Assembly (NCBI GenBank): GCA_009838625.1 | Contig: VXRG01000004.1 | Coordinates: 1 to 64,000, forward strand | Reading direction: 5' to 3' | From: Caldilineaceae bacterium SB0664_bin_27 | GTDB lineage: Bacteria > Chloroflexota > Anaerolineae > Caldilineales > Caldilineaceae | DNA length: 64,000 nt | Part shown: in pieces, positions 1 through 64,000 of the stretch | Layout of the letters: every line of letters begins with the position of its first letter | How positions within the stretch are numbered: position 1 is the first letter of the stretch | Translations under genes and position numbers: made by a program | The notes under the pieces: model-generated | Told to the model about the DNA's origin: nothing | Databases searched by the model: none | Seen by the model: only the letters and a program-made list of their open reading frames with translations

Positions 1-736
1 TCTCCTACTACAAGTCTACCCCCCTTCTGTCTCTCAAAAAATCTGGGATGCACCCGCATTTTTGGGGTGCAACCCAATGTTGGGGCGAACTTTCGTATAC
101 CTCCGGCAGCGCAAGCGCCGCCTCAAACCTCTGCCGTTCCACTAACCACTGCAGTTCTGTTCGCTGCAATTCTGTCCACTGCTGTTCCGCCCTTCGTCGA
201 CCCTCTGGCTAACTTCTGCAATGCTGGCAAACCGGATTAGATGCCATTGCCATGTGAAATCGGGCGCATCCCGGATTCCCTTTTTTGATCACACAATGAT
301 CACTCAAGAAATGGTGGTTTCAGCCCAGGCAACAATGCCGCCCCATCTGACAGAAAAAATATGGAGTATCGTACATCCCCCCTAAAGTGTGGACAAAACA
401 GGACAAAACAGGACATTACCCCCAAGTCATCCACCCTTGAGCCCTTAAACTGAACGGCTCCTTGACCTTTGTCAAATAAGCAATTTGCTCCCGCAAACTG
501 ACTACCCCCGCAAGGCCGCGCACTCTCGCCACCCATATTCTCAGTCAGTCGCCGTAGTCACTGACCCCTGCCCTGCCCAGCCCCATACGGGATGCACCAC
601 AGTCTTGAGTTTGCAGTAATTGGTTTTCACTGTTTGGTGGGAACGGTTATAGAGGGGTTGTTCAAACCGGACAGACCTCTAATTTGGGTCGGGCAGGCAT
701 GGTAAAGTGGGCGCTGGGGGTTGAAGCGAGGCTCGA
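1..736. other. Non-coding stretch with short repeats
   Basis: I find no convincing gene here; the 78-residue minus-strand ORF at 300-536 has no recognisable domain or ribosome-binding site. The stretch holds an inverted repeat TGCACCC/GGGTGCA near 50-73, a copy of a dispersed intergenic element around 39-100, and a 10-bp tandem repeat at 391-415. It lies downstream of the minus-strand SDR gene. Confidence 0.6.
391..415. repeat. 10-bp tandem repeat, 2.5 copies
   Basis: The unit GGACAAAACA occurs twice in full and then as GGACA. The 10-bp period is one helical turn. It lies in a gene-free region, and its role is unknown. Confidence 0.7.
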
Positions 737-1513
737 TCACATGCGCATGGTTTCGGTGTGGCCGTCGACGGCGAGGACCTGGCCGGCGATGCGGGCGCCG
801 CCTGCTGAGCAGAGGAAGAGAACGGTCTCGGCGACGTCATCTGCGTCAATTAGCGTACGCAACGAACTCTTCTGGCGAAATGCATCCCGGATCTCCTCGA
901 CGCTGACGCCGCGCGCGGCGGCCTTGGCGGCATAGACGCCTTCGATGCGCGGTCCCTGGACGGAACCGGGGCAGACGGCGTTGACGCGGATTCCGAAGGG
1001 GCCAAGCTCCATTGCCATGGTCTTGGTGAAGCCGACCAGGGCCCATTTGGAGGCCGCGTACGGTGCCCGTAGTGGGTAACCGTGGAGGCCCGCTGTGGAG
1101 CCGATGTTGATGATGGAGCCGCCGCCGCTTGCTTTGAGAAGGGGGATGGCGAGGCGTGAACAATAGAATGCGCCATTCAGGTTCACGTCGATCGTGCGCT
1201 GCCAGTCCTCGGGCGTGATGCTCTCAGTGTTTGCGGTTGGGCCGGAAATGCCGGCGTTGTTCACCAGCACATCCAGCCCGCCGAGGATCTGGACGACCTC
1301 TTGGAAGGCGGTTTCCATCTGGGCCGGGTCTGCCACGTCGGCGCGGACGCCGCGAAGCCCGTCGGAGGAGCCCTCCAGCCGGTTGAGAGCGGTTTCGTCT
1401 ACGTCACAGAGGCACACGAATGCGCCTGCCTGCAGGAAGCGATCGGCAATGGCCCGTCCGATTCCTGCGGCTGCGGCGGATACGAAGACCCGCTTGCCAG
1501 CAATTCCCTTCAT
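737..1513 (-). CDS. SDR family oxidoreductase
   Basis: A 258-residue classical short-chain dehydrogenase/reductase, probably a cytosolic NAD(P)-dependent alcohol or ketone oxidoreductase. It shows the NNAGI motif (about residue 86), a Ser-containing strand (IINIGSTAG) and the catalytic YAASK, followed by a PGSV-type segment. The family length is normal. The dinucleotide-binding turn is unusual: it reads SAAAAGIG instead of TGxxxGIG, so the first Gly is missing. It follows the phytanoyl-CoA dioxygenase-like gene by about 70 bp on the same strand, so the two may be cotranscribed. The substrate cannot be told from sequence. A strong ribosome-binding site is not evident. Confidence 0.88.
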   Translation of the reverse strand: MKGIAGKRVFVSAAAAGIGRAIADRFLQAGAFVCLCDVDETALNRLEGSSDGLRGVRADVADPAQMETAFQEVVQILGGLDVLVNNAGISGPTANTESITPEDWQRTIDVNLNGAFYCSRLAIPLLKASGGGSIINIGSTAGLHGYPLRAPYAASKWALVGFTKTMAMELGPFGIRVNAVCPGSVQGPRIEGVYAAKAAARGVSVEEIRDAFRQKSSLRTLIDADDVAETVLFLCSAGGARIAGQVLAVDGHTETMRM

Positions 1514-1580
1514 CTTCAGATTCTCACGACTCTAGCTGCCATGGCCGCAGCTGGGTCAGGGCCGCGCCATTCGCCGGCTG

Positions 1581-2384
1581 TTATCCGTATGCGCCGTGGG
1601 GCAGGAATCCCAGTAGCCGGCGCAGGCGGTCATCGGCGCCGGCGTAGACGTGCTCAGGCATGGTGTAGTTCATGAACGGGTAGTACTTATGGCCGACGAT
1701 GCGGCGGCCGTAAGTTACCTGGGTAATGTAACGAGTGCGCTGGCTGCGGTTAGGGCCGCCGCGGTGCCAGACCTGGTTATTGAAGAGGACCACGCTGCCG
1801 GCGGGTCCCAGGTTGTACTGGATGCGCTCTTCCCACTCGGTTCCGTCGAGTTGTCGGGAGGGGGGACTGGCGCCGAATAGATGTGATCCTGGAATGGTTT
1901 CGGTACCGCCGTGCTCGATTTCGATGACGTCGGTCAGGTAATAGTTGGCTGTGAAGAAGAGCACGGGCAGATGCACGTTGGACGGGGCGGCGCCGTCCTT
2001 AACAATATAGTGGGGCCGATCGTCCTGATGCCAGCCATCGAGTCCGCCGCCGGGAGGGGAGATAAATGAGTTGTTGTGGATGACGTGGCAGTCCGTCCCG
2101 ATAATCGCTTCGGCCAGTGAGACCATCGGCTCCATGTCGAACAGGCGCAGATTGGCTGCACTGGTCTCGAACAAGCGGTGGGCGAGGTGGGCGCGTTGGC
2201 TCTTGTTGTTAAGCCCGTTGGGATTGTCGCGCAGAGCGACGTCCAGATCGGCGCGCATCTGGTCGGTCCAGTCCGGCGGCAGCATATTGCGCAGGAAGAG
2301 ACAGCCTTCGCGATTAAACTGGTCCACCCAAGCGTCAATTTGCTCGTCGCTCACTTTTTTGCCTGCAAGATAGTCGGTAGCCAT
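1581..2384 (-). CDS. Phytanoyl-CoA dioxygenase family protein
   Basis: A 267-residue Fe(II)/2-oxoglutarate-dependent oxygenase of the PhyH type. The HxD iron motif is visible in WHQDDRPHY, the distal His in VWHRGG, and an Arg suited to 2-oxoglutarate binding follows in SQRTRY. The start ATG is preceded by AGGAGGGAAC at suitable distance. PhyH-like enzymes in such bacteria hydroxylate diverse small molecules and the substrate here is not predictable. The adjacent SDR could oxidise a hydroxylated product, which is inference from proximity only. Confidence 0.88.
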   Translation of the reverse strand: MATDYLAGKKVSDEQIDAWVDQFNREGCLFLRNMLPPDWTDQMRADLDVALRDNPNGLNNKSQRAHLAHRLFETSAANLRLFDMEPMVSLAEAIIGTDCHVIHNNSFISPPGGGLDGWHQDDRPHYIVKDGAAPSNVHLPVLFFTANYYLTDVIEIEHGGTETIPGSHLFGASPPSRQLDGTEWEERIQYNLGPAGSVVLFNNQVWHRGGPNRSQRTRYITQVTYGRRIVGHKYYPFMNYTMPEHVYAGADDRLRRLLGFLPHGAYG

Positions 2385-2470
2385 GGCTTTGTTCCCTCCT
2401 AGATTTCAATTTTCGGTTCGTGTCTAGCAGTCAGCCTGTTTTCGCAGGCTGGAAAGTACAAGTCAGACGA

Positions 2471-5400
2471 TCAAAATCCTTGCAGACGGCTGAGGTCGGC
2501 GACCGGCGCCGGGAGCCGGGCTATCCGCTGGATCAGGGCCTGGCGGGCCTGGCGCACTTCCTCTTCCTCGGCATTCACCAGCACGGCGTCAAAGTAGCTG
2601 TTGATGGGCGCCGCCAGTTCGGCCAGAACGCGGCCCAGGGATGCGGCGATGTCTGCGGCGCCGTTCAGTTGCGCGGCCGCGCTGTCACAGGCGCTGTGCA
2701 GCTCGTGTTCCACCTGCTCCTGGTAGGCAGCTGGTTGCAGTGGAAGTTTGCGGTCGAGGCCGCGGACGATGCGGGCACAGCGGGCGTAGGCGGTAAGGGT
2801 CTCTTCCCAGTCCGGGGAGGCGGCGGCCGCGGCCAGGTGATGGACGGCGCCGACGGCTGCAAAGGGGTCATCGCCGCGGGCGGCAAGTACGGCGTCGACG
2901 ACATCGGGCGGATGGCCGCTGTCGCGCAGTTTCCTTTCCAGGCGGCGAATGACGAAGTCGCGTGCGTTTCCGACAGCATCGTCAGAAAGAAGATCTCCAT
3001 ATTGTGAGGCAGCCTCCCCGAGGGCGGCGGTCAGGTCGAACGAGTGCTTGCCGACGGTAAGGGCGTTCACAATGCCCAGTGCGGCGCGGCGCAGGCCAAA
3101 AGGATCGGCGCTGCCGCTGGGTGTGACGCCGACGCCGAAGAGGCCTACCAGGCTGTCCAATTTGTCGGCGAGGCTTAGGGCAAGGCCTGCTTTGCTCATG
3201 GGGATGCTATCGCCGTCGTAGCGGGGCAGGTAGTGTTCGCGAATGGCCTGGGCGACAGCGGGTCGTTCGCCGCTTTCTAGGGCATAGATCTCGCCCATAA
3301 TCCCTTGAAGGCTGGTCATCTCGACAACCATAGAGGTCACCAGATCGGTCTTGCAGAGAGCTGCTGCCAGGCGGGAAGTCTCAACATCTTCGTTGCCAGC
3401 GCCGAGCAAGTGGGCGATGAGGGGGGCCAGGGACTGCAGGCGGCCTGCTTTCTCGAGCATTGACCCGAGTTTAGCGTGGAAAGTGAGTGTTTCCAGTCGC
3501 CGGGTATAGGTGTCGAGGGGCTTGGCCGTATCCTGGTTATAGAAGAACTCGGCATCAGCGTAGCGAGCCCGGATGACGCCCTCGTTGCCCTGGCGCACCA
3601 CATCGGGGTGTTCCAGAGCGTCGGCGTTGGCTATTGTCACGAAGCGGGGCGCCAGAGAGGGCGCGCAGTCCGGGTCGTTGGCTTTGGCAAGGACCGGGAA
3701 GTAGCGCTGGTGCTTCTTCATCACGGCAGTAAGAATCGGTGGCGGCAGGTCCAGGTAGCGGGTCTCGAAGGAACCCAGGACGGCCTGAGGCGCCTCCACA
3801 AGGTCGCTGACCTCGTCCAGAAGTTCCTCGTCCGCCTCCCAATCGTAGACGCCGGGAGGCAACGTGGAGGCTTCTGGCGTTTCGAGGTCGCGGGCGCGCG
3901 CGGCGGCCTTCTGCACGGCGGCGGCGATGAGGCGGCGGCGGTCTTGGCGGTCAAGCTGGATGCCCTGGTCGGCCGCGGCGGCGAAGTAGGTGTCGGCATC
4001 GGCGATGGTGAAGGTGGTGAATTCGCCGGCAGGCAGGCGGGCCTGGGCGTCGCGGAAGCGGGGACCGCGGCTTTCGCGCCCGCTGCTGACATTGGCCCAG
4101 GACATGGGGATGACCTCTGACCCGTGAAGCGCGACGATCCAGCGAAGAGGGCGGGGATAGCTCTTGTTGCTGCGATTCCAGCGCATTGTCCTGCCCCACT
4201 GCATGCCGTCGAGTAGGTCTTCGATGAGTTGCGGCAGGACGGCGGCGGCGGGTTCGCCTTTCAGTTGGGTCACGGCGTAGACATAGTTGTCACGCACGAC
4301 GAGTTCTGAGGGTTCGACACCCTGGCCGCGGGCGAAACCTGCGGCGGCCCTTGTGGGCTGGCCGTCGGCGTCGAAGGCGCGGTCCGCGGGCGGTCCGCGG
4401 CGTTCCAGGGTCTCGTCCTGCTGGCGCGGGCTGAGCCCCCGGATGTGCGCCACGAGACGGCGAGCGGTACCGGAGACGGTTAGGTCTTTGTAGGTCAGGC
4501 GGGCCTGCTCCAGGAGTTCGCGCAGCCGCAGTTCCAATTGGTGGATGCCCACAGGAACATCGCCTGCTGGCAGCTCTTCGCTTCCCAGCTCGATGAGCAG
4601 CGACCGGGGCCCGTCTACCTGGGCGGGTGAGGCCTCCGCTTTTTCGCTGACCGTCCCATCACCTTCATTGCTCCCCCCGCCGTTCTCCAGCCAGGGATAT
4701 TCCTCGCGCTGGCGTTGTTCGACATAGAGCTCGGAGATTCGTCGGGCCTGGCTGCGCATGGCGGCGAAAAATTTGGCTCGTTCGGTGACGCCGATGGCGC
4801 CGCGTGTGTCGAGAATGTTGAAGGCCTGGCTCTGGCGGAGTACGTAGTCGTGGGCGGGGGCGACGAGGCCGCGCTCGATGCAGGCATCGGCCTCGGCGTG
4901 ATAAAGATCGCACAGGGTACGCTGGCGTCCGACGTCGGCCAGCTCGAAATTGTAGATACAGTGTTCGATCTCCTGCTGGCGGTAGATTTCGCCGTAGGTG
5001 TGGACGCCGTCGAAGTCGATCGACCAGACCTCGGTCCGCTGCTGGAGATACATAACGATGCGCTCCAGCCCGTAGGTGATCTCGACGCTGACGGGGTCGA
5101 GGCTGACACCGCCAGCCTGCTGGAAGTAGGTGAACTGGGTAATCTCCTGGCCATCGAGCCAGACTTCCCAACCGAGACCCCAGGCCCCGAGTGCAGGGGA
5201 CTCCCAGTTGTCTTCGACGAATCGGATGTCGTGGCGGTCACGCTGCAGGCCGATGGCTTCCAGGCTGCTCAGATAGAGCTCCTGTGGGTTACCGGGGTCC
5301 GGTTTGAGGATCACCTGGTACTGGGTGTGCATCTGCATGCGGTTGGGGTTTTCGGCGTAGCGGCCGTCGTCGGCGCGGAATGAGGGCTCGACATAGGCGA

Positions 5401-5560
5401 CGTTCCAGGGTTCAGGGCCGAGCACGCGCAGGACGGTGGCCGGATTCATGGTACCGGCGCCCAGTTTTTCGCTGTGGGGCTGCCAGATCTGGCAGCCGTG
5501 CGCGGCCCAGTATTCGTGCAGACGGCGGATCGTTTCCTGCATTGAGGGGGTATCAGGCAT
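2471..5560 (-). CDS. glyS: Glycine--tRNA ligase, fused alpha and beta subunits
   Basis: A 1029-residue cytosolic glycyl-tRNA synthetase that charges tRNA-Gly. Residues about 1-290 are the GlyQ catalytic subunit ([36 protein letters not shown]). A low-complexity linker rich in Gly, Glu and Ser follows at about 290-315. Residues 316-1029 are GlyS ([32 protein letters not shown]), with the helical and anticodon-binding C-terminus. The subunits are normally separate proteins of about 300 and 690 residues, so the ORF equals both joined. Such fusions are known in a few bacterial groups, for example chlamydiae. A second Met at residue 7 is an alternative start. Confidence 0.95.
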
Positions 5561-5622
5561 TGCTCAACTCGATGGTGGCGGCATGAATGTGGTGGTTCGG
5601 GATTTTTGAATGACTGTTCATG

Positions 5623-6768
5623 TCAACTGGCATTCACGACAAAGCCGCTTTCATTCACGGCTTGCTTGAAGAGGCTTTCATCCAGTTTAAGGCCGAAACC
5701 GGGCGCGTCCGGCAGCCAGACATAACCATCTTTCACTGAGTAGGCGGATGTGTCCAGGCCGGGCGTCGTGAGCTCATCCCATTCGACGAAAGCAAACTGT
5801 TCGACGGCGGATGCTAGATGGCCGGAGACGAAATTGCCCAGATGGCGTCCATAGTGATGGGGCGCGGTGCGAACGTTCCAGGCGTCCAGTTTGGGCGCAG
5901 TTTGCAGCCACTTTGTCATGCCGTAGCTGAATATGTCGTATTGCACAACGTCGACGATCCCTCTGCGGGCGTAGTCCAGCAGATGAGGCGAGGCGGCTCC
6001 TTCGCCGTCGGCGATGAGGATGGACAGACCCTCTTGTGAGACCCAGGCGTGCAGATCCTCGTAAAGCTCGTCATCCTCGTGGAAGGCTTCCTCGATCCAG
6101 AAAATGTTGCAGTCGGCAGTTTCGCTCAGGATGTGCTTGGCGATATTTAGTGTATAGCCGTTGTTGGCATCGATGAGGATAGCGGAGTCGGGGCCGACAG
6201 CGGCGCGCACGGCCCGAACGACGGCTATGTCGCGGCGGTTGCCTTCCTCAAGAGGCATGTGGCGGGCGCCGCGGCCTACTTTGATTTTGAAGGCGCGGTG
6301 TCCGTTCTCGTATCCGAAGCGGGCTTCCGAGGCGATCAGGGCCGCGCCCTCGTCGTCGGTGGAAAGGTGCAGGTCGTCGATCAACAAGGTGGTGTCGTAG
6401 CAAGGCACGCGCAGGGGCTCTGTAACTTTCCTGCCGGCGCGATCTGCCAGGATCTGGTAGACAGGGCGACCTGTGCGCTGACCGAGCAGGTCCCAGAGTG
6501 GGCTCTCAATGGCGAAAGCGCTTGGGTCGACACCTTTTTCGACAGTTATCAGGTCGTTCAGGGACGAGCCGAGAAACAGTTCGGCCTGCTGGCTGGTCAG
6601 ATTGCTGAGACCGAAACCGGCAGATCCGTCGGCGGTTGAAATGCGCGCAAGGGGAATGGACGCTTCCCACCCGTGGTCGTCCCTTTTGCGCGCGTTGTAA
6701 CCGGCAAGGCGGGGTCGGCGGCCCGTCAGGGTACCCCATTCGATTGAAGCAATTCGCGTGCCCCGCAT
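5623..6768 (-). CDS. Enolase-superfamily (mandelate racemase/muconate lactonizing) enzyme, copy 1
   Basis: A 381-residue enolase-superfamily enzyme, likely a sugar-acid dehydratase or epimerase acting by Mg2+-assisted proton abstraction. Visible residues are KIKVG (Lys base, about 170), ILIDANNGY and FWIEEAFHED (metal ligands), ADGEG (third ligand) and APHHYG (His base). I start at the ATG at 6768 because GCAGGAG lies 8 nt upstream; the longer ORF uses a GTG that lies before that site. It is a tandem paralog of the next gene upstream (6900-8042), with near-identical length and motifs, and is probably the last gene of a four-gene catabolic unit. Substrate unknown. Confidence 0.88.
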   Translation of the reverse strand: MRGTRIASIEWGTLTGRRPRLAGYNARKRDDHGWEASIPLARISTADGSAGFGLSNLTSQQAELFLGSSLNDLITVEKGVDPSAFAIESPLWDLLGQRTGRPVYQILADRAGRKVTEPLRVPCYDTTLLIDDLHLSTDDEGAALIASEARFGYENGHRAFKIKVGRGARHMPLEEGNRRDIAVVRAVRAAVGPDSAILIDANNGYTLNIAKHILSETADCNIFWIEEAFHEDDELYEDLHAWVSQEGLSILIADGEGAASPHLLDYARRGIVDVVQYDIFSYGMTKWLQTAPKLDAWNVRTAPHHYGRHLGNFVSGHLASAVEQFAFVEWDELTTPGLDTSAYSVKDGYVWLPDAPGFGLKLDESLFKQAVNESGFVVNAS

Positions 6769-6899
6769 TTGCGAAACTCCTGCCACTTTCGGTCAGTTAT
6801 CGGGAATTGTAGAAAAGATTGTGCACCAGCGCCAATATGTTGCTCTGCCTGTGTTGAAAAAACAACTGAATCAGTGTGAAATGGTCGGAGCCGGCGCCG

Positions 6900-8042
6900 T
6901 CAATGTTGAACGGCAAAGCCGTTGGAGGCGACAGCTTGCTGGAAGAGTTCCTCATCCAGTTGCAGCGCAAAACCGGGCCCGTCGGGCATGCGCACGTGTC
7001 CTTCTTCCACCTGGTAGGCGGAGCCGTCGAGCCCGGGCGTGGAGCACTCGTCCCATTCGATGAAGAGAAAGCCGTCGACGGCGGCGGCGAGATGGCCGGA
7101 GACATAGTTGCCTATGTGGCGCCCGTAGTGATGGGGCGCGGTCTTTACATTCCACTCGTCCAGGCGGGCGCCGGTCTCGAGCCAACTGGTCATGCCGTGA
7201 CTGAAGATATCGTACTGGATGATGTCGACGAAGCCGTCGCGGGCGTAGTCGAGGAGCATGGGGGAGGCGAGGCCCTCGCCGTCGGCTATGTTTGTTGACA
7301 GACCCTCCCTCTCGATCCAGTCATGCAGGTCTTCATAGAGTGCCCCGTCTTCATGAAAAGCTTCTTCGAGCCAGAAGACGTTACAGTCGGCGGTTTCGGC
7401 CAGGATCTGCTTGGAGATGTTCAGATTGTAGCCGTTATTGGCGTCGATGAGGATGGCGGCGTCAGGGCCGACTTCAGCGCGCACGGCCCGGATCACGGCC
7501 ACATCGCGGCGATTGCCTTCGAGAAGGGGCATGTGGCGGGCGCCGCGGCCTACCTTGATTTTGAAGGAGCGGTGGCCGTGCTCATAGCCGAAGCGGGCTT
7601 CGGAGGCGATGAGAGCTGCGCCTTCTTCGTCGGTTGAGAGGTGCAGGTCGTCAATATAGAGGGAGGTGTCGTAGCAGCGAACCAGCGGGGGCTCAGCAAC
7701 GGTCCTGCCGGCCGCCTCAGCCAGGAGTTGGTAGACGGGGCGGCCCGTGCGCTGGCCCTGCAGGTCCCACAACGGGAACTCCAGGGAAGCGGCTTGCGGC
7801 GCTACTCCATTCGCGGGGTCGATGAGGTCCTCAACGCGTTCGCCGAGATAGGCGTGTGCTTCCTGCTGGGACAAGGGCCGGCAGGCGCCGAATCCCGTTG
7901 TTCCGTCGGACGTGGCAATCCGGGCCAGGGGCACCTGGACTTCATTGCCGTGAACGGGCCCGCGAGAGTTGCAGCCGGCCTGTCGCGGGCGCTGGCCCAC
8001 GAGCGTGCCCCATTCGATGGCGGAAATCGTGGCACTGTTCAT
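6900..8042 (-). CDS. Enolase-superfamily (mandelate racemase/muconate lactonizing) enzyme, copy 2
   Basis: A 380-residue paralog of the downstream gene, with the same catalytic set: KIKVGRG, ILIDANNGY, FWLEEAFHED, ADGEG and APHHYG. The ATG at 8042 has a strong AAGGAGG about 10 nt upstream. Many segments match copy 1 nearly word for word (TDEEGAALIASEARFGYEHG), so the pair arose by tandem duplication and has begun to diverge, mostly at the N-terminal capping domain and the C-terminus where specificity loops lie. It follows two epimerase genes on the same strand. A sugar-acid dehydratase role is inference. Confidence 0.88.
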   Translation of the reverse strand: MNSATISAIEWGTLVGQRPRQAGCNSRGPVHGNEVQVPLARIATSDGTTGFGACRPLSQQEAHAYLGERVEDLIDPANGVAPQAASLEFPLWDLQGQRTGRPVYQLLAEAAGRTVAEPPLVRCYDTSLYIDDLHLSTDEEGAALIASEARFGYEHGHRSFKIKVGRGARHMPLLEGNRRDVAVIRAVRAEVGPDAAILIDANNGYNLNISKQILAETADCNVFWLEEAFHEDGALYEDLHDWIEREGLSTNIADGEGLASPMLLDYARDGFVDIIQYDIFSHGMTSWLETGARLDEWNVKTAPHHYGRHIGNYVSGHLAAAVDGFLFIEWDECSTPGLDGSAYQVEEGHVRMPDGPGFALQLDEELFQQAVASNGFAVQH

Positions 8043-8109
8043 CTAGAGTATTCCTCCTTCTTTCAGAATTTGGGCTCCCCACTTCAGGGCGGAGGGCAAG
8101 GGCAGCGCT

Positions 8110-9168
8110 TCAGCTTTCCCCGTAGCGTACACCGGTTGGGACGACGTCGGTCTCCTCACCGCGACGGATGGCTTCGGCGGTCTCGACGACATTGACAAGG
8201 TCGTGCTTGGGTTGGAAGCCGAGACGGGTCTGAATTTTGGTCAGATCCAGAGTGAAGTAGTTCGCCTCAGGCAGACGGGCGTCGGCATAACTGAGGCCGT
8301 AGCGTTCGGCCAGCCAGGGGACGGCTTCTCCCCAGTCAATGATAGCGGCGCCTCCTAACGTAAACTCTTCGCCGACGGCCTCCTCTTTTTCGATGCCCAA
8401 AATAAGGCCGCGGGCGATGTCGCGCACATCGCAGAAGTGCTGTTTATGGGGGACGCCATTGGGGTTGCGGCTGAGAAGGAGTTGATCTTCGCCGGTCCAC
8501 TGGGCCCTGAGGTCGTCGAGCAACGCCTGCTGTTCGGGATCGCTGCCGTTCATGGATTTGTAGCGGTCGTATGCGGCACTGAAGGCAAGGCGCATCGGGA
8601 TGCCGGCCTCGTTGAAGAATTCGCTCGGTTCGAGTACGGTGGCGAAACGAAATGAGGTCGAGGGCACCTGGTACTGGTAGTAGTAGGCCATGGCAAGCTC
8701 TTCGCCGATCCATTTCGTGAGGAAGTAGGGCATTTGGTGGTACTGGGCCACCATGTCCTCGGTGATAGGCTCTTCGAAGTATCGGCCGTAGTCCTCCAGC
8801 TTCCAGTAGACGGCCTCGGTACAGGCGTAGATGAAGCGGTGGAGGTTAGGGCAATCAGTGCGAACGCTTTCGAGGAGATTGAGCGTCCCCATGGCGTTGA
8901 TGTCCAGGTACTGGCGGTTGTCGAAGGGACCGCCGAAGGCTGCTGCGATGTGGTAGATTACATCCACCCCTTTTACGGCGTTGCGGACGTCCTCCAGGTT
9001 GCGCAGGTCCCCTGTCACGGTTTCCACTTTGGCAAAGGCATCCAGTTTATGTGCGCGGCTGGCGTCGCCAGGATAGACGAGCGAACGGACGTCGTGCCCT
9101 TTGTCCAGGAGACGAGTGACAAGATTGGCGCCGATGCGGCCCGTGCCGCCGGTTACCAGGATTTTCAT
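8110..9168 (-). CDS. NAD(P)-dependent epimerase/dehydratase family protein, copy 1
   Basis: A 352-residue extended SDR. It begins with the Rossmann motif GGTGRIG and has the catalytic YFLTK (YxxxK) near residue 150, an AAAF segment after the DVIYHIA strand, and a C-terminal substrate domain (VRYG end). The Ser/Thr of the triad lies in YACTEAVYW. The start is ATG with AAAGG upstream. It is a tandem paralog of 9385-10443, with identical length and collinear motifs. The context with two enolase-superfamily enzymes suggests oxidation or epimerisation of a sugar or sugar acid; the exact reaction is unknown. Confidence 0.87.
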   Translation of the reverse strand: MKILVTGGTGRIGANLVTRLLDKGHDVRSLVYPGDASRAHKLDAFAKVETVTGDLRNLEDVRNAVKGVDVIYHIAAAFGGPFDNRQYLDINAMGTLNLLESVRTDCPNLHRFIYACTEAVYWKLEDYGRYFEEPITEDMVAQYHQMPYFLTKWIGEELAMAYYYQYQVPSTSFRFATVLEPSEFFNEAGIPMRLAFSAAYDRYKSMNGSDPEQQALLDDLRAQWTGEDQLLLSRNPNGVPHKQHFCDVRDIARGLILGIEKEEAVGEEFTLGGAAIIDWGEAVPWLAERYGLSYADARLPEANYFTLDLTKIQTRLGFQPKHDLVNVVETAEAIRRGEETDVVPTGVRYGES

Positions 9169-9384
9169 TGCGGGACCTTTCGGATTCTCGAATTCAAGGT
9201 TCTTGGTTTCTCAGAAACTCTTGAGAAAAAAAGCTGTCCGCTGAACATTGGATAAGCTCTTGTAAACGACAGTTGACTAAGTAGCCAGTTGCCTATTATC
9301 CGGCACCTGTTTCCCCCTGCCAAACCGGCCGGTCGACTTCGCTGTGTGGATACACGCCTTCTCGAAGAGGCGGCTGGCCAAGCT

Positions 9385-10443
9385 TCAGACCTGTCCGTAG
9401 CGGATGCCGGTGGGCACCACGTCCGTTTCTTCACCGCGGCGAATGGCTTCTGCGGTCTCGATTACACTATGCAGATCGTACAGTGGTTCGAAGCCGAGCC
9501 GTGTCCTGATTTTGGTCAGGTCAAGGGTGTAATGGACAGGCGTCGGCAGGCGCGCGTCGGTGTAGCTGACGCCGAAACGTTCGGCCAGACGGGGAACAGC
9601 CTGTCCCCAATCGATGATCACATCGCCAGCCAGGTTAAACTCTTCGCCGACGGCTTCCTCCCTCTCGATGGCTAACACCAGGCCGCGGGCGATGTCGCGC
9701 ACATCGCTGAAGTGCTCTTTGTAGGGGACTCCGTTGGGGTTTCGGCTGAGAAGGAGTTGGTCGTTGCCGGTCCACTGGGCGTTGAGATGGTCGAGCATGA
9801 CCTGCGTGTCCGGGTCATTACATTGCATGGACTTGTGCTGCTCGTATGCGGAGCTGAAGGCCAGGAGTTTGGGCAGGCCGGCTTCATTGAAGAACTCGCT
9901 TGGCTCGATTATCGTGGAGAAGCGAAAGGAGGCGGCAGGCAGGCCGTACTGGTAATGGTAGGCCATGGTCAACTCTTCGCCGACCCATTTTGTCAGAAAA
10001 TAGGGCATCTGGTGGTAGCTGGAGTGCATGTCCTCGTGAATCGGCTCCTCGAAGTAGCGGCCATTTTCCTCGAGGCGCAGATAGACGGCGACGGTACTGG
10101 CATAGACGAAACGGTGGAGATTGGGGCAGTGGGCGCGCACGCTTTCAAGCAGGTTGAGCGTGCCCATGGCGTTGATTTCCAGGTACTGGTGATTGTCGAA
10201 AGGGGCCATGAAGGCCGCGGCCAGGTGGTAGATGGCGTCGACGCCTTGGACCGCACGGCTAACATCTTCCAGGTTCCGCAGATCGCCGGTGGCCGTTTCG
10301 ACGCGGGGAAAGGCGTCCAGCTTGTGGGCGCGGCTGGCGTCGCCGGGATAGGTGAAGGCTCTGATCTCATGGCCTGCTTCCAGCAGGCGTGTGACCAGAT
10401 TGGCGCCAACCCGGCCTGTGGCGCCGGTTACCAGGATCTTCAC
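9385..10443 (-). CDS. NAD(P)-dependent epimerase/dehydratase family protein, copy 2
   Basis: A 352-residue extended SDR with GATGRVG at the N-terminus, YASTVAVY and the YFLTK catalytic motif. It starts with GTG and has AAAGGG 6 nt upstream. It is the first gene of the minus-strand run of two epimerases and two enolase-superfamily enzymes and has a plausible promoter just upstream. It is clearly homologous to copy 1 over its whole length (NAMGTLNLLESVR; LSRNPNGVP; AIRRGEETDVVPTG). Biochemical role unknown; a sugar oxidoreductase or epimerase is most likely. Confidence 0.87.
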   Translation of the reverse strand: MKILVTGATGRVGANLVTRLLEAGHEIRAFTYPGDASRAHKLDAFPRVETATGDLRNLEDVSRAVQGVDAIYHLAAAFMAPFDNHQYLEINAMGTLNLLESVRAHCPNLHRFVYASTVAVYLRLEENGRYFEEPIHEDMHSSYHQMPYFLTKWVGEELTMAYHYQYGLPAASFRFSTIIEPSEFFNEAGLPKLLAFSSAYEQHKSMQCNDPDTQVMLDHLNAQWTGNDQLLLSRNPNGVPYKEHFSDVRDIARGLVLAIEREEAVGEEFNLAGDVIIDWGQAVPRLAERFGVSYTDARLPTPVHYTLDLTKIRTRLGFEPLYDLHSVIETAEAIRRGEETDVVPTGIRYGQV

Positions 10444-10491
10444 TGTTGGCCCTTTCTGTGAGCGGTTTATGACGACATGGAAATGAATTTC

Positions 10492-10520
10492 AGTGTATCA
10501 GAGCGGTAAGGGCGTGTCTA
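10492..10520 (-). promoter_or_regulatory. Sigma70-like promoter for the epimerase/enolase run
   Basis: On the minus strand TAGACA and TACACT are separated by 17 nt. It lies about 50 nt upstream of the GTG start at 10443. Match quality is moderate. Confidence 0.45.
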
Positions 10521-10802
10521 GGAAAGGCAGTCGCCGTGTGCAACCCGGAATTGGGGTGGGAACACAAGTGAGGAGAGAGTGGAGAGGAGTGAGAGCTGCT
10601 GATTCCTCTGCAGAAGATCGGATCGTGTGCTGGGTGTGGTCAAGTCGCAGACTGATGTACTCTAAAGTTCGCCCCCATAATGGGATCCACTTTTGCGGCC
10701 AGAGGTCAACGCGTGTCATCGCGGATGCTGGATGGTATGGGAGAACGGGAGTAAGTGAGGGTTGCGCCTGATGTCGGATTGGGTGATTCGAGTTGCTGAA
10801 GT

Positions 10803-10831
10803 TTGTGGTGGGCTGGAAATGGACGTATAAC
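10803..10831 (+). promoter_or_regulatory. Possible promoter for the dehydratase-aldolase-kinase run
   Basis: TTGTGG and TATAAC are separated by 17 nt. The -10 is good and the -35 is weak. It lies about 60 nt upstream of the ATG at 10893. Confidence 0.35.
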
Positions 10832-10892
10832 GAAGGCTGAACTGTAGATTTGCGTCCGACTCGGACGATCACGCCACGAAAGGGAACTGGAA

Positions 10893-11999
10893 ATGAGAAT
10901 CACTGATATGACGGTTGAAAGGTACGCTTGGCCGCGGCCGAAGCCGATCAGCAATGGGAAATATACCTACGTGGATGTCAGCCTGAACCTGGTCCACATT
11001 TACACGGATGAAGGGATTACCGGCGTGGGCTGGGGAGGCGGCACAGCGTCAGGGCAGGGCAGCGATCTTACGACGACCCTGATCGACTATTTCAAGCCTG
11101 TCGTGATTGGCGAGGATCCCTTCAACTACCGGCGCATATGGGAGGACATGTGGCTGCCTAAATTGGTAGGGCGTCGGGGGCTGTCGACACGCGTGATTAG
11201 CGCCATCGACATCGCCTTGTGGGACCTGATCGGCAAGGCAGTGAACAGACCTGTTTACCAGCTCCTGGGCGGCTACCGTGACAGCATTCCCGCATATATC
11301 GCAGGCGGATACTATGAGGAGGGCAAGGGACTGCGGGAGTTGGCGGAGGAGATGGAAGAGAACCTGACGCTGGGCGCAAAGGCGATCAAGATGAAGGTCG
11401 GCGGTGTGCCGATAAACGAGGACGTGGAACGGGTACGGGTTGTGCGAGAGACGATCGGGCCGGAGGTCAAGCTGCTGGTCGACGCCAACAACGCCTACAA
11501 GGCGCACGAGGCGATCGAGCTGGCACGCAAGATGGAAAAGTATGAGCCGTTCTGGTTCGAGGAGCCAGTGGCGCCTGACGACTACCGGGGGCACGCCCGC
11601 GTGGCGAAGGCGACGTCGATTCCGATAGCCACGGGTGAGAACGAATACACTCGCTACGGCTTTCGGGATTTGATCGAACGGGAAGGGGCGGCAATCATCA
11701 ATGCAGACGCCCAGATATTGGGAGGCATCACTGAGTTTATGCAGGTAGCCGCGCTGACGTCAGCGGAGGACTTGGTGATCGCTCCGCATGGAGCGCAAGA
11801 GGTTCATGTCCACCTGGTATGCGCCATCAACAACGGCCTGATCCTGGAGTTTTACCGTGAGACTGTGGACCCGCTGCGCATGCAGATTTTTGAGGAGACG
11901 ATGAAGCTGGACGCGGACGGGAATGTGGACGCGCCGGACCGCCCAGGGTTGGGGATAACGCCGAATTACGAGCTGCTGAAGCAGTACCGGGTAGGGTGA
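10893..11999 (+). CDS. Mandelate racemase/muconate lactonizing enzyme family protein
   Basis: A 368-residue enolase-superfamily enzyme, probably a sugar-acid dehydratase of the galactonate/gluconate type. The C-terminal barrel shows KMKVGG (Lys base), LLVDANNAY, FWFEEPVAP and ATGENEYTRYGF (metal ligands), NADAQILGG, and APHGAQEVHVHL with the His base. A conserved N-terminal capping domain is present. The start has AAGGGAAC upstream. The next two genes encode a KDPG-type aldolase and a KDG-type kinase, which together would take a dehydrated sugar acid (2-keto-3-deoxy acid) to pyruvate and an aldehyde phosphate. That pathway is inference from context. Confidence 0.9.
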   Translation: MRITDMTVERYAWPRPKPISNGKYTYVDVSLNLVHIYTDEGITGVGWGGGTASGQGSDLTTTLIDYFKPVVIGEDPFNYRRIWEDMWLPKLVGRRGLSTRVISAIDIALWDLIGKAVNRPVYQLLGGYRDSIPAYIAGGYYEEGKGLRELAEEMEENLTLGAKAIKMKVGGVPINEDVERVRVVRETIGPEVKLLVDANNAYKAHEAIELARKMEKYEPFWFEEPVAPDDYRGHARVAKATSIPIATGENEYTRYGFRDLIEREGAAIINADAQILGGITEFMQVAALTSAEDLVIAPHGAQEVHVHLVCAINNGLILEFYRETVDPLRMQIFEETMKLDADGNVDAPDRPGLGITPNYELLKQYRVG

Positions 12000-12198
12000 A
12001 CCAGGGAAAACAGTTCGCGACTGCTTCATTGGTCAGGCGGCGGCAGCCGCGGGCGCCGACCCTGCTTTCGCCGGCGAATTCAGGCGAAAAGTCCGGTTGT
12101 TGCGAAGGGCCGTATTTGCGTCCCGTTTGCCTATGTCTGGCCTGGTAGGATAGAGTTAAGGATACTTTTCCGTCTGAAATGTGTAGAGGACTTTGCAC

Positions 12199-12864
12199 GT
12201 GAGTAACGCCCAAAATACAGTCCAGATAATCGAAAAAGGTGGGGTGGTACCGGTCGTCCGGCTGCCGGATCTGGCGGGGGCCGCCGAGCTGGCCCAGGCT
12301 CTTCTGGACGGCGGTGTAACGGCTGTCGAACTGACCATGACTAGTCCGGGCGCGCTGGAGGCGCTCTCGCTGCTGCGGGAGCGCGTACCTGCCTTCGCTC
12401 AAGGCACGGCGGCCTTGGGGATGGGCTCGGTACTGAATCGAAATATGGCGGCGGCGGCAATCGCCAGAGGAGCCCAGTTTGTGGTCGCGCCGACACTGGA
12501 CCTGCCCACGGTGGCCTATTGCGCCGGGCTCAAGGTACCGGTGATGCCGGGGGCATTTACGCCATCGGAGGTGCAGAATGCGTGGCAGGCCGGCGCGGCG
12601 GTCGTCAAAGTTTTTCCGGCGACCAAGCTCGGGCCGGGTTACTTCACAGACATACTGGCGCCGCTGCCCCATCTGAAGCTGATGCCCACAGGCGGTGTGG
12701 GGCTGGACAATGCCGGAGAATTTGTGCGTGCCGGCGCGGTGGCGGTAGGTGTCGGCAGTGCCCTTGTACGCAAGGACTGGATCGCGGACGGCAGCTGGCA
12801 GGCCGTAACGGAGCAGGCTCGCAGGTTTGTGTCAGCCGTAAGGGAGGCGCGGGCGGAGAAATGA
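12199..12864 (+). CDS. eda: Bifunctional KHG/KDPG aldolase-type protein
   Basis: A class I aldolase of 221 residues that cleaves 2-keto-3-deoxy-6-phosphogluconate or related keto-acids to pyruvate plus an aldehyde. The Schiff-base lysine lies in VVKVFPATKLGPG, the conserved Glu in VELTMTSPG, and the phosphate-binding LMPTGGV near the C-terminus. The GTG at 12199 is preferred: the purine-rich AGAGGA lies 8 nt upstream, but only 2 nt from the TTG at 12193 used by the longer ORF. Its stop overlaps the kinase start (ATGA), so the two are translationally coupled. Confidence 0.92.
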   Translation: MSNAQNTVQIIEKGGVVPVVRLPDLAGAAELAQALLDGGVTAVELTMTSPGALEALSLLRERVPAFAQGTAALGMGSVLNRNMAAAAIARGAQFVVAPTLDLPTVAYCAGLKVPVMPGAFTPSEVQNAWQAGAAVVKVFPATKLGPGYFTDILAPLPHLKLMPTGGVGLDNAGEFVRAGAVAVGVGSALVRKDWIADGSWQAVTEQARRFVSAVREARAEK

Positions 12865-13856
12865 GCAGGTTTGACGTAGTTACTCTAGGCGAAACGCTGT
12901 TGCGAATGACGCCGCCAGGCCAATTGCGTATTGAACAGGCGGCCTACTTCGAGCTGGAGGCGGGCGGAACCGAATCGAATACGGCGGTGGCCCTGGCCCG
13001 GCTGGGCGTGAGGACGACGTGGATTTCGCGCATGCCGGAGAATGCCCTGGGGAGGCGTATTGCGCGCACCCTGATGGGACACGGCGTGGACACGTCCCAA
13101 ATTGTCTGGGCAGAGGGAGAGCGTTTGGGGACTTTTTTTGTTGAGTTCGGCGACGGCGCCCGGGCCACTTCGATTATCTACGACCGGGCCGATTCGGCGG
13201 CGAGCCGCATGACACCGGATGAACTTCCGGTAGAACTCTTCAGCAAGGCGGGCGGGCGGCATCTCCATCTGACTGGCATTACTCTTGCAATCAGCGACAG
13301 CTCCGCGGCGACGGCCAAACGCGCTCTGGAGCTGGCGCGGGCGGCAGGTTGGAGCGTGAGTTTCGATTTCAACTACCGCTCCAAGCTTTGGAGTCCCGAA
13401 GAATCACGCAGGGGATGCCATCCCTTTGCCGAGGCGGCAGACATTGTATTTGCGCCGATTCGGGATGCGCAGACCCACTATGGCCTGCCTGAAGAGATCA
13501 CGCCCGAAGAGGCGCTCGCCGCGCTACGGCAGAAGTTTCCGCAGGCAACTGTCATTCTCACCTTAGGCGCCGACGGTTCAATTGCGGCGGTACCGGGGCA
13601 GGACCCGATTCGCCAGCCGATCTTTCCGGGGGGCGGAACGATCGGGCGCATTGGCGCGGGAGATGCTTTCACAGCGGGCGTTCTCTACCGTTACCTGCAC
13701 CATGACCGAGAGGACTGGTTGGCCGACGCACTGAAGTGGGGGGCGGCGGCCGCGGGGATGAAGTTTACGATTCCCGGCGACATGGGCGTATTCGAAAGGG
13801 AGGAGGTGGCTGCCCTGGTGGAAAGCGGCGGTTTTTCTGATGAAGTCAGCCGTTAG
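12861..13856 (+). CDS. kdgK: PfkB-family sugar kinase, 2-keto-3-deoxygluconate kinase-like
   Basis: A 331-residue ribokinase-fold kinase that transfers phosphate from ATP to a sugar or keto-sugar acid. It begins VTLGETLLRMTPPG, has AGGTESNTAVALARLG for substrate binding, and the C-terminal GRIGAGDAFTAG with the catalytic Asp. The ORF track extends the frame back to 12519, inside the aldolase. The real start is the ATG at 12861, which overlaps the aldolase stop as ATGA and is preceded by GGCGGAGAA. KDG kinase is the best guess given the aldolase; the gene symbol is tentative. Confidence 0.9.
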   Translation: MSRFDVVTLGETLLRMTPPGQLRIEQAAYFELEAGGTESNTAVALARLGVRTTWISRMPENALGRRIARTLMGHGVDTSQIVWAEGERLGTFFVEFGDGARATSIIYDRADSAASRMTPDELPVELFSKAGGRHLHLTGITLAISDSSAATAKRALELARAAGWSVSFDFNYRSKLWSPEESRRGCHPFAEAADIVFAPIRDAQTHYGLPEEITPEEALAALRQKFPQATVILTLGADGSIAAVPGQDPIRQPIFPGGGTIGRIGAGDAFTAGVLYRYLHHDREDWLADALKWGAAAAGMKFTIPGDMGVFEREEVAALVESGGFSDEVSR

Positions 13857-13999
13857 AGAGTCCGAGCGCGAGAAACCGGGAGAGAGGCGTTGGGAAGAGC
13901 TTTTGGACGTATCACACTCGTGTCTCGGGGCCATACACGGTTTTCGGACTAAGGAGTCTGTGGTTGGGGGGCCTTCATAAGGGCTGATACGAGCCGCGG

Positions 14000-15064
14000 A
14001 TGGTGGATAACAGATCCCTGGAAAGCTATTATCATATATTGGGGGTTCAGCCTAACGCTTCGCAGGAAGTACTTGACGCCGCGTACCGGCGCCAAGTCCG
14101 ACTGCATACGGGGGAATATCTGGACGATTCCGTCCTGATCGCGGGGACCGAACAGTCGGACCCGTTTCTGGCGAAGGTAAATGAGGCTTACCGGCTGCTT
14201 TCAAATCCTCTGAAACGCTGGACGCACGACGAGGAGTTGAAGGAAGCGCAGCTCGTTCCCCTGACCGAAGAGGCGTTGGAAGTTGCCCGCAAACGAATCG
14301 AGCCTCCGGATGCGTGGCTATCGTACCAGCGCCAGGAACAGGGCTGGATCTATGTGCGCGTGGGCTGGGCGGAGGATTTCACGGCGATACACGACGCTGT
14401 CAATGCGGCCATTCCGGAAACAGGGCGTGCGTACAATGCGAGGCTGAATGAGTGGCGCATAGACCCCAGATACGAAGCCGAGCTGGCGGCGATTTTCACC
14501 AATTTTGAACGGGCCGATGTGCAGAGACCGCCTCGCCTGGTCGGGCCAACCTACCAGGGTCCGGCAGCCATACCGCCGCCGCCGCATATCCCTCAGGCGT
14601 GGAGAGGCTGGCCACTTCTGATCATCGGTGGCCTGATCCTCGCGATAATCGTCGCGGTCCTGTTTCCGGCCAACCGAGGGGCGCCCGTCACTGCGCAGGC
14701 GACAGCAACCGCTCTGGCTCAGATCGGTTCGTATGAGCCTCTAGAGAGCAACTTTGATACGGTCACGTCAGGAACGCTGTCCGGCCTGAAAGGCACTCTT
14801 CTGCATCCGTCTGTCAATCTGCGTGCCCTTCCATCAGCTGGCGGGCCTGTACTGGAGCTTCTCAGCAGCGACCAGACATATCGGGTAATCGGCCGGCTGG
14901 AAGATAGCAGTTGGTATGTTACAACAACCGGCGAACTGACGGGTTGGATTGCAGCCTGGACCATTGAGGTAGAAGGGGATCCGGAAAGTCTACCTGTTTT
15001 TGGTGAGAGCGAAGTTCTACCGGAGGCGTCAGAGGAGGGCGGGTCGGCCGGCGGCTCTGAATAA
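14000..15064 (+). CDS. Membrane protein with degenerate J domain and SH3-like C-terminus
   Basis: A 354-residue protein with three parts. Residues 8-75 are clearly DnaJ-like (YYHILGVQPNASQEVLDAAY; NEAYRLLSNPLKR), but the HPD motif needed to stimulate Hsp70 is absent; the site reads HTGEYLD. Residues about 205-227 form one membrane segment (LLIIGGLILAIIVAVLF). The C-terminus resembles a bacterial SH3 domain (VNLRALPSAGGPV; WYVTTTGELTGWIAAWTI). The J-like part would be cytosolic and the SH3-like part outside. It precedes the LysM-cytochrome gene on the same strand. I infer an envelope scaffold or sensor role; function unknown. Confidence 0.75.
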   Translation: MVDNRSLESYYHILGVQPNASQEVLDAAYRRQVRLHTGEYLDDSVLIAGTEQSDPFLAKVNEAYRLLSNPLKRWTHDEELKEAQLVPLTEEALEVARKRIEPPDAWLSYQRQEQGWIYVRVGWAEDFTAIHDAVNAAIPETGRAYNARLNEWRIDPRYEAELAAIFTNFERADVQRPPRLVGPTYQGPAAIPPPPHIPQAWRGWPLLIIGGLILAIIVAVLFPANRGAPVTAQATATALAQIGSYEPLESNFDTVTSGTLSGLKGTLLHPSVNLRALPSAGGPVLELLSSDQTYRVIGRLEDSSWYVTTTGELTGWIAAWTIEVEGDPESLPVFGESEVLPEASEEGGSAGGSE

Positions 15065-15272
15065 AACGCAGAAGACACTCGTTGTTGCGGCGGCCTCTTG
15101 TTAGACCACGGCCGTGGACACATAAGAAAACCGCTTCTTTCGTTTTCGCCGTGATGTGGATAGAATAGATATTGAGTGGCAGGATTGATAGAGAGAGGAG
15201 TTGATAGAGAGAACGAATCTCCAATTCCTCTCTTATTTTTTTCTCTCCGAAACGTTCGCAGAAGCGGAAAAG

Positions 15273-16619
15273 ATGAGTAGCTCAGACAGGAAACCTGGAT
15301 GGTATGGCCGCATTCGCGGAGCAGGCAGGCAACTCAATCTGTTGTCGCGCGGGGTGTTGCTCGGCGCGTTTATTGTGTTAGGCTTCACTGTTTACTACCT
15401 GTCCCTCGACAGTTCGACGGTAGAGCCGTCGGTGGCTCTTGCACAGCAGGAAGCGGAAGGGAGCGCTGCAACTGTAACACCTGGGCCTACACCTGACATC
15501 GCCCAACAAGCGGTGAAAGGGACAAACCAATCGAGGGCACAGGGGCGGAGCGACTCCGCTGCACCGGTGGCGGACGCCGGCTTTGTGCGGCCGTACACAG
15601 TTGAAAGTTCCCTAGCCTACGTTTACACGGCTAGAGAAGGTGAATTCTGGTCCTTGATCGCTGGAAGATTCGATTTGGCGCCGGATCTGTTGAAAGAGAC
15701 CAATGCAGAACTGTGGCAGCTGCGGGGAGATGAGATCCGGGCGGGCGACCAGTTGGCTATTCCCGGTCTCATTGCGGATGCCGCAGCGCAGCCGATTATC
15801 CATGAAGTGCAGGCGGGAGATTCCTGGGAGAGAGTTGCCGAAAGGTACTCCGTCACGTATCTGGATCTGTTGCTGGACAACTTCGATTTGTGGGTAATGC
15901 GCGGGGTTGATGTTCGGGCCGGCGATGAGATCACGATTCGACAATTGCCGGATAAGTTGCGAAGAGTGGGGGCTGCACGCGGATGGACAGGGGGCCCTCC
16001 TGCTTTGGCCTCTTCATACGTTACGGCGAAGCAGCAGAAGGAGGGCACGGAATCCGGCCGCAACCTGGCGGGCACTTATGCGGTCCAGCCGGGAGATACA
16101 TGGGAAAGTATTGCGGAAGAAACGGGTATCAACGTTGAGGCGTTAAAAGAAGTGAACCGCAAGTACAGTGAGCGGGCTCTTCAAACGGGAGATGTCTTGC
16201 GGATTTCCTGGATATTGCACGTCGCGCTGATGATTCGGAGGGTCGAGGGCAATGGCGTCCGCAGCGCGTCGGAACTGAGCAGACTTTCGGAAGAGGAGCT
16301 GGCCGCCTTGGCCGCCCGGGGACTGGCGGTGTATAAGGAGCAATATTGCGGCGTCTGTCACCAGCTGGAAAGCGCAGGTACGAGAGGCATATTCGGGCCT
16401 ACACACGGCGAAATGGTCGAAATGGCTGCCGCCCGGATCGAAGACCCTGCATACAGCGGCGAAGCGACCGATGTTTACACGTACCTGTACGAGAGTATCA
16501 TCGAACCCGACAAGTACTTTGTCGAGGGGTTTGCAATGAGTCCCCACAAGATGCCTTCCTATCGCCATATTCCTGAGGATGACCTTGAAGCGCTCATCGT
16601 CTTCCTGGCGGGCGAGTAA
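15273..16619 (+). CDS. Membrane-anchored triple-LysM protein with C-terminal cytochrome c domain
   Basis: A 448-residue protein. After a cytosolic N-terminus it has a signal anchor (GVLLGAFIVLGFTVYYL), then three LysM-like repeats (YTAREGEFWSLIAGRF; HEVQAGDSWERVAERY; YAVQPGDTWESIAEE), then a c-type cytochrome domain with one CGVCH heme motif and a possible distal Met in FAMSPHKMPSY. The longer ORF begins with TTG at 15201, but the AGGAG there directly abuts it; the ATG at 15273 puts the anchor in the usual place. LysM suggests peptidoglycan or glycan binding, so a wall-tethered electron carrier is a reasonable inference. Confidence 0.82.
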   Translation: MSSSDRKPGWYGRIRGAGRQLNLLSRGVLLGAFIVLGFTVYYLSLDSSTVEPSVALAQQEAEGSAATVTPGPTPDIAQQAVKGTNQSRAQGRSDSAAPVADAGFVRPYTVESSLAYVYTAREGEFWSLIAGRFDLAPDLLKETNAELWQLRGDEIRAGDQLAIPGLIADAAAQPIIHEVQAGDSWERVAERYSVTYLDLLLDNFDLWVMRGVDVRAGDEITIRQLPDKLRRVGAARGWTGGPPALASSYVTAKQQKEGTESGRNLAGTYAVQPGDTWESIAEETGINVEALKEVNRKYSERALQTGDVLRISWILHVALMIRRVEGNGVRSASELSRLSEEELAALAARGLAVYKEQYCGVCHQLESAGTRGIFGPTHGEMVEMAAARIEDPAYSGEATDVYTYLYESIIEPDKYFVEGFAMSPHKMPSYRHIPEDDLEALIVFLAGE

Positions 16620-16731
16620 GGGTTTGGGGGCGTCGCGGTCGAACTTACATTGACAGGCGAGTTTCCTGTTCGAAGTGCGTTTTCGCGTTCCGTGTCATGT
16701 CCATCAATCGGCGCGCGAGAGGAGAAGTCAA

Positions 16732-18636
16732 TTGAAAGCCATCCGCATTTTCATCAACTGCATTATGGCGCTTGCAGTTCTGTCGGCGCTTGGAACTGCC
16801 TCCCGCAGCGCGCGGGCGCAGGAACGGGAAAGCGGCGGCACAGTGATCGTGGACGGCCTGAACGGGCCCCAGGGTGTGCTGGCCATCGATGACGGCAGCG
16901 TCTGGGTCATTGACGTCGGACTGGGCGGAGAACAGGAAGTAGAGGTGGGCGGCCTTGATCCCAATACGAATGAATTCATCAAGGCAACCTATGGGAACAC
17001 GGCGCGGGTCGTACGTGTAACGCCTGGCGGCCAGCCCCAGCTCGTGGCGACCCTGCCTTCGATTTTTCTGGGCAGTGATATTGTCGGAGGAGCCCGACTG
17101 GCGCTCCTGAATAATGAGATGTACGCGACAGCCGGCGTCTGGCAGGGTGTAGCCAGTGAAGAAGCGCTGCCGGACACGGCCGCAGTATTGCGTGTATTGC
17201 AGGGCTCCGTGTTGGAAGTCGTTCCGTTGTGGAAGTTGGAGAAGGAACTCAACCCGGACGGTTATGTTCTGGAGTCTCATCCTTACGGGCTGACCGCAGG
17301 ACCGGACGGTCTTCTGTACGTGGCGGAGGCGGGAGCCAACACGCTTGTGCAAGTAGACGTGGTCAGCCAAACTGCCAAAGTGATTGCCGTATTTTATGGC
17401 ATTCCCGGTCCGCTGCCGAATCCCTATCGGGGGGGAGCCCTGGAGTCGGACCCAGTGCCGACGGGCGTCACTTTTGGGGCGGACGGGCGAATTTACGTTT
17501 CGCTGCTTCCTGGATTCCCCTTCCTGCCCGGATCGGCGAAAGTCGTCGTGGTCGACCCGGTTGCGGGAGACGTTGAGGACTATGCCACCGATCTGACGAT
17601 GTTGACGGATTTGCGCACTGCCCCGGACGGCGAGCTGTATGCCGTACGCTTCGGCATCTTCACCGACGAAGGCCCGATTCCGAACAGCGGGGCGGTGATC
17701 CGCGTGGGCGAAGGGGAAACATCACAGGATGTCATTACCGGGCTGCCCTTTCCGACGTCAGTTGACTTTGACATCAACGGAAACGCGTATGTGACGATCA
17801 ACGGCGCCAGCGTAGGGGAACCTGGACGCGGTAAAGTGATCCGATTTGAAGGGGTGGCTGTGCCAGGGGCGCCTTCGACCCGCTTTGTGGAGAGCGCGAC
17901 GGTAAGCCAACACGAGCCCGAGTTCGTCACCGGTTGCGACAGCCTGCCAGGCCACGACGCGGTGAAAGGGGCGCTGGAGAGAATTGTGGCAGGCGGCAAT
18001 AACAGCGGCCTGGGAAATCATATGTGGGCAACTGTAGTTGACCGCGACGGAGTGGTTTGCGCAATTGCCTTCTCGGGGGCAAACAGAGGCTCTCAGTGGC
18101 CGGGGGGCCGCCTGCTCTCCGTGCAAAAAGCCAGTGCGGCCAATGCCTTCAGTCTGACGCGGCTTGCCCTTTCCACGAGCAATCTCTATTCGGCTACGCA
18201 ACCGGAAGGGAACCTGTACGGCTTGCACGGCAGCATTCCCCTGGACACTGCGACTGCCTACGCGGGACCTGCGAGCGACTATGGTCAAACAGGTGACCCG
18301 TTGGTGGGGGAGAGGCCGGGCGGGTGGAGCCGCTCCGGGGGCGGGCTTCCACTTTACAACGCGGGCGGCAGCCTGGTGGGGGCAATCGGTATCAGCGGCG
18401 ACACGCCTTGCGCCGACCACATTGTCGCATGGAAAGTGCGAGATGTCCTGCAGTTGGATTACATCCCGGCAGGTGTGAGCGCAAGTGCCGACGACAACAT
18501 CATTTTCGATCTGCAGCCGGATGGAAAGAGTCTCAGCGGATTTGGGCACCCGCGTTGCGGCTTTGACGAAGAGCGGTTGACAGAGACGCTGCCCGCTGAT
18601 TTCCCGATTGGGTCGACGGAGGAGGCTGGGCAGTAG
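16732..18636 (+). CDS. Secreted ScyD/ScyE-like propeller protein fused to a GlcG/HbpS-type domain
   Basis: A 634-residue exported protein. I choose the TTG at 16732: GGAGAAG lies just upstream, and the product then begins with a clean signal peptide (IFINCIMALAVLSALGTASRS). Residues about 40-385 match the ScyD/ScyE-type propeller (GLNGPQGVLAIDDGSVWVID; HPYGLTAGPDGLLYVAEAG). Residues about 410-600 resemble the GlcG/HbpS heme-binding family (MWATVVDRDGVVCAIAFSG; LSVQKASAANAFS; YNAGGSLVGAIGISGD). This pairing is unusual. It follows a cytochrome gene by about 110 bp, so a heme or redox role outside the membrane is possible but unproven. Confidence 0.8.
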   Translation: MKAIRIFINCIMALAVLSALGTASRSARAQERESGGTVIVDGLNGPQGVLAIDDGSVWVIDVGLGGEQEVEVGGLDPNTNEFIKATYGNTARVVRVTPGGQPQLVATLPSIFLGSDIVGGARLALLNNEMYATAGVWQGVASEEALPDTAAVLRVLQGSVLEVVPLWKLEKELNPDGYVLESHPYGLTAGPDGLLYVAEAGANTLVQVDVVSQTAKVIAVFYGIPGPLPNPYRGGALESDPVPTGVTFGADGRIYVSLLPGFPFLPGSAKVVVVDPVAGDVEDYATDLTMLTDLRTAPDGELYAVRFGIFTDEGPIPNSGAVIRVGEGETSQDVITGLPFPTSVDFDINGNAYVTINGASVGEPGRGKVIRFEGVAVPGAPSTRFVESATVSQHEPEFVTGCDSLPGHDAVKGALERIVAGGNNSGLGNHMWATVVDRDGVVCAIAFSGANRGSQWPGGRLLSVQKASAANAFSLTRLALSTSNLYSATQPEGNLYGLHGSIPLDTATAYAGPASDYGQTGDPLVGERPGGWSRSGGGLPLYNAGGSLVGAIGISGDTPCADHIVAWKVRDVLQLDYIPAGVSASADDNIIFDLQPDGKSLSGFGHPRCGFDEERLTETLPADFPIGSTEEAGQ

Positions 18637-18733
18637 CGCGCAGAGAAGGTTATGGGGGATTACAAAAGGCGCAACGGCACCGACGAAGTCGGCTCGCGTC
18701 GCACCGTTTCTGTACGCCCTCTTGTTCCTAGCT

Positions 18734-19630
18734 CTATGGCAGGCCGGCGATAAGGTCTTTCAGACTTGCAAATGTTTGGCGTGTGTTGGCAGCCTTGTCC
18801 TGACCGTTGGCCTGCCAGTGCGTTTCAACTGTGTAGGTATCGACCGGCTCGTTTTGCAGCAGGGTGAGATGAGCCTGCCAGTCGGTTCCGCCGTCGCCGA
18901 TGCGCGCCCAAGCGGTCAGGCCAGTGCCCTCGTCGAGCACAACTGCATCCTTGCAGTGAATATCGACAATGTGGCCTTTCACCTGCTGATAGCCGACTGC
19001 CGGGTCTTCGCCGGCGACGAAGGCGTTGGCCGGATCCCAGATAATTCTAAGATTCGGCATCTGCACGGCGTCCAGTACTAGCCGCATGTTGCCACCGGTA
19101 TTGGCGTAAAGAGAGCGGGCATTTTCCAAGGCCAACACCAGTCCTTCATCCTCTAACCGCTGGCAGGCGATTCGGATGCCTTTGGCGATCTTGGCCAGAG
19201 TTTCCTCATCCAGACCGCCGCCGTCCGGGGAGCGGGGCGAAGGGTTGTCGCCGCCTACATCCCGTGTAAAGCCGAACGTGCGAATGTTCGGCGCCTTGAA
19301 TTTATGAGCAATGGTGATGAAGCGCTCCAGGCGTTCCATGTGCTCTTGAAAGCGAGGATGGCTCTCCATCTCGTCCAGGGAGAGATCGGCCAGGGTGAAA
19401 GGCCGGAAGAACATCCCACAGACCAGATGGGTGCGCAGGCCGTTCTCCTCGGTGAGCCGCAGTGCCCGATCCAGCTCCGTGTCGGTTAGCTCGTGGATCG
19501 ACTTGCCCCATAGGTTGTGCAACTCCACGTAGGACATACCCTCCTCGCGGGCGATCGAACAGGCACGCGCAAAGTCCTGATCGATCTCATCGGAAACGAC
19601 CCCGAATTCGTACCGTTTCATAGCGGACAT
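18734..19630 (-). CDS. Sugar phosphate isomerase/epimerase (xylose isomerase-like TIM barrel)
   Basis: A 298-residue protein of the AP-endonuclease-2/xylose isomerase-like family, which holds metal-dependent epimerases and isomerases. It has MSYVELHNLWGKS, LVCGMFFRPF, LALENARSLYANTG (conserved Glu), IIWDPANAFVAGEDP, HIVDIHCKD (His), and a late VETHW. The barrel is complete. It is the last gene of a minus-strand cluster with a sugar ABC importer, an amidohydrolase and a second barrel gene, so it probably acts on the imported carbohydrate or derivative. The start may be Met1 or Met4. Confidence 0.85.
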   Translation of the reverse strand: MSAMKRYEFGVVSDEIDQDFARACSIAREEGMSYVELHNLWGKSIHELTDTELDRALRLTEENGLRTHLVCGMFFRPFTLADLSLDEMESHPRFQEHMERLERFITIAHKFKAPNIRTFGFTRDVGGDNPSPRSPDGGGLDEETLAKIAKGIRIACQRLEDEGLVLALENARSLYANTGGNMRLVLDAVQMPNLRIIWDPANAFVAGEDPAVGYQQVKGHIVDIHCKDAVVLDEGTGLTAWARIGDGGTDWQAHLTLLQNEPVDTYTVETHWQANGQDKAANTRQTFASLKDLIAGLP

Positions 19631-19654
19631 TTCACTTTCTCAGTCGGTGATCTT

Positions 19655-20662
19655 CTATAGATGGTTCGTCAACCCAAAGAGCGTTGCCGCGGTCTTGCCG
19701 CAGATTTGCTCTTTCTCCTCATCTGACAAATGGGGATTGGCCAGCACCTCCGCCACGGGACCGCCGACAGGCCCCATATCGAAAGGATAATCGCTGCCGA
19801 TCAACACATGATCGGCGCCGACCATATCCACCAGATAGCGCAGGGCCAGCGGGTGAAAAGACATGCAGTCGAAGTAGACCTGTCTCAAATAGTGACTGGG
19901 CGGATGCGGAATGGCGGCGGCACATTCCTGGGAGCGCACCTTGTAGCCGTGATCCATACGCCCTACAACATAGGGAAAGACGCCGCCGGCATGAGCAAAG
20001 ATGATTTTCAGATTCGGCCAACGTTCCAGGATGCCGCCGTAAATAACCGATGCAATCGCCAAGCCAGTCTCGGCCACCATGCCCAGCAGATTGTGCAAGT
20101 AGTAGTCCTGCATTCTCTCCTCACCCGCAGGGATATACGGGTGGATGAATGCCGGCGCGTTCAGTTCGGCGATCGTCTCGAAAAGAGGGAAATAATCAGG
20201 ATGATTCAAATTTTTTCCGCCTACATTGGAACCGAGCTGAAAACCATGCAACCCGAGTTCATTGACCGCTCGTTTTGCTTCGGAAACGGACGCGGCAATG
20301 TCCTGCAGGGGAACCGTCGCCAGCCCCAGGAACCGATCGGGATACTCGGCCACCCGTTCAGCGATGCTCTCATTCAGGCGCGATGCCAGCTCCCTGGCCG
20401 CGCCGGCCTCTGCCCAGTAAGAAAGCGTTGGGGGCGCGGAAGAGATGGCCGCCATTGAGATTTGCGCGCTGTCCATATCAGCCAGCATCTGCTCGGCCGC
20501 ATAGAAATCCGGCGTCAGCGGGTGATCGAAGTTGCCCGGACAGACCAGATGTTCCTGGCCGTCAGCTCGCTGTTCAATTTTGGATTGGAGCGTATTCGGA
20601 CCACGGGCCGCGTCCAAAAAAGCTTCAGGAAAAAAGTGGCAATGGACATCAAGGGAGAACAT
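19655..20662 (-). CDS. Amidohydrolase family protein, ACMSD-like
   Basis: A 335-residue metal-dependent hydrolase or decarboxylase of the amidohydrolase-2 type, related to aminocarboxymuconate-semialdehyde decarboxylase. The metal set is visible: HCHFFPEAF (HxH), FIHPYIPAG, IIFAHAGGVFPY and LIGSDYPFDMGP (late Asp). It is transcribed between two xylose isomerase-like genes downstream of a sugar importer. Family members act as decarboxylases, lactonases or hydratases of small acids; the specific reaction cannot be read from sequence. Confidence 0.87.
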   Translation of the reverse strand: MFSLDVHCHFFPEAFLDAARGPNTLQSKIEQRADGQEHLVCPGNFDHPLTPDFYAAEQMLADMDSAQISMAAISSAPPTLSYWAEAGAARELASRLNESIAERVAEYPDRFLGLATVPLQDIAASVSEAKRAVNELGLHGFQLGSNVGGKNLNHPDYFPLFETIAELNAPAFIHPYIPAGEERMQDYYLHNLLGMVAETGLAIASVIYGGILERWPNLKIIFAHAGGVFPYVVGRMDHGYKVRSQECAAAIPHPPSHYLRQVYFDCMSFHPLALRYLVDMVGADHVLIGSDYPFDMGPVGGPVAEVLANPHLSDEEKEQICGKTAATLFGLTNHL

Positions 20663-20699
20663 TTTTCAGATCTCAGGGAAAAACTGTTGACCATGAAAT

Positions 20700-20724
20700 G
20701 TGAAGTGCGCTTGCAGCACTTCAC
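20700..20724. other. Intercistronic hairpin
   Basis: GTGAAGTGC and GCACTTCAC form a perfect 9-bp stem with a 7-nt loop. It overlaps the stop of the upstream barrel gene and lies before the amidohydrolase start. No U-tract follows on the minus strand, so it may act in mRNA stability or as an attenuator rather than a strong terminator. Confidence 0.5.
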
Positions 20725-21572
20725 GTTGCGTGCACTTTTTTGCGCTTGAGGAAAGACAGGCTCTCTTTCGCCAGCGCGTCAGGGCTTTCGGCCAGTGGAC
20801 GCCAAATGCATGTCGCTCCCGCCAACTCCGGAATGACCGCGTTGAAGGACTCCACCACCAGCCAGCCACTGTATCGGACATCAGCCAGCGCCTGAAATGT
20901 CCCGGTCCAATCCACCTGTCCGCTACCGACTGCGCCGCGATCGTTTTCGCTGCAATGGAAATGTTTGATATGCATTCCGGCCCGGCGGATGGCGTCCGGC
21001 GTAGACTTTTCCTCAATGTGCATGTGGAACGTATCCAGCAATAAGCCCACCGACGGCTGATCCACCGCATTCATCAGGCGCACGCCATCCTGAACTGTAT
21101 TGAGCATGAACGTCTCGAAGCGGTTCAGCGGCTCGAGCGCAAGCGTCACGCCCTCGGCCGAGGCAACGGCGCCGACCTCCTGTAGAGATCGGACACAGTT
21201 GTCAAATTCCTGACCGGTAAATCCCCGTCCCCGCAGTTCACCGACAGGCACGGCCATCGGTCCGCACAGGAGATCCGCGCCCAGGGCAGACGCGGCGCGC
21301 ACTACCTTCTGCAGCCACGCCACCCCTTGCGTCCGGCGCTCGTCATCAATAAGACTGAGTCCTGGGGCCATCGCTGTGGACGCGGTGCAGGCCAGACCAC
21401 TGTTCACGCAAGCCTGGCGGATAGCGGTCAAGTCAAGGGTTGCTGGATCGAAGATGGGAAGTTCAACGCCGTTGTAACCCATTTCACTGATGGTCGGGAA
21501 AAGGGCCATCTCGTCGGCGTCGATCCTGCCGCTCCACACCATCAGATGAACACCGAGCTGGCGGCCGTTCAT
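20721..21572 (-). CDS. Sugar phosphate isomerase/epimerase, hydroxypyruvate isomerase-like
   Basis: A 283-residue xylose isomerase-like barrel. It shows GYNGVELPIFDP, VTLALEPLNRFE (conserved Glu), VGLLLDTFHMHIEE (Asp and His), IKHFHCSENDRG and WLVVESFN (late Glu), the usual metal and catalytic positions of this family. It follows the MalG-type permease by 9 bp and is probably cotranscribed with it. D-tagatose/psicose 3-epimerase or hydroxypyruvate isomerase-type activities are known in the family; which applies is unknown. Confidence 0.86.
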   Translation of the reverse strand: MNGRQLGVHLMVWSGRIDADEMALFPTISEMGYNGVELPIFDPATLDLTAIRQACVNSGLACTASTAMAPGLSLIDDERRTQGVAWLQKVVRAASALGADLLCGPMAVPVGELRGRGFTGQEFDNCVRSLQEVGAVASAEGVTLALEPLNRFETFMLNTVQDGVRLMNAVDQPSVGLLLDTFHMHIEEKSTPDAIRRAGMHIKHFHCSENDRGAVGSGQVDWTGTFQALADVRYSGWLVVESFNAVIPELAGATCIWRPLAESPDALAKESLSFLKRKKVHAT

Positions 21573-21581
21573 GAGACGTCC

Positions 21582-22427
21582 TTATCCTTTCAGCCCGGTA
21601 AGGACGATCCCTTCGACGAAGGCCCGCTGCGCGAGAAAATAGACAATGATGACCGGCAGCACCATCAGAGTGGCCAGCACCATCACGTAATGGGTCCAAT
21701 CGAGGCCGCTCTCGAAGTGTTGGAGCGCGTTCAGTCCCAGGGCCAGGGTAAACATATCTCGCTTATGCAGATAGATGAGTGGCGCCAGAAAGTCGTTCCA
21801 ATTGTAGAGCAGTGACAACACGAGAACGACTGTCAGCGCAGGCCGGGCCAGAGGAAGAATGATCTGGGCAAATATACGAGGACGACTGGCCCCGTCAATA
21901 CGGGCCGCGTCTTCCAATTCCAAGGGAATTGTGCGGAAAAACTGGCGCAACAGAAAGATCGTAATCGGGCCGCCAAACCAGTCCGGCACAATCAGGGGTA
22001 GATAAGTCCCGATCCAGCCCAGGCGTGTGAACAGAATGTAGACGGGTATCATCGTCACGACGTACGGCAGCATCACAGTCGAGAGGATCAACCCAAACAT
22101 TATGTCTCGCCCTTTGAAACGCAGCCGGGCAAAGCTGTAGGCAGCCATGGAGGAGCTGATTATAACGCCCACCGTAGAAAAGAGCGTGACAATCATGGTA
22201 TTAGCTGTATAGCGCACGACCGCCACAACCTCGAACACTTCCCGGTAGTTTGACCAGCGGACCGGATCGGGTATCCACTTGGGCGGAAAAACATAGATCT
22301 CATGGGGGGCTTTCAATGAAGAAGAAAGTAGCCAAAAGAACGGAATCAGCATAAATGCGCTGCCACCGGCCAGCATCAGATGAATCAGAAAACGACTGGC
22401 AGTGTGCCTGATACGGTAAGCGGTCAC
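21582..22427 (-). CDS. Carbohydrate ABC transporter permease, MalG-type
   Basis: A 281-residue inner-membrane permease with six predicted membrane segments. The EAA loop that contacts the ATPase is clear (EDAARIDGASRPRIFAQIILPL), and the protein ends GIVLTGLKG, typical of MalG-like subunits. Its start overlaps the end of the MalF-type gene by 4 nt. No ATP-binding subunit is encoded nearby, as is common for importers that share one housekeeping ATPase (MsiK/UgpC type); this is inference. Confidence 0.94.
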   Translation of the reverse strand: MTAYRIRHTASRFLIHLMLAGGSAFMLIPFFWLLSSSLKAPHEIYVFPPKWIPDPVRWSNYREVFEVVAVVRYTANTMIVTLFSTVGVIISSSMAAYSFARLRFKGRDIMFGLILSTVMLPYVVTMIPVYILFTRLGWIGTYLPLIVPDWFGGPITIFLLRQFFRTIPLELEDAARIDGASRPRIFAQIILPLARPALTVVLVLSLLYNWNDFLAPLIYLHKRDMFTLALGLNALQHFESGLDWTHYVMVLATLMVLPVIIVYFLAQRAFVEGIVLTGLKG

Positions 22428-23398
22428 GAGCCGCCCCCTTCTGTTTCGTAATAGACCCAGCGCCGCTGACTGTAGAAGAGAATAATCGTCAGCAGCATTA
22501 CCACGAGGAAGAGAATCCAGGCCATTGCTGATGCGTAGCCGTTGCGAAAGTAGCCGAAGGCGTTGCGAAACATGTACAGAACATAAAAGAGCGCGGCGTT
22601 GTCCGGTCCGGCAGAGGAGGCAGAAGGATTCGACACAAACAGGACATAGGCCACCCCGAAGACCTGAAAGCTATTGATGACCGTCACAATCAACTGGTAG
22701 AAGATAATCGAAGAGGTGAGTGGCAACGTCACGTGGCGGAACCTGGCCCAGAGGTTGGCCCCATCCACTTCAGCGGCTTCGTAGAACGTGCGGGGCACAC
22801 TGGTAATCGAAGCCAGAAAAATGAGCACAGAGTTGCCCAGCCCCCACAGACCGATAAAGACAATGGATGGCACGATCCAGTCCGGGTCGGTCAGCCAACG
22901 GGGGGCGGGCAGGCCCAGCACCTTGAGTGGATAGTTGATCGGCCCGAACTCCGGATTCAAGCCCCAACGCCAGATGGTGGCGCTGGCGACTACCGGCACC
23001 ACTGACGGCAGATACCAGAGAGTGCGATAGGATGTGATCCCCCGCACATTGCGGCTCATCAGCAGAGCAATAGTGTAGGCACATGTGAGGGACAGAGGCA
23101 CAAAAAGAGACACATACCACAAGGTCACCTCAATGGATCGCAGCCACAGAGCATCAGTGACCAGCTTGGTGTAGTTGGCGAATCCGATCCACTTGGGGGC
23201 GGTGATGATTTCGTACTTCGTGAAGCTCAGATAGAGGCTGGCGAACACCGGGCCGAGGCGGAAAAACAGCAGCCCCAACACAGCTGGAACGATAAAGAGC
23301 CAGCCAAAAAAAGTCTCCTCGAAGCTGAGACGATGGAAAAAGCGCAGACCTCGATCGGTCTGCGCAGCGGGTGTAGATTGAGCAGGTGAAGATTGCAT
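22424..23398 (-). CDS. Sugar ABC transporter permease, MalF-type
   Basis: A 324-residue inner-membrane permease. After a polar N-terminus it has the expected membrane segments (GWLFIVPAVLGLLFFRLGPV) and an EAA loop (EAAEVDGANLWARFRHVTLPL). Its ATG directly follows the TAA of the binding-protein gene, and its end overlaps the MalG-type gene. It forms the heterodimeric pore of a sugar importer with that gene. The substrate is unknown. Confidence 0.94.
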   Translation of the reverse strand: MQSSPAQSTPAAQTDRGLRFFHRLSFEETFFGWLFIVPAVLGLLFFRLGPVFASLYLSFTKYEIITAPKWIGFANYTKLVTDALWLRSIEVTLWYVSLFVPLSLTCAYTIALLMSRNVRGITSYRTLWYLPSVVPVVASATIWRWGLNPEFGPINYPLKVLGLPAPRWLTDPDWIVPSIVFIGLWGLGNSVLIFLASITSVPRTFYEAAEVDGANLWARFRHVTLPLTSSIIFYQLIVTVINSFQVFGVAYVLFVSNPSASSAGPDNAALFYVLYMFRNAFGYFRNGYASAMAWILFLVVMLLTIILFYSQRRWVYYETEGGGS

Positions 23399-24769
23399 TT
23401 AGGTGATTTCACCAGTTTGCAGGATATGTTCCGAGCCCTGGCGCACCTCAGTGGCGACATCTTCCCAGCGAATATCACCGATCCAAAGTTGGTCCAGATA
23501 CGGTCCCCAGTAATCCAGCATCGTCTGATACCAGCCACCGTAGTAAGAGCCGATGGTGTCTCCGGGCCAGCGGAACGTTGCCTTATCCTCGAACGCGTCA
23601 TAGAAGGCCTGGCGGTACTTCATTTCCGGCGGTGACTCATTGGTCAGGAACTGTTCGCGCAGATCTTTACGGGTCGGCTGCTGCATACCCAGATCGACAA
23701 GAATCTGCTGCCCTGGGTTGCTGAGGCAGGCCCAGGAGATGAAATCGTAGGATTCCTGGGGATAGTCAGTCTGGGAGAAAACGCATAGGGGCGAGTAGTG
23801 GCCGTAGGAAGTCTTTGTTTTGTTATACGGTACCGGGAATGTGCCCCAGTTGACACCGGCCTGATTGATGCGGCCCAATGACCAGACGCCGATGTGCTGC
23901 ATGGCAACGTTGCCGGCCTGCAAGCTGGTCTCGCCAGCGGCTTCGTATGCCGGCGATGGATTCACAAAGTGCTTCAAACCCAAATCCGCCAACCAGTTCA
24001 TCGCCTCAATGAACTCATCCGAGTCCATGGGCATCGTGCCGTCGTCAGCGATAATCTCCGCGTCATTGCCCCAAATGTAGGTCGGCCGACCGTGACCAAA
24101 GCCAGCCCTGAGGCCGTACTGACGCACACGGGCCGGATCGAAATCAGAATCGCTGGCTGAATTGTCGTCCAGGTCGAATGTGAGAACCTTGGCGAGTTCG
24201 ACGATTTCGTCCCATGTCATCCATGCGTCCGGCTCTGGATGTGGAACGCCAACCTCATCGAACAAGTCGATATTGAACGCCATGAGCATCGCGCCGCTAT
24301 CCCAGGGGATGCCCCAGCGGGCGCCGTCGTAGGTTTGAGCGATCCAGACGTTTTCGACATAGTCATCTTCACTAAAGTCAGGATCCGCCTCAAAGTACGG
24401 CTCAAGATTGGTCGTCACACCCTTGCGTGTGAGGGGGCCGGTGGTGCGGTTGGCGTCAAACCACATGTCCGGTCCAGTGCCGGCGGAAATCATGATCAGC
24501 AGGGCTTCCTGATGGGAGGCGCCTGCCACCGCGTTAATCTCGAACTCGATGTTGGGGTTGGCCTCCCTATACAGAGACATCTGCTGGTCCATGACGTTCT
24601 CGATGAACTGACCGCCCCGGTTAAAGAAGTTCAGGGTAATTGGTTCGGCGGATGCGCCCATATCGCCGCCGGCCGGCATCGGCGCCGCGCACGCGGCTAA
24701 CGCACCGACTGCCGTGCTGCCCGCGGCCAACTGCAAAAAGCTTCTTCGACTCATTTCTGTTCGCTGCAC
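23399..24769 (-). CDS. Extracellular solute-binding lipoprotein of a sugar ABC importer
   Basis: A 456-residue family 1 binding protein that delivers substrate to the two downstream permeases. The N-terminus has a Tat-like SRRSFLQ and a lipobox (ALAAC), so it is probably exported folded and lipid-anchored. The body has typical family segments (VGVPHPEPDAWMTWDEIVEL; QHIGVWSLGRI). The GTG at 24769 is supported by AGGAGG 6 nt upstream; an internal Met at residue 6 is the alternative. It is the first gene of a six-gene run ending at 18734, with a strong promoter about 300 bp upstream. Confidence 0.93.
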   Translation of the reverse strand: MQRTEMSRRSFLQLAAGSTAVGALAACAAPMPAGGDMGASAEPITLNFFNRGGQFIENVMDQQMSLYREANPNIEFEINAVAGASHQEALLIMISAGTGPDMWFDANRTTGPLTRKGVTTNLEPYFEADPDFSEDDYVENVWIAQTYDGARWGIPWDSGAMLMAFNIDLFDEVGVPHPEPDAWMTWDEIVELAKVLTFDLDDNSASDSDFDPARVRQYGLRAGFGHGRPTYIWGNDAEIIADDGTMPMDSDEFIEAMNWLADLGLKHFVNPSPAYEAAGETSLQAGNVAMQHIGVWSLGRINQAGVNWGTFPVPYNKTKTSYGHYSPLCVFSQTDYPQESYDFISWACLSNPGQQILVDLGMQQPTRKDLREQFLTNESPPEMKYRQAFYDAFEDKATFRWPGDTIGSYYGGWYQTMLDYWGPYLDQLWIGDIRWEDVATEVRQGSEHILQTGEIT

Positions 24770-25065
24770 AGTTTTCCTCCTGGAAATTTGATGGACTGAA
24801 CGTTTAAGGTAGAACCGCGTTCACTTCGTTGGAAAGATGAACACGAAGGAGTTGGTCTTGGAGAATATTGCCGCCATGCTATCCTGAACCACAGGGATCG
24901 ACAGCGAACTGATAGCTCAAGTTTCGCAGACGAGGCGTCAATACGCACTGGGGCCAGCTGACACAAGCCAACGACGGCGAAACTTCAATCGGAAAATGCT
25001 ATAACAGGCGGAGCGAATCGGGAGATACTACCAGGTTGCTGGAATCGTATTCAACACAGAACCGG

Positions 25066-25094
25066 ATTATAGCAGGCCGGCCGATTCGTGCCAA
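25066..25094 (-). promoter_or_regulatory. Strong sigma70-like promoter of the sugar importer operon
   Basis: On the minus strand TTGGCA and a perfect TATAAT are separated by 17 nt. The predicted transcript would have a leader of about 290 nt before the GTG at 24769. A second possible -10 (TTATAG) lies nearer the gene around 25000. Confidence 0.6.
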
Positions 25095-25237
25095 AATTTA
25101 TTGGTCGGTACGGGAGCATCCCACCCAGATTGCTGGGGAGACATGGTTGACCAGCAGTGGCTTCAGTCGGCCGATTGGCTGGCTCTAGAGGACGGACAAT
25201 AAGTTGGGATGCACCTGTTGGGATTGGAGGCCAAGGG

Positions 25238-25267
25238 GGATGCAGTCCAAAATGGGGGCGAGATTCA
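25238..25267 (+). repeat. Dispersed intergenic element, partial copy
   Basis: This segment includes GATGCAGTCC followed by AAAATGGGGGCGAGATTC. It resembles the copies at 67-100 and 10657-10690, which share GGGGCGA preceded by a GATGCA- or TGCAACC-like word. It is more divergent than those two. Confidence 0.4.
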
Positions 25268-25409
25268 GGCTGCCTCTGGGGAGTTTTATCGGGATCCATA
25301 TTATGCTGCTCTGAAGAATCCCAAATCTGTGATGCACCCCGAAATTGTATGAATTTCATATACATCTGCATGCAACCAGGCTTGGGGCGTTCCCTTCTGC
25401 TGAATTCCG

Positions 25410-25444
25410 AAAACCTGTACAAAACATAAACAAAACCTGTACAA
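25410..25444. repeat. 13-bp direct repeat pair with 22-bp period
   Basis: AAAACCTGTACAA occurs at 25410-25422 and again at 25432-25444. The spacing is about two helical turns and each copy contains the palindromic TGTACA, as expected for paired protein-binding sites. No regulator is encoded nearby. Confidence 0.6.
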
Positions 25445-25553
25445 GTCTAACAGATCACCAACCGCGAACAACCGCATTTCCGCGCCGATTTTGCAGCCAA
25501 AATCAGCTCGAAAGCACGCTCCCGCGACACCTTCATTTCTCCCGATTTTTGCA

Positions 25554-25669
25554 TGAAAGTGATGCATCCCTATTGATGCATCACTTTCACACCGTTTTTC
25601 GCCCTATTTCTCTCTGGTCAGGACCCAATATCCAGTAATGCATCACTTTTTGGGAAAATGCATCACTTT
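25554..25669. repeat. Perfect 15-bp hairpin and ATGCATCACTTT word cluster
   Basis: TGAAAGTGATGCATC (25554-25568) and its exact complement (25575-25589) flank a 6-nt loop. The word ATGCATCACTTT recurs at 25638-25649 and 25658-25669, giving four related copies in 116 bp. There is no protein nearby to explain it and no uniform spacing, so it is not a CRISPR. Confidence 0.7.
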
Positions 25670-26035
25670 CGCGGCCCCTTCGCGCCCTCCACCGCACCGC
25701 CGAAAGACCGCCCCTCAGCCATCGAAATGATGAACCGGAGTCCTCCGTGAAGGCCGTACAGAATCAGCCCAAACGGACACTTCAGACGCCACAGTTGTCC
25801 CCTTTCCGCGCATCATCGCCCGCGCCGCAGGCCAATACTTTCATATGAGTGCATACCACATTAGTGACGAACTCTCATATATCCCGACGAACAACATCGC
25901 CGCGGCCAGCCCGCAATCCGATCTCCTGCAGAGGCGCCGGCAGTTCCCGTTCCTCGCTCCTCACGCCTCGCCTTTGTTCACATCCCAGATCTGGACTGCA
26001 CCCGGGCCGGGAGAGCCGCTTTCTCGATTCAGATG

Positions 26036-26041
26036 TATAAT
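26036..26041 (+). promoter_or_regulatory. Likely -10 element for moaB
   Basis: A perfect TATAAT lies about 100 nt upstream of the moaB start. I see no good -35 at 17 nt, so support is limited. Confidence 0.35.
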
Positions 26042-26139
26042 GTTCAGGTGAGTTGAGAGAGCAGAGGCGCCAAGACCCTCTGCGTGCCTCGCAATCTTCG
26101 CGCGTCTTCATTGACATACAGGTGATGAGAGGGTGAAAC

Positions 26140-26661
26140 ATGCAGAATGGATTGAGCTCAGAGGAGCATCGGCGGCTGGCGGAAGAAGAAAAGGGCAGCA
26201 TCGCCTTTGCGATCGTGACCGTCTCCGATACACGCACGCCGGAAACGGACCGCAGCGGCCAGGCAATCCGCCAGATGGCCGAGGCTGAGGGTCACCAGGT
26301 GATCGCTTCCCGCATCGTGCCGGACGAGCCGGAACAGGTGTCGGCCGCTCTGGAAGATTTCAGCGGGAGCGGCGCGCAGGTGATCATCTTCAACGGAGGC
26401 ACTGGTGTCAGTAAGCGGGACCGCACCTATGACGTCCTGTCGCAGGCGTTGGAAAAGGAGCTGCCGGGATTCGGAGAGATCTTTCGGATGCTCAGCTACG
26501 ACGAGGTGGGGGCGGCGGCGATGCTCAGCCGTGCCACAGCGGGCACGTATCGGGGCTGTGCGATCATCAGTGTGCCGGGTTCGACCAATGCGGTCAAACT
26601 GGCGATGGAGAAGCTGGTATTGCCTGAGATTCAGCATCTGGCGTGGGAGATTACGCGGTGA
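26140..26661 (+). CDS. moaB: Molybdenum cofactor biosynthesis protein MoaB/MogA family
   Basis: A 173-residue cytosolic protein that in the family adenylylates molybdopterin or takes part in molybdate insertion. It has [18 protein letters not shown], the [11 protein letters not shown] motif that binds the pterin, AMLSRATAG and the [14 protein letters not shown]-terminal motif. The start has AGAGGGTG upstream. No other cofactor genes are adjacent, so it stands as a single-gene unit. MoaB and MogA cannot be separated confidently by eye; the absence of extra domains favours MoaB-like. Confidence 0.92.
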
Positions 26662-26875
26662 CAAGATGCGCGAGCGGGCAGTGAGAGTGGTAACTTGGCA
26701 GGAAACCTATGGGGCCGTAGACATCAGCGATACGGCGTAAACTATACTCCTGCTTACAATATCCCGGAACACGGGCGCCGCTGGCGCATTTCTGGCACCC
26801 GTTAACCAAGTCACCTGAAGTTCCGCGAAGTGACGGCCTCGCTTTTCTGAAGAAGGCGCAACGCGGCTGAATTGC

Positions 26876-27109
26876 GTGTGGCCGCAGCAGACGACCGGTT
26901 ATCTGATGATCACCCCGGCCATCTTCTTGCTCCTGTTGTTGATCTTTTTCGCACTGTCCAATGTATTTCGCCTGAGCTTCTTTAAGATTACCGATCGGCG
27001 CGATCAGCTGGCCGCCTTCGCAGGGCTGAGAAACTTAGCCAGTCCGAGGGACCACAGCATTAGTCGTTTCGGCATGAAGAATACGCTCTTTAGCAATCTT
27101 TTTTCATAA
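26876..27109 (+). pseudogene. Remnant of a MalF-type ABC permease N-terminus
   Basis: The 77-residue ORF starts GYLMITPAIFLLLLLIFFAL and continues SNVFRLSFFKITDR then FAGLRNL and MKNTLFSNLF. These are the first membrane segment, the 'FVGLxNY' box and the 'NTL.FT' start of the second segment of sugar ABC permeases, with the intervening loop degraded. About 220 residues, including the EAA loop, are missing. No binding protein or partner permease is adjacent. I read it as a decayed fragment rather than a functional small protein. Confidence 0.65.
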
Positions 27110-27129
27110 TTTTCATTCTCACTTACAAT
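27101..27129 (+). promoter_or_regulatory. Possible promoter before the structured leader
   Basis: TTTTCA and TACAAT are separated by 17 nt. It lies just downstream of the permease remnant and would give a transcript containing the inverted-repeat region ahead of the glycoside hydrolase gene. Confidence 0.35.
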
Positions 27130-27197
27130 AGGAAAGCTTCCCCTGGCGCGAAATGTAGTGTCCGCAGCGGACTCAAGAGACTTGTGCCGTCCGCTCC

Positions 27198-27267
27198 GCG
27201 CGTGCACGCGCTGATTGAGGCGCATTCCTCCATGCGCTGAGGCCGTTCCCAGTGGGAATGCCTCAAA
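27198..27267 (+). ncRNA. Candidate structured leader RNA (palindrome plus three-way junction)
   Basis: A perfect 14-bp palindrome GCGCGTGCACGCGC lies at 27198-27211. Directly after it, TTGAGGC (27215-27221) pairs with GCCTCAA (27260-27266) and encloses two hairpins: GCAT/ATGC (up to 6 bp alternatively) with loop near 27226-27231, and TTCCC/GGGAA with a 3-nt loop at 27246-27258. It ends about 60 nt before the lipoprotein start. It resembles no riboswitch I know; folding potential is seen, function is inference. Confidence 0.35.
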
Positions 27268-27329
27268 GGCTGTGGAAGTACGGCGGACCATGTAATTTAA
27301 TCAGTCCCATCTTTTCTAAGGGCTAGACA

Positions 27330-28748
27330 ATGACCTTGCGATCCCGATTGCTTATCGGAATACTCTTGCTCGCTCTGATTTCTGTGGCCGCCTGCAATCG
27401 GTCTGACGAGGAGCCGACCACGACACCGACCAAGACGTCGACACCGGCCGGCGAGACGAGCCCGCCGCCAACGGATACACCTGCACCCCCTACGGCCACC
27501 GCGACCAGCGAGCCGCCGACGGCGACGCCGGAGCCGGAGGAAACTGCCACGCCGGCACCGACGGAGGAGCAGCCAGACACGCAGTCGCCGCAAGCGGAAC
27601 AGGTGGGAGAAGACGGGTTCTTACCCGCGACGATGGAGAGCCCTGATTTCGGCACGCAGGCCTTCCTCTGGTGGCGGCCCGAGGTGGCGGAGAGAGACTT
27701 GAACCTGATACGTGAGGGCGGCTTTCACTGGGTCAAGCAGACTTTTGCCTGGGAGAACATAGAGGGAGCAGGCAAAGGGCACCTGGATTGGTCATTCTCG
27801 GACCGAGTTGTACACCAGGTGAACAGCGCCAATCTGAAACTCCTCGCGCGGATCTCAATCGATCCGCAGAAAAGAGATTTCTGGGCGGGTCTTCCCCCCG
27901 ATAGCGCGGATCACTTCGCCGACTATGTATTTGCCTTGGCCAGCCGCTACAGTTGTAAGCCCGGGGCCGTTGGCTGTATTCAGGGATATCAAATCTGGAA
28001 TGAACCGAATCTAAGCCGTGAGTGGGGTCACAAGCGCCCGAATCCTGCCGAATATGTTTATTTTCTGGGCCGGGCGTATGCGGCGATCAAGCAGGCCAAC
28101 CCGAATGCAATCGTTGTCAGCGCCGGAATGGCGCCGACGGGAGATGACAACGAATACGCGATGCCGGACCACGTGTACTACGAGCAAATGTATGAGGCAA
28201 TGGGTGGAAGCAGCGAGGGTTACTTCGACGCGCTTGGCGTCCATGGGGTTGGATTTGCAGCGCCTCCCGAGCTGGACCCCGAGGTTGCGGCTACGGAAGA
28301 GCGGTACGGTGGGCACCGGTTCTTCAGTTTCCGCCATGTTGAGGATATTCGGGCGATCATGGAGCATTACGGTGACACGGACAAGCAGATCGTCCTGTTG
28401 GAGTTCGGCTGGACTTCCGACAATGTAAATCCGAACTATCGCTGGCATGGCAGGGATGCCGGTATCGATTTCGATGTGCAGGCAGAGTATCTGAGACGCG
28501 CTTACGAATGGGCCGAAGCCAACTGGCATCCGTGGATTGGCCTGATGAGTTTGATCACAATGCCCAATCTGGAGTGGCTGAGCGACGGCAATCCCGAGGA
28601 TGAAGAGCAGTTCTGGTGGGGAATCATGGAGCCCAGCCCGTGTTGTGGCCCGCCAACTTTCCGACCCGCCTACATAGAGCTATGCCAGTATCTGAATGCC
28701 AGGGAAGGACAGGCGTGCATACACGCGCCAGACGGACAGGGCCAGTAG
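27330..28748 (+). CDS. Glycoside hydrolase-like lipoprotein (clan A TIM barrel)
   Basis: A 472-residue secreted lipoprotein. The signal peptide ends in a lipobox (SVAAC), followed by a Pro/Thr/Glu-rich linker to about residue 90. The catalytic barrel shows the acid/base motif QIWNEPN (about residue 224) and a plausible nucleophile Glu in IVLLEFGW (about 355), as in GH5/GH39-type retaining hydrolases. The domain would face the exterior and attack a polysaccharide or glycan. The leader upstream is rich in inverted repeats. The substrate is unknown. Confidence 0.85.
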
Positions 28749-28778
28749 GTAGGGGGCGAATGTTCGAAATGCGGACTG

Positions 28779-28997
28779 CTAACCGGTGATTTCCTGGAAG
28801 ACCTGGATGGCGTCTTCGATCAGGCCGGCGATGATATCGATCAAGTCAGCTTCACCGGTCAGGGTATCGATCTCAAACGCTGACGGGTCGGGCTGCCAGT
28901 TGCCGGACACGTAAAACCAGCCGAACAGTCCCGCGGCGATGACCGAAGTGAAGAAGATACGATTCAGAAGCCGGCTGTGGCGAGTGAAACGGGGCAT
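28779..28997 (-). CDS. Small single-pass membrane protein, hypothetical
   Basis: A 72-residue protein if started at the internal ATG; the ORF track runs to a TTG at 29108. It has a basic N-terminus (RFTRHSRLLNR), one membrane segment (IFFTSVIAAGLFGWFYV) and an acidic tail of about 40 residues that may form a helix (ADLIDIIAGLIEDAIQVF). It is convergent with the glycoside hydrolase-like gene. I do not recognise a family, and the start lacks a clear ribosome-binding site. Confidence 0.5.
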   Translation of the reverse strand: MPRFTRHSRLLNRIFFTSVIAAGLFGWFYVSGNWQPDPSAFEIDTLTGEADLIDIIAGLIEDAIQVFQEITG

Positions 28998-29101
28998 GAA
29001 AGTTGTGTAGGGCTCGACTGGCGTGTGACCAGGGACGCTCTTGTCGTATCGATAATTGTGACGCACTGTCGTCGGAATGATTTTGCTATGCTGGCATGAA
29101 T

Positions 29102-29129
29102 TTGCCAAATCCGGGGTCGGTGCTATACT
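29102..29129 (+). promoter_or_regulatory. Promoter of tRNA-Val
   Basis: TTGCCA and TATACT are separated by 16 nt, and the -10 lies about 50 nt before the tRNA. Both boxes are close to consensus, as expected for a stable RNA gene. Confidence 0.7.
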
Positions 29130-29178
29130 CTGCTGTGCTCCTGAATCGGCTGTTTCTTGACGACAGCAGGCTTAATTT

Positions 29179-29253
<75 letters not shown>

Positions 29254-29441
29254 CTCAGCAGTGATGATTTATCCTCCTACTATGCTTCAGAACCGCCAGT
29301 CATTCTGGACGGTGATGCAGACGCCTCGCATTCGAAATACGATCTGGGCTTCCCCTAACCCCGCAGCATCCATTTGCCTTTCGCCCCCTGGCAACTGAAA
29401 GAGCCGCGGGGAATCCTGGTCATTCCTTCCTTGGTCCTCAA

Positions 29442-30248
29442 ATGAAAACACTAAAGAAAACGGTCTACGAAATTATCGAAGAGGCTGCGCCGGGTAACCG
29501 GCCTAGCGAAATCTTTGACGTTTTCCTCATCACCCTGATCGCTCTGAATGTCGTTGCGCTGATCGTGGGGACAGTGGAGGAGATTCACCGGATTTCTCCC
29601 GGCGCCTTTTATCTCTTTGAAGTAATTTCGGTCGGCATCTTCACGGTGGAGTTTTTCTTGCGCGTCTGGACATGCACTGAGAATCCGAGTTACGCGCATC
29701 CGGTTAAGGGTCGACTCAAGTACCTTGTCTCTCCACTGGCGCTGATCGACCTACTGGCGGTTCTTCCGGTTTACTTGGTCTTCTTCATCAATCTGCGAGG
29801 GCTTGACCTGCGTTTCCTGCGGGTCATGCGTCTGCTGGCACGCATCGTGCGGCTGGGCCGGTACTTCAACAGTCTGCGCACCTTGGGTAAAATAGTTCAC
29901 ACAAGGCAAGGCGAACTGGCCGCGGTCGTGTCGGTACTCTTCCTGCTCTTGGTGATGACCTCCTCGCTCATGTTCTTTGCCGAACACAAGGCCCAACCGG
30001 AGGAGTTTGCCAGCATTCCGAGAGCTATGTGGTGGAGTATCATCACGCTAACAACGGTGGGCTACGGCGATGTGTTCCCTGTGACGCCGGCGGGGCGTTT
30101 CCTGGCGGGAGTCATTGCGATCGTCGGTATTGGGTTGTTCGCGCTGCCTGCGGGCATTCTGGGGTCGGGGTTTATGGAGGAACTGGAAAGGGAGGCGCGG
30201 GCGCCGGTCAGATGCCCCCATTGCGGTGAAGTGATCGATGAGGGGTGA
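29442..30248 (+). CDS. Voltage-gated-type potassium channel (ion transporter family)
   Basis: A 268-residue membrane channel with six segments. S4 carries regularly spaced Arg residues (LRFLRVMRLLARIVRLGRYF), and the pore has the K+ selectivity filter TTVGYGD before S6 (FLAGVIAIVGIGLFALPAGI). It is a KvAP-like six-helix subunit that would assemble as a tetramer. A short cytosolic tail has CPHCGE, half of a zinc-ribbon-like motif, which is odd but may be chance. It stands alone, downstream of tRNA-Val. Confidence 0.93.
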   Translation: MKTLKKTVYEIIEEAAPGNRPSEIFDVFLITLIALNVVALIVGTVEEIHRISPGAFYLFEVISVGIFTVEFFLRVWTCTENPSYAHPVKGRLKYLVSPLALIDLLAVLPVYLVFFINLRGLDLRFLRVMRLLARIVRLGRYFNSLRTLGKIVHTRQGELAAVVSVLFLLLVMTSSLMFFAEHKAQPEEFASIPRAMWWSIITLTTVGYGDVFPVTPAGRFLAGVIAIVGIGLFALPAGILGSGFMEELEREARAPVRCPHCGEVIDEG

Positions 30249-30300
30249 CGCACTCGGCGCGCCGCCACGGCCCTGCGAAGTGCTGAATCTACCCAGTCTC

Positions 30301-31083
30301 CTAACGACCGCTGAACTGCGGCTGGCGGCGCTGGCGGAAGGCGGATACACCCTCCTGGGCGTCGGCCGTGTAGGAGGCCAGGCTGCCGGCGAGCGTTTCG
30401 AGGACGACGCCGTTGTCGCCGCTGGCCGGGCTGGCGGCGTCGATCAGCTGCTTGGTCATTTGGACGGCGACCGGACCGTTGGCAGCGATGGAATCGGCCA
30501 GTTCGAGCGCCCGCTCTGCAAGCTGGTCCGCAGGAACTACCTCGTTTACAAGTCCCCACTGTTCAGCCTGTTCGGCTAAAACGCGATCTCCGCTGAAGAT
30601 CATCTGCTTGGCCCGGCTCGGCCCGACAAGCTGTGGCAGGCGCTGCGTGCCGCCCCAGCCGGGAATGATCCCCAGCTTTAGTTCCGGAAAGGATAGCTGC
30701 ACCTCCTCTGCTGCCAGGCGCAAGTCTGCGGCGAGAGCCAGCTCCAGGCCTCCGCCGAAAGTGTAACCATTGAGCACGGCGATGACCGGTTGGGGCAGGC
30801 GGGCGTAACGGGCGAAGATGCGATGCCCGTCGCGGATCCAGCGGCGGCCCATTTCTAGGGGTGGCAGGTCGCTCCATTCGTAGATATCGGCGCCGACACA
30901 GAAGGCTCTGCCGGTTCCGGTGAGAAGAACGACGCGTACGTCATGGTTGCGGTCCAGTTCGTCGGCGTAGGATTCAAGGGCGGCCAGCATCTCCGCGTTG
31001 AGAGCGTTAAGCTTGTCCGCGCGATTGAGGACGATGGTCGCGACTGGTCCTTTATATGTGAGTTTCACGAGTTCGGTGGTCAT
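30301..31083 (-). CDS. Enoyl-CoA hydratase/isomerase family protein
   Basis: A 260-residue crotonase-fold protein acting on acyl-CoA thioesters, likely in beta-oxidation or amino-acid breakdown. The oxyanion-hole segments are visible (GRAFCVGADIYEW; GYTFGGGLELALAADLRLA), and the catalytic-Glu region SFPELKLGIIPGWGGTQRL is intact, which favours hydratase activity. The length is normal. It is not next to other fatty-acid genes, so its pathway is open. Confidence 0.9.
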   Translation of the reverse strand: MTTELVKLTYKGPVATIVLNRADKLNALNAEMLAALESYADELDRNHDVRVVLLTGTGRAFCVGADIYEWSDLPPLEMGRRWIRDGHRIFARYARLPQPVIAVLNGYTFGGGLELALAADLRLAAEEVQLSFPELKLGIIPGWGGTQRLPQLVGPSRAKQMIFSGDRVLAEQAEQWGLVNEVVPADQLAERALELADSIAANGPVAVQMTKQLIDAASPASGDNGVVLETLAGSLASYTADAQEGVSAFRQRRQPQFSGR

Positions 31084-31243
31084 GGAGCTGCCTTTCGGTA
31101 GGGTGCGACAGAGACTTCGGGAACTTGTGGACGCTTTTGCCGCGCCGGTTCAAGGAGGCCTATCTATAATTCTGCTGGAAAGTTTCTGACAGGCTGGCGC
31201 CGGACCTGGAAGGCGACTGGACTTAACATGACCGGATAGCAGG

Positions 31244-32323
31244 TCAATCCTCGAATACAACCTCCGGTTCAGACTGGCTGCTGGCGGTCAGGGTGCCGAT
31301 AGGGATGGCATCAGGCAGCGCACTCTTGACGGGAACCGCCTGATCTTCGGCGATGACGGCCACCATGCCGATCCCCATGTTGAATACACGGTAAGCTTCT
31401 TCGGTTTCCATTCCACTCCAATCGAGCAGTCGGTGGAAGATTTGATGGACTTCCCAGCTACCGCGATTGATACGTGCTAGCAGGCCAGGAGGCAGGATTC
31501 GGGGCAAGTTGTCTTCAAGGCCGCCGCCGGTAATATGGGCCAGGCCTTTGATGGAAATGCCGGCTTCCTCCAGTTTCAACAGATGCGGCAGATAGGAGCG
31601 ATGAGGGGCGAGAACGGCGTCAATCAGCGGGATGCCGTCTTCCAACGGCTGTTGCAAGTCGCGGCCGGCGAGGACGTGCCGAATTAGTGAGTAGCCGTTG
31701 GTGTGGGGGCCACTGCTGGGCAGACCAAAGAGCAGATCGCCCGGTTGCATATCGTGTGGGCGGGGCAGGAGGGCTTCCTGATCGACCAGGCCGACGACGG
31801 TTCCGGCGACGTCGCAGGAGCCTGAAGTGTATACGCCCGGCATCTCAGCGGTTTCACCGCCAAGCAGAGCACAGCCGGCGGCGCGGCAGGCTTCGGCCAT
31901 ACCGAGGACGACGGCGGCAACGTTTTCGGGCACGAGCTTGTCTGCGGCTATATAGTCGAGGAAAAAGAGTGGCCTCGCGCCCTGCACGAGGATGTCGTTG
32001 AGGCAGTGGTTGACGATGTCCTGGCCGATGCCCTGCCAGCGGCTGTGCTGGCCGGCGAGCTTGACTTTGGTGCCTACGCCGTCGGTGGAGGCAACGAGCA
32101 GAGGCCTGGCGGGAAGCTTGGTAAGGGCGAAGAGGCCGCCGAAGCTGCCGATGTCGGCGCGTACGGCGGGCGTGAAGGTGGAGCGCACGGCTGACTTCAT
32201 CAGGTCGACGGCGCGATTGCCAGCTTCGATGTCGACGCCGGCTTCGGCGTAGCGGCTGGACTGTTGGCCGGTGGGGTCTAGTTTGTCTTGAGATCGGTCA
32301 GCAATTCTGCGAGGATGAGGCAT
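31244..32323 (-). CDS. purM: Phosphoribosylformylglycinamidine cyclo-ligase
   Basis: A 359-residue AIR synthetase, step five of purine synthesis, converting FGAM with ATP to AIR in the cytosol. Family motifs are clear: DGVGTKVKLA, the HCLNDILVQGA segment, ALLGGETAEMPGVY and GLPSSGPHTNGYSLIR, with a C-terminal GMVAVI. The N-terminus begins with about 24 extra polar residues before YAEAGVDIEAGN. No other pur gene is adjacent. Confidence 0.96.
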   Translation of the reverse strand: MPHPRRIADRSQDKLDPTGQQSSRYAEAGVDIEAGNRAVDLMKSAVRSTFTPAVRADIGSFGGLFALTKLPARPLLVASTDGVGTKVKLAGQHSRWQGIGQDIVNHCLNDILVQGARPLFFLDYIAADKLVPENVAAVVLGMAEACRAAGCALLGGETAEMPGVYTSGSCDVAGTVVGLVDQEALLPRPHDMQPGDLLFGLPSSGPHTNGYSLIRHVLAGRDLQQPLEDGIPLIDAVLAPHRSYLPHLLKLEEAGISIKGLAHITGGGLEDNLPRILPPGLLARINRGSWEVHQIFHRLLDWSGMETEEAYRVFNMGIGMVAVIAEDQAVPVKSALPDAIPIGTLTASSQSEPEVVFED

Positions 32324-32497
32324 GACGATTCATAGCGTCCAATTGCGAGAATTGAACCAAGTTGTGGCGGCAATTCAAGAACGATATTTTAACTGGTATT
32401 TCGTTCACTTAGAGTTGCCAAGGGCGTGGCGGCGCCTGACAATTTCACCATCCTTTAGACAACCCGAAGAAACACCAAGAGAGACGTACAACCTTAC

Positions 32498-32839
32498 TTA
32501 CGGTGCGCCCCGAATCACTCGAATCAGCTCACCTTCCAATGTCTCGTACTGTTCAATCGTCTCATGGACTCGTCTGGCCTGCCTTTCAAATTCCAGATCG
32601 TAGGTACAAGTGACAATTCCAGAGTGAACTGACGATTCCATATGGAGACGAACGAAATCCCTATGATTCATTGTTAGCACCGCCCGTATATAGGTTCTTG
32701 CAGCTGACAATACGTCCTCATCTGGAATGCCGCGATTTGCCTTGCCATCTTCTTGAATTGTCAAGACGTCATGCCCCAGTGATCGCAGTTCTTCAACCAC
32801 GGGGAACGGAAAGTCTTCGTCGGCGTACAGGCGGGCCAC
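32498..32839 (-). CDS. DUF5615 PIN-like protein, probable toxin of a DUF433 pair
   Basis: A 113-residue protein of the DUF5615 (Mut7-C-like PIN) type. Acidic residues at the start (YADEDFP), the GHDVLTIQEDGKANRGIPDE segment and LTMNHRDF match the family, whose fold resembles ribonucleases. It follows a DUF433 gene by 2 bp, the standard order for this class of putative toxin-antitoxin module. Nuclease activity is inference from fold. Confidence 0.85.
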   Translation of the reverse strand: MARLYADEDFPFPVVEELRSLGHDVLTIQEDGKANRGIPDEDVLSAARTYIRAVLTMNHRDFVRLHMESSVHSGIVTCTYDLEFERQARRVHETIEQYETLEGELIRVIRGAP

Positions 32840-32841
32840 TC

Positions 32842-33171
32842 CTATGCCGCCTCGTTTACCTTAATCTGCCGTTCGATTTCATCTCTGTTGGCTCGATAGT
32901 AAGCCCAGGCATTGGTCAAGTCCTCGGCACGAAGTGTTGGATATGCCCTTAGTATATCCGCTTCACTACTACCAAGGATTCTGGCTTGCGCCAGAAGCCA
33001 CACTGGGATACGTGTGCGCACTATACATGGATCACCCCCCAATACGCCCGGCCTACTTTCGATGCCAGGAAACGCGCCGCCGATGTCCCGGACAATCCAC
33101 TGGAGCAACTCAGCCTTTTCTGCCGCCGTTATGTCTGGAATCAAGTCTCTGATTCTCTCTAAAGTCGTCAT
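32842..33171 (-). CDS. DUF433 protein, probable antitoxin
   Basis: A 109-residue protein. It has the DUF433 signature: SRPGVLGGDPCIVRTRIPVW, then an ILRAYPTLRAEDLTNAWAYY helix-turn-helix-like stretch. The start is backed by AGGGAG upstream. It is the first gene of a two-gene unit with the DUF5615 gene. Family members are thought to neutralise the PIN-like partner and bind DNA; this is established by association only. Confidence 0.87.
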   Translation of the reverse strand: MTTLERIRDLIPDITAAEKAELLQWIVRDIGGAFPGIESRPGVLGGDPCIVRTRIPVWLLAQARILGSSEADILRAYPTLRAEDLTNAWAYYRANRDEIERQIKVNEAA

Positions 33172-33220
33172 TTGCTTTTACTCCCTACCTTTACGGTTTC
33201 AAGAGAGCGAGGTTAACCCA

Positions 33221-33229
33221 ATAATAGCA
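33221..33229 (-). promoter_or_regulatory. Extended -10 promoter of the DUF433/DUF5615 pair
   Basis: On the minus strand TGCTATTAT provides an extended -10 about 50 nt upstream of the antitoxin start. No clear -35 is seen, which is compatible with extended -10 promoters. Confidence 0.4.
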
Positions 33230-33400
33230 GAGAAACTGAAATTCGTCGCAAGCTAGCGCTCCATTGCAGCTTCTTTCCTCAGTGCTTTACTCTGACATGA
33301 ATGAGAGGCCAGATCCATTCTTAAGACCTTTCGAAGCATCAAGCAGTCGGACCTGTTTCTATTTCAACATTTTTCCAGAATTACGATGATTCTCGGACGT

Positions 33401-34669
33401 TCAATCGTACTTGAAGCTGCGAATCCCTATGATGAATAGCACAGCCGCCGCGGCCATGAGGACTGCTATTTCCGGGATGACTTCGGTAAACCCGCCGTCA
33501 TACCAGATCAGGTCCTGGAAGGCATCCATGGCCCAGGCGACGGGAGAGAGGTGCCCAATTGTCTGCATGAATTCAGGGACGATTTCGAGCGGCCACCAGG
33601 CGCCGCCGAGGGGGGCGAGCGACAGCGACAGGAGGAGGACGAGGCCATTGGCCTGGCCTTCACTCTTGATCCAGGGGGCCAGAGCGAACGTGAGGGCGGT
33701 GATGCAGAGGACGAAGGCAGCCATTGTCGCGAGCAGGGCAGGTGGACTACTACCGAAGTCCATGCCAAATGCAGCGCCGACTGCAAAAACGATGAAGAAC
33801 TGAATCATGCCAAGAGTGAAGTAGACACCAATCTTGGCGCCAAGAATCTGTGCGCGGGAAAGTGGGAGGGCCATCAAGCGCTGGAGGGTCCACTGGCGGC
33901 GCTCGCGCAGTAGGACGGCCATGCCGCCGAGCACAGTGAACATGACGTACAGGGACCCCATTCCAGGCGCGGACTGGTTGAACCCGTTGTCGATGCCGCT
34001 TTCATCTTCGTTGGCATCGACGACCCGGAAGAGGACGGCTGGCGGTTGATAAGTCGACAACTGCAGTGCGCGGTGGTAGATAGTGTTCAGGAAGCTGTCG
34101 CGCGTCTCCCCGTCCAAAGCCGGCAGCGTGACCGCGTTGGTCAGATTGTCGAGTAGGGCGGAGGACACGCCCTTTGTCATGGATGCGCTGCTCGTGCGCT
34201 GGAGGACGGCGTTCAGGCTCTGCAGAACGGGGCCGGGCTGCATCGGATCGGACCGTGAATAGTAGTCGATGGTAACGGTCTGGAAGTCGTTCAGAGCCGC
34301 GGCATAGCCGGCGGGGATGGCGATTAGTGCGCTGGTCCTGCCCGAACGCGCGCGCTCGATGGCGCGATCCATGTCCAGAGGTTCATCTTCGAGGCGGCAG
34401 TAGTCGTCAGCGTCATTGTCAGGAGGACATAGCACGAGTGCATCATTGGCGGCGCGAAGCTCTTCGATCAACTGGGCTGACATGTCGCTGCCGTCAAGAT
34501 CGATCAGGTCGACTCGGAGGCGGGTCGGCCCGCCGCCGCCGATGCGGCCCAGGCTCCAGCCGATAACGACTGTAAGGAGGACGGGAATGACGAGCAGGCC
34601 GACCAGGTTGCCCCGCTGCGAAGAATAGATTTTCAAGTCGTTGAGGATAATTGTCAGAATCGATCGCAT
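33401..34669 (-). CDS. ABC-2 type transporter permease, shorter subunit
   Basis: A 422-residue exporter permease. It has one N-terminal membrane segment (GNLVGLLVIPVLLTVVIGW), a large extracytoplasmic domain of about 170 residues, then about five membrane segments (SLYVMFTVLGGMAVLL; FALAPWIKSEGQANGLVLL). The layout matches the YhgE/Pip or CcmB-like ABC-2 permeases. The upstream 529-residue permease and the ATPase complete the complex. The cargo is unknown; family members export antibiotics, lipids or polymers. Confidence 0.9.
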   Translation of the reverse strand: MRSILTIILNDLKIYSSQRGNLVGLLVIPVLLTVVIGWSLGRIGGGGPTRLRVDLIDLDGSDMSAQLIEELRAANDALVLCPPDNDADDYCRLEDEPLDMDRAIERARSGRTSALIAIPAGYAAALNDFQTVTIDYYSRSDPMQPGPVLQSLNAVLQRTSSASMTKGVSSALLDNLTNAVTLPALDGETRDSFLNTIYHRALQLSTYQPPAVLFRVVDANEDESGIDNGFNQSAPGMGSLYVMFTVLGGMAVLLRERRQWTLQRLMALPLSRAQILGAKIGVYFTLGMIQFFIVFAVGAAFGMDFGSSPPALLATMAAFVLCITALTFALAPWIKSEGQANGLVLLLSLSLAPLGGAWWPLEIVPEFMQTIGHLSPVAWAMDAFQDLIWYDGGFTEVIPEIAVLMAAAAVLFIIGIRSFKYD

Positions 34670-34734
34670 CTATTGGAGACTATGTACCGGATGTCTATTG
34701 CTTTGGCCGTGTCGTTCGTGAGTTGAGCCTGAAT

Positions 34735-36324
34735 CTAAAGGTCTATGCGCCGCTTAAACAGCCATGTTCCCAACAAAAAGAGGGCAATGCCCTGGCAGAA
34801 AAGTACAAGAATATTGAGTGAGACATCAGGCTGGGAGAGCGAAAGATCCACAAAAGCATCTACGCCCCAGTAGATCAGCGAAAACCTCGCGGCCTGCTCT
34901 GGCAGCGCAAAGCCGAAGGCGCCGCCCAATACGGCGAGGCTGATGTTGATCATGGGCCCAAAGAGCTGGACCTGTTCGGGCGTCTTCGCCAGTCCGACAA
35001 CAAACACGCCGAGACCCGAAACACATAGGGCCAGTGCCGCGGTCACCGCCAGTAAAGCGGTAATGTTGGTACCCCAAATGAATGTAGGCGCGCCGAGAAC
35101 AACAGAAGCGATGAGGGTCAGCGCCGCCATGAGAATGAGAATCTGCAGGAAGACGACGGTCACGTTCCCAAGCAACTTGCCCGCAAGCAAGTAGCTGCGA
35201 GGGGTAGGTGAAACGATCAGTCTTTGCAGCGTCCAGTTTTTGCGCTCTTCATAGATGGAGTTGATGCCGAATACCCCGGTGAACAGCGCAAAGAAGACTG
35301 CCTGTGCTGCGCCTATCGGGACGATAATGCGGGCAAACGGCGGCGCCTCTTGCGACGCGTCCAGGGGCTGCTGGGCGACGGTGGTGTTGTTGGCGCCGGG
35401 CGCGATCAGGCATCCGAGCGGTTCGAGTGCGGTTGCGTCCAAGCCTTGCAATGCGGCCGCTGTTGCAGGCAGGTCCACGGCACTGAGATCGATATCTCCT
35501 CCTGCAAGACTGTCCAACAGCGTATTGACCGACGTTTCCAGCGTGGCGCTGAGCGCGACGTTGACGCGCTCAAACTGATAGACGACCCCTGCCACAATGC
35601 TGTGGAGAATACGGGAAGAGATCGGGCGCCCACTGTTGGCATACACCTCGACGGCCCCGGTCTCGTCAGCGGGTTTTGTGTAGAGCTTGCCGCCCTCATC
35701 GAAGGCAAATTGTGGGACCATTCGCCTGCTGAACCCTGCGGGAATGATAACCGCGGCTGCGAATTCACCGCTGTCGACGGCGGCGCGCGCCTGTTCTGGG
35801 TCTTGAACCGCGGTTGCGTCAAGCAGATCGTCCAGTGACCCTTCGGCGGCAAAATTGGCGGCGCCGGCCTCACCGGACGGATCCAGGAGGCTGCATTCAA
35901 ACTGTGCGACGTCGAATCCGGCTCCGCCGATTGTACTCGTGGAGGTGATAGGTTGAGACAGCAGTATGCCGGACAGGATGTCGCCGAAATTCAGTTCCGA
36001 GCCGTCCTGCAGAAGCGGATTCGGGCCAACGGCGGACTGGTTGGGAGGAAACCCGAAGTCTTCGAGATTAAAGGGAAGGGCATCTAGGTTCGCAAACTGC
36101 TCAGGCAGATTTATGATCTCTTGCAGGTCGACGCCTTCGTCGTGGTTGACTACAGCGACCGGGATTTCGGCAAAGTCAGGAACCTCGGATTCGCCGATTC
36201 CGCCGAAGGCCATCCCGATTATCGTGGACAATACCAGCGGCGTAGCGAACATGAGAAGGATTAGGTTGCGATCGCGAAAGACAATGTAAATCTCTTTCGC
36301 GGTGACTGCGAGAATCTTTCGCAT
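34735..36324 (-). CDS. ABC-2 type transporter permease, longer subunit
   Basis: A 529-residue permease with one N-terminal membrane segment (LILLMFATPLVLSTIIGMAF), a very large extracytoplasmic loop (about residues 40-335), then a five-to-six-segment membrane domain (AVFFALFTGVFGINSIYEERKN) ending in a hydrophobic helix. Compared with its neighbour the outer loop is about 120 residues longer, with Asp/Ala/Leu-rich sequence that may bind cargo or a partner. It sits between the ATPase and the shorter permease in one operon. Confidence 0.9.
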   Translation of the reverse strand: MRKILAVTAKEIYIVFRDRNLILLMFATPLVLSTIIGMAFGGIGESEVPDFAEIPVAVVNHDEGVDLQEIINLPEQFANLDALPFNLEDFGFPPNQSAVGPNPLLQDGSELNFGDILSGILLSQPITSTSTIGGAGFDVAQFECSLLDPSGEAGAANFAAEGSLDDLLDATAVQDPEQARAAVDSGEFAAAVIIPAGFSRRMVPQFAFDEGGKLYTKPADETGAVEVYANSGRPISSRILHSIVAGVVYQFERVNVALSATLETSVNTLLDSLAGGDIDLSAVDLPATAAALQGLDATALEPLGCLIAPGANNTTVAQQPLDASQEAPPFARIIVPIGAAQAVFFALFTGVFGINSIYEERKNWTLQRLIVSPTPRSYLLAGKLLGNVTVVFLQILILMAALTLIASVVLGAPTFIWGTNITALLAVTAALALCVSGLGVFVVGLAKTPEQVQLFGPMINISLAVLGGAFGFALPEQAARFSLIYWGVDAFVDLSLSQPDVSLNILVLFCQGIALFLLGTWLFKRRIDL

Positions 36325-36411
36325 CTTTCAGGGCGGTCTGCGGTGGACGGGAGGTGTGATGGAAACGGGCAGTCAAGACGCGGGCGTCCCCGGGAGCGGC
36401 GGGTCCGGGAG

Positions 36412-37416
<1,005 letters not shown>

Positions 37417-38011
37417 TGCGTCGTCTCATCTGTACATACGGCTGCGGGCTGCGAAAGTTTCGGCAAGTGAAAGATTGCAATACCGGGCTGTGCCAAGTGT
37501 GAGAATATCGCTCACAGCGAACAGAATGTCAAGTGTTGTCGTCTCTTATTGGTGTGCTGAGTTGAGGAGGCCTGCGGTTCGAGGCAAGTGGTTGGCGGCT
37601 TGAGCCAAAATGGGGCGTACAATCACTGCTGGCAGGACAAGCTGCTGGGGAAGAGTGAACAAGGTGGTTAGCAAGGGGGAGGCGTTGCGGTAGCGCAGCC
37701 CCTGCACAAGGGAGGGCCGGAGGCCCGACCGCCCAGAATTGAGAGGAGAGAATGAAGAGTATTGAGAAGAGAGAGCACGGCGCGGGCCTCATTGACTGAC
37801 GGGAAATGGACTGTTCGCCGCGGTTGCGGACGCAGTAGGAACAAGGCGAAATATGCGCGGCTATTTTTTGCTTCCTGGTGGGAAGGGAAGTACAATTGTG
37901 CAGGCAGCCGGCTCCCCTGTGCCGCTGCCTCATTCCATATGTCGATAAGTGACAACGCACGATGTTCTCCAGGCTTGCGTCGGACGGCATCCACCTACCG
38001 GTCATGAAGAA
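37417..38011. other. Divergent intergenic region, about 600 bp
   Basis: No gene is evident between the exporter ATPase and threonine synthase genes. It holds one plus-strand promoter candidate near 37868-37896 and a weak relative of the dispersed element (CCAAAATGGGGCGTACAATC near 37606-37625). I found no T-box or other known riboswitch by eye. Confidence 0.45.
37868..37896 (+). promoter_or_regulatory. Possible promoter for threonine synthase
   Basis: TTGCTT and TACAAT are separated by 17 nt. It lies about 115 nt upstream of the preferred ATG. Confidence 0.35.
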
Positions 38012-39190
38012 ATGACAGCCACCTGTTCGACACTCACACATCTTTCTTGCGGTCGATGTGGTGAGAAGTACGATGCTGAACAGCTGATGAATCTGTGCCC
38101 GGCCTGCGGGAAGCCGCTGCTGGCTCGTTACGATCTTGGGGAAGCGGCGAAGACGCTGACGCGCGAATCTTTGCGGGAGCGTGAGTCTTCATTGTGGCGA
38201 TACGAAGAGGTGCTCCCCATAAGGACGCAGGCGGCGCAGCTCAAACTGGGGGAGGGATGGACGCCCTTGGCCTGCGCGCGTGCGCTTGGCGATGAAATTG
38301 GCTGCCCCGAAACCCTGATCAAAGATGAGTCGCTCAATCCGACCGGCAGCTTCAAGGCGAGAGGACTGGTGATGGCTGTGGGCCGCGCCTACGAGCTGGG
38401 CGCGAGGGAGTTGGCGATTCCGAGCGCGGGCAACGCGGCCGGCGCAATGAGCGCGTATGCCGCCAAAGCAGGGATGCCCGCCCACGTCTATATGCCGCAG
38501 GATGTGCCCGCGGCCTTTCGCGTCGAGTGCAGCAATCTGGGGGCGGAGGTTACGCTGGTTGACGGCCTGATTACCGACTGCGGGGCAAGAGTGCGGGAGA
38601 AGGTCGAAGAGTGCGGCTGGTTTGACGTCAGTACGCTAAAGGAGCCCTACCGGATTGAGGGAAAAAAGACGATGGGCTATGAAGTCGTCGAGCAGTTGGA
38701 CTGGCGTATGCCCGATGTCATCATTTACCCGACCGGCGGCGGCACTGGATTGGTAGGCATGTGGAAGGCATTCGAAGAGATGGAGGAGTTAGGCCTGATC
38801 GGAAGCGAACGGCCGCGGATGGTCAGCGTGCAAAGCGATGGCTGCGCGCCGATGGTGCGGGCATTTGAGCAGGGGGATGAGTTTGCCGAGGCCTGGGAAG
38901 GCGCCAAGACGGTTGCCGACGGCTTGCGCGTGCCTGCCGCGGTGGGAGACTTCTTGATTCTTGAGGCAGTGCGGGAAAGCGGTGGCACTGCCCTTGCGGT
39001 CAGCGACGAAGAAATGCTCTGCAGCGCCAAACAGATGGGGCGGCATACGGGTGTTTTCCCGGCCCCGGAAGGCGCGGCCACACTGGCCGGTCAGAAATTG
39101 CTGCTGGAGTCGGGCTGGCTGCAGGGAGACGAGACCGTGGTCCTGTTCAACACCGGCAGCGGGTTGAAATATGCCCATTTGTGGTCATAG
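38012..39190 (+). CDS. thrC: Threonine synthase
   Basis: A 392-residue PLP enzyme that makes threonine from O-phosphohomoserine. An N-terminal zinc-ribbon-like part has CGRCG and CPACG, as in many thrC proteins of this clade. The PLP lysine is in NPTGSFKARG, the phosphate-binding turn in IYPTGGGTGLVGMW, and the C-terminus has NTGSGLKY. The ORF reaches back to 37949, but the ATG at 38012 places the zinc ribbon at the usual position. A chaperonin paralog follows after about 80 bp. Confidence 0.92.
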   Translation: MTATCSTLTHLSCGRCGEKYDAEQLMNLCPACGKPLLARYDLGEAAKTLTRESLRERESSLWRYEEVLPIRTQAAQLKLGEGWTPLACARALGDEIGCPETLIKDESLNPTGSFKARGLVMAVGRAYELGARELAIPSAGNAAGAMSAYAAKAGMPAHVYMPQDVPAAFRVECSNLGAEVTLVDGLITDCGARVREKVEECGWFDVSTLKEPYRIEGKKTMGYEVVEQLDWRMPDVIIYPTGGGTGLVGMWKAFEEMEELGLIGSERPRMVSVQSDGCAPMVRAFEQGDEFAEAWEGAKTVADGLRVPAAVGDFLILEAVRESGGTALAVSDEEMLCSAKQMGRHTGVFPAPEGAATLAGQKLLLESGWLQGDETVVLFNTGSGLKYAHLWS

Positions 39191-39268
39191 TCTTGAATGC
39201 GAAGCACTTGAAAGAGGGACGATCCGGACGAAGAGCCAAAGCACACGGAAGATAATCGAGGTGTAAAG

Positions 39269-40897
39269 TTGGAACGCATCAAAAACTACAGGGCCGCAGT
39301 CGCCGGCCCGGAAGAGACCCATGAAAGTCTGAGCAGCGGCATCAACAGCATCGCCGATCTGCTGGCGCCGACCCTCGGCCCGATTGGCGGGCATGTGGTG
39401 CATGAGCGGGACGGCACGCGCGGGCCGGAGCTGCTGGACGACGCGGCGACTGCAGTACGCCGTATTCTCAGCCTGGGTGACCCGAAAGTGGATGTCGGCG
39501 CGATGCTCATGCGTCACATCGTTTGGCGGATCGCCGGGCAGGTGGGGGACGGCGGAACGGCCACGGCCCTCCTGACGCGGGAAATCTACCACCAGGCCTT
39601 GAAGATGTTAACGGCCGGTATTGGATACAGAGAACTGGAAATCGGTCTGCAAGCGGCCACGGCGGCCATTTGCCAGGAACTGACCGAAATGGCCGCACCG
39701 GTCGAAACCGAAGACGACCTCGCTGTGGTGGCCCTGACCGTTGTCAAGGACCGGGACCTGGCTGCGACGATCGGCGAACTGAGCTACCTGCTGGGTCCGG
39801 ACGCGCGCGTTTCGGTGGAGAAGTTTGTAGCGCCTTTTCTGGCGCGTGAATATCATGCAGGCGCCAATTACAAAGCCGAGATCGCCAGTTTCCACCTCTA
39901 CACGGACCCGATTCGCAAATGGGCCATCTACGGTGATTCCACGATTGCCCTGGTCGATGACACGCTTTCGGAGGCGGCTGAAACGGTTGCGCTGATCGAG
40001 GCGGCGATGAAGATGGGGAAGAAGTCTCTTGTCATTATTGCCTCCCATATCAAGGAGGAGGCGCTGCATGTGATGGTGCGCAACCAGACCGAGGAGAAGA
40101 AGAAGATTTCGATTCTCGGCATTCAGTTGAAGGAAATCGGCGACCCGAGACGGATGGCCTTCCAGGACCTGACCACGCTGACGGGAGCCAATATCCTTGG
40201 CCGCAACTACTATGCCTACGCAGCCAATGCCAAAGAAGCCGATCTGGGCGAAGCGATGCGTGTACAGGTTGACCGCAAAATGATGCAGCTTCAGCCGTAC
40301 CAGAGCCGCATTGCCGAAATGCAGGAGACGGTCGATCAGCTTCGGACCCGGCTTGAGGGCCTGCGGGTTGATGATGAAGAACGCGACGAAATTATCAACC
40401 GCATCGCTGCGCTCACGGGCGGCATGGGCGTCCTGAAGGTGGGCACCAACCTCAAGCATGAGCGCGACATTGTATCGGCCCTGTCGGAGCGGGCGCTCAC
40501 CGCAGTCTCGCAGGCTCACAGGACCGGGGTTGTACCGGGAGGCGGGGCAGCGTTCGTCCACGCGCGCAGTGCGCTGGACAAGCTCGAGATGGATGGAGAA
40601 GAGAACGTTGGCGTCAAGGTGCTGTATGACTCTCTGAGCGCGCCTTTCCTGCAGATCGTCCAGAACTCGGGCATTGAATCCCCTTCGGTGGCGGCCATCC
40701 GGCTGGAAGAGGCCGGGCCGGCTCACGCGTATGATGTTGTCAAGAAGCAGCTTGTCAATGCTAAGGAAACGGGCCTGGTGGATGTAACGGGAGTGCAGTC
40801 CGCGGTGCTGGAAACGGCCGTCAGCGGAGCGTTGATGGCACTGGGCACCAACACGATAGTATTCCACCGCGAACCAACAGAAAGCATGGAACCGTAA
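39269..40897 (+). CDS. Divergent GroEL/Cpn60 paralog lacking the catalytic Asp398
   Basis: A 542-residue chaperonin-family protein, starting at TTG with GAGGTG 5 nt upstream. Equatorial elements are clear (LAPTLGPIGGHVV; GQVGDGGTATALL; GVVPGGGAA; NVGVKVLYDSLSAPFLQI), and the apical domain is recognisable (GKKSLVIIASHIKEEAL; RMAFQDLTTLTGANIL). An ungapped alignment from KVG to GGG with E. coli GroEL, recalled from memory, puts Arg at the Asp398 position needed for ATP hydrolysis. The Asp52 and Asp87 positions are kept, but GDGTTT became GDGGTA. The Gly/Met-rich tail is absent. It is coupled to a propeller gene. A slow or non-cycling ring, or a partner for true GroEL, is inference. Confidence 0.85.
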   Translation: MERIKNYRAAVAGPEETHESLSSGINSIADLLAPTLGPIGGHVVHERDGTRGPELLDDAATAVRRILSLGDPKVDVGAMLMRHIVWRIAGQVGDGGTATALLTREIYHQALKMLTAGIGYRELEIGLQAATAAICQELTEMAAPVETEDDLAVVALTVVKDRDLAATIGELSYLLGPDARVSVEKFVAPFLAREYHAGANYKAEIASFHLYTDPIRKWAIYGDSTIALVDDTLSEAAETVALIEAAMKMGKKSLVIIASHIKEEALHVMVRNQTEEKKKISILGIQLKEIGDPRRMAFQDLTTLTGANILGRNYYAYAANAKEADLGEAMRVQVDRKMMQLQPYQSRIAEMQETVDQLRTRLEGLRVDDEERDEIINRIAALTGGMGVLKVGTNLKHERDIVSALSERALTAVSQAHRTGVVPGGGAAFVHARSALDKLEMDGEENVGVKVLYDSLSAPFLQIVQNSGIESPSVAAIRLEEAGPAHAYDVVKKQLVNAKETGLVDVTGVQSAVLETAVSGALMALGTNTIVFHREPTESMEP

Positions 40898-40900
40898 ACG

Positions 40901-41797
40901 ATGTCGATCATTCTCTCCCTATCAGAATATGAAGGAAGTATTTGGGCAGCCGGCCCGTATGGCCTGTTTGCCGTTGGCGAGGAGGAGCTGACGCCCACTC
41001 CCCAGCCGCAGGAAAGGCTGACCGCGGCCTGCAGCCTGGGGGATCGCATTTTCACCGGCGGGGCGCCATTTGGCGTGGCCTATCTTCTGGACACTGCGGA
41101 ACAATGGCAGGCGGCCTGGCAAGAGGGCGCGGAATCGGCCGTGCTCACTTTTGCCTCATCGCCGGACTACGACGACTCGGGCGTTATCCTGGCCGGCAGC
41201 GAGGGTGACGGCGTGCTCCGCACTCGCGATCGGGGCCTCCGCTGGATGCCTAGCAACTTTGGTTTGCGAAACCTGACCGTTCTGACGCTTGCGTGGGCGC
41301 CGCCGATGGAGGAGGACGCATGGCCCCGTTGGCAGGTGGTTTTCGCTGGAACGGAGGAGGGCATCTACCGTTCGCCCAATGCCGGGCTGGGGTGGAAGCG
41401 CAGCAGCTCCGCTGACGCAGCCTACCAGACTGTTGCGGTTGCGCCTGACGTGCATTGCAGCGGACTGGTGCTGGCGGGAACAGAGGAAGGCGGACTTTGG
41501 CGGTCGACGGACGGGGGCCGCACTTTTGCCGCCGTGGACGGCGCGCCGGAACAGGTGAACTCGCTCGTCGCCCTGGCAAACGGGGACGGCAGTTCGACCA
41601 AGTGGCTGCTAAGCGATGACACGCAGTTGTGGAGCTCGCAGGACGGCGCGGCCTGGACTCCCGTTTCGGACAGCACGCCTGCCCTCTGCATGCTGGAAGT
41701 GGACGGCAGCGTCTACGTTGGCGGGGAAAACGGGGTCACCGTGGTAGACAGCGCCAGCCTGCAGGTTGAGAGGCAGTTGCAGATTCCGGCCATGTAG
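40901..41797 (+). CDS. BNR/YCF48-like beta-propeller protein coupled to chaperonin paralog
   Basis: A 298-residue protein without signal peptide, so probably cytosolic. It has at least three Asp-box repeats: GVLRTRDRGLRWMPSN, GIYRSPNAGLGWKRSS and GLWRSTDGGRTF, each after an 'AGTEEG' strand, plus weaker repeats at both ends. Together they suggest a six- or seven-bladed propeller. It begins 3 bp after the chaperonin paralog stop, so the two are likely translated together and may interact. I know of no defined function for this pair. Confidence 0.8.
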   Translation: MSIILSLSEYEGSIWAAGPYGLFAVGEEELTPTPQPQERLTAACSLGDRIFTGGAPFGVAYLLDTAEQWQAAWQEGAESAVLTFASSPDYDDSGVILAGSEGDGVLRTRDRGLRWMPSNFGLRNLTVLTLAWAPPMEEDAWPRWQVVFAGTEEGIYRSPNAGLGWKRSSSADAAYQTVAVAPDVHCSGLVLAGTEEGGLWRSTDGGRTFAAVDGAPEQVNSLVALANGDGSSTKWLLSDDTQLWSSQDGAAWTPVSDSTPALCMLEVDGSVYVGGENGVTVVDSASLQVERQLQIPAM

Positions 41798-41823
41798 CAG
41801 GTAGTTGGCGCCGTTTGTAGCCT

Positions 41824-41884
41824 CCCGCCGACCTATAGAGCCGGGCCTCATTGGGGGGTCTGGCACGCCGGGCGGCGGGTTTTT
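41824..41884 (+). terminator. Possible terminator after the chaperonin-propeller unit
   Basis: CCCGCCG and CGGCGGG form a 7-bp stem around a 42-nt loop and are followed by five T residues. The long loop weakens the call, but the position after a gene pair fits. Confidence 0.4.
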
Positions 41885-42045
41885 CACGTCTCGGAGGACG
41901 CTTTCGCGCCTCTGCCTTGCAAAGACGATAGCACGCGCAGGCGGGACGCGGCCGCAGCTGGTCAGGTGCGCCGACGCGCGAAAGATGGCACTCCCCTTTC
42001 AAACATCCGCAAACGTTCAGACATCTGTACAATCTGGAGTCCTCC

Positions 42046-43119
42046 ATGCTTCTCATTGACGCCCACCTCGATCTGGCGATGAACGCGCTGCAGGGCAACC
42101 GGGACCTGACGCGTTCGGTCTATACGATTCGGACAACTGAACAGAAGAACAGCGGCAAGGGACAAGGTTACGGTACGGTTGCCTTTCCGGAGATGCGCAA
42201 GGGCCGGGTCGCGCTCAGTTTCGCGACCGCGATCGCGCGCTCGACGGGACGTCCCGCCCCGAACATCGACTACGATCATCCTACCCAGGCCAGCGCGATC
42301 GCGCAGGGTCATCTGGCCTACTACCGGGGGTTGGAGGATCTGGGGATCGTGCGCGTCATCACGACCGGGAGCGAGTTGGACAAGCACTGGAATGAATGGA
42401 CGGCATGGGAGGACGCGGGAGGCGAGGAGCCGCCGCTCGGTTTTGTGCTCTCGATGGAGGGGGCCGATCCGATCTTGTCGCCGGAGCATGTCGAGTTTTG
42501 GTACGAGGCCGGGCTCCGTGCAATCGGTCCTTCTCATTACGGGCCCAACCGCTACGCGGGCGGCACGGGGACGGAACTCGGACTGGGCGAGATGGGTCCG
42601 GCCCTGCTGCGGGAAATGGAGCGGCTGGGGATCATGTTGGACCTGACGCACTTGTCTGATGAGTCATTTTGGCAGGCGCTGGAGATCTACAATGGCCCGG
42701 TTCTGGCCAGCCACAACAACTGCCGGGCAATCGTCCCGCACCAGCGCCAGTTCAGCGACGAGCAGCTGCGCGCCATTATCGAACGCGGTGGCGTCGTCGG
42801 CATGGCGATGGACGTCTGGATGATGTCGACGAAGTGGCGGGGTGGCCAGGCGTGGAACTACGATATTATGCTGGAAGATATGGTGCCCCACATCGATCAC
42901 ATATGCGAACTGGCGGGCAACGCCAACAACATCGCCATAGGCACCGATCTTGACGGCGGTTTCGGCCGCGAGCAGTCTCCGGCCGATTTGGACACGATCG
43001 CCGATCTGCAGCGGATCCCGGAGCTGTTGCGCGGCAACGGATATTCAGAGGATGATATTGCGGCGATCTGTCATGGGAACTGGCTGCGCCTCTTGGGGGA
43101 GGCGCTTGGGGGCACGTAA
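42046..43119 (+). CDS. Membrane dipeptidase family protein (peptidase M19)
   Basis: A 357-residue zinc dipeptidase-like enzyme. Metal-site segments are present: DAHLDLAMN near the N-terminus, SMEGADPIL (bridging Glu), LDLTHLSDESF, ASHNNCRAI and IGTDLDGGFG. Bacterial members cleave dipeptides, often with a D-residue. No signal peptide is visible, so it is probably cytosolic. The cytochrome gene starts at the very next base after its stop. Confidence 0.93.
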   Translation: MLLIDAHLDLAMNALQGNRDLTRSVYTIRTTEQKNSGKGQGYGTVAFPEMRKGRVALSFATAIARSTGRPAPNIDYDHPTQASAIAQGHLAYYRGLEDLGIVRVITTGSELDKHWNEWTAWEDAGGEEPPLGFVLSMEGADPILSPEHVEFWYEAGLRAIGPSHYGPNRYAGGTGTELGLGEMGPALLREMERLGIMLDLTHLSDESFWQALEIYNGPVLASHNNCRAIVPHQRQFSDEQLRAIIERGGVVGMAMDVWMMSTKWRGGQAWNYDIMLEDMVPHIDHICELAGNANNIAIGTDLDGGFGREQSPADLDTIADLQRIPELLRGNGYSEDDIAAICHGNWLRLLGEALGGT

Positions 43120-43644
43120 ATGATACGCGGGACTCTTCTTTCCTTGAGCCTTGCGTCGGCGCTGGTCATTTTGGCATGCGGTCCTTCCGGGGGTGAAGAG
43201 AGCGGCCAACCGTTGCAGAGCGAAGCCCCGACCGTAGAAGTTACAGCAACTCCGACCGAGGTCAGCCTTCCCCAGGTTGACGGGCCTGTGGATGGGGCAG
43301 ACGTTTCCAACACACAGTTGGTTGCGCTGGGTGAAATCCTCTACCAGCAGTATTGCGCCTCCTGCCACGGCGCGGAGCTTGAGGGGCAAGCGAATTGGAA
43401 GATACGGGATGAAAACGGATTCCTACCTGCCCCTCCGCATGATGAGACCGGACACACCTGGCATCACCCTGACGAGCAGCTGTTTGAGATCACAAAGATT
43501 GGAACGGAGGCTTACGTAGGCAGTGGATACCGGAGCAATATGATCGGCTTCGGCGATCAGCTTGACGACACTGAGATCTGGGCCGTATTGGCCTACATCA
43601 AGAGCCAGTGGCCGGCGAGAACTCAAAGGGCGCAACCCAAATAG
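43120..43644 (+). CDS. c-type cytochrome lipoprotein
   Basis: A 174-residue exported cytochrome. The signal peptide ends in a lipobox (VILAC), followed by a Thr/Pro/Glu-rich spacer and a heme domain with CASCH and a candidate axial Met in YRSNMIGFGDQL. The terminal helix (DTEIWAVLAYIKSQWP) is typical of class I cytochromes c. It is likely lipid-anchored on the outer face and shuttles electrons. It abuts the dipeptidase gene with no spacer, suggesting one transcript but no obvious shared function. Confidence 0.9.
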   Translation: MIRGTLLSLSLASALVILACGPSGGEESGQPLQSEAPTVEVTATPTEVSLPQVDGPVDGADVSNTQLVALGEILYQQYCASCHGAELEGQANWKIRDENGFLPAPPHDETGHTWHHPDEQLFEITKIGTEAYVGSGYRSNMIGFGDQLDDTEIWAVLAYIKSQWPARTQRAQPK

Positions 43645-43742
43645 GTTGGTCTGATCCTGTAACGAGAGAACGCTGGCGGGCAAGTGTAATCTATGAATTG
43701 CCAAAGAGCTGCAGTGGAGTGCCGAAACGGGGGGGCGAGAAG

Positions 43743-44039
43743 ATGACTACCAGGACAGTTCAGGATCTACAGTTTGCCGTTTCTCAACTCTCGGCGCACG
43801 AACTGGCTCGATTCAGGGCATGGTTCGAGGAATTTGAGGCTAAGATTTGGGATGAGAAATTTGAAGAAGATGTCAAGAGTGGGAAACTGGAACATCTCGC
43901 CGAACAAGCCATTGCCGATTTGCGAGCAGGGAATTGCAAAGAGCTGTATGACATTTCGCCAACCCTGAATTTTGGCAACGATATCAAAATCTGCCAAGAG
44001 ATGTTCAACAGTTTGCTGACAGAAACTTCGAGTTGCTAA
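43743..44039 (+). CDS. Antitoxin-like protein with frameshifted C-terminus
   Basis: A 98-residue ORF; the ATG at 43743 follows GGGGGGCGAGAAG, so the longer ORF start is rejected. Residues 1-67 (LSAHELARFRAWFEEFEAKI; ADLRAGNCKEL) resemble antitoxins paired with RelE-like toxins, which normally end near that KEL. Here the frame runs on for about 30 further residues read from the wrong frame of the following toxin gene. A small deletion at the junction explains this. The N-terminal part could still fold. Confidence 0.6.
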   Translation: MTTRTVQDLQFAVSQLSAHELARFRAWFEEFEAKIWDEKFEEDVKSGKLEHLAEQAIADLRAGNCKELYDISPTLNFGNDIKICQEMFNSLLTETSSC

Positions 44040-44100
44040 AACGAAACGCCAGACATCCCTCATTAAGCCTGAAGAAGGTCGGCAGGTACTGGTCAGTACC
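43950..44100 (+). pseudogene. Truncated RelE-like toxin gene remnant
   Basis: In a frame one step from the antitoxin ORF the DNA reads HFANPEFWQRYQNLPRDVQQ then FELLKRNARHPSLSLKKVG and RYWSV. This is the N-terminal half of a family of small RelE-like toxins. There is no intact start (about 2 nt seem lost at the antitoxin-toxin junction), and similarity stops after RYWSV, about 40 residues short. The gene is broken at both ends. Confidence 0.7.
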
Positions 44101-44131
44101 ATTTCATAAGAGGAAACGGGAGACAATACAA

Positions 44132-44512
44132 ATGCGCAAGGAAGTACACACTGAGAAAGGGGCGCCGCCCGCGGGCATCTATTCGCAGGGCATCGTGGCC
44201 GACGGTCCGGTCGCCTACATCGCCGGTCAAGGGCCGCTTGACCCTGCCACAGGCCAGCGCGTCGAAGGCGGATTTCGCGAACAGGCGACGCGCGTATTCG
44301 ACAATTTGACGATCCTGCTGGAAGAGGCGGGAACGTCGTGGGAGCACGTGACGAAGGTCGGTGTCTTTCTGGCCGACCTGAGCGACTTTGCCGAGATGAA
44401 TGAGGTCTACGAGCAGTATGTCACCAAGCCGTATCCGGCGCGGACGACGATCGGCTGCCAATTGCCGAACATTTTGCTCGAGGTCGATTGTATCGCGGTG
44501 GTGCCGGAGTAG
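44132..44512 (+). CDS. RidA family protein
   Basis: A 126-residue RidA/YjgF/UK114 protein. Members hydrolyse reactive enamine/imine intermediates or act in related small-molecule steps. It has IYSQGIVADGPVAYIAGQGP, TRVFDNLTILLEEAG and VGVFLADLSDFAEMNEVYEQ, with the conserved late Arg in YPARTTIGC. The track ORF starts inside the toxin remnant; the ATG at 44132 with GGGAG about 9 nt upstream is the real start. A PLP aminotransferase lies two genes downstream, a plausible source of enamines. Confidence 0.93.
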   Translation: MRKEVHTEKGAPPAGIYSQGIVADGPVAYIAGQGPLDPATGQRVEGGFREQATRVFDNLTILLEEAGTSWEHVTKVGVFLADLSDFAEMNEVYEQYVTKPYPARTTIGCQLPNILLEVDCIAVVPE

Positions 44513-44562
44513 AGGCAGCGGACCTTGATTTGGCAAGCAGTAGAGTGCAATAGGAGTGAACG

Positions 44563-44856
44563 ATGACCTTTGACGAATTCAAAGCGAGCCTTTCTGATGA
44601 CGCCCCGCCAGCCGATGTAGGCGCGCCGCTGGTGGCCCTGTGGATGGAGGCGGGGGACGACTGGGACGGCGCCCACGACGCATTGCAGGGGCAACCGGAC
44701 TTAAATGGTTCGGCCTGGGTACATGCCTATCTGCACCGGGTTGAAGGCGATATACCCAATGCCAATCACTGGTATCAACGCGCCCAGAAACCGCCCAGCA
44801 GTGCTTCTCTGCCTGAAGAGTGGGAAGAGATCGCCCGCGCCCTCATACAGGGATAA
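44563..44856 (+). CDS. Conserved small hypothetical protein
   Basis: A 97-residue cytosolic protein. The segment AWVHAYLHRVEGDIPNANHW and the following YQRAQKP resemble a small conserved family in several phyla with tetratricopeptide-like helical character; I know no function. It lies between the RidA-like and aminotransferase genes, on the same strand and with short spacing. Confidence 0.7.
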   Translation: MTFDEFKASLSDDAPPADVGAPLVALWMEAGDDWDGAHDALQGQPDLNGSAWVHAYLHRVEGDIPNANHWYQRAQKPPSSASLPEEWEEIARALIQG

Positions 44857-44894
44857 CTGATTCAAACAAGACTGCGGCCGTTCCATCGGGAAAC

Positions 44895-46151
44895 ATGAGT
44901 CCGTCAGTTTCTGAAAGGATCTTCCCGACCCCTATGTCATTACCTTCGTTCGCGCCCTCGGCCGAGCGCGTTCCTGTGTCCCGAATACGGGCGCTGGCGG
45001 ACGTGGCTTTCGGCATGGAGGACGTGCTTCCCCTGCAGTTTGGCGAGTCAACCTTGCCGACGCCGCCCTACGTGATCGACGCGGTGAACCAGGCAGCGCA
45101 GGAGGGTTGGACCTACTACTCCCCTAATCAGGGGCTGCCGTCGCTGCGCGTGGCAATTGCCAACCTGATAGCAAGGCTGCACGACGTAGAGATCGATCCC
45201 ACGGAGATTCAGATCAATTCCGGGGGCGTGCAGGCGCTAAACCTGGCAATCAAGTGTGTCATCGATCCGGGCGATGAGGCGATTGTACTGAGCCCGAACT
45301 GGCCGAATGGATCGGCGATGATTGAGATGTTCGGTGCACGCGCCGTGGAAGTGCCGATGGCGCGGGCGGGGCAGCGCTTTACCCCGGATGTGGAGGCCAT
45401 GGAGCGTGCGCTTTCGCCGCGTACACGCCTGCTCCTGTACGCTTCGCCCTCCAATCCACTCGGCTGGACAGCGACGGTCGCCGAACAGCGGATGTTGCTG
45501 GACTTTGCGCGGCAACACGGGCTGTGGCTGCTGACCGACGAGGTCTACGAGCGGATATATTACGGCGGTCAGGGCGAAGCAGGGGGCAGGGAGGGTAGCG
45601 CCAGCGCCTGTTCAGGGCAGCTTGCGCCTTCCATCCTGAAGCTCTGTTCGCGAGAGGACGCCGTCATCGTCGTCAACTCCTTCTCCAAAACCTACTGCAT
45701 GACGGGATGGCGGCTTGGCTGGATGGTGAGCAGGCCGGACTTCGTACAAAAAGCGGCACAGCTGAACGAGTTCATCGTTTCGCACGCGCCTACAATGATC
45801 CAGCGTGGCGGTGAAGCGGCGATCGCCCATGGAGAGGATGACATAGCGGCGATGGTAGAGGAGTTTCAGGAGCGGCGCGACTTCTGTGCCGGGATGCTGC
45901 GAGAGGTTCCCGGGGTCAACTTGCCGGAGCCGGAAGGGGCTTTCTACCTCTTTCCGCAACTTGACGGAATCAAAAACTCATACCAATTCTCGCTGGATCT
46001 ATTGCAAGAAATGCACGTGGCCGTTGCACCGGGCAGCGCTTTTGGCAACGGCGGTGAAGGGTCGATCCGCATCTGTTACGCGCCGGGGATGGACGTGCTG
46101 AGACCGGCGATGGAGCGGATTTGCGAGTTCATCCAGAATTACAGCCCTTAA
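44895..46151 (+). CDS. PLP-dependent aminotransferase class I/II
   Basis: A 418-residue fold type I aminotransferase. It shows YYSPNQGLPSLR, INSGGVQALNLAI, PSNPLGWTA, LLTDEVYERIYY (Asp and Tyr for PLP) and the lysine motif NSFSKTYCMTGWRLGW. I prefer the ATG at 44895, after TCGGGAAAC; the track ORF overlaps the previous gene. A run of Gly/Ala/Ser about residue 240 (GEAGGREGSASACSG) is an insertion relative to usual members. The substrate is probably an amino acid; RidA and RraA-like neighbours fit amine or keto-acid metabolism. Confidence 0.92.
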   Translation: MSPSVSERIFPTPMSLPSFAPSAERVPVSRIRALADVAFGMEDVLPLQFGESTLPTPPYVIDAVNQAAQEGWTYYSPNQGLPSLRVAIANLIARLHDVEIDPTEIQINSGGVQALNLAIKCVIDPGDEAIVLSPNWPNGSAMIEMFGARAVEVPMARAGQRFTPDVEAMERALSPRTRLLLYASPSNPLGWTATVAEQRMLLDFARQHGLWLLTDEVYERIYYGGQGEAGGREGSASACSGQLAPSILKLCSREDAVIVVNSFSKTYCMTGWRLGWMVSRPDFVQKAAQLNEFIVSHAPTMIQRGGEAAIAHGEDDIAAMVEEFQERRDFCAGMLREVPGVNLPEPEGAFYLFPQLDGIKNSYQFSLDLLQEMHVAVAPGSAFGNGGEGSIRICYAPGMDVLRPAMERICEFIQNYSP

Positions 46152-46199
46152 CGGAATCGTTTTGAACCAAGCCCAGACAGACCAGACAAGGAAGACGGA

Positions 46200-46922
46200 A
46201 TGAATCCTCAAGAGATCCTCGAAGAGTTGAAGACGGTCGATACGCCGTCGATCACCAACGTTGTCGCCACTTACCCTGAAGATCCGCTCTGCTTGGGCCT
46301 TTACAACCCGTGGACGGAAAACTGGTATACGGATGAGACGATCCGCTGCATGTATCCTGAGTTGGGAGCGCTGGCAGGTTACGCGGTTACATGCGTCTAT
46401 GGGCTGCCGGATCCAAACTTCTCGCGTGTGGGTTTCACGGACGTGCTGGAGGCGCTGGACGCGTCGCCCAAGCCGACGATCCTGGTCCTGGAGCAGAAGT
46501 TTCCGCCCGAAATTGCAGGCAAGGTAGGGCTGGCCGGCGGCAACATGACTGCCGCGATGCAGGCGGTAGGCTGTGTGGGCTGCATCTCGAACGGCCCGTC
46601 AAGAGACATCGACGAGATCCGGCCGATGGGCTTCCAGTATCTGCTCAGCGGCGTCACTCCGGGACATGGGGCGATGGCGGTGCAGTCGGTGAATGTGCCC
46701 GTGCACATTCGCGGGATGGACGTCGCTCCGGGCGAAATTGTGCATATGGATGAGAACGGCGCCTGCAAGTTCCCGGCCGACAAGATGGGGGATGTTCTGC
46801 GCAACGTAAAGCAGCTGCTGGCGCACGAAGAGGAACGCATTGGTATGATGCAGAATGCATCGAGCGCCGCGGAGGTTCGGGCAATCCTGGCCGGCCATAG
46901 TTACGGGGATGACGAAGAGTAA
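46200..46922 (+). CDS. RraA-like family protein
   Basis: A 240-residue protein of the RraA/HMG-CHA aldolase fold. It has TPSITNVVATYP, the GGNMTAAMQAVGCVGCISNG loop and the SRD Arg-Asp pair that in aldolase members binds Mg2+ and substrate. Members are oxaloacetate decarboxylases, 4-hydroxy-4-methyl-2-oxoglutarate aldolases or RNase E inhibitors; an aldolase/decarboxylase is more likely here. AAGGAAGACGGA lies before the ATG. A strong terminator follows. Confidence 0.88.
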   Translation: MNPQEILEELKTVDTPSITNVVATYPEDPLCLGLYNPWTENWYTDETIRCMYPELGALAGYAVTCVYGLPDPNFSRVGFTDVLEALDASPKPTILVLEQKFPPEIAGKVGLAGGNMTAAMQAVGCVGCISNGPSRDIDEIRPMGFQYLLSGVTPGHGAMAVQSVNVPVHIRGMDVAPGEIVHMDENGACKFPADKMGDVLRNVKQLLAHEEERIGMMQNASSAAEVRAILAGHSYGDDEE

Positions 46923-46946
46923 GAGGCAAGGGGTGAGAGAACAGAA

Positions 46947-46984
46947 GAGGGGAGTGAGTGTTGAGCTCACTCCCCTCTTTTTTT
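46947..46984 (+). terminator. Strong intrinsic terminator
   Basis: AGAGGGGAGTGAG and CTCACTCCCCTCT form a perfect 13-bp stem with a 7-nt loop followed by a T run. It ends the plus-strand RraA-like transcript just before the convergent lectin-like gene. A-rich bases on the other side are few, so it acts mainly on the plus strand. Confidence 0.92.
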
Positions 46985-47001
46985 CGGTGAGTGCCCCTTT
47001 T

Positions 47002-47469
47002 TCACGGCTGGGATTCTTCAGTTTCGGTTACTTCGATGCTGACGGCGACATAGCCGTCATTGTCGCTCAGGACGTCGTCATTGATGCGCAAGTAGAGAAT
47101 GCCGTGTTGGGTCGCCTGCATGTTTACGCCTTCGCCGACGACGAAGCGACCGCCGGTTTCGCCGATGCGACCGATGAGCGCGCCGCCGGACCCGCTGGAA
47201 ACAGGATAGAAGCTTGGCGCCGGAAATCTCGGGTGACCCGCGGGCCCGTGGAACTCATCGGGCGTATAGAGCCATTCACCTTCCGCTTCAATCTCGACCC
47301 GGTCTCCCTGATCGACACGAACACCGGTGCTCTGCCAGTCGCGGTAGGCGTAGATTCGTTTAGTGAGCAGCTCGCTGTGGTGGCGGGAAACGGTCAGGAC
47401 CGGCTGTGCGGTCTGCGTCAGGACCACCAGGACAGCGATGCCACCTGCAAGAAGAAGTAGCTTTCGCAT
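47002..47469 (-). CDS. Exported PA-IL/LecA-like domain protein
   Basis: A 155-residue protein with an N-terminal signal peptide or anchor (LLLLAGGIAVLVVL). The rest resembles the PA-IL (LecA) galactophilic lectin fold: VDQGDRVEIEAEGEWLY, then GGALIGRIGETGGRFVVGEG, then LYLRINDDVLSDNDGYVAVS. The Asp-rich IND...NDG loop sits where LecA binds Ca2+ and sugar. Binding is inference. It starts 3 bp after the SPFH gene, so the two are probably cotranslated. Confidence 0.75.
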   Translation of the reverse strand: MRKLLLLAGGIAVLVVLTQTAQPVLTVSRHHSELLTKRIYAYRDWQSTGVRVDQGDRVEIEAEGEWLYTPDEFHGPAGHPRFPAPSFYPVSSGSGGALIGRIGETGGRFVVGEGVNMQATQHGILYLRINDDVLSDNDGYVAVSIEVTETEESQP

Positions 47470-47472
47470 ACG

Positions 47473-49323
47473 TCACTCCTCCGCAGAAGGCCGCAGTTCA
47501 AGGATCGGCTCGGCGCCGGTACCCAGGATCCACTTGCTGTTCTCCTTCAGTTCGACGGCAATGAGGTAGTCGATATACTTTTCTGCGAGCGCGCCTTTGC
47601 CTTCCAGTTCGCTGAGGATGGCGCGGACGGCAAGCTGCTGGGCCTCGGTCGTTAGCTGGATCTGTTCGGCTTCGGCCGCGGCTGTGGTAGAGATGCGATA
47701 GGCGGCGGCTTCGGCCTCCTTCTGAGCGGCGTAGAACTGGGCGTCGGCAACGGTGCGCTGCTGGGCCGCTTCGGCCTCGGCCTGCTCCTGTCGCTGCACG
47801 GCCACCATGCGGTCCTTGATGGCTGACAGCACCTCGGCGGGCGGCGACGCGCTCTGGATCTGGACGGTCATGAATTCGACGCCGTACTGATCTTCCTTCT
47901 CCTTCAACTCCTGCATAATCTCAAGGTTCATCTCCGTACGCTGGTTCATGACGCCGGTCATCGTCTTGGTGTTGATGACATCGCGCAGCCTGCCCTGCAC
48001 GAATTCGAAGACGATGCGCTCCGGGTCGTCGACGGCGAGGGCGAAGCGCTCAGGGTTGGTGACGCGGTAGGTGAACTGCAGTGAGACGTCCATCGTGACA
48101 TTGTCGGAGGTCATGGCGGGTATGCGCTCGACGTAGCCCAGCCGCTCGATGACTTTGACAATTATGACCGTGTCAACTAAGGGGACTTGAACGTGCCATC
48201 CGGGCGTTTGCACGCCGAGGAAGCGGCCGCCGCGCAGGTGCAGGCCGCGTTCGAACTCGTGGATTTTGTAGACCGCGGCGCGGCCGACGTAGAGTGCGAC
48301 CAGAAGAACTGCCAGCGCCCCCAGGACTACGATTGAGAGTTTGTAAAACCGTTCCAAGTCCGCTCCGACAGCTTGCCGTCTTTCGGGCGCGGCAGCCACT
48401 ACTGTCTCTTCGCTCATGTTTGCTTCTCCTTTGGGGGAATCGTGTCCTCCCTTCTCAGATTGCGGCAGGACGGGTAGGTCGCTGATCCTATCTGTAACCC
48501 CGGTCGATGGGGGCAGAGCTCTTGCAACCCCATCTGTAAACGAGGTAAATGCCTTTTCGAATCCAAGAATGCCGATCAACCATTTGACGAGTGGTGGAAG
48601 CAGCAAGGGCCCGCTTAGTATCAGCCAGGCCAGTCCGACAAGCGGGATCAGAACTGTGAACATGCCCATAATTCCCCTCAGATTCTCTACGTAGCCGTAA
48701 CTGAGAAGAAATAACATGTTGGTGAATATCACGCCCCCAAAAAGCAGCGTCGCCCGCGGCCAGCTCTTGTCATTGAAAAGACGCGTTGCAGAGGGAAGCC
48801 GGAACAGCAAAGCGATAACAGCCGCCGCCGCTGCTGACAGAAGCACAAATCTCCAGTTGCTTCCAACTGATTCTCCTTGAACAAGCAGCGCAAGCGGGAT
48901 GATTAGTGCTGCGTGGGGAAAAACCGTGTATACGGCAAGCAGCCGATTGGAACTGTGCCAGCCAGCCCATACCACGTTCACGAAGTAGGGCGAGAATGCA
49001 AAGAGAATGAAAAGGATTTCCAGGACTGCCGCGAACACTCCACTTTGCCATCCCATAACCGAAAGGGCGAATTGGAGGAGAGTTGCGACCGCCGCGTACA
49101 CTGCGAACCCCACCCAGCTGTGGAACCAGTGCGGACGTCCAGCCAGCCAACCCACGAACGCCCCGCCGACGTATATGATGCGCAGAGACCAGATTACTCC
49201 AAGCCTCCACCGTTCAGGGGAAATGGAGTCTGGTATGTTGATTCCCAGCCAAAAGGCTGCGGGTACCAACAGGAACGGTATTGCAATGAGTGCTGCGGTG
49301 TGAAAGCTGAAGGTGCGACTCAT
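47473..49323 (-). CDS. Multi-pass membrane protein joined to an SPFH (band 7) domain
   Basis: A 616-residue ORF. Residues 1-250 contain about eight hydrophobic segments of no family I recognise (FAAVLEILFILFAFSPYFV). Residues 303-616 form a complete HflK/stomatin-like protein: one membrane segment (LSIVVLGALAVLLVALYV), an SPFH domain (GVQTPGWHVQVPLVDTVIIV; DNVTMDVSLQFTYRV) and an Ala/Glu/Gln-rich coiled coil. At the boundary the DNA has AAAGGAG and an in-frame ATG at 48417, a near-ideal start. So this is either a fusion or two proteins made from one frame. The lectin-like gene follows by 3 bp. Confidence 0.85.
   Translation of the reverse strand: MSRTFSFHTAALIAIPFLLVPAAFWLGINIPDSISPERWRLGVIWSLRIIYVGGAFVGWLAGRPHWFHSWVGFAVYAAVATLLQFALSVMGWQSGVFAAVLEILFILFAFSPYFVNVVWAGWHSSNRLLAVYTVFPHAALIIPLALLVQGESVGSNWRFVLLSAAAAAVIALLFRLPSATRLFNDKSWPRATLLFGGVIFTNMLFLLSYGYVENLRGIMGMFTVLIPLVGLAWLILSGPLLLPPLVKWLIGILGFEKAFTSFTDGVARALPPSTGVTDRISDLPVLPQSEKGGHDSPKGEANMSEETVVAAAPERRQAVGADLERFYKLSIVVLGALAVLLVALYVGRAAVYKIHEFERGLHLRGGRFLGVQTPGWHVQVPLVDTVIIVKVIERLGYVERIPAMTSDNVTMDVSLQFTYRVTNPERFALAVDDPERIVFEFVQGRLRDVINTKTMTGVMNQRTEMNLEIMQELKEKEDQYGVEFMTVQIQSASPPAEVLSAIKDRMVAVQRQEQAEAEAAQQRTVADAQFYAAQKEAEAAAYRISTTAAAEAEQIQLTTEAQQLAVRAILSELEGKGALAEKYIDYLIAVELKENSKWILGTGAEPILELRPSAEE
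48405..48432 (-). promoter_or_regulatory. Internal ribosome-binding site and start of the SPFH part
   Basis: Within the 616-residue ORF, AAAGGAG stands 8 nt before an ATG whose product is a normal-sized 314-residue SPFH protein. It lies at the domain boundary, where no strong constraint would otherwise create such a signal. Confidence 0.55.
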
Positions 49324-49659
49324 GGTCCGATCACAGGATCAGTTCGTATCTCGTCTTCAGTTTACACCAGGCAGGGGAGTTCTTTCGGCTTCGTATCGGT
49401 CCATATCCGGACAACAGTAGTACGAGACGGACGAAACGACACGTTAAGCAATTGACCCTACCGTAAGCCCTTAGCGTTCTCGAAATAGGCAGATGGGGAA
49501 TCGTGCAAAGAGTGCCTCATCTCAATTTTATGACATTTTTCTTGTTTGCACGCTCTCGCCATTGGGAATAAAATGGCATTTATCTTCCAAAGAGTGAGGA
49601 AGGACGTTTTCCGATTTGTTCCGACAGCAGAGATTCCATACCTAGCAAGGAGGATCAAA
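49324..49659 (+). other. Divergent intergenic region before the second sugar importer
   Basis: No gene is supported; the first 38 residues of the track ORF at 49546 are discarded because of the better start at 49660. A plus promoter candidate (TTGCAC, 16 nt, ATAAAA) lies at 49546-49573. Confidence 0.4.
49546..49573 (+). promoter_or_regulatory. Possible promoter of the second sugar importer operon
   Basis: TTGCAC and ATAAAA are separated by 16 nt, in an AT-rich patch about 90 nt before the binding-protein start. Confidence 0.35.
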
Positions 49660-51006
49660 ATGGGAACGCAGCACAGTTTTAGTCGGCGAAGGTTTTTGCA
49701 TGGGGCAGGCTTGGGCGCCGCGGGGTTGGCGCTGGCGGCCTGCGCAGCGCCGGCAGCGGAGCCTGCCGCGGGGGACGCAGAGGCGCCCGCTGCCGAAATG
49801 CCTGAGGTTGTATTTTGGTTTCCATGGGAGGACCCTGCCCTGAACCTTCAGGACAAGTTCAATGAAGCAGGGTTGGGTGTTACAGCGGTCTGGCAACTTG
49901 GCGAATATGATTCGAACACGAAGACGATGGCCGCGCTGGCGGCCGGCACGCCGCCCCCGGTTTCATTCCTGGGCCGGTGGCAGAGCGGCGACTTGGCGGT
50001 GCGCGATGCGCTCGTGATCCTGGACGACTACATTGAGGGCGCCCAAAACTTCACTTGGGATAACATTTGGGAGCGACTGCAGAAGGATTCCATACTCTGG
50101 GGCAAGAAATGGATCGTTCCCTATACGACGGATACGCGCGCTTTGTTGTACAACAGGACTGTCATGGGAGAGGCAGGGCTTGACCCGGATGCGCCGCCAT
50201 TGACGTGGGATGAACTGCACCAGATGGCAATCGATATAACGGAACAGGACGACGCAGGCCGCCTGGATGTGATAGGGTTCACGCCCACATTCGGCAATCC
50301 TCCCGTGCACCTCATGTTTCTGACGTTGATCTGGTGCCTTGATGGCGACATGGTCAACGAGGATTTGACCCAGGTTACGATAACCGACAAGGGTGAAGAG
50401 GCCATGGTCTTCCTGAAACAGTTGATGGACGACCAGGGAGGATACGAGGCGGCAGGCGCCTTCACGAGGGGACTCAGTCTGGCGGAAGGCATCGATGCAT
50501 TTTCGGCAGGAAAGGTGGGTCTGGCGATGCACGGGCAGTGGGTGCTTCGCAACTACGACAAATACTCACCTGATCTCGACTTTGGCATGATACCGGGCCC
50601 GGTTTTCCCGGAGTATGGCATTCACGCCAACTATGACGGTGGCGGCGGCTGGTTCCTTTTCAAGGAGGGCGGACAGCCGGATGATGCCTGGGCCCTGGTC
50701 GACTTCTCGATGAACGAAGAATTCTATCTTGACCACGCAAACAGATTCCACTGGCTGCCGGCGCGCTCCGATGTGGGTGAGCAGTGGGCGGCCTTTGACG
50801 AACGGCGCGAGGTCTTCGCCGCGACGGCAAACACGGTGCGGTGGATTCCGATTTTCGTCGGCATCCTTGAAACACTGGGCGACATCGCCACCATGTTCGA
50901 CAACATTCTGATTGGCGGCAAAGACATTGCCAGCGAACTTGAGATTGCGGAAGAGAAGATTCAGGCTGTACTGGACCGGCACAACGAGTTCCCGGTGCCT
51001 TCCTAG
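49660..51006 (+). CDS. Extracellular solute-binding lipoprotein of second sugar importer
   Basis: A 448-residue family 1 binding protein. The ATG at 49660 has an excellent AAGGAGG about 7 nt upstream, so the longer ORF is rejected. A Tat-like SRRRFLHG precedes a lipobox (ALAAC). The mature part has usual motifs (YTTDTRALLYNRTVMGEAG; AGKVGLAMHGQW). It starts a five-gene run with two permeases, a ceramidase-like hydrolase and an oxidoreductase. The ligand is unknown, perhaps an oligosaccharide or glycolipid sugar. Confidence 0.93.
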   Translation: MGTQHSFSRRRFLHGAGLGAAGLALAACAAPAAEPAAGDAEAPAAEMPEVVFWFPWEDPALNLQDKFNEAGLGVTAVWQLGEYDSNTKTMAALAAGTPPPVSFLGRWQSGDLAVRDALVILDDYIEGAQNFTWDNIWERLQKDSILWGKKWIVPYTTDTRALLYNRTVMGEAGLDPDAPPLTWDELHQMAIDITEQDDAGRLDVIGFTPTFGNPPVHLMFLTLIWCLDGDMVNEDLTQVTITDKGEEAMVFLKQLMDDQGGYEAAGAFTRGLSLAEGIDAFSAGKVGLAMHGQWVLRNYDKYSPDLDFGMIPGPVFPEYGIHANYDGGGGWFLFKEGGQPDDAWALVDFSMNEEFYLDHANRFHWLPARSDVGEQWAAFDERREVFAATANTVRWIPIFVGILETLGDIATMFDNILIGGKDIASELEIAEEKIQAVLDRHNEFPVPS

Positions 51007-51124
51007 ACCGTGCCTGATTGAAGAGCTGAATTGCGGGGTTCGGGACTCGGTGCAGACCGGGTCCTGAATCCTCTCTCTCTTAACCCTGGTGCACACATGC
51101 GCGTTCAGTTTTTCTCCATTCGTG

Positions 51125-52012
51125 ATGAAGATGCCGACACAGAAAGCTATGCTTAACATCGCTTTGGGACGATTCGAAGGGAAGAGTCGAAAAGTTGCAC
51201 AGTCCTCGCTTGTCTACTGCTTGCTCGTTGCCCTGGGATTCCTGTTTGCGATGCCTCTGGTGTGGCTCATCTCCACTTCACTGAAGAGTAATGAGCAGGT
51301 TGGAATGTGGCCTCCCGTGTGGATTCCTTATCCCTTTGTATGGGAGAACTATTTCGTAGCCTGGACAAGCGGTCGCTTCGGGCTCTATTTCTTTAATACC
51401 GCATTCATCACGGTGCTGGCTACGTTTGGACAACTGCTGACAGCTTCCATGGCTGCATTTGGCTTTGCCCGTCTGCGCTTTCCGGGCCGCGAGGTACTGT
51501 TTGCCGTTCTTCTGGCAACCATGATGTTGCCATTCGTGGTCACGATGATTCCGACCTTCATTCTCTTCAAGAACCTGGGGTGGCTCGACTCATTCAGGCC
51601 ACTGATCGTCCCCTACTATTTCGGTGGTGGAGCATTCTTCATTTTTCTGCTGCGCCAGTTTTTCAAGACATTACCGACTGAGTTGTTCGAACAAGCAACA
51701 ATCGACGGGGCCTCGAACTACCGCATCTACTATCAGATTCTGCTACCCCTCTCCAAGCCTGCGCTCTCGACCGTGGCCATATTCGGGTTCTTGCATCACT
51801 GGAACGACTTTCTTGCGCCGTTGATCTACCTGAACAGCCCGGAGAAGTTCACACTGGCATTGGGATTGCAGCAGTTTATCCAGCGAACCGAAGTCCGCTA
51901 TCAGGAGATGATGGCGATGGCGTTACTGATGACAATTCCGGTTCTTATGGTCTTCTTCTTCTTCCAGCAGTACTTCATCCGCGGGGTCGTCATGTCCGGA
52001 ATAAAGGGGTAA
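51125..52012 (+). CDS. Carbohydrate ABC transporter permease, MalG-type
   Basis: A 295-residue permease from the ATG at 51125; the ORF reaches back to a GTG at 51089, and ATGs at 51131 and 51149 are also possible because no start has a clear ribosome-binding site. Six membrane segments and the EAA loop EQATIDGASNYRIYYQILLPL are visible, and the end GVVMSGIKG is typical of MalG. It precedes the MalF-type gene, the reverse of the usual order. No ATPase is local. Confidence 0.93.
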   Translation: MKMPTQKAMLNIALGRFEGKSRKVAQSSLVYCLLVALGFLFAMPLVWLISTSLKSNEQVGMWPPVWIPYPFVWENYFVAWTSGRFGLYFFNTAFITVLATFGQLLTASMAAFGFARLRFPGREVLFAVLLATMMLPFVVTMIPTFILFKNLGWLDSFRPLIVPYYFGGGAFFIFLLRQFFKTLPTELFEQATIDGASNYRIYYQILLPLSKPALSTVAIFGFLHHWNDFLAPLIYLNSPEKFTLALGLQQFIQRTEVRYQEMMAMALLMTIPVLMVFFFFQQYFIRGVVMSGIKG

Positions 52013-52048
52013 TTCGCCCGGCGGGGAAACCGGCACGTCGCAGACAGA

Positions 52049-53083
52049 ATGATTCAGAGTCGGCGTTTCATTGCCGAGTATTGTGTTATGAGCCAGGAAG
52101 CCATTCCCGCAACGGATAGTAAAGTTACAGCAGACCTTTCTGCCAAACCTCGCAGCGTGTGGGCAAGCCCGATTCGCCGGCGCGAAGCCCGCGACGGGAT
52201 CGTCTTCATTTTGCCCTGGTTTCTCGGCCTGCTCATCTTCATTCTGGGACCATTTGTTGCCGGGTTTTACTACAGTTTGACCGAGTATGACAGCCTCTTG
52301 CCAGCAAACTGGCTGGGAGTGGAAAACTACCGACGCATTCTGTTTGACGACGACCGCTTCTGGCTTACCGTTTACAACACGGTCTGGTATGTGTGCGCAG
52401 CGGTCGTCCCGCAGGTGATTCTTGGGCTGTTGCTCGCAGTCCTGCTAAACCAGAAGGCCAGGGGCATCACCGTATTCCGAACCGTCTTCTTTATGCCCTC
52501 CATCGTTCCAATCGTTGCCTCCGTTTCGCTCTTCATCTTTATCCTCCATGACCGTTTTGGCCTCCTGAACGAGACTCTCTACCAGGTATTTGGCATCGTC
52601 GGCCCGAACTGGCTTACCAGCCCTGATTGGTCGAAACCTTCACTCGTGCTCTGGAGCCTGTGGGGAATCGGAGGGGGGATGATCATCTATCTGGCCGGCC
52701 TGCAGGGGATCCCGCAGACGCTGTATGAGGCGGCGGCGATTGACGGGGCGGGTGCTCTGCGCTGCTTCTGGAAGATCACGATTCCCTTGATTTCGCCGAC
52801 GATCCTCTTTGTTGTCATCATGGGTATCATCGGCAGCTTTCAGATTTTCACTCCGGTCTTCCTTTTGGGCAGCGCAAACTACGGACTGGCGGCTGCAGGT
52901 CCGATGGACTCTCTCCTCTTCTGGGTTGTCTACATTTACAACCAGGGATTCTTCTATTTTCGCATGGGCTATGCCAGCGCTATCGCCTGGCTGCTGTTCA
53001 TGCTCCTGGTGGTACTCACTCTAATCCAGTTTCGTCTGGCCGGTCGTTGGGTTTACTATGAGGACGAGGCTGCCATTCGTTAG
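52049..53083 (+). CDS. Sugar ABC transporter permease, MalF-type
   Basis: A 344-residue permease, or 331 residues if it begins at the ATG at 52088. It has a polar N-terminus, a first segment FILPWFLGLLIFILGPFVAG, NYRRILFDD ahead of segment two, and the EAA loop EAAAIDGAGALRCFWKITIPL. It pairs with the MalG-type subunit just upstream. Confidence 0.93.
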   Translation: MIQSRRFIAEYCVMSQEAIPATDSKVTADLSAKPRSVWASPIRRREARDGIVFILPWFLGLLIFILGPFVAGFYYSLTEYDSLLPANWLGVENYRRILFDDDRFWLTVYNTVWYVCAAVVPQVILGLLLAVLLNQKARGITVFRTVFFMPSIVPIVASVSLFIFILHDRFGLLNETLYQVFGIVGPNWLTSPDWSKPSLVLWSLWGIGGGMIIYLAGLQGIPQTLYEAAAIDGAGALRCFWKITIPLISPTILFVVIMGIIGSFQIFTPVFLLGSANYGLAAAGPMDSLLFWVVYIYNQGFFYFRMGYASAIAWLLFMLLVVLTLIQFRLAGRWVYYEDEAAIR

Positions 53084-53140
53084 CGCCGCGTTTGAACGCA
53101 GCCCCACTTTCCCACATTCAGACTCCCAGGAGGCTTGACT

Positions 53141-54439
53141 GTGTCAGACAGCCAACTTCGCATCGGCTTCGGCGAGACCGACATTACGCCGCCGGAGGGT
53201 CTCTTCATGTGCGGGAGCCTCGACCCGCGCAGGAACGAAGGCACGACGGATCCGTTGCAGTCCCACGCGCTCGTCGCGGAAAGCGGCGACAGGCGGATCG
53301 CCATTGTGGGTGTCGACTTGATTGGACTGCCCAAGGCGCGGGCGGATGCAATAATCGCCGAAGCCTCTCGCCGTACAGGCATCCCATCGGAAGCAATACT
53401 GATCTCCTGCAGCCACACGCATAGCGGACCCTATACGGCTGAGGGCGTCTATTCTTCAGACGTGATAGACGCGGACTACCTCTCGACGCTGCCGGACCGC
53501 ATCGCGGCAAGCGTTGAGGACGCGGCTGGACGTTTGGAGCCGGCTTCGATGCACATTGGCCGATCCCTGGTCCACCATGGAATCCACAACCGTCGAGTCA
53601 TCTGCCCGGACGGCAAGGTGATGAACACGTGGATGCCGCAGGCGCTCAACGATCTGGAGTACATCCCCCAAGTGTATGGGACGGCAGGTCCTGTCGACCC
53701 CGAGATGTGGGTCGTCCGTTTTGACAGGCTGGACGGGTCGACACTGGGCGTCTTCTACAACTACTCGCTGCATACCAACTCAAAGGGCGGTACGACCTGG
53801 TCGGCGGACTACCCCTGCGTAGTGGCTGAGCACATGAGGGAAGGGTACGGTCCCGGCGTAATCTCCGTTTATACGCCGGGCGCGTGTGCGGACATCAACG
53901 TGACGCTGGGGGGCGTGCGCTGGCGAGAGGGCGCAACTTACTTTGCGGAGCAGGCGGTGGACGCGGCGCGGCGGGCGATTCCGGTTGAGGGACCCATCGC
54001 TGTCAGCGCGACTCGCCGGGATATCACTGTCCCGCGGCGGAACCCGGCTGACCATTCGGCTGAGGCGATAGAACGACTCAACTGGGGTGGGGCGGGTGGA
54101 CGCGCCGATATCTTTGACCGGCAGGCCGAGCTTGTCGCCGGCTTGCCGGAGCAGTGGGAGGTACCCGTCAACGCGGCACGCATTGGACCTCTTGCGATCG
54201 CGTCCAATCCGGGTGAACTGTTCGTTGAGCACGGGCTCTCGATCAAGCGGCGTTCCCCCTTTCCCTACACGGTGGTGTCTGAGCTAACGAACGACCTGGC
54301 GATGTATCAGCCAACCGAGGCGGCCTTCGAACAGGAGGGATATGAATGCCTGGTTGGGCCCAATCGGATTGCCCTGGAGGGCGTCGAACGCATTGTGGAT
54401 ACTGCTGTGGAGCTGGTGGAAGCTTTGTGGGACGAATAG
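53141..54439 (+). CDS. Neutral/alkaline ceramidase N-terminal domain protein
   Basis: A 432-residue protein related to the N-terminal part of neutral ceramidases, which are zinc amidases. It shows GFGETDITPPEG, the SHTHSGP zinc motif and a later NYSLHTNSKGG. It lacks the C-terminal immunoglobulin-like domain and a signal peptide, so it is probably cytosolic and need not act on ceramide. AGGAGG lies 7 nt before the GTG at 53141; the TTG at 53135 is only 1 nt from it and is rejected. It lies in the second importer run. Confidence 0.9.
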   Translation: MSDSQLRIGFGETDITPPEGLFMCGSLDPRRNEGTTDPLQSHALVAESGDRRIAIVGVDLIGLPKARADAIIAEASRRTGIPSEAILISCSHTHSGPYTAEGVYSSDVIDADYLSTLPDRIAASVEDAAGRLEPASMHIGRSLVHHGIHNRRVICPDGKVMNTWMPQALNDLEYIPQVYGTAGPVDPEMWVVRFDRLDGSTLGVFYNYSLHTNSKGGTTWSADYPCVVAEHMREGYGPGVISVYTPGACADINVTLGGVRWREGATYFAEQAVDAARRAIPVEGPIAVSATRRDITVPRRNPADHSAEAIERLNWGGAGGRADIFDRQAELVAGLPEQWEVPVNAARIGPLAIASNPGELFVEHGLSIKRRSPFPYTVVSELTNDLAMYQPTEAAFEQEGYECLVGPNRIALEGVERIVDTAVELVEALWDE

Positions 54440-54511
54440 GCTGTCGTTTGGCGGCAGAAGAGGCCGCTTGACAACACAGGACCAAAAGGTGAGGAAGGAG
54501 CTGGGGACAGG

Positions 54512-55594
54512 ATGAGCAAGTTACAGACCGGATTTGTGGGATTGCACAGGGGCGGCGGGCTGATGCGAAGCCTGGCCGGCCATCCGCAGGTGGAGGTCGC
54601 CGCCCTGTGCGATATTGACGAGGACACATTGGCCGATACCGGGGCCGCGTTCTCGCTGCCCGACGACAAGATGTTCACCCGCTTCGAGGATTTCGTGAAC
54701 GCACCGCTGGACATCGTCGTTGTGGCGACGCCGATCGAGTACCACGCAGAACATTCGATCGCGGCGATGGAGAGCGGCAAGCATGTGTTGTGCGAGCAAA
54801 CGGCGGCTTACACGGTGGCGGACTGTGCGCGCCTGGTGGAGACAGTGCACAAGACGGGACGCGTCTACATGATGGGTGAGAACTACTGCTACTTTCATTA
54901 CATCCGGGAGTGGCAGGCATGGATCAAACAGGGGAAGCTGGGGAAAATCTTCCACGCCGAAGGGGAGTACATCCACGAGATCGTGCCGCTGCTCCGTAAC
55001 CCTGAAACCGGCGAGCGCAGATGGCGCTATACGCGCGCCCCGATCTGGTACTGCGCGCATTGCCTGGGTCCGATCCTGACGCTGATGGAGGACCGGATCG
55101 TCAAGGCGACCGGCGTCCATTCGGGCAAGAACATCTATCCTGACGAAGGACTGGGCTACCTGGACATGGAAGTGGGGCTGTTCCAGACGGAGAAGGGGGC
55201 CACGGTCAAGATTTTGCGCAGCCAGGTGGCGCCGCGGCATCCTGATATGATCTTTTACACCCTCTACGGCGAGAAGGGGTTCGTGGAGAACGGCCGCCAG
55301 GGTGGATGGGGCGGAACAACGGGACTCTTCTACAGCGAGGAAGAGGCCACGGCCAAGGAAGGGGCGCGGCAGATCGAGTGTCCGACGATAGATCCGAATG
55401 CGCCGGAGGAGGCGTTGCGGGGCGGGCACGGCACGTCAGAGTATTACATGGTGAGGGACTTTATCGGCGCGATTGAACAGAACACCAGGCCGCCGATCGA
55501 CGTGGTACGGGCGTTGGACTTTACGATACCCGGTATTATCGCCCATGAGTCGGCGATGCAGGGCGGTAAGTGGTTGGACGTGCCGCTGTTCTGA
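54512..55594 (+). CDS. Gfo/Idh/MocA family oxidoreductase with altered EKP motif
   Basis: A 360-residue dinucleotide-dependent sugar oxidoreductase-like protein. It has an N-terminal Rossmann domain (FVGLHRGGGLMRSL; VAALCDID) and a C-terminal sheet domain. The catalytic EKP lysine that normally follows GKHVLCE is replaced: the sequence reads CEQTAAYT. A Lys is thus missing from the standard position, and the nucleotide turn is also non-canonical. The second domain keeps EYIHEIVPLLR and WYCAHCLGP. It may have changed chemistry or rely on another base. It closes the second importer run. Confidence 0.88.
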   Translation: MSKLQTGFVGLHRGGGLMRSLAGHPQVEVAALCDIDEDTLADTGAAFSLPDDKMFTRFEDFVNAPLDIVVVATPIEYHAEHSIAAMESGKHVLCEQTAAYTVADCARLVETVHKTGRVYMMGENYCYFHYIREWQAWIKQGKLGKIFHAEGEYIHEIVPLLRNPETGERRWRYTRAPIWYCAHCLGPILTLMEDRIVKATGVHSGKNIYPDEGLGYLDMEVGLFQTEKGATVKILRSQVAPRHPDMIFYTLYGEKGFVENGRQGGWGGTTGLFYSEEEATAKEGARQIECPTIDPNAPEEALRGGHGTSEYYMVRDFIGAIEQNTRPPIDVVRALDFTIPGIIAHESAMQGGKWLDVPLF

Positions 55595-55642
55595 GTCTGC
55601 TTGCCGGGCTGTGACGCCGCCGAAGAAGACGGATGCTGGCGT

Positions 55643-56532
55643 TCAGTCAAACTCGTCTGCGGCCTTTTCGGCGAAGGGCTGGTTCGCCTGCTTGTCAGCT
55701 TTAGGCTGCGCGCCGGAGCGGCGGCGGCGCTTGCGGCCTTTGCGCCGGGGCTTGGGTCTTTCGGGTGAGATCTCGTCTTGGGAGATGACCGGGTAAGGGC
55801 CGAATAGGGCCAGATCCTCCTCACTATCGGAGAAATAGATACGTTCCCGGCGCAGTGTGCGTGCGTAATCGTCGAAGCCGAGGGCGTCTACAAGCTCGTC
55901 GGGGCGGCCGGTAGCGCCGGGACGCATCTGTACGCGCATGAAAATGCTGTGCTCCGCCTCGACATTATCAAAGCCGGAGTATCGCAGCTCCAGAACCAGT
56001 GGGCGCAGATTGTAGCGATAGCGCTGACCGTGGCGCTCCCGTTCGCGCCAGACTTCCCTCTTCTCGAGAAACGCCTCAATCTTCGCTTCCAGCTCCCGTT
56101 CGGTCACCTCGCCCGCGTCAGCGTAAATGAGCACTGTGTAGTCTGCGCCGATCGTCAAGGACTGGGGCGACACAGTTTTGAAGGGCACTTCGGTTGCATT
56201 TAGCAGTCGCACACCGGGGGGCAGCTTTTCGCGAATCCGCGATGACATTTCATCCAAGGGTACAGGCGGGCTGAAGGCCGCGTCGAGCAGTTCGCGTACG
56301 CCGGTCATGCCCAGGCCGAGCGGTGCGGCGAACTGGATGTGGGGCTGCGGGTTGAAGCCGCGCTTGTAGAGGAGCGGCAGATCGGCGCGGCGCAGCGTCC
56401 GTTCCCAGAGACGGGACTCGTCCTGGTGGCTGATGAACTTGATAGCCTCGCCTTTTTCGTATGTGAAACGGACGCGCTGGCGTGGAAGCTCATCGGACAA
56501 GCTTTGCGGCTGGGGCTGGGGGTTCGCATCCA

Positions 56533-56533
<1 letters not shown>
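55643..56533 (-). CDS. TIGR03936/DUF2344 family protein (radical SAM partner)
   Basis: A 296-residue protein. The ORF track extends it upstream into the radical SAM gene, but the ATG at 56533 overlaps that gene's stop (TGATG) and gives the usual N-terminus (RVRFTYEKGEAIKFISHQDE; RADLPLLYKRGFNPQPHIQF). This family is commonly fused to, or adjacent to, the TIGR03960 radical SAM protein. The C-terminus has a basic, Arg/Lys-rich tail (PKPRRKGRKRRRR) suited to RNA binding. Function unknown; a tRNA or rRNA modification role has been suspected. Confidence 0.88.
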
Positions 56534-58656
<2,123 letters not shown>

Positions 58657-58724
58657 ATTCTTATCCTTCTCATCTGCCGACCGGCGGAGTGCCGTCCTTT
58701 TCGGGAGGTCACGTTTGCGGCCGG

Positions 58725-58746
58725 GCGGGATTCGAACCCGCTCTTT
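58725..58746 (-). other. tRNA T-arm-like fragment
   Basis: On the minus strand GCGGG-TTCGAAT-CCCGC matches a perfect T stem-loop followed by CCGGCCGC, but no matching acceptor, D arm or anticodon arm can be drawn in the adjoining 100 bases. It may be a decayed tRNA 3' end, an old integration scar, or chance. Confidence 0.3.
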
Positions 58747-58872
58747 GCCAGGCGTTGCCGGGTGGTGACAGGCCCTGGCGATAAGGATTCCGGTCTGTCC
58801 GAGTGGACTGCCGGAGATGCGGTCATTATAGAAGGAGGAGGCGAGGGGATCAAATCCGTCACTGATGTTGTT

Positions 58873-58901
58873 TTGACTTTCGCTGGCTCCTTCCGTATAC
58901 T
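58873..58901 (+). promoter_or_regulatory. Promoter of tRNA-Glu
   Basis: TTGACT and TATACT are separated by 17 nt, with the -10 ending 29 nt before the tRNA. Both boxes are near consensus. Confidence 0.8.
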
Positions 58902-58930
58902 GTCCGGTACTGGGTTATTGCAAAAGACCT

Positions 58931-59003
58931 GCCCCGTTCGTCTAGAGGCCCAGGACACCACCCTCTCAAGGTGGAGACAGGGGTTCGACTCCCCTACGGG
59001 GTA
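58931..59003 (+). tRNA. tRNA-Glu (CTC)
   Basis: The cloverleaf is complete: acceptor GCCCCGT with ACGGGGT (terminal G-U), D arm TCGTCTAGAGGCCCAGGA, anticodon stem CCACC/GGTGG with loop CTCTCAA giving CTC, and T arm AGGGG-TTCGACT-CCCCT. CCA is not encoded. It reads GAG. A promoter precedes it and a terminator follows at once. Confidence 0.96.
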
Positions 59004-59013
59004 CAGGAACGAG

Positions 59014-59046
59014 AAATCCCGCTGAAATCAGCGGGATTTTCCTTTT
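59014..59046 (+). terminator. Intrinsic terminator of tRNA-Glu
   Basis: AAATCCCGCTGA and TCAGCGGGATTT form a perfect 12-bp stem with a minimal loop, followed by TTTTCCTTTT. It lies 10 nt after the tRNA. Confidence 0.9.
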
Positions 59047-59077
59047 GTCTATTGCCGGTTGGAAGCGAAGCGCAGTC

Positions 59078-59527
59078 TCAGTCGACGGCGATGATGGCCT
59101 CGATTTCGACGGCCCAGTTGGCGGGCACGGTCAGGCCGATGGCGCTGCGGGCGTGACGCCCGGCGTCGCCGAAGAGCTCGATGAACATGTCGCTGCAGCC
59201 ATGGATGACCGAGGGTGTGTCGTTGAAACCCGGGCCGACGTTGACCATGCCGAAGACCTTGACGACCTGCCGGACGTTGTCCAGGCCGGCGATTGTGTGG
59301 ACCGCCTGAAGGATGCCGAGCGCGCAGAGCTGGGCGGCGCGGTAGCCCTCCTCGGTGGTCAGGTCCTGCCCAACCTTGCCCATGATCTCCTCGTCGCCGA
59401 AACGGGAGACTTGGCCGGAGACGTAAACGTGGTCCCCGGAGCGGACTGCGGCCATCAGGCGGCCGCCGTCAAGGTCGATCTTCTCAAGTTCGTAACCCAT
59501 TTCTTTCAGTTTTGCCAGATAAGACAC
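59078..59527 (-). CDS. RidA family protein, second copy
   Basis: A 149-residue RidA/YjgF-type protein. The track ORF extends 76 residues further, but CAGGAGC lies about 6 nt before a GTG at 59527, which gives the normal family length. It has SGDHVYVSGQVSRFGDEEIM, AAQLCALGILQAVHTIAG and VVKVFGMVNVGPGF, ending in AVEIEAIIAVD. It is of the longer subfamily (about 150 residues) and differs from the 126-residue copy at 44132. It follows an enolase-superfamily gene. Confidence 0.9.
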   Translation of the reverse strand: MSYLAKLKEMGYELEKIDLDGGRLMAAVRSGDHVYVSGQVSRFGDEEIMGKVGQDLTTEEGYRAAQLCALGILQAVHTIAGLDNVRQVVKVFGMVNVGPGFNDTPSVIHGCSDMFIELFGDAGRHARSAIGLTVPANWAVEIEAIIAVD

Positions 59528-59613
59528 GTTTTGCTCCTGTGGGTTGTTGTCCGCGCGGCGGAAAGCGGCGCGGTTGGGTAGCGGATTGATGGAATATGCG
59601 TTGCTCGTGTGCG

Positions 59614-60888
59614 TTATGTTGCCGGCGCCAGAACGGGTGCCGCTTTGGCGCGCAGGTAGAGGTCGGCGAAGTCGGATGATCCGTCGTCGTCGAGGTATGC
59701 GGTTGCGACGCCGCGCTCGTAGATGGGCTGGTTGGCGGTACGCCAGTAGTCCCACATGCTGGAGCCCTGGCTGAAGCTGGTGTCGGCAAAGTAGACGCGT
59801 ACGCCATTGGCGCGGCTGTAACGAATGAGGCGACGGGGCAGGCTGAAATCGGCGACCTCGACGCGATAAGTTTCAAGTGCGGTCTCGTCGATGGTGATGC
59901 CGAGGCCGGGGGCTTCTGGCGTTTGGGCGTAGCCTCCGACGACAGGGATGCGCTGGTCGAGCAGGTTGTGCTGGTAGAGCTCGTGGCAGTTGATGGCAGG
60001 CCACTGGGCGTGGCTGAGCACGGCACCCAAATGGAGGGCCATAGTGGTGGTAAGGCCGGTGCCGACCATCTGGATGAAGAAGGGCATGTTGGCGGTGGCG
60101 GCGGAGATGCCGGAGTGCAGGACGTTGGTGACGCCGCCGGCGATGACGAAGCCGTCGCAGTAGCCCTGCTGGATCGCTACGGCGCCAGGTACGCCGCCGT
60201 AGTGGTGGGCGATGGGGGTACGCACCTTCTCGCGCAGGAGACGGTTGCCCGCGACGTCGTTAGCCTGCATCGGACCTTCCCAGATTGCGATTTTGGGGAA
60301 GTCGGTCTCGAGTTCACGGAGGACGGGCACCGCGGTGGATACGTCGAGCAGGAAGTCGTTCCAGTCGCAGTCGATGTGGAACCAGTCGGGCGTGGCGTCG
60401 CTGATGCGCTTGACGGTCGCGTAGACATCGTGCCAGGGACGGGTCTTGATCTTGATGGAAGTGAAGCCGAGTTCGACGGCGACGCGGGCCTCCGCTTCGT
60501 AGGCTGCAGGGCCCATGTCGTGGTCCCAGAAGGAGACGGGGCACCAATCGCGCACCTTGTTCCCCAGGAGACGGTAGACGGGGACGCCGGCAAGCTTCCC
60601 TGCAGCATCGAAGAGTGCCATCTGGAGGCCGGCGCCGAGGGAGTCATCCCACATCAGGTCGAAGGGCGACTGGCCAATGACGCGATCCGTGTCTTCGACG
60701 CGTCCCCAGGTGTAGTTCTGGATCGTTTCGCCGTAGGCGACGGTCCCGTCGTCGAGCGTGAGACGGATGACTTCGGTCTCGGACCAGCGGTGGACGTTGG
60801 CGCGCTCCATTTCACGGCGCACGCGGTCGACCATGGGGATGACGAGGAGAATGCGTTCGACGTCGGTTATTTTGGCGGTGGCGGTCAT
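59614..60888 (-). CDS. Enolase-superfamily sugar-acid dehydratase-like protein
   Basis: A 424-residue protein of the mandelate racemase group. The barrel has SIKIKTRPWHD (Lys), FHIDCDWNDF and IAIWEGPMQAND (first two metal ligands), then PIAHHYGG where most members have a Glu or Asp as third ligand, and GFVIAGGVTN. The acidic third ligand is not visible, so metal binding may differ or a His substitutes. Its start overlaps no other gene. With the RidA copy downstream it may form a two-gene catabolic unit. Substrate unknown. Confidence 0.85.
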   Translation of the reverse strand: MTATAKITDVERILLVIPMVDRVRREMERANVHRWSETEVIRLTLDDGTVAYGETIQNYTWGRVEDTDRVIGQSPFDLMWDDSLGAGLQMALFDAAGKLAGVPVYRLLGNKVRDWCPVSFWDHDMGPAAYEAEARVAVELGFTSIKIKTRPWHDVYATVKRISDATPDWFHIDCDWNDFLLDVSTAVPVLRELETDFPKIAIWEGPMQANDVAGNRLLREKVRTPIAHHYGGVPGAVAIQQGYCDGFVIAGGVTNVLHSGISAATANMPFFIQMVGTGLTTTMALHLGAVLSHAQWPAINCHELYQHNLLDQRIPVVGGYAQTPEAPGLGITIDETALETYRVEVADFSLPRRLIRYSRANGVRVYFADTSFSQGSSMWDYWRTANQPIYERGVATAYLDDDGSSDFADLYLRAKAAPVLAPAT

Positions 60889-61111
60889 TGGGTGCTCCTG
60901 TGGGGTGGTTCCGGTTGAGGCGCGTGGGGTGGGTCGAGTTTAGGGAATTTTAACATGAAGCGCGTTGATCCCCTTAAGCTGAACTGTTCATTTTGGCATG
61001 AATTTCGGGACGTAAGGGTAGGACTGTAGGGCGGTAGCGGTCCACCGGCGGGCATCAGATCTAATGGTGACTCTACAATAGGCCCTGCTACGAGTAGCGG
61101 ACAGAATCGTC

Positions 61112-61564
61112 TCAAGGCCCTGACCTGAAACCATTCACTTGAGACGATTCAGATTCCAAGAAAGCCAAGATTGTCGCCGGAGACACTATTGGGATTCCCC
61201 GATAATTTGCGAGGCGTAGCAAGTGGCGGTCACCAGAAACGATACAGTCTGCCTTCCCTTTCACTGCGCATACAAGAAACTTATCGTCTGAGGGATCTGA
61301 CTCCACTATTGGAGAGTCGGGCAGGTCTGCAGAGACAAGCTCTACTTTCTCTCGAATGTTGTCGAGGTAAGCGCTTACCTTCTCTGGAGTCAGATTGTAT
61401 CGTTTCGCGATTCGATCGTATCGAAGTACTCTTTGGATTTCCTCCAACATTTCCTCCGAGGCGATCAGAATATGATCTCTTAGATTACTTAGGACCGTGG
61501 CTGGCGTGCCAGTAGGAGTGATCAGGGAACTTATCCAAACGTTTGTATCCAAGACAACTCTCAT
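61112..61564 (-). CDS. PIN-domain toxin of a type II toxin-antitoxin system
   Basis: A 150-residue PIN-family ribonuclease-like protein. The acidic active-site residues are all present: VVLDTNVWISSL, the mid Glu in EEIQRVLRYDRI, DPSDDKFLVCA and VSGDRHLL. The gene overlaps the antitoxin stop by 4 nt, the usual coupling. It would cleave RNA and arrest growth unless bound by the partner; known for the family, not shown here. Confidence 0.92.
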   Translation of the reverse strand: MRVVLDTNVWISSLITPTGTPATVLSNLRDHILIASEEMLEEIQRVLRYDRIAKRYNLTPEKVSAYLDNIREKVELVSADLPDSPIVESDPSDDKFLVCAVKGKADCIVSGDRHLLRLANYRGIPIVSPATILAFLESESSQVNGFRSGP

Positions 61565-61911
61565 CTTTTCTCGGCACGCACAGCGGCAATTGCTTCTTCA
61601 ATGTCCTTTTGGGCTTCCTCTTCGGGCACGTCAGGCATTTGCGCGTGCATTTCTTCGAGAAACTCCATCAGACGATTCCCTGCTTCGTTTTGGGCACTCG
61701 CGTTGGATAATTCTTCTCCGACACTCATTGTTTCATTGTCGCTGCCTTGCGTCAGGAATCGCTCATAGTCGCTGATAGGCACAATGGCAACGACAGGGAT
61801 TCCTCCCCGCTCAACGACCAGATGCTCTTGGCTGCGGTAGGCTCGGCGAATCACGTCGCCAAAACGATTCTTCGCCTCTGTAGCGCTGATGGTTGCGATC
61901 TTCATTGTCAC
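61561..61911 (-). CDS. Phd/YefM-family antitoxin
   Basis: A 116-residue antitoxin. The N-terminal DNA-binding fold is clear (SATEAKNRFGDVIRRAY; LVVERGGIPVVAIVPISDYE), followed by an acidic helical tail that would wrap the toxin (LMEFLEEMHAQMPDVPEEEA). GGGAGCTGTGACA precedes its ATG. A palindrome overlaps the promoter just upstream, fitting autorepression by the complex. It is first in the two-gene unit. Confidence 0.92.
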   Translation of the reverse strand: MTMKIATISATEAKNRFGDVIRRAYRSQEHLVVERGGIPVVAIVPISDYERFLTQGSDNETMSVGEELSNASAQNEAGNRLMEFLEEMHAQMPDVPEEEAQKDIEEAIAAVRAEKR

Positions 61912-61927
61912 AGCTCCCTGGCTGATG

Positions 61928-61953
61928 TTAGCTATTATTGGCTAAGTATAGCA
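61928..61953 (-). promoter_or_regulatory. Extended -10 promoter and palindromic operator of the TA module
   Basis: On the minus strand TGCTATACT forms an extended -10. Directly downstream lies an 18-bp palindrome, TTAGCTATTATTGGCTAA on plus (61928-61945), with 7-bp arms and one mismatch, between the -10 and the start codon. This is the expected place for a Phd-type operator. Confidence 0.55.
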
Positions 61954-62045
61954 TGAACTGTGGTCTTTGTATAGGAAACCATAGAGAAATCTCGACATCT
62001 ATATACTGTGATGATCCATCGGCTCTGTAAGCAAGACACATGCTT

Positions 62046-62423
62046 CTAGCACCCGTACGCCGCCAGCCAGAGCCGGTCTAAAGTTGGGATATCCTCAGTC
62101 TCTTCTTTGAGGATAGAAACCATCGAGTGTGACAGGTGGAGAAACGGCTCAGTCCCGGCATAAAAACCTACTTTTTCTTTTCGGTTCTGTTCAGCTTGGT
62201 GGCGGAGGATTGAGTTCATTTCGAGCAAGGCTTCATGGTAGCTCTTCATTGAAGGTGGAGGAACGACCTGGGACATCCGTGCATAGGTTCTGGCGTAGTT
62301 TCGCTCCATGTCTTCCCAGCTCGTCGCCTGGATTTCTTGTAGTAGCCAAATTGGAGAGTCTTCAATGCAGATTATTTGTGCGTAATCATAGAGTGAGAGA
62401 GACGCTTCAGCATTGAGGAGCAA
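62046..62423 (-). CDS. Hypothetical protein
   Basis: A 125-residue soluble protein starting at TTG, 21 nt after the stop of the 26-residue membrane ORF. It has a Tyr/Ser-rich N-terminus and a long polar middle that may be helical (ALLEMNSILRHQAEQNRKEK), with LDRLWLAAYGC at the end. I do not recognise a family. The start is uncertain, as no ribosome-binding site is clear; coupling to the small upstream ORF is possible. Confidence 0.45.
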   Translation of the reverse strand: MLLNAEASLSLYDYAQIICIEDSPIWLLQEIQATSWEDMERNYARTYARMSQVVPPPSMKSYHEALLEMNSILRHQAEQNRKEKVGFYAGTEPFLHLSHSMVSILKEETEDIPTLDRLWLAAYGC

Positions 62424-62444
62424 CTCGTAATTGGGTTGGCCAAA

Positions 62445-62525
62445 TCATTCGTAGTACAGGGTCATGACTGCGACACCGAGTAGGAAGGCCAGGATCAGCC
62501 CTGCGATGACTTTGGCTACAGACAT
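62445..62525 (-). CDS. 26-residue single-pass membrane protein
   Basis: Too short for the ORF track. The ORF reads MSVAKVIAGLILAFLLGVAV then MTLYYE and stops. It has a basic residue near the start, one membrane helix and an acidic end. GAGGTG lies 6 nt before the ATG, which is strong for this genome. It lies directly upstream of the 125-residue hypothetical. It could be a membrane regulator, a leader peptide or a type I-toxin-like peptide; function unknown. Confidence 0.55.
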   Translation of the reverse strand: MSVAKVIAGLILAFLLGVAVMTLYYE

Positions 62526-62788
62526 TTCTACACCTCATTTTCCAGAGGGGACGTGGGTAACTCATAAGGCTTTGGGAGGGAAGTTTAAGAGATAAGTTGC
62601 CAGAATCCTACATATACAGTTGTCTTGCCATAGGGATCTAGACGGGCCTAAGACGGCGCTGAAGAAATATTGCAAAGCGGATTTGTATTACTGTTTTGTG
62701 CTACTCGTCAGACGCTGCGGGGAAGCCAAGATCTGTGTCCGGGAGTGATGATCATTTCGGCTGCCGATTGGCCTGCTGCCTTTCCTGC

Positions 62789-63208
62789 TCAGATTTCTTT
62801 TTCCCGACGGGGCAGATCCAAGTGCTGTTCCACCCTGTCAGGCATCAGTGCTGAGACAGACTTCTCGGAAGCAACGGCTTCGGCATGGAGCACACCCTTT
62901 ACATATTCATCCAAATAGATCGTCAGTGAACACCTGCTGGAATCTGTGCTCGGAAGGAAAGGCTCGAAGTAATCGGCGGGGTAGAGGTAGCCATTCTCGC
63001 TTCCGGGTTCGCCGAAACTCTCGTCATTAATGCGAATCATGCCGTGCCGTTCGGCGACGGGGTGGGAGATGACTTTGTACACCTTGCCGATAGTCAGACC
63101 GAACAAAGGCCCTTCCTGTTCTGGCAGATGCAAAGGTTGCAAGTAGGGCCTATTGTTGATGCACTTAGAGTAGCTCACATTGCGGACCAGGAGGATGGTT
63201 GGCGACAA
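62789..63208 (-). CDS. Hypothetical protein with barrel-like and ribbon-helix-helix-like parts
   Basis: A 139-residue ORF, start uncertain (TTG at 63208 or GTG at 63178; neither has a good ribosome-binding site). Residues about 38-85 (LTIGKVYKVISHPV; IRINDESF; GYLYPADYFEPF) look like a small beta-barrel found in minor phage and bacterial proteins. Residues about 92-130 (CSLTIYLDEYVKGVLHAEAV; VSALMPDRVEQHLDL) resemble a ribbon-helix-helix. It follows the SelA-like gene by 18 bp. Role unknown. Confidence 0.5.
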   Translation of the reverse strand: MSPTILLVRNVSYSKCINNRPYLQPLHLPEQEGPLFGLTIGKVYKVISHPVAERHGMIRINDESFGEPGSENGYLYPADYFEPFLPSTDSSRCSLTIYLDEYVKGVLHAEAVASEKSVSALMPDRVEQHLDLPRREKEI

Positions 63209-63226
63209 TTCATACGCCCAGTTCTC

Positions 63227-64000
63227 TCAACCCTGTATCTCCTCCACGAGGCGGGCCAGGACTATCTCTTCTTCGCCTTCCTCCAACGTTTGCGGATTCA
63301 GCATGATGGTTTCGTCCGGTCCGGAGGCCGCGTTTACTGACGGCGTCCCGTCGCGCATTCCCTGGAGGATCTCGCTGTGCGTTCGACCCACAACGGAGGC
63401 ATCGATCTGGACGCGAGTGCGCGGCATCGGTTGGTTCGCCTCGCTGGGGAATGACCGGGTGGCAGTCACACCGTCCAGCCGGTTAAGCTCACTGCACCAT
63501 CCGGCCACGATCTCCTCCATCTGCGAGGCCCGCGCTTCGTGATCGAGGGACAGGTAGCGCTCGACAGCGGCAAGCACACCCACCATCTCCTCCTTGCCGA
63601 CTTTCATGGGGCGGCCGATGTTGTGGTGAGGAGGACCGTTGAGGGCGCAGGCGTCGATGAGCCACTGCTTGCCCAGCACGAGGCCGGAGGACTGGGGACC
63701 GCGCAGGTCTTTGCCGCCGCTGAAGATGGCGCCGTCCGCGCCCATCTGGGTGAACTTCCACAGGTTTTCAATGGGCGGGAGCTGGGCGGCGGCGTCCACG
63801 AGGACCGGGACACCGTGTGCGTGGGCGGTGTCGATCACCTTTTCCAGGGGAATGTCGCCAGGCGACCCCAATGCGCCCTCAAACCAGATCACCGCAGCAG
63901 TCTTTTCGTTGATCGCTCTCTCCAGATGCCAGACTTCGGCTTCGCCGGGCCAGCCGATCTCAATCAGCTTGACGCCAACCTGGCGGACGGCGTGATCGTA
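63227..64000 (-). CDS. SelA-like aminotransferase-fold PLP enzyme, partial
   Basis: The frame is open to the window edge, so the N-terminus is missing; 257 C-terminal residues are visible. It is a fold type I PLP enzyme of the SelA/DgaE-like group: VDAAAQLPPIENLW with the PLP-contact Asp, then FSGGKDLRGPQSSGLVLG with the Schiff-base Lys, then a C-terminal small domain. Relatives are sugar-acid ammonia-lyases or selenocysteine-synthase homologs. No selC or selB is seen here, so a catabolic lyase is more likely. The track ORF begins at an internal codon at 63892. Confidence 0.85.
   Translation of the reverse strand, partial: YDHAVRQVGVKLIEIGWPGEAEVWHLERAINEKTAAVIWFEGALGSPGDIPLEKVIDTAHAHGVPVLVDAAAQLPPIENLWKFTQMGADGAIFSGGKDLRGPQSSGLVLGKQWLIDACALNGPPHHNIGRPMKVGKEEMVGVLAAVERYLSLDHEARASQMEEIVAGWCSELNRLDGVTATRSFPSEANQPMPRTRVQIDASVVGRTHSEILQGMRDGTPSVNAASGPDETIMLNPQTLEEGEEEIVLARLVEEIQG

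Follow-up and report, generated by a model that had tools for sequence, protein, structure and literature searches.

We found that the window, that is, the whole stretch of 64,000 nucleotides analysed here from Caldilineaceae bacterium SB0664_bin_27 (contig VXRG01000004.1), encodes a divergent GroEL-like chaperonin directly followed by a beta-propeller protein, and that this pair belongs to a larger family in Chloroflexota that is apparently undescribed. We propose that the two proteins form one module, in which a nucleotide-binding chaperonin with slow or no ATP hydrolysis would fold or hold a single dedicated partner, the cytosolic seven-bladed propeller encoded beside it; we put the probability of this reading at just under one half (about 0.47). 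The features of the pair are listed in Table 1.

Table 1. Positions in the window of the chaperonin-propeller gene pair and of its key residues
Feature	Coordinates	Strand	Basis or remark
Divergent group I-type chaperonin (Cpn60 paralog), 542 aa	39269..40897	+	TTG start; GAGGTG at 39258-39263 before the start
Propeller gene, BNR/Vps10-type, 298 aa	40901..41797	+	Starts 3 bp past the chaperonin stop; adjoins the chaperonin in orthologs
Asp58 (GroEL Asp52), kept	39440..39442	+	Alignment
Asp94 (GroEL Asp87, Asp of the GDG phosphate loop), kept; T89 is Gly	39548..39550	+	Alignment
Arg408 (GroEL Asp398, catalytic position on helix M), lost	40490..40492	+	Gap-free alignment; predicted helix 396-419
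C-terminal tetrapeptide SMEP, example of the family tail phi-x-Pro replacing the GGM repeat	40883..40894	+	

By profile and by chaperonin fold, the first protein is a member of the Cpn60/TCP-1 superfamily. It matched Pfam Cpn60_TCP1 (PF00118, E=2.6e-27, 96.1 bits against a cut-off of 34.3), and its top NCBIfam matches were GroEL models, of which TIGR02348 aligned end to end with 234.9 bits, below the cut-off of 582, so that the protein lies outside the GroEL equivalog by score. Group II chaperonin models in NCBIfam matched it weakly, and no large group II apical lid insertion was seen in the end-to-end GroEL alignment or in the secondary structure of the model. The AF2 model, a monomer built from an alignment of 39 sequences, reached a pLDDT of 87.1 and a pTM of 0.80, and its best Foldseek matches were GroEL/Hsp60. 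It superposed on GroES-bound or closed GroEL/Hsp60 subunits with TM scores of ~0.84-0.86, compared to ~0.62 for apo subunits, a preference for the closed state that is only suggestive, as AF2 itself may favour this state. An earlier note, written from the letters of the window alone, had proposed the coordinates, the 3-bp gap and the end-to-end GroEL fold, all of which were borne out by the open reading frames, profiles, AF2 and Foldseek.

The earlier note had also read Arg at the Asp398 position and GDGGTA in place of the GroEL loop GDGTTT, with Asp52 and Asp87 kept and the Gly/Met tail lost. Alignment with E. coli GroEL, using a reference sequence confirmed to be identical to PDB 1aon, agreed on each of these points: D58, D94 and R408 of the window chaperonin correspond to D52, D87 and D398, the loop is changed as described, and the C-terminus reads ...HREPTESMEP with no GGM tail. 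A misalignment at 398 was ruled out, since the helix M region is gap-free against PDB sequences and three alignments gave the same result. The loss of the catalytic aspartate is fixed in the clade. Arg398 is invariant both in the 29/29 other Caldilineaceae orthologs aligned and in 19/19 representative rows of the window clade, among which an acid at 398 was looked for and not found, while the Asp52 and Asp87 equivalents are kept in all 19. The same rows have lost the R197-E386 contact (R197 is Ala in 19/19 and E386 is Lys in 16/19), carry a residue other than Asp at the D83 position in 19/19 and have Gly in place of T89 in 19/19. In GroEL, the R197-E386 contact is broken upon ATP binding and is key to allostery (PMC3326522), and the engineered D398A variant binds ATP normally and retains encapsulation and folding with ~2-3% of ATPase activity, working through nucleotide binding (PMC3326522, PMC3813556). 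Based on the behaviour of D398A GroEL together with these residue changes, we infer that the window chaperonin would bind nucleotide and cycle slowly or not at all. The analogy rests on loss of the same catalytic position, whereas D398A is a laboratory mutant with Ala rather than Arg and with its remaining allosteric contacts intact.

It is conceivable that ATP is instead hydrolysed by another route, for example through Asp52 alone or with Arg398 as an arginine finger, in which case the protein would fold its clients in the ordinary way despite a divergent active site. Retention of D52, D87 and the GDG loop would fit such a route, as would the Glu or Asp found at 398 in other family members, but the ~2-3% activity left in GroEL D398A argues against it, and helix M of the window clade holds no conserved replacement acid. 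The Glu at position 397 is also present in canonical GroEL and is Lys or Thr in 3/19 window-clade members, while the acids gained clade-wide (positions 48, 68 and 360) lie elsewhere in the sequence, off helix M. We therefore consider hydrolysis by another route very unlikely.

Changes extend to the GroES and substrate sites, where the window clade has Ile for Y199 (18/19), Lys for I270 (18/19) and, in most members, a polar or charged residue for V264, while L234, L237, L259 and V263 of the apical groove are mostly still hydrophobic. No groES was found adjacent to the window chaperonin, which is flanked by a PALP enzyme gene and the propeller gene. The same assembly encodes two further chaperonins. 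One, on contig C168, is a canonical GroEL with D398, GDGTTT and the Gly/Met tail, and the GroES gene beside it is cut by the contig end; a second, partial GroES match lies on another contig. The other, paralog B (L007 5248-6900, contig C89), has His at D398 and GDGSVT, sits in an ABC-importer operon with no propeller neighbour and has similar copies in most genomes of the genus. GroES is usually present once per genome, adjoining canonical groEL where visible (G011 is among the genomes with several chaperonins), and it is single in other genomes of the same genus even though several of these carry three to six chaperonin matches. No dedicated GroES gene was found alongside the non-canonical paralogs. 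Taken together, the window chaperonin shares with GroEL (TIGR02348) the full-length fold, the domain order, the Asp52/Asp87 pair of the ATP pocket and an apical groove that is hydrophobic at most positions, but is only ~27-28% identical to it and differs in its ATP-site and allosteric residues (D398 to Arg, T89 to Gly, R197-E386 lost), in its tail, in having a propeller partner and no GroES of its own, and in scoring far under the equivalog cut-off.

Divergent paralogs beside a canonical GroEL, with changes at the ATP and GroES sites, are known from chlamydial GroEL2 and GroEL3 (PMC1892554), and the window chaperonin shares with them this coexistence with a canonical copy. The NCBIfam models for GroEL2 and GroEL3 match the window protein weakly, at 65-98 bits where the cut-off is 600. 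We know of no propeller partner for either chlamydial protein.

In place of the GGM tail, the non-canonical Chloroflexota chaperonins usually end in phi-x-Pro. A terminal Pro is present in 17/19 rows of the window clade, 8/10 of the E-clade, 12/12 of the D-basal group and 23/33 other rows, which amounts to 60/74 non-canonical rows, compared to 0/11 canonical GroELs and 0/79 viral chaperonins. Endings of this type include SMEP, SLNP, DFRP and AYNP (the chaperonins of L054-L091 and L144-L162 and of the window). From its sequence, the tail is a possible candidate for docking, although it tracks the pairing inexactly, as it is missing in the paired L089, L092, L096 and L100 and present in the unpaired L144-L149.

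The association with the propeller is strongly conserved. A window-type ortholog occurs in 17/17 genomes of the same genus and in many of the same family (Caldilineaceae MAGs, Chloroflexota), and a propeller follows on the same strand in every window-type ortholog whose downstream end could be read (32, the window's own included). An assembly or annotation artefact was ruled out by low dN/dS and by finding the linkage in two single-contig chromosome-level assemblies, OX638330.1 (L018) and OY282376.1 (L020). Both genes are under purifying selection, as among same-genus orthologs the chaperonin has a median dN/dS of 0.075 and the propeller one of 0.095, and thus neither is a pseudogene.

The pairing also reaches well beyond the window-type orthologs. 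When 61 relatives were searched with the propeller, the best matches outside the window type nearly all adjoined other divergent chaperonins, and most non-canonical chaperonins in these relatives have a same-strand downstream propeller. Beyond the window pair, we counted 45 pairs in which a full-length chaperonin is followed on the same strand by a propeller, including three loci from a genome scan, and the total in Chloroflexota is ~50, with up to four pairs per genome, one or two propellers per pair, and further pairs in other classes of the phylum. The genome-wide scan used the window protein as query and retrieved close relatives only, and the profile searches stayed within Chloroflexota. 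Across the 44 pairs with a propeller of >250 aa, the intergenic gap ranges from -59 to +174 bp, with nine overlaps of exactly 4 bp, based on start codons as given by the ORF caller. In one paired locus (L093 8209-9903) the chaperonin is split into two open frames and the propeller frame is intact. Two D398 chaperonins (L088, L091) have a related propeller ~8 kb away on the opposite strand, possibly a split pair. Propellers of ~661 aa in other Chloroflexota classes (L120, L122, L124, L127, L128, L133-L135, L139, L143) gave a very strong profile match with no chaperonin in the fetched flank; such propellers, mostly with no chaperonin in reach, were left out of the pair count.

Chaperonin and propeller have diverged together. 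Over 43 pairs, chaperonin similarity correlated with propeller similarity (Spearman 0.70, Mantel p ~0.001, 1000 permutations), a value to which species history contributes. This contribution is mostly eliminated when pairs are compared between the same genomes: of 147 comparisons among the 11 genomes with >=2 pairs, 118 placed the best chaperonin match and the best propeller match in one and the same pair. The linkage noted at first in a single window is therefore conserved, co-diverging and far wider. None of the canonical Chloroflexota GroELs examined has a propeller neighbour. As further controls, 79 full-length chaperonins from viral contigs have Asp at 52, 87 and 398 in 79/79 cases, no propeller in their loci and no terminal Pro, and a search for viral relatives brought up only ordinary chaperonins among the 80 best loci. 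At E 1e-62, a strict limit, PLSDB gave no match that would indicate plasmid spread.

A quick tree grouped the 74 rows of non-canonical chaperonins in a single clade, fully supported by SH-aLRT. Position 398 varies among the propeller-linked rows (Arg in 27, Glu in 17, Gln in 4, Asp in 4, and His, Ala and Tyr in 1 each), and because Glu and Asp occur in paired rows, pairing and loss of Asp398 are separable, with pairing the broader property. Judging by members with Asp near the base of the clade, some of them already paired (L148, L151, L154), pairing seems to have arisen no later than the Asp loss, in a part of the tree that is poorly resolved. Another alteration of the ATP site occurs in other Chloroflexota (L153, L158, L159, L168), with GNGAAT, Asn for D87 and Glu at 398. 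The proposal in the earlier note of a slow or non-cycling chamber with a dedicated partner thus stands in part: the Asp loss and the conserved pairing speak for it in the window clade, but pairing with an acid at 398 shows that impaired hydrolysis is not needed for pairing, and we count this against our module as well.

The AF2 model of the window propeller (pLDDT 93.5, pTM 0.91) has a strand order that fits seven blades of four strands, and we take the protein as a predicted seven-bladed beta-propeller. No signal peptide was seen in it or in the partner propellers, which indicates a cytosolic location. Foldseek returned sensor-domain propellers, GH74 enzymes, RACK1, YCF48 and many others at equal similarity, so the predicted fold points to no particular function. 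The label of a YCF48/BNR-type propeller accordingly held for the propeller fold but not for YCF48 in particular: the window protein has no Pfam or NCBIfam match over cut-off, YCF48 (PF14870) included, even though several relatives of 630 aa and 316-335 aa pass the PF14870 cut-off and the 630-aa partners match PSII_BNR and Sortilin-Vps10. YCF48/BNR/Vps10 propellers and GH74 xyloglucanases share the seven-bladed Asp-box architecture with the window protein, which differs from them in being apparently cytosolic and in having a chaperonin rather than photosystem II or a glycan as its likely partner. Across the family, partners fall into two size classes, of 281-356 aa with one propeller and of 609-683 aa with ~14 repeats of ~45 aa; a loose count of repeat motifs in the larger ones gave ~10-16, where a 630-aa protein built of 45-aa repeats would have ~14. 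These two-propeller partners have masses of 64-73 kDa, at or above the cargo limit usually given for the GroEL chamber, which counts against full encapsulation in such pairs.

The poor fit of these large partners is the main argument for a different reading, in which the propeller, rather than being the client, would serve as a dedicated adaptor or cap. It would dock on the ring, possibly axially with its seven blades set against the seven subunits, and would take over from GroES in recruiting or retaining other substrates. The lack of a dedicated GroES gene, the altered Y199, V264 and I270 sites and the seven blades of the model would all agree with this, but a 14-repeat partner cannot pair blade for blade with seven subunits, and no GroES-like mobile-loop motif was recognised in the propeller. 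The GL motif that follows the Asp box was set aside as such a loop, as it looks generic to BNR/Vps10 repeats. An adaptor is thus a possible reading, if a somewhat unlikely one. We regard as unlikely the bolder version, a widespread and undescribed bacterial chaperonin-propeller class in which nucleotide binding alone powers the chaperonin and a seven-bladed propeller matching the ring replaces GroES as cap or resident subunit.

The genomic surroundings revealed no third conserved gene in the module, as neighbours vary among subclades. An ABC-importer permease gene lies directly upstream of 9/59 chaperonins with a readable upstream neighbour (gap -38 to 16 bp), compared to 6/515 other genes of those loci, and the window genome's own paralog B follows such a permease with a 3-bp gap (L007 4357-6900). 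The permease-linked chaperonin loci are L077, L089, L092, L094, L096, L100, L105, L112 and L113, with gaps of 3-16 bp and one of -38, and some of them also encode a dehydrogenase, a TIM-barrel isomerase and an enzyme resembling fucose isomerase. This enrichment, the sugar-metabolism genes and the resemblance of the propeller folds to sensor domains and GH74 enzymes raise the possibility that the chaperonin no longer folds proteins and now provides a scaffold or sensor whose ligand-binding partner is the propeller, with a tie to sugar uptake in some subclades. We find this quite unlikely, since the apical groove remains mostly hydrophobic and the window pair lies outside any sugar operon, flanked by genes for a PALP enzyme resembling threonine synthase and for an M19 dipeptidase.

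We favour the module of a slow or non-hydrolysing chaperonin dedicated to its propeller based on the invariant Arg at 398, the kept D52 and D87, the lost R197-E386 contact, the linkage, the co-divergence, the usually single GroES and the suggestive closed-state match of the model. From these we infer a physical interaction, ring formation, impaired hydrolysis and the direction of the relationship. A propeller may be hard to close, since closure has to bring the N-terminal blade up against the C-terminal one, and the apical groove of the ring would capture it. ATP binding alone would then push the ring toward the closed state, and a chamber with neither Asp398 nor R197-E386, which in GroEL keeps the open state in place, would not cycle as GroEL does and would fold or hold the propeller in a long-lived complex. 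The phi-x-Pro tails, expected to project into the chamber floor, would perhaps assist. CCT/TRiC folds seven-bladed WD40 propellers (Gbeta, mLST8, Raptor), and in the case of mLST8 the subunit termini inside the chamber keep the propeller between the rings (PMC6599039). Because chaperonin termini contact the propeller there, CCT is the closest analogy for such a specialization, although it is a group II, hetero-oligomeric and hydrolysing chaperonin with many clients and its propellers are not co-encoded.

Textbooks present GroEL as a folding machine that cycles on ATP and serves many clients, and our findings suggest that such a machine has been rebuilt for a single dedicated partner. Although the family is widespread in Chloroflexota, neither the pair nor the chaperonin clade is described in the published open-access papers searched. 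If our reading is true, the family would be a bacterial counterpart of the eukaryotic relationship between CCT and propellers, and it would offer a natural test both of why chaperonins hydrolyse ATP and of the way in which a generalist comes to serve a single partner.

Follow-up and report, generated by a model that had tools for sequence, protein, structure and literature searches.

HflK and HflC of E. coli form an FtsH-associated SPFH cage. The SPFH domain of HflK/C is reported to lie outside the cytoplasm (PMC12624060). That SPFH genes have genetic partners is known from SPFH-NfeD operons such as QmcA-YbbJ and YuaG-YuaF (SPFH1, SPFH2 and SPFH5 of PMC2636767), and from the flotillin-associated rhodopsin, a multi-helix membrane protein that is genetically tied to an SPFH gene while both remain separate genes (PMC10308929). 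It is also known that bacteria use internal in-frame starts, which give rise to pairs of N-terminal proteoforms, as described for mrcB, clpB, infB and others (PMC11005335). In the literature that we searched, no report was found of an SPFH scaffold with plain and membrane-module-bearing subunits that come from one frame. Herein we describe a gene that may encode such subunits. It lies in a 64,000-nucleotide stretch of DNA (the window) from Caldilineaceae bacterium SB0664_bin_27, a member of an uncultured group of sponge-type Chloroflexota whose named relatives are Caldilineaceae MAGs.

The frame and its two halves

The preliminary description of this locus, which was made from the letters alone, holds with respect to the frame, the lengths, the internal Shine-Dalgarno (SD) sequence with its spacing, and the neighbouring genes (Table 1).

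Table 1. Features of the fused SPFH locus; positions are those of the window
Feature	Position	Strand	Remarks
Fused SPFH frame	47473-49323	minus	616 codons/aa; unrecognised eight-helix membrane half and complete 314-residue SPFH protein
First start codon of the fused frame	49321..49323	minus	ATG without SD
Membrane half, residues 1-302	48418..49323	minus	eight predicted transmembrane helices, then disordered cytosolic linker
Linker, residues about 270-302	48418-48516	minus	disordered (AlphaFold2), predicted cytosolic
Internal SD, AAAGGAG	48426..48432	minus	spacer of 8 nt to the internal ATG
Internal in-frame ATG, putative start of the free SPFH protein	48415..48417	minus	invariant in 19/19 fused homologues
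SPFH protein, 314 aa	47473..48417	minus	N-terminal transmembrane helix, Band_7, C-terminal helical region
SPFH N-terminal transmembrane helix			about residues 329-347 of the 616-aa frame
Band_7 domain	47758-48267	minus	residues 353-522; PF01145, E 8e-32
PA-IL-like protein, 155 aa	47002..47469	minus	N-terminal hydrophobic signal or anchor; start 3 bp past the SPFH stop

The downstream half matches PF01145 with 111 bits against a cut-off of 23.6 and thus belongs to the SPFH/Band_7 superfamily. Its best solved relatives are HflK (2e-21), stomatin (2e-12) and QmcA (3e-11), and HflK, stomatin and prohibitin are found as fold matches, with HflK being closest by sequence and by fold. The score against the NCBIfam model hflK (TIGR01933), however, is 103 bits, which is below the equivalog cut-off of 159.4. 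The same genome contains two further SPFH paralogues (27% identical; G000:C134:4160-4927 and G000:C8:10728-11378), and one of them could be a hetero-partner.

The upstream half had been regarded as an unrecognised multi-pass membrane protein, and indeed eight helices are predicted in residues 1-302, for which there is no Pfam match. The structure prediction that had been suggested as a check gave an ordered model (AlphaFold2, pTM 0.76), in which the eight helices span residues 7-28 to 215-253, and in which residues 270-302 have a pLDDT under 50; the model of the full-length fused protein is weak (pTM 0.45). In 16 homologues, the loop charges alternate strictly and indicate an N-in/C-in orientation, which agrees with the model in predicting eight helices with both ends inside. 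As both ends would be inside, the linker is predicted to be cytosolic, and the next helix would take the SPFH domain outside the cytoplasm. No relative of the membrane half was found in the PDB by sequence, and none of the PDB fold matches was significant (best E 0.33), so that an assignment as known transporter, rhodopsin or receptor finds no support in Pfam, PDB sequence or PDB fold searches. The locus thus adds a membrane-protein family without relative in Pfam or PDB searches.

Free SPFH proteins, detached modules and the PA-IL-like partner

The SPFH subfamily occurs in 38 of the 396 genomes of the class, and about 20 of these, which lie outside the fused group, have it in free form. The free SPFH proteins of other Anaerolineae have their own start near the equivalent residue or Met. 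A stop codon at the boundary, which the preliminary description had proposed to look for in relatives, thus exists, as stop-separated SPFH proteins are encoded at the locus L051 and in about 20 other Anaerolineae. L051 (L051:3481-4893, contig C77) is a second, unfused copy in a genome (G010) that also has the fused gene. It carries a TGA ten codons ahead of the same SD/ATG as found in fused genes, and a PA-IL-like gene follows behind it. In the tree, L051 branches inside the fused clade, and therefore it most simply would have arisen from a fused gene whose membrane half was lost up to a point shortly before this signal.

A further case is the genome G013, where a TAG interrupts the frame of the fused copy within its membrane half and leaves the SPFH part intact; this TAG is known from one assembly. 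In the same region (contig C36, L045:3451-5794), tandem copies of the membrane half precede the SPFH part, namely a remnant shrunken to 118 aa, a free copy of 289 aa and the TAG-bearing fused copy, and the membrane module apparently can duplicate and detach. In a genome of another class (G414, L080:909-3284), a multi-helix gene that belongs to no known family has a stop/start overlap with the SPFH start, and again a PA-IL-like gene follows. No homology of the upstream membrane genes of G414 and of G400 to the membrane half was detected by hhalign, and the three-part arrangement of G414 may have arisen by convergence or may be very distantly related to the one described here. The genes of G414 overlap in the ordinary way, and the fused frame looks like the in-frame counterpart of such an overlap.

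The gene 3 bp behind the SPFH stop, previously called PA-IL-like, encodes a protein that matches PF07828 with an E of 2.2e-4, its 21.7 bits being slightly short of the cut-off of 22.5. Thirteen of 20 relatives match PF07828 at E 0.01, the relative of G414 passes the cut-off with 26.5 bits, and the family profile finds LecA (1e-4) and PllA (0.007). Elsewhere in genomes of the genus, short stretches that correspond only to the C-terminal third of this family are present at G003:C438:1337-1492, G010:C105:7240-7383 and G011:C29:261840-261986. In loci that are long enough to tell, the PA-IL-like gene stands behind the SPFH gene, no matter whether this is fused or free (the contigs of L058 and L049 are not informative or have no PA-IL-like match), and among 100 relatives, the strong matches coincide with the presence of this SPFH subfamily in the same genome. 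As the PA-IL-like gene accompanies free and fused SPFH genes, the pair is, judged from these loci, older than the fusion. This rules out that the lectin-like protein is a special partner of the fusion; as it is retained also where the membrane half is missing, it offers no explanation for the fusion. A literature search for SPFH and lectin in combination found nothing relevant, and as far as the literature was searched, the conserved SPFH/PA-IL-like operon is undescribed.

It had been suggested that the lectin-like protein hints at glycan or lipid recognition. LecA contacts galactose by His50 and Gln53 (PMC9321714), and these residues are not kept at the aligned positions of the PA-IL-like protein, so that sugar binding cannot be assumed. 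In the region of the calcium loop (Asp100, Asn107), the motifs N-D and D-N-x-G can be aligned to the loop of PllA if a gap is allowed. With His50 and Gln53 not conserved and the calcium loop aligned only in part, a glycan ligand is no more than possible. Further along in the window, a protein encoded at 53135-54439 has a neutral-ceramidase N-terminal match (PF04734, 2e-10) and adjoins a sugar-type ABC transporter operon, which may constitute a sphingolipid or glycolipid link.

Conservation of the internal start and of the open joint

Among 319 internal in-frame ATGs of the window genes, a six-base SD at proper spacing precedes only two, the internal ATG of the SPFH frame and the ATG at 49660, which probably is where a solute-binding gene really starts, its ORF having been extended too far upstream. 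For comparison, 19 homologues were available, i.e. those of 17 genus genomes, of G041 (same family) and of G098 (another family), and as the genus genomes are related, these 19 count as fewer independent observations. The pairing energy of the internal SD with the anti-SD ranges from -7.3 to -11.0 kcal/mol in these homologues (mean -8.7), versus means between 0.0 and -4.7 at the remaining conserved internal Met columns. A GGAG or a shifted GAGG is present at the internal start in all 19. The codons used for this vary (AAA GGA GAA, CAA GGA GAA, CTA GGA GAC, TCA GGA GGT, ACA GGA GGT), and in three species, which have AAA AGT GAG GAA at this place, GAGG replaces GGAG with a shift by one codon. 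The glycine at the SD place is encoded by GGA in 16 of 16 cases, in comparison to 20% GGA elsewhere in these genes. The synonymous divergence of codons 293-302 is 0.316, and each of the 280 ten-codon windows in the membrane half has a higher value (mean 0.58); even in L020 and L058, where the linkers align poorly by now, GGAGG is nonetheless kept. A chance SD/ATG is ruled out by the invariance of the Met in 19/19 homologues, by the synonymous minimum and by the rarity of such signals among the 319 ATGs.

The fused frame exists in 17/17 genus genomes and is open in all of them apart from the TAG in the membrane half of G013, and it is also open in G041 and G098, which rules out an assembly or frameshift artefact as well as a fusion that is peculiar to this genome. 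Within the genus, identity to the copy of the window is about 85-96% for the SPFH half, whereas the identity of the membrane half is 41-70%. The synonymous sites of the gene have diverged strongly among the genus genomes (pS about 0.6), and dN/dS is about 0.7 for the linker, whose amino-acid sequence is thus almost unconstrained, 0.36 for the membrane half and 0.04 for SPFH. Despite this drift, there are no in-frame linker stops in the 19 homologues, versus 26 and 31 stops in the other two frames. When neutral evolution was simulated on the tree of the genus, with the divergence set to that seen in the linker, about 12 of the 17 tips were expected to carry a stop, and each of the 2000 runs produced at least one. 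The open linker and the simulation together essentially exclude chance and indicate that the fusion itself is under selection. As internal start and open frame are both kept across the genus, the second start very probably is a working part of the gene, and the fused and the free reading both appear to be under selection. A conserved start codon with its SD thus stands within a conserved open frame, as is characteristic of an internal-start pair. The proposal that one frame yields a fused and a free SPFH protein is strongly supported by this comparison, as open joint and internal signal are kept together; relatives that conserve the joint as one protein but lack the internal signal, which would have spoken against the proposal, were not what we found.

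What other explanations exist for this conservation? One is that the internal start alone matters for SPFH, that the membrane half has a separate function, and that the frame is continuous only because a stop codon happened to be lost. Separate neighbours do work, as seen with the multi-helix gene of G414, and a separate membrane copy exists in G013, but an accidentally open linker would have acquired the stops that the simulation expects, and neither the 396 class genomes nor the 46 family genomes contained a membrane half that was separate from SPFH, except for the tandem copies of G013. We therefore regard this explanation as improbable.

A second explanation starts from the translation signals. 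The first ATG has an anti-SD duplex energy of -2.6 in this genome (mean -0.9 over relatives), whereas for 74% of the larger ORFs of the window a candidate start reaches -5 or better, a figure that is biased upward, as the best of several candidate starts per ORF was taken. A TAnACT-like element about 40 nt ahead of the first ATG appears conserved by eye, with the alignment being uncertain. As the first start has no SD, the free SPFH protein is probably the major product, as far as start-signal strengths can tell; the absent SD may also mean leaderless or other initiation, and the product ratio then is uncertain. This combination of a weak first and a strong internal start, together with the overlapping, coupled genes of G414, would also fit a regulatory role, in which translation across the joint exposes the internal start or is coupled to it, and in which the fusion protein mainly sets the SPFH dose. 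Coupling, however, works without an unbroken frame, and the membrane half is under purifying selection and has an ordered eight-helix fold, which makes a regulatory role unlikely to be the main reason for the fusion. Finally, the full-length fusion might be the only product, with SD and ATG left over from a recent joining of two genes. Free SPFH proteins outside the genus start at the equivalent Met, which gives the signal an ancestral source. We nevertheless regard this explanation as very unlikely, since the signal stays where synonymous sites have far diverged, is rebuilt with other codons or a one-codon shift and persists in L020 and L058, and since L051 and G013 retain SPFH without an intact membrane half.

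A possible two-form SPFH ring and known systems

We consider it likely that one frame with two starts generates a fused and a free SPFH protein of the same topology, which in principle could share an HflK-like ring. Initiation at the SD-less first ATG would result in a protein in which eight membrane helices are followed by a cytosolic disordered linker (about 50 residues), then by a ninth helix and by an extracytoplasmic SPFH domain, whereas initiation at the strong internal SD/ATG would generate just the SPFH protein with its single helix, which probably is the more abundant form. As the topology around the SPFH helix would be the same, both forms could enter one HflK-like ring, and a minority of the ring subunits would then carry a tethered eight-helix module. 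The PA-IL-like protein, encoded in the same operon, would be exported to the same side and is the general partner of this SPFH subfamily. The comparison shows that the frame stays open, that the internal start is retained and that the SPFH and PA-IL-like genes remain together, and from this starting point we infer the relative amounts, the topology, the ring formation and the mixing of both forms in rings. More tentatively, one may envisage that a single gene provides plain and module-bearing subunits of one SPFH ring, that the start ratio sets the number of eight-helix modules under the extracytoplasmic cage, and that the PA-IL-like protein is the conserved partner outside.

As an evolutionary example of a gene nested in frame inside another, with the inner start at a domain border, this locus is comparatively clean: the open joint and the inner start are retained side by side, although the sequence of the linker drifts. 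The locus points to a simple way in which a membrane protein could be tethered to an SPFH scaffold, with its dose set to a minority, and it makes testable which client proteins SPFH cages enclose.

The comparison with known systems illustrates what is shared and what is different. The PA-IL-like protein resembles the calcium-dependent lectins LecA/PA-IL and PllA in its profile match and in shared core motifs, but it has an N-terminal hydrophobic signal or anchor and is tied to SPFH. With the internal-start proteoform pairs, the gene shares the principle of one frame with a first start and a downstream in-frame start, and two products are predicted here; the difference is that the second start lies at the border of two unrelated modules, and that its conservation was measured across a genus and beyond. 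The flotillin-associated rhodopsin is encoded separately, whereas here there is one frame, and the eight-helix module has no significant rhodopsin fold relation (E 0.43, TM 0.19). As in SPFH-NfeD operons, a conserved gene for a membrane or exported partner lies beside SPFH, but this partner is PA-IL-like, the membrane module is joined in frame, and none of the ten neighbouring genes scanned encodes NfeD. HflK/HflC are most similar, with a single N-terminal helix, an SPFH domain outside the cytoplasm, as is predicted here, and a helical region behind it. In contrast to HflK/HflC, the SPFH protein described here scores below the HflK equivalog cut-off and no HflC partner gene adjoins it, one of its forms would carry eight extra helices, and the two forms would come from one gene and not from two paralogues.
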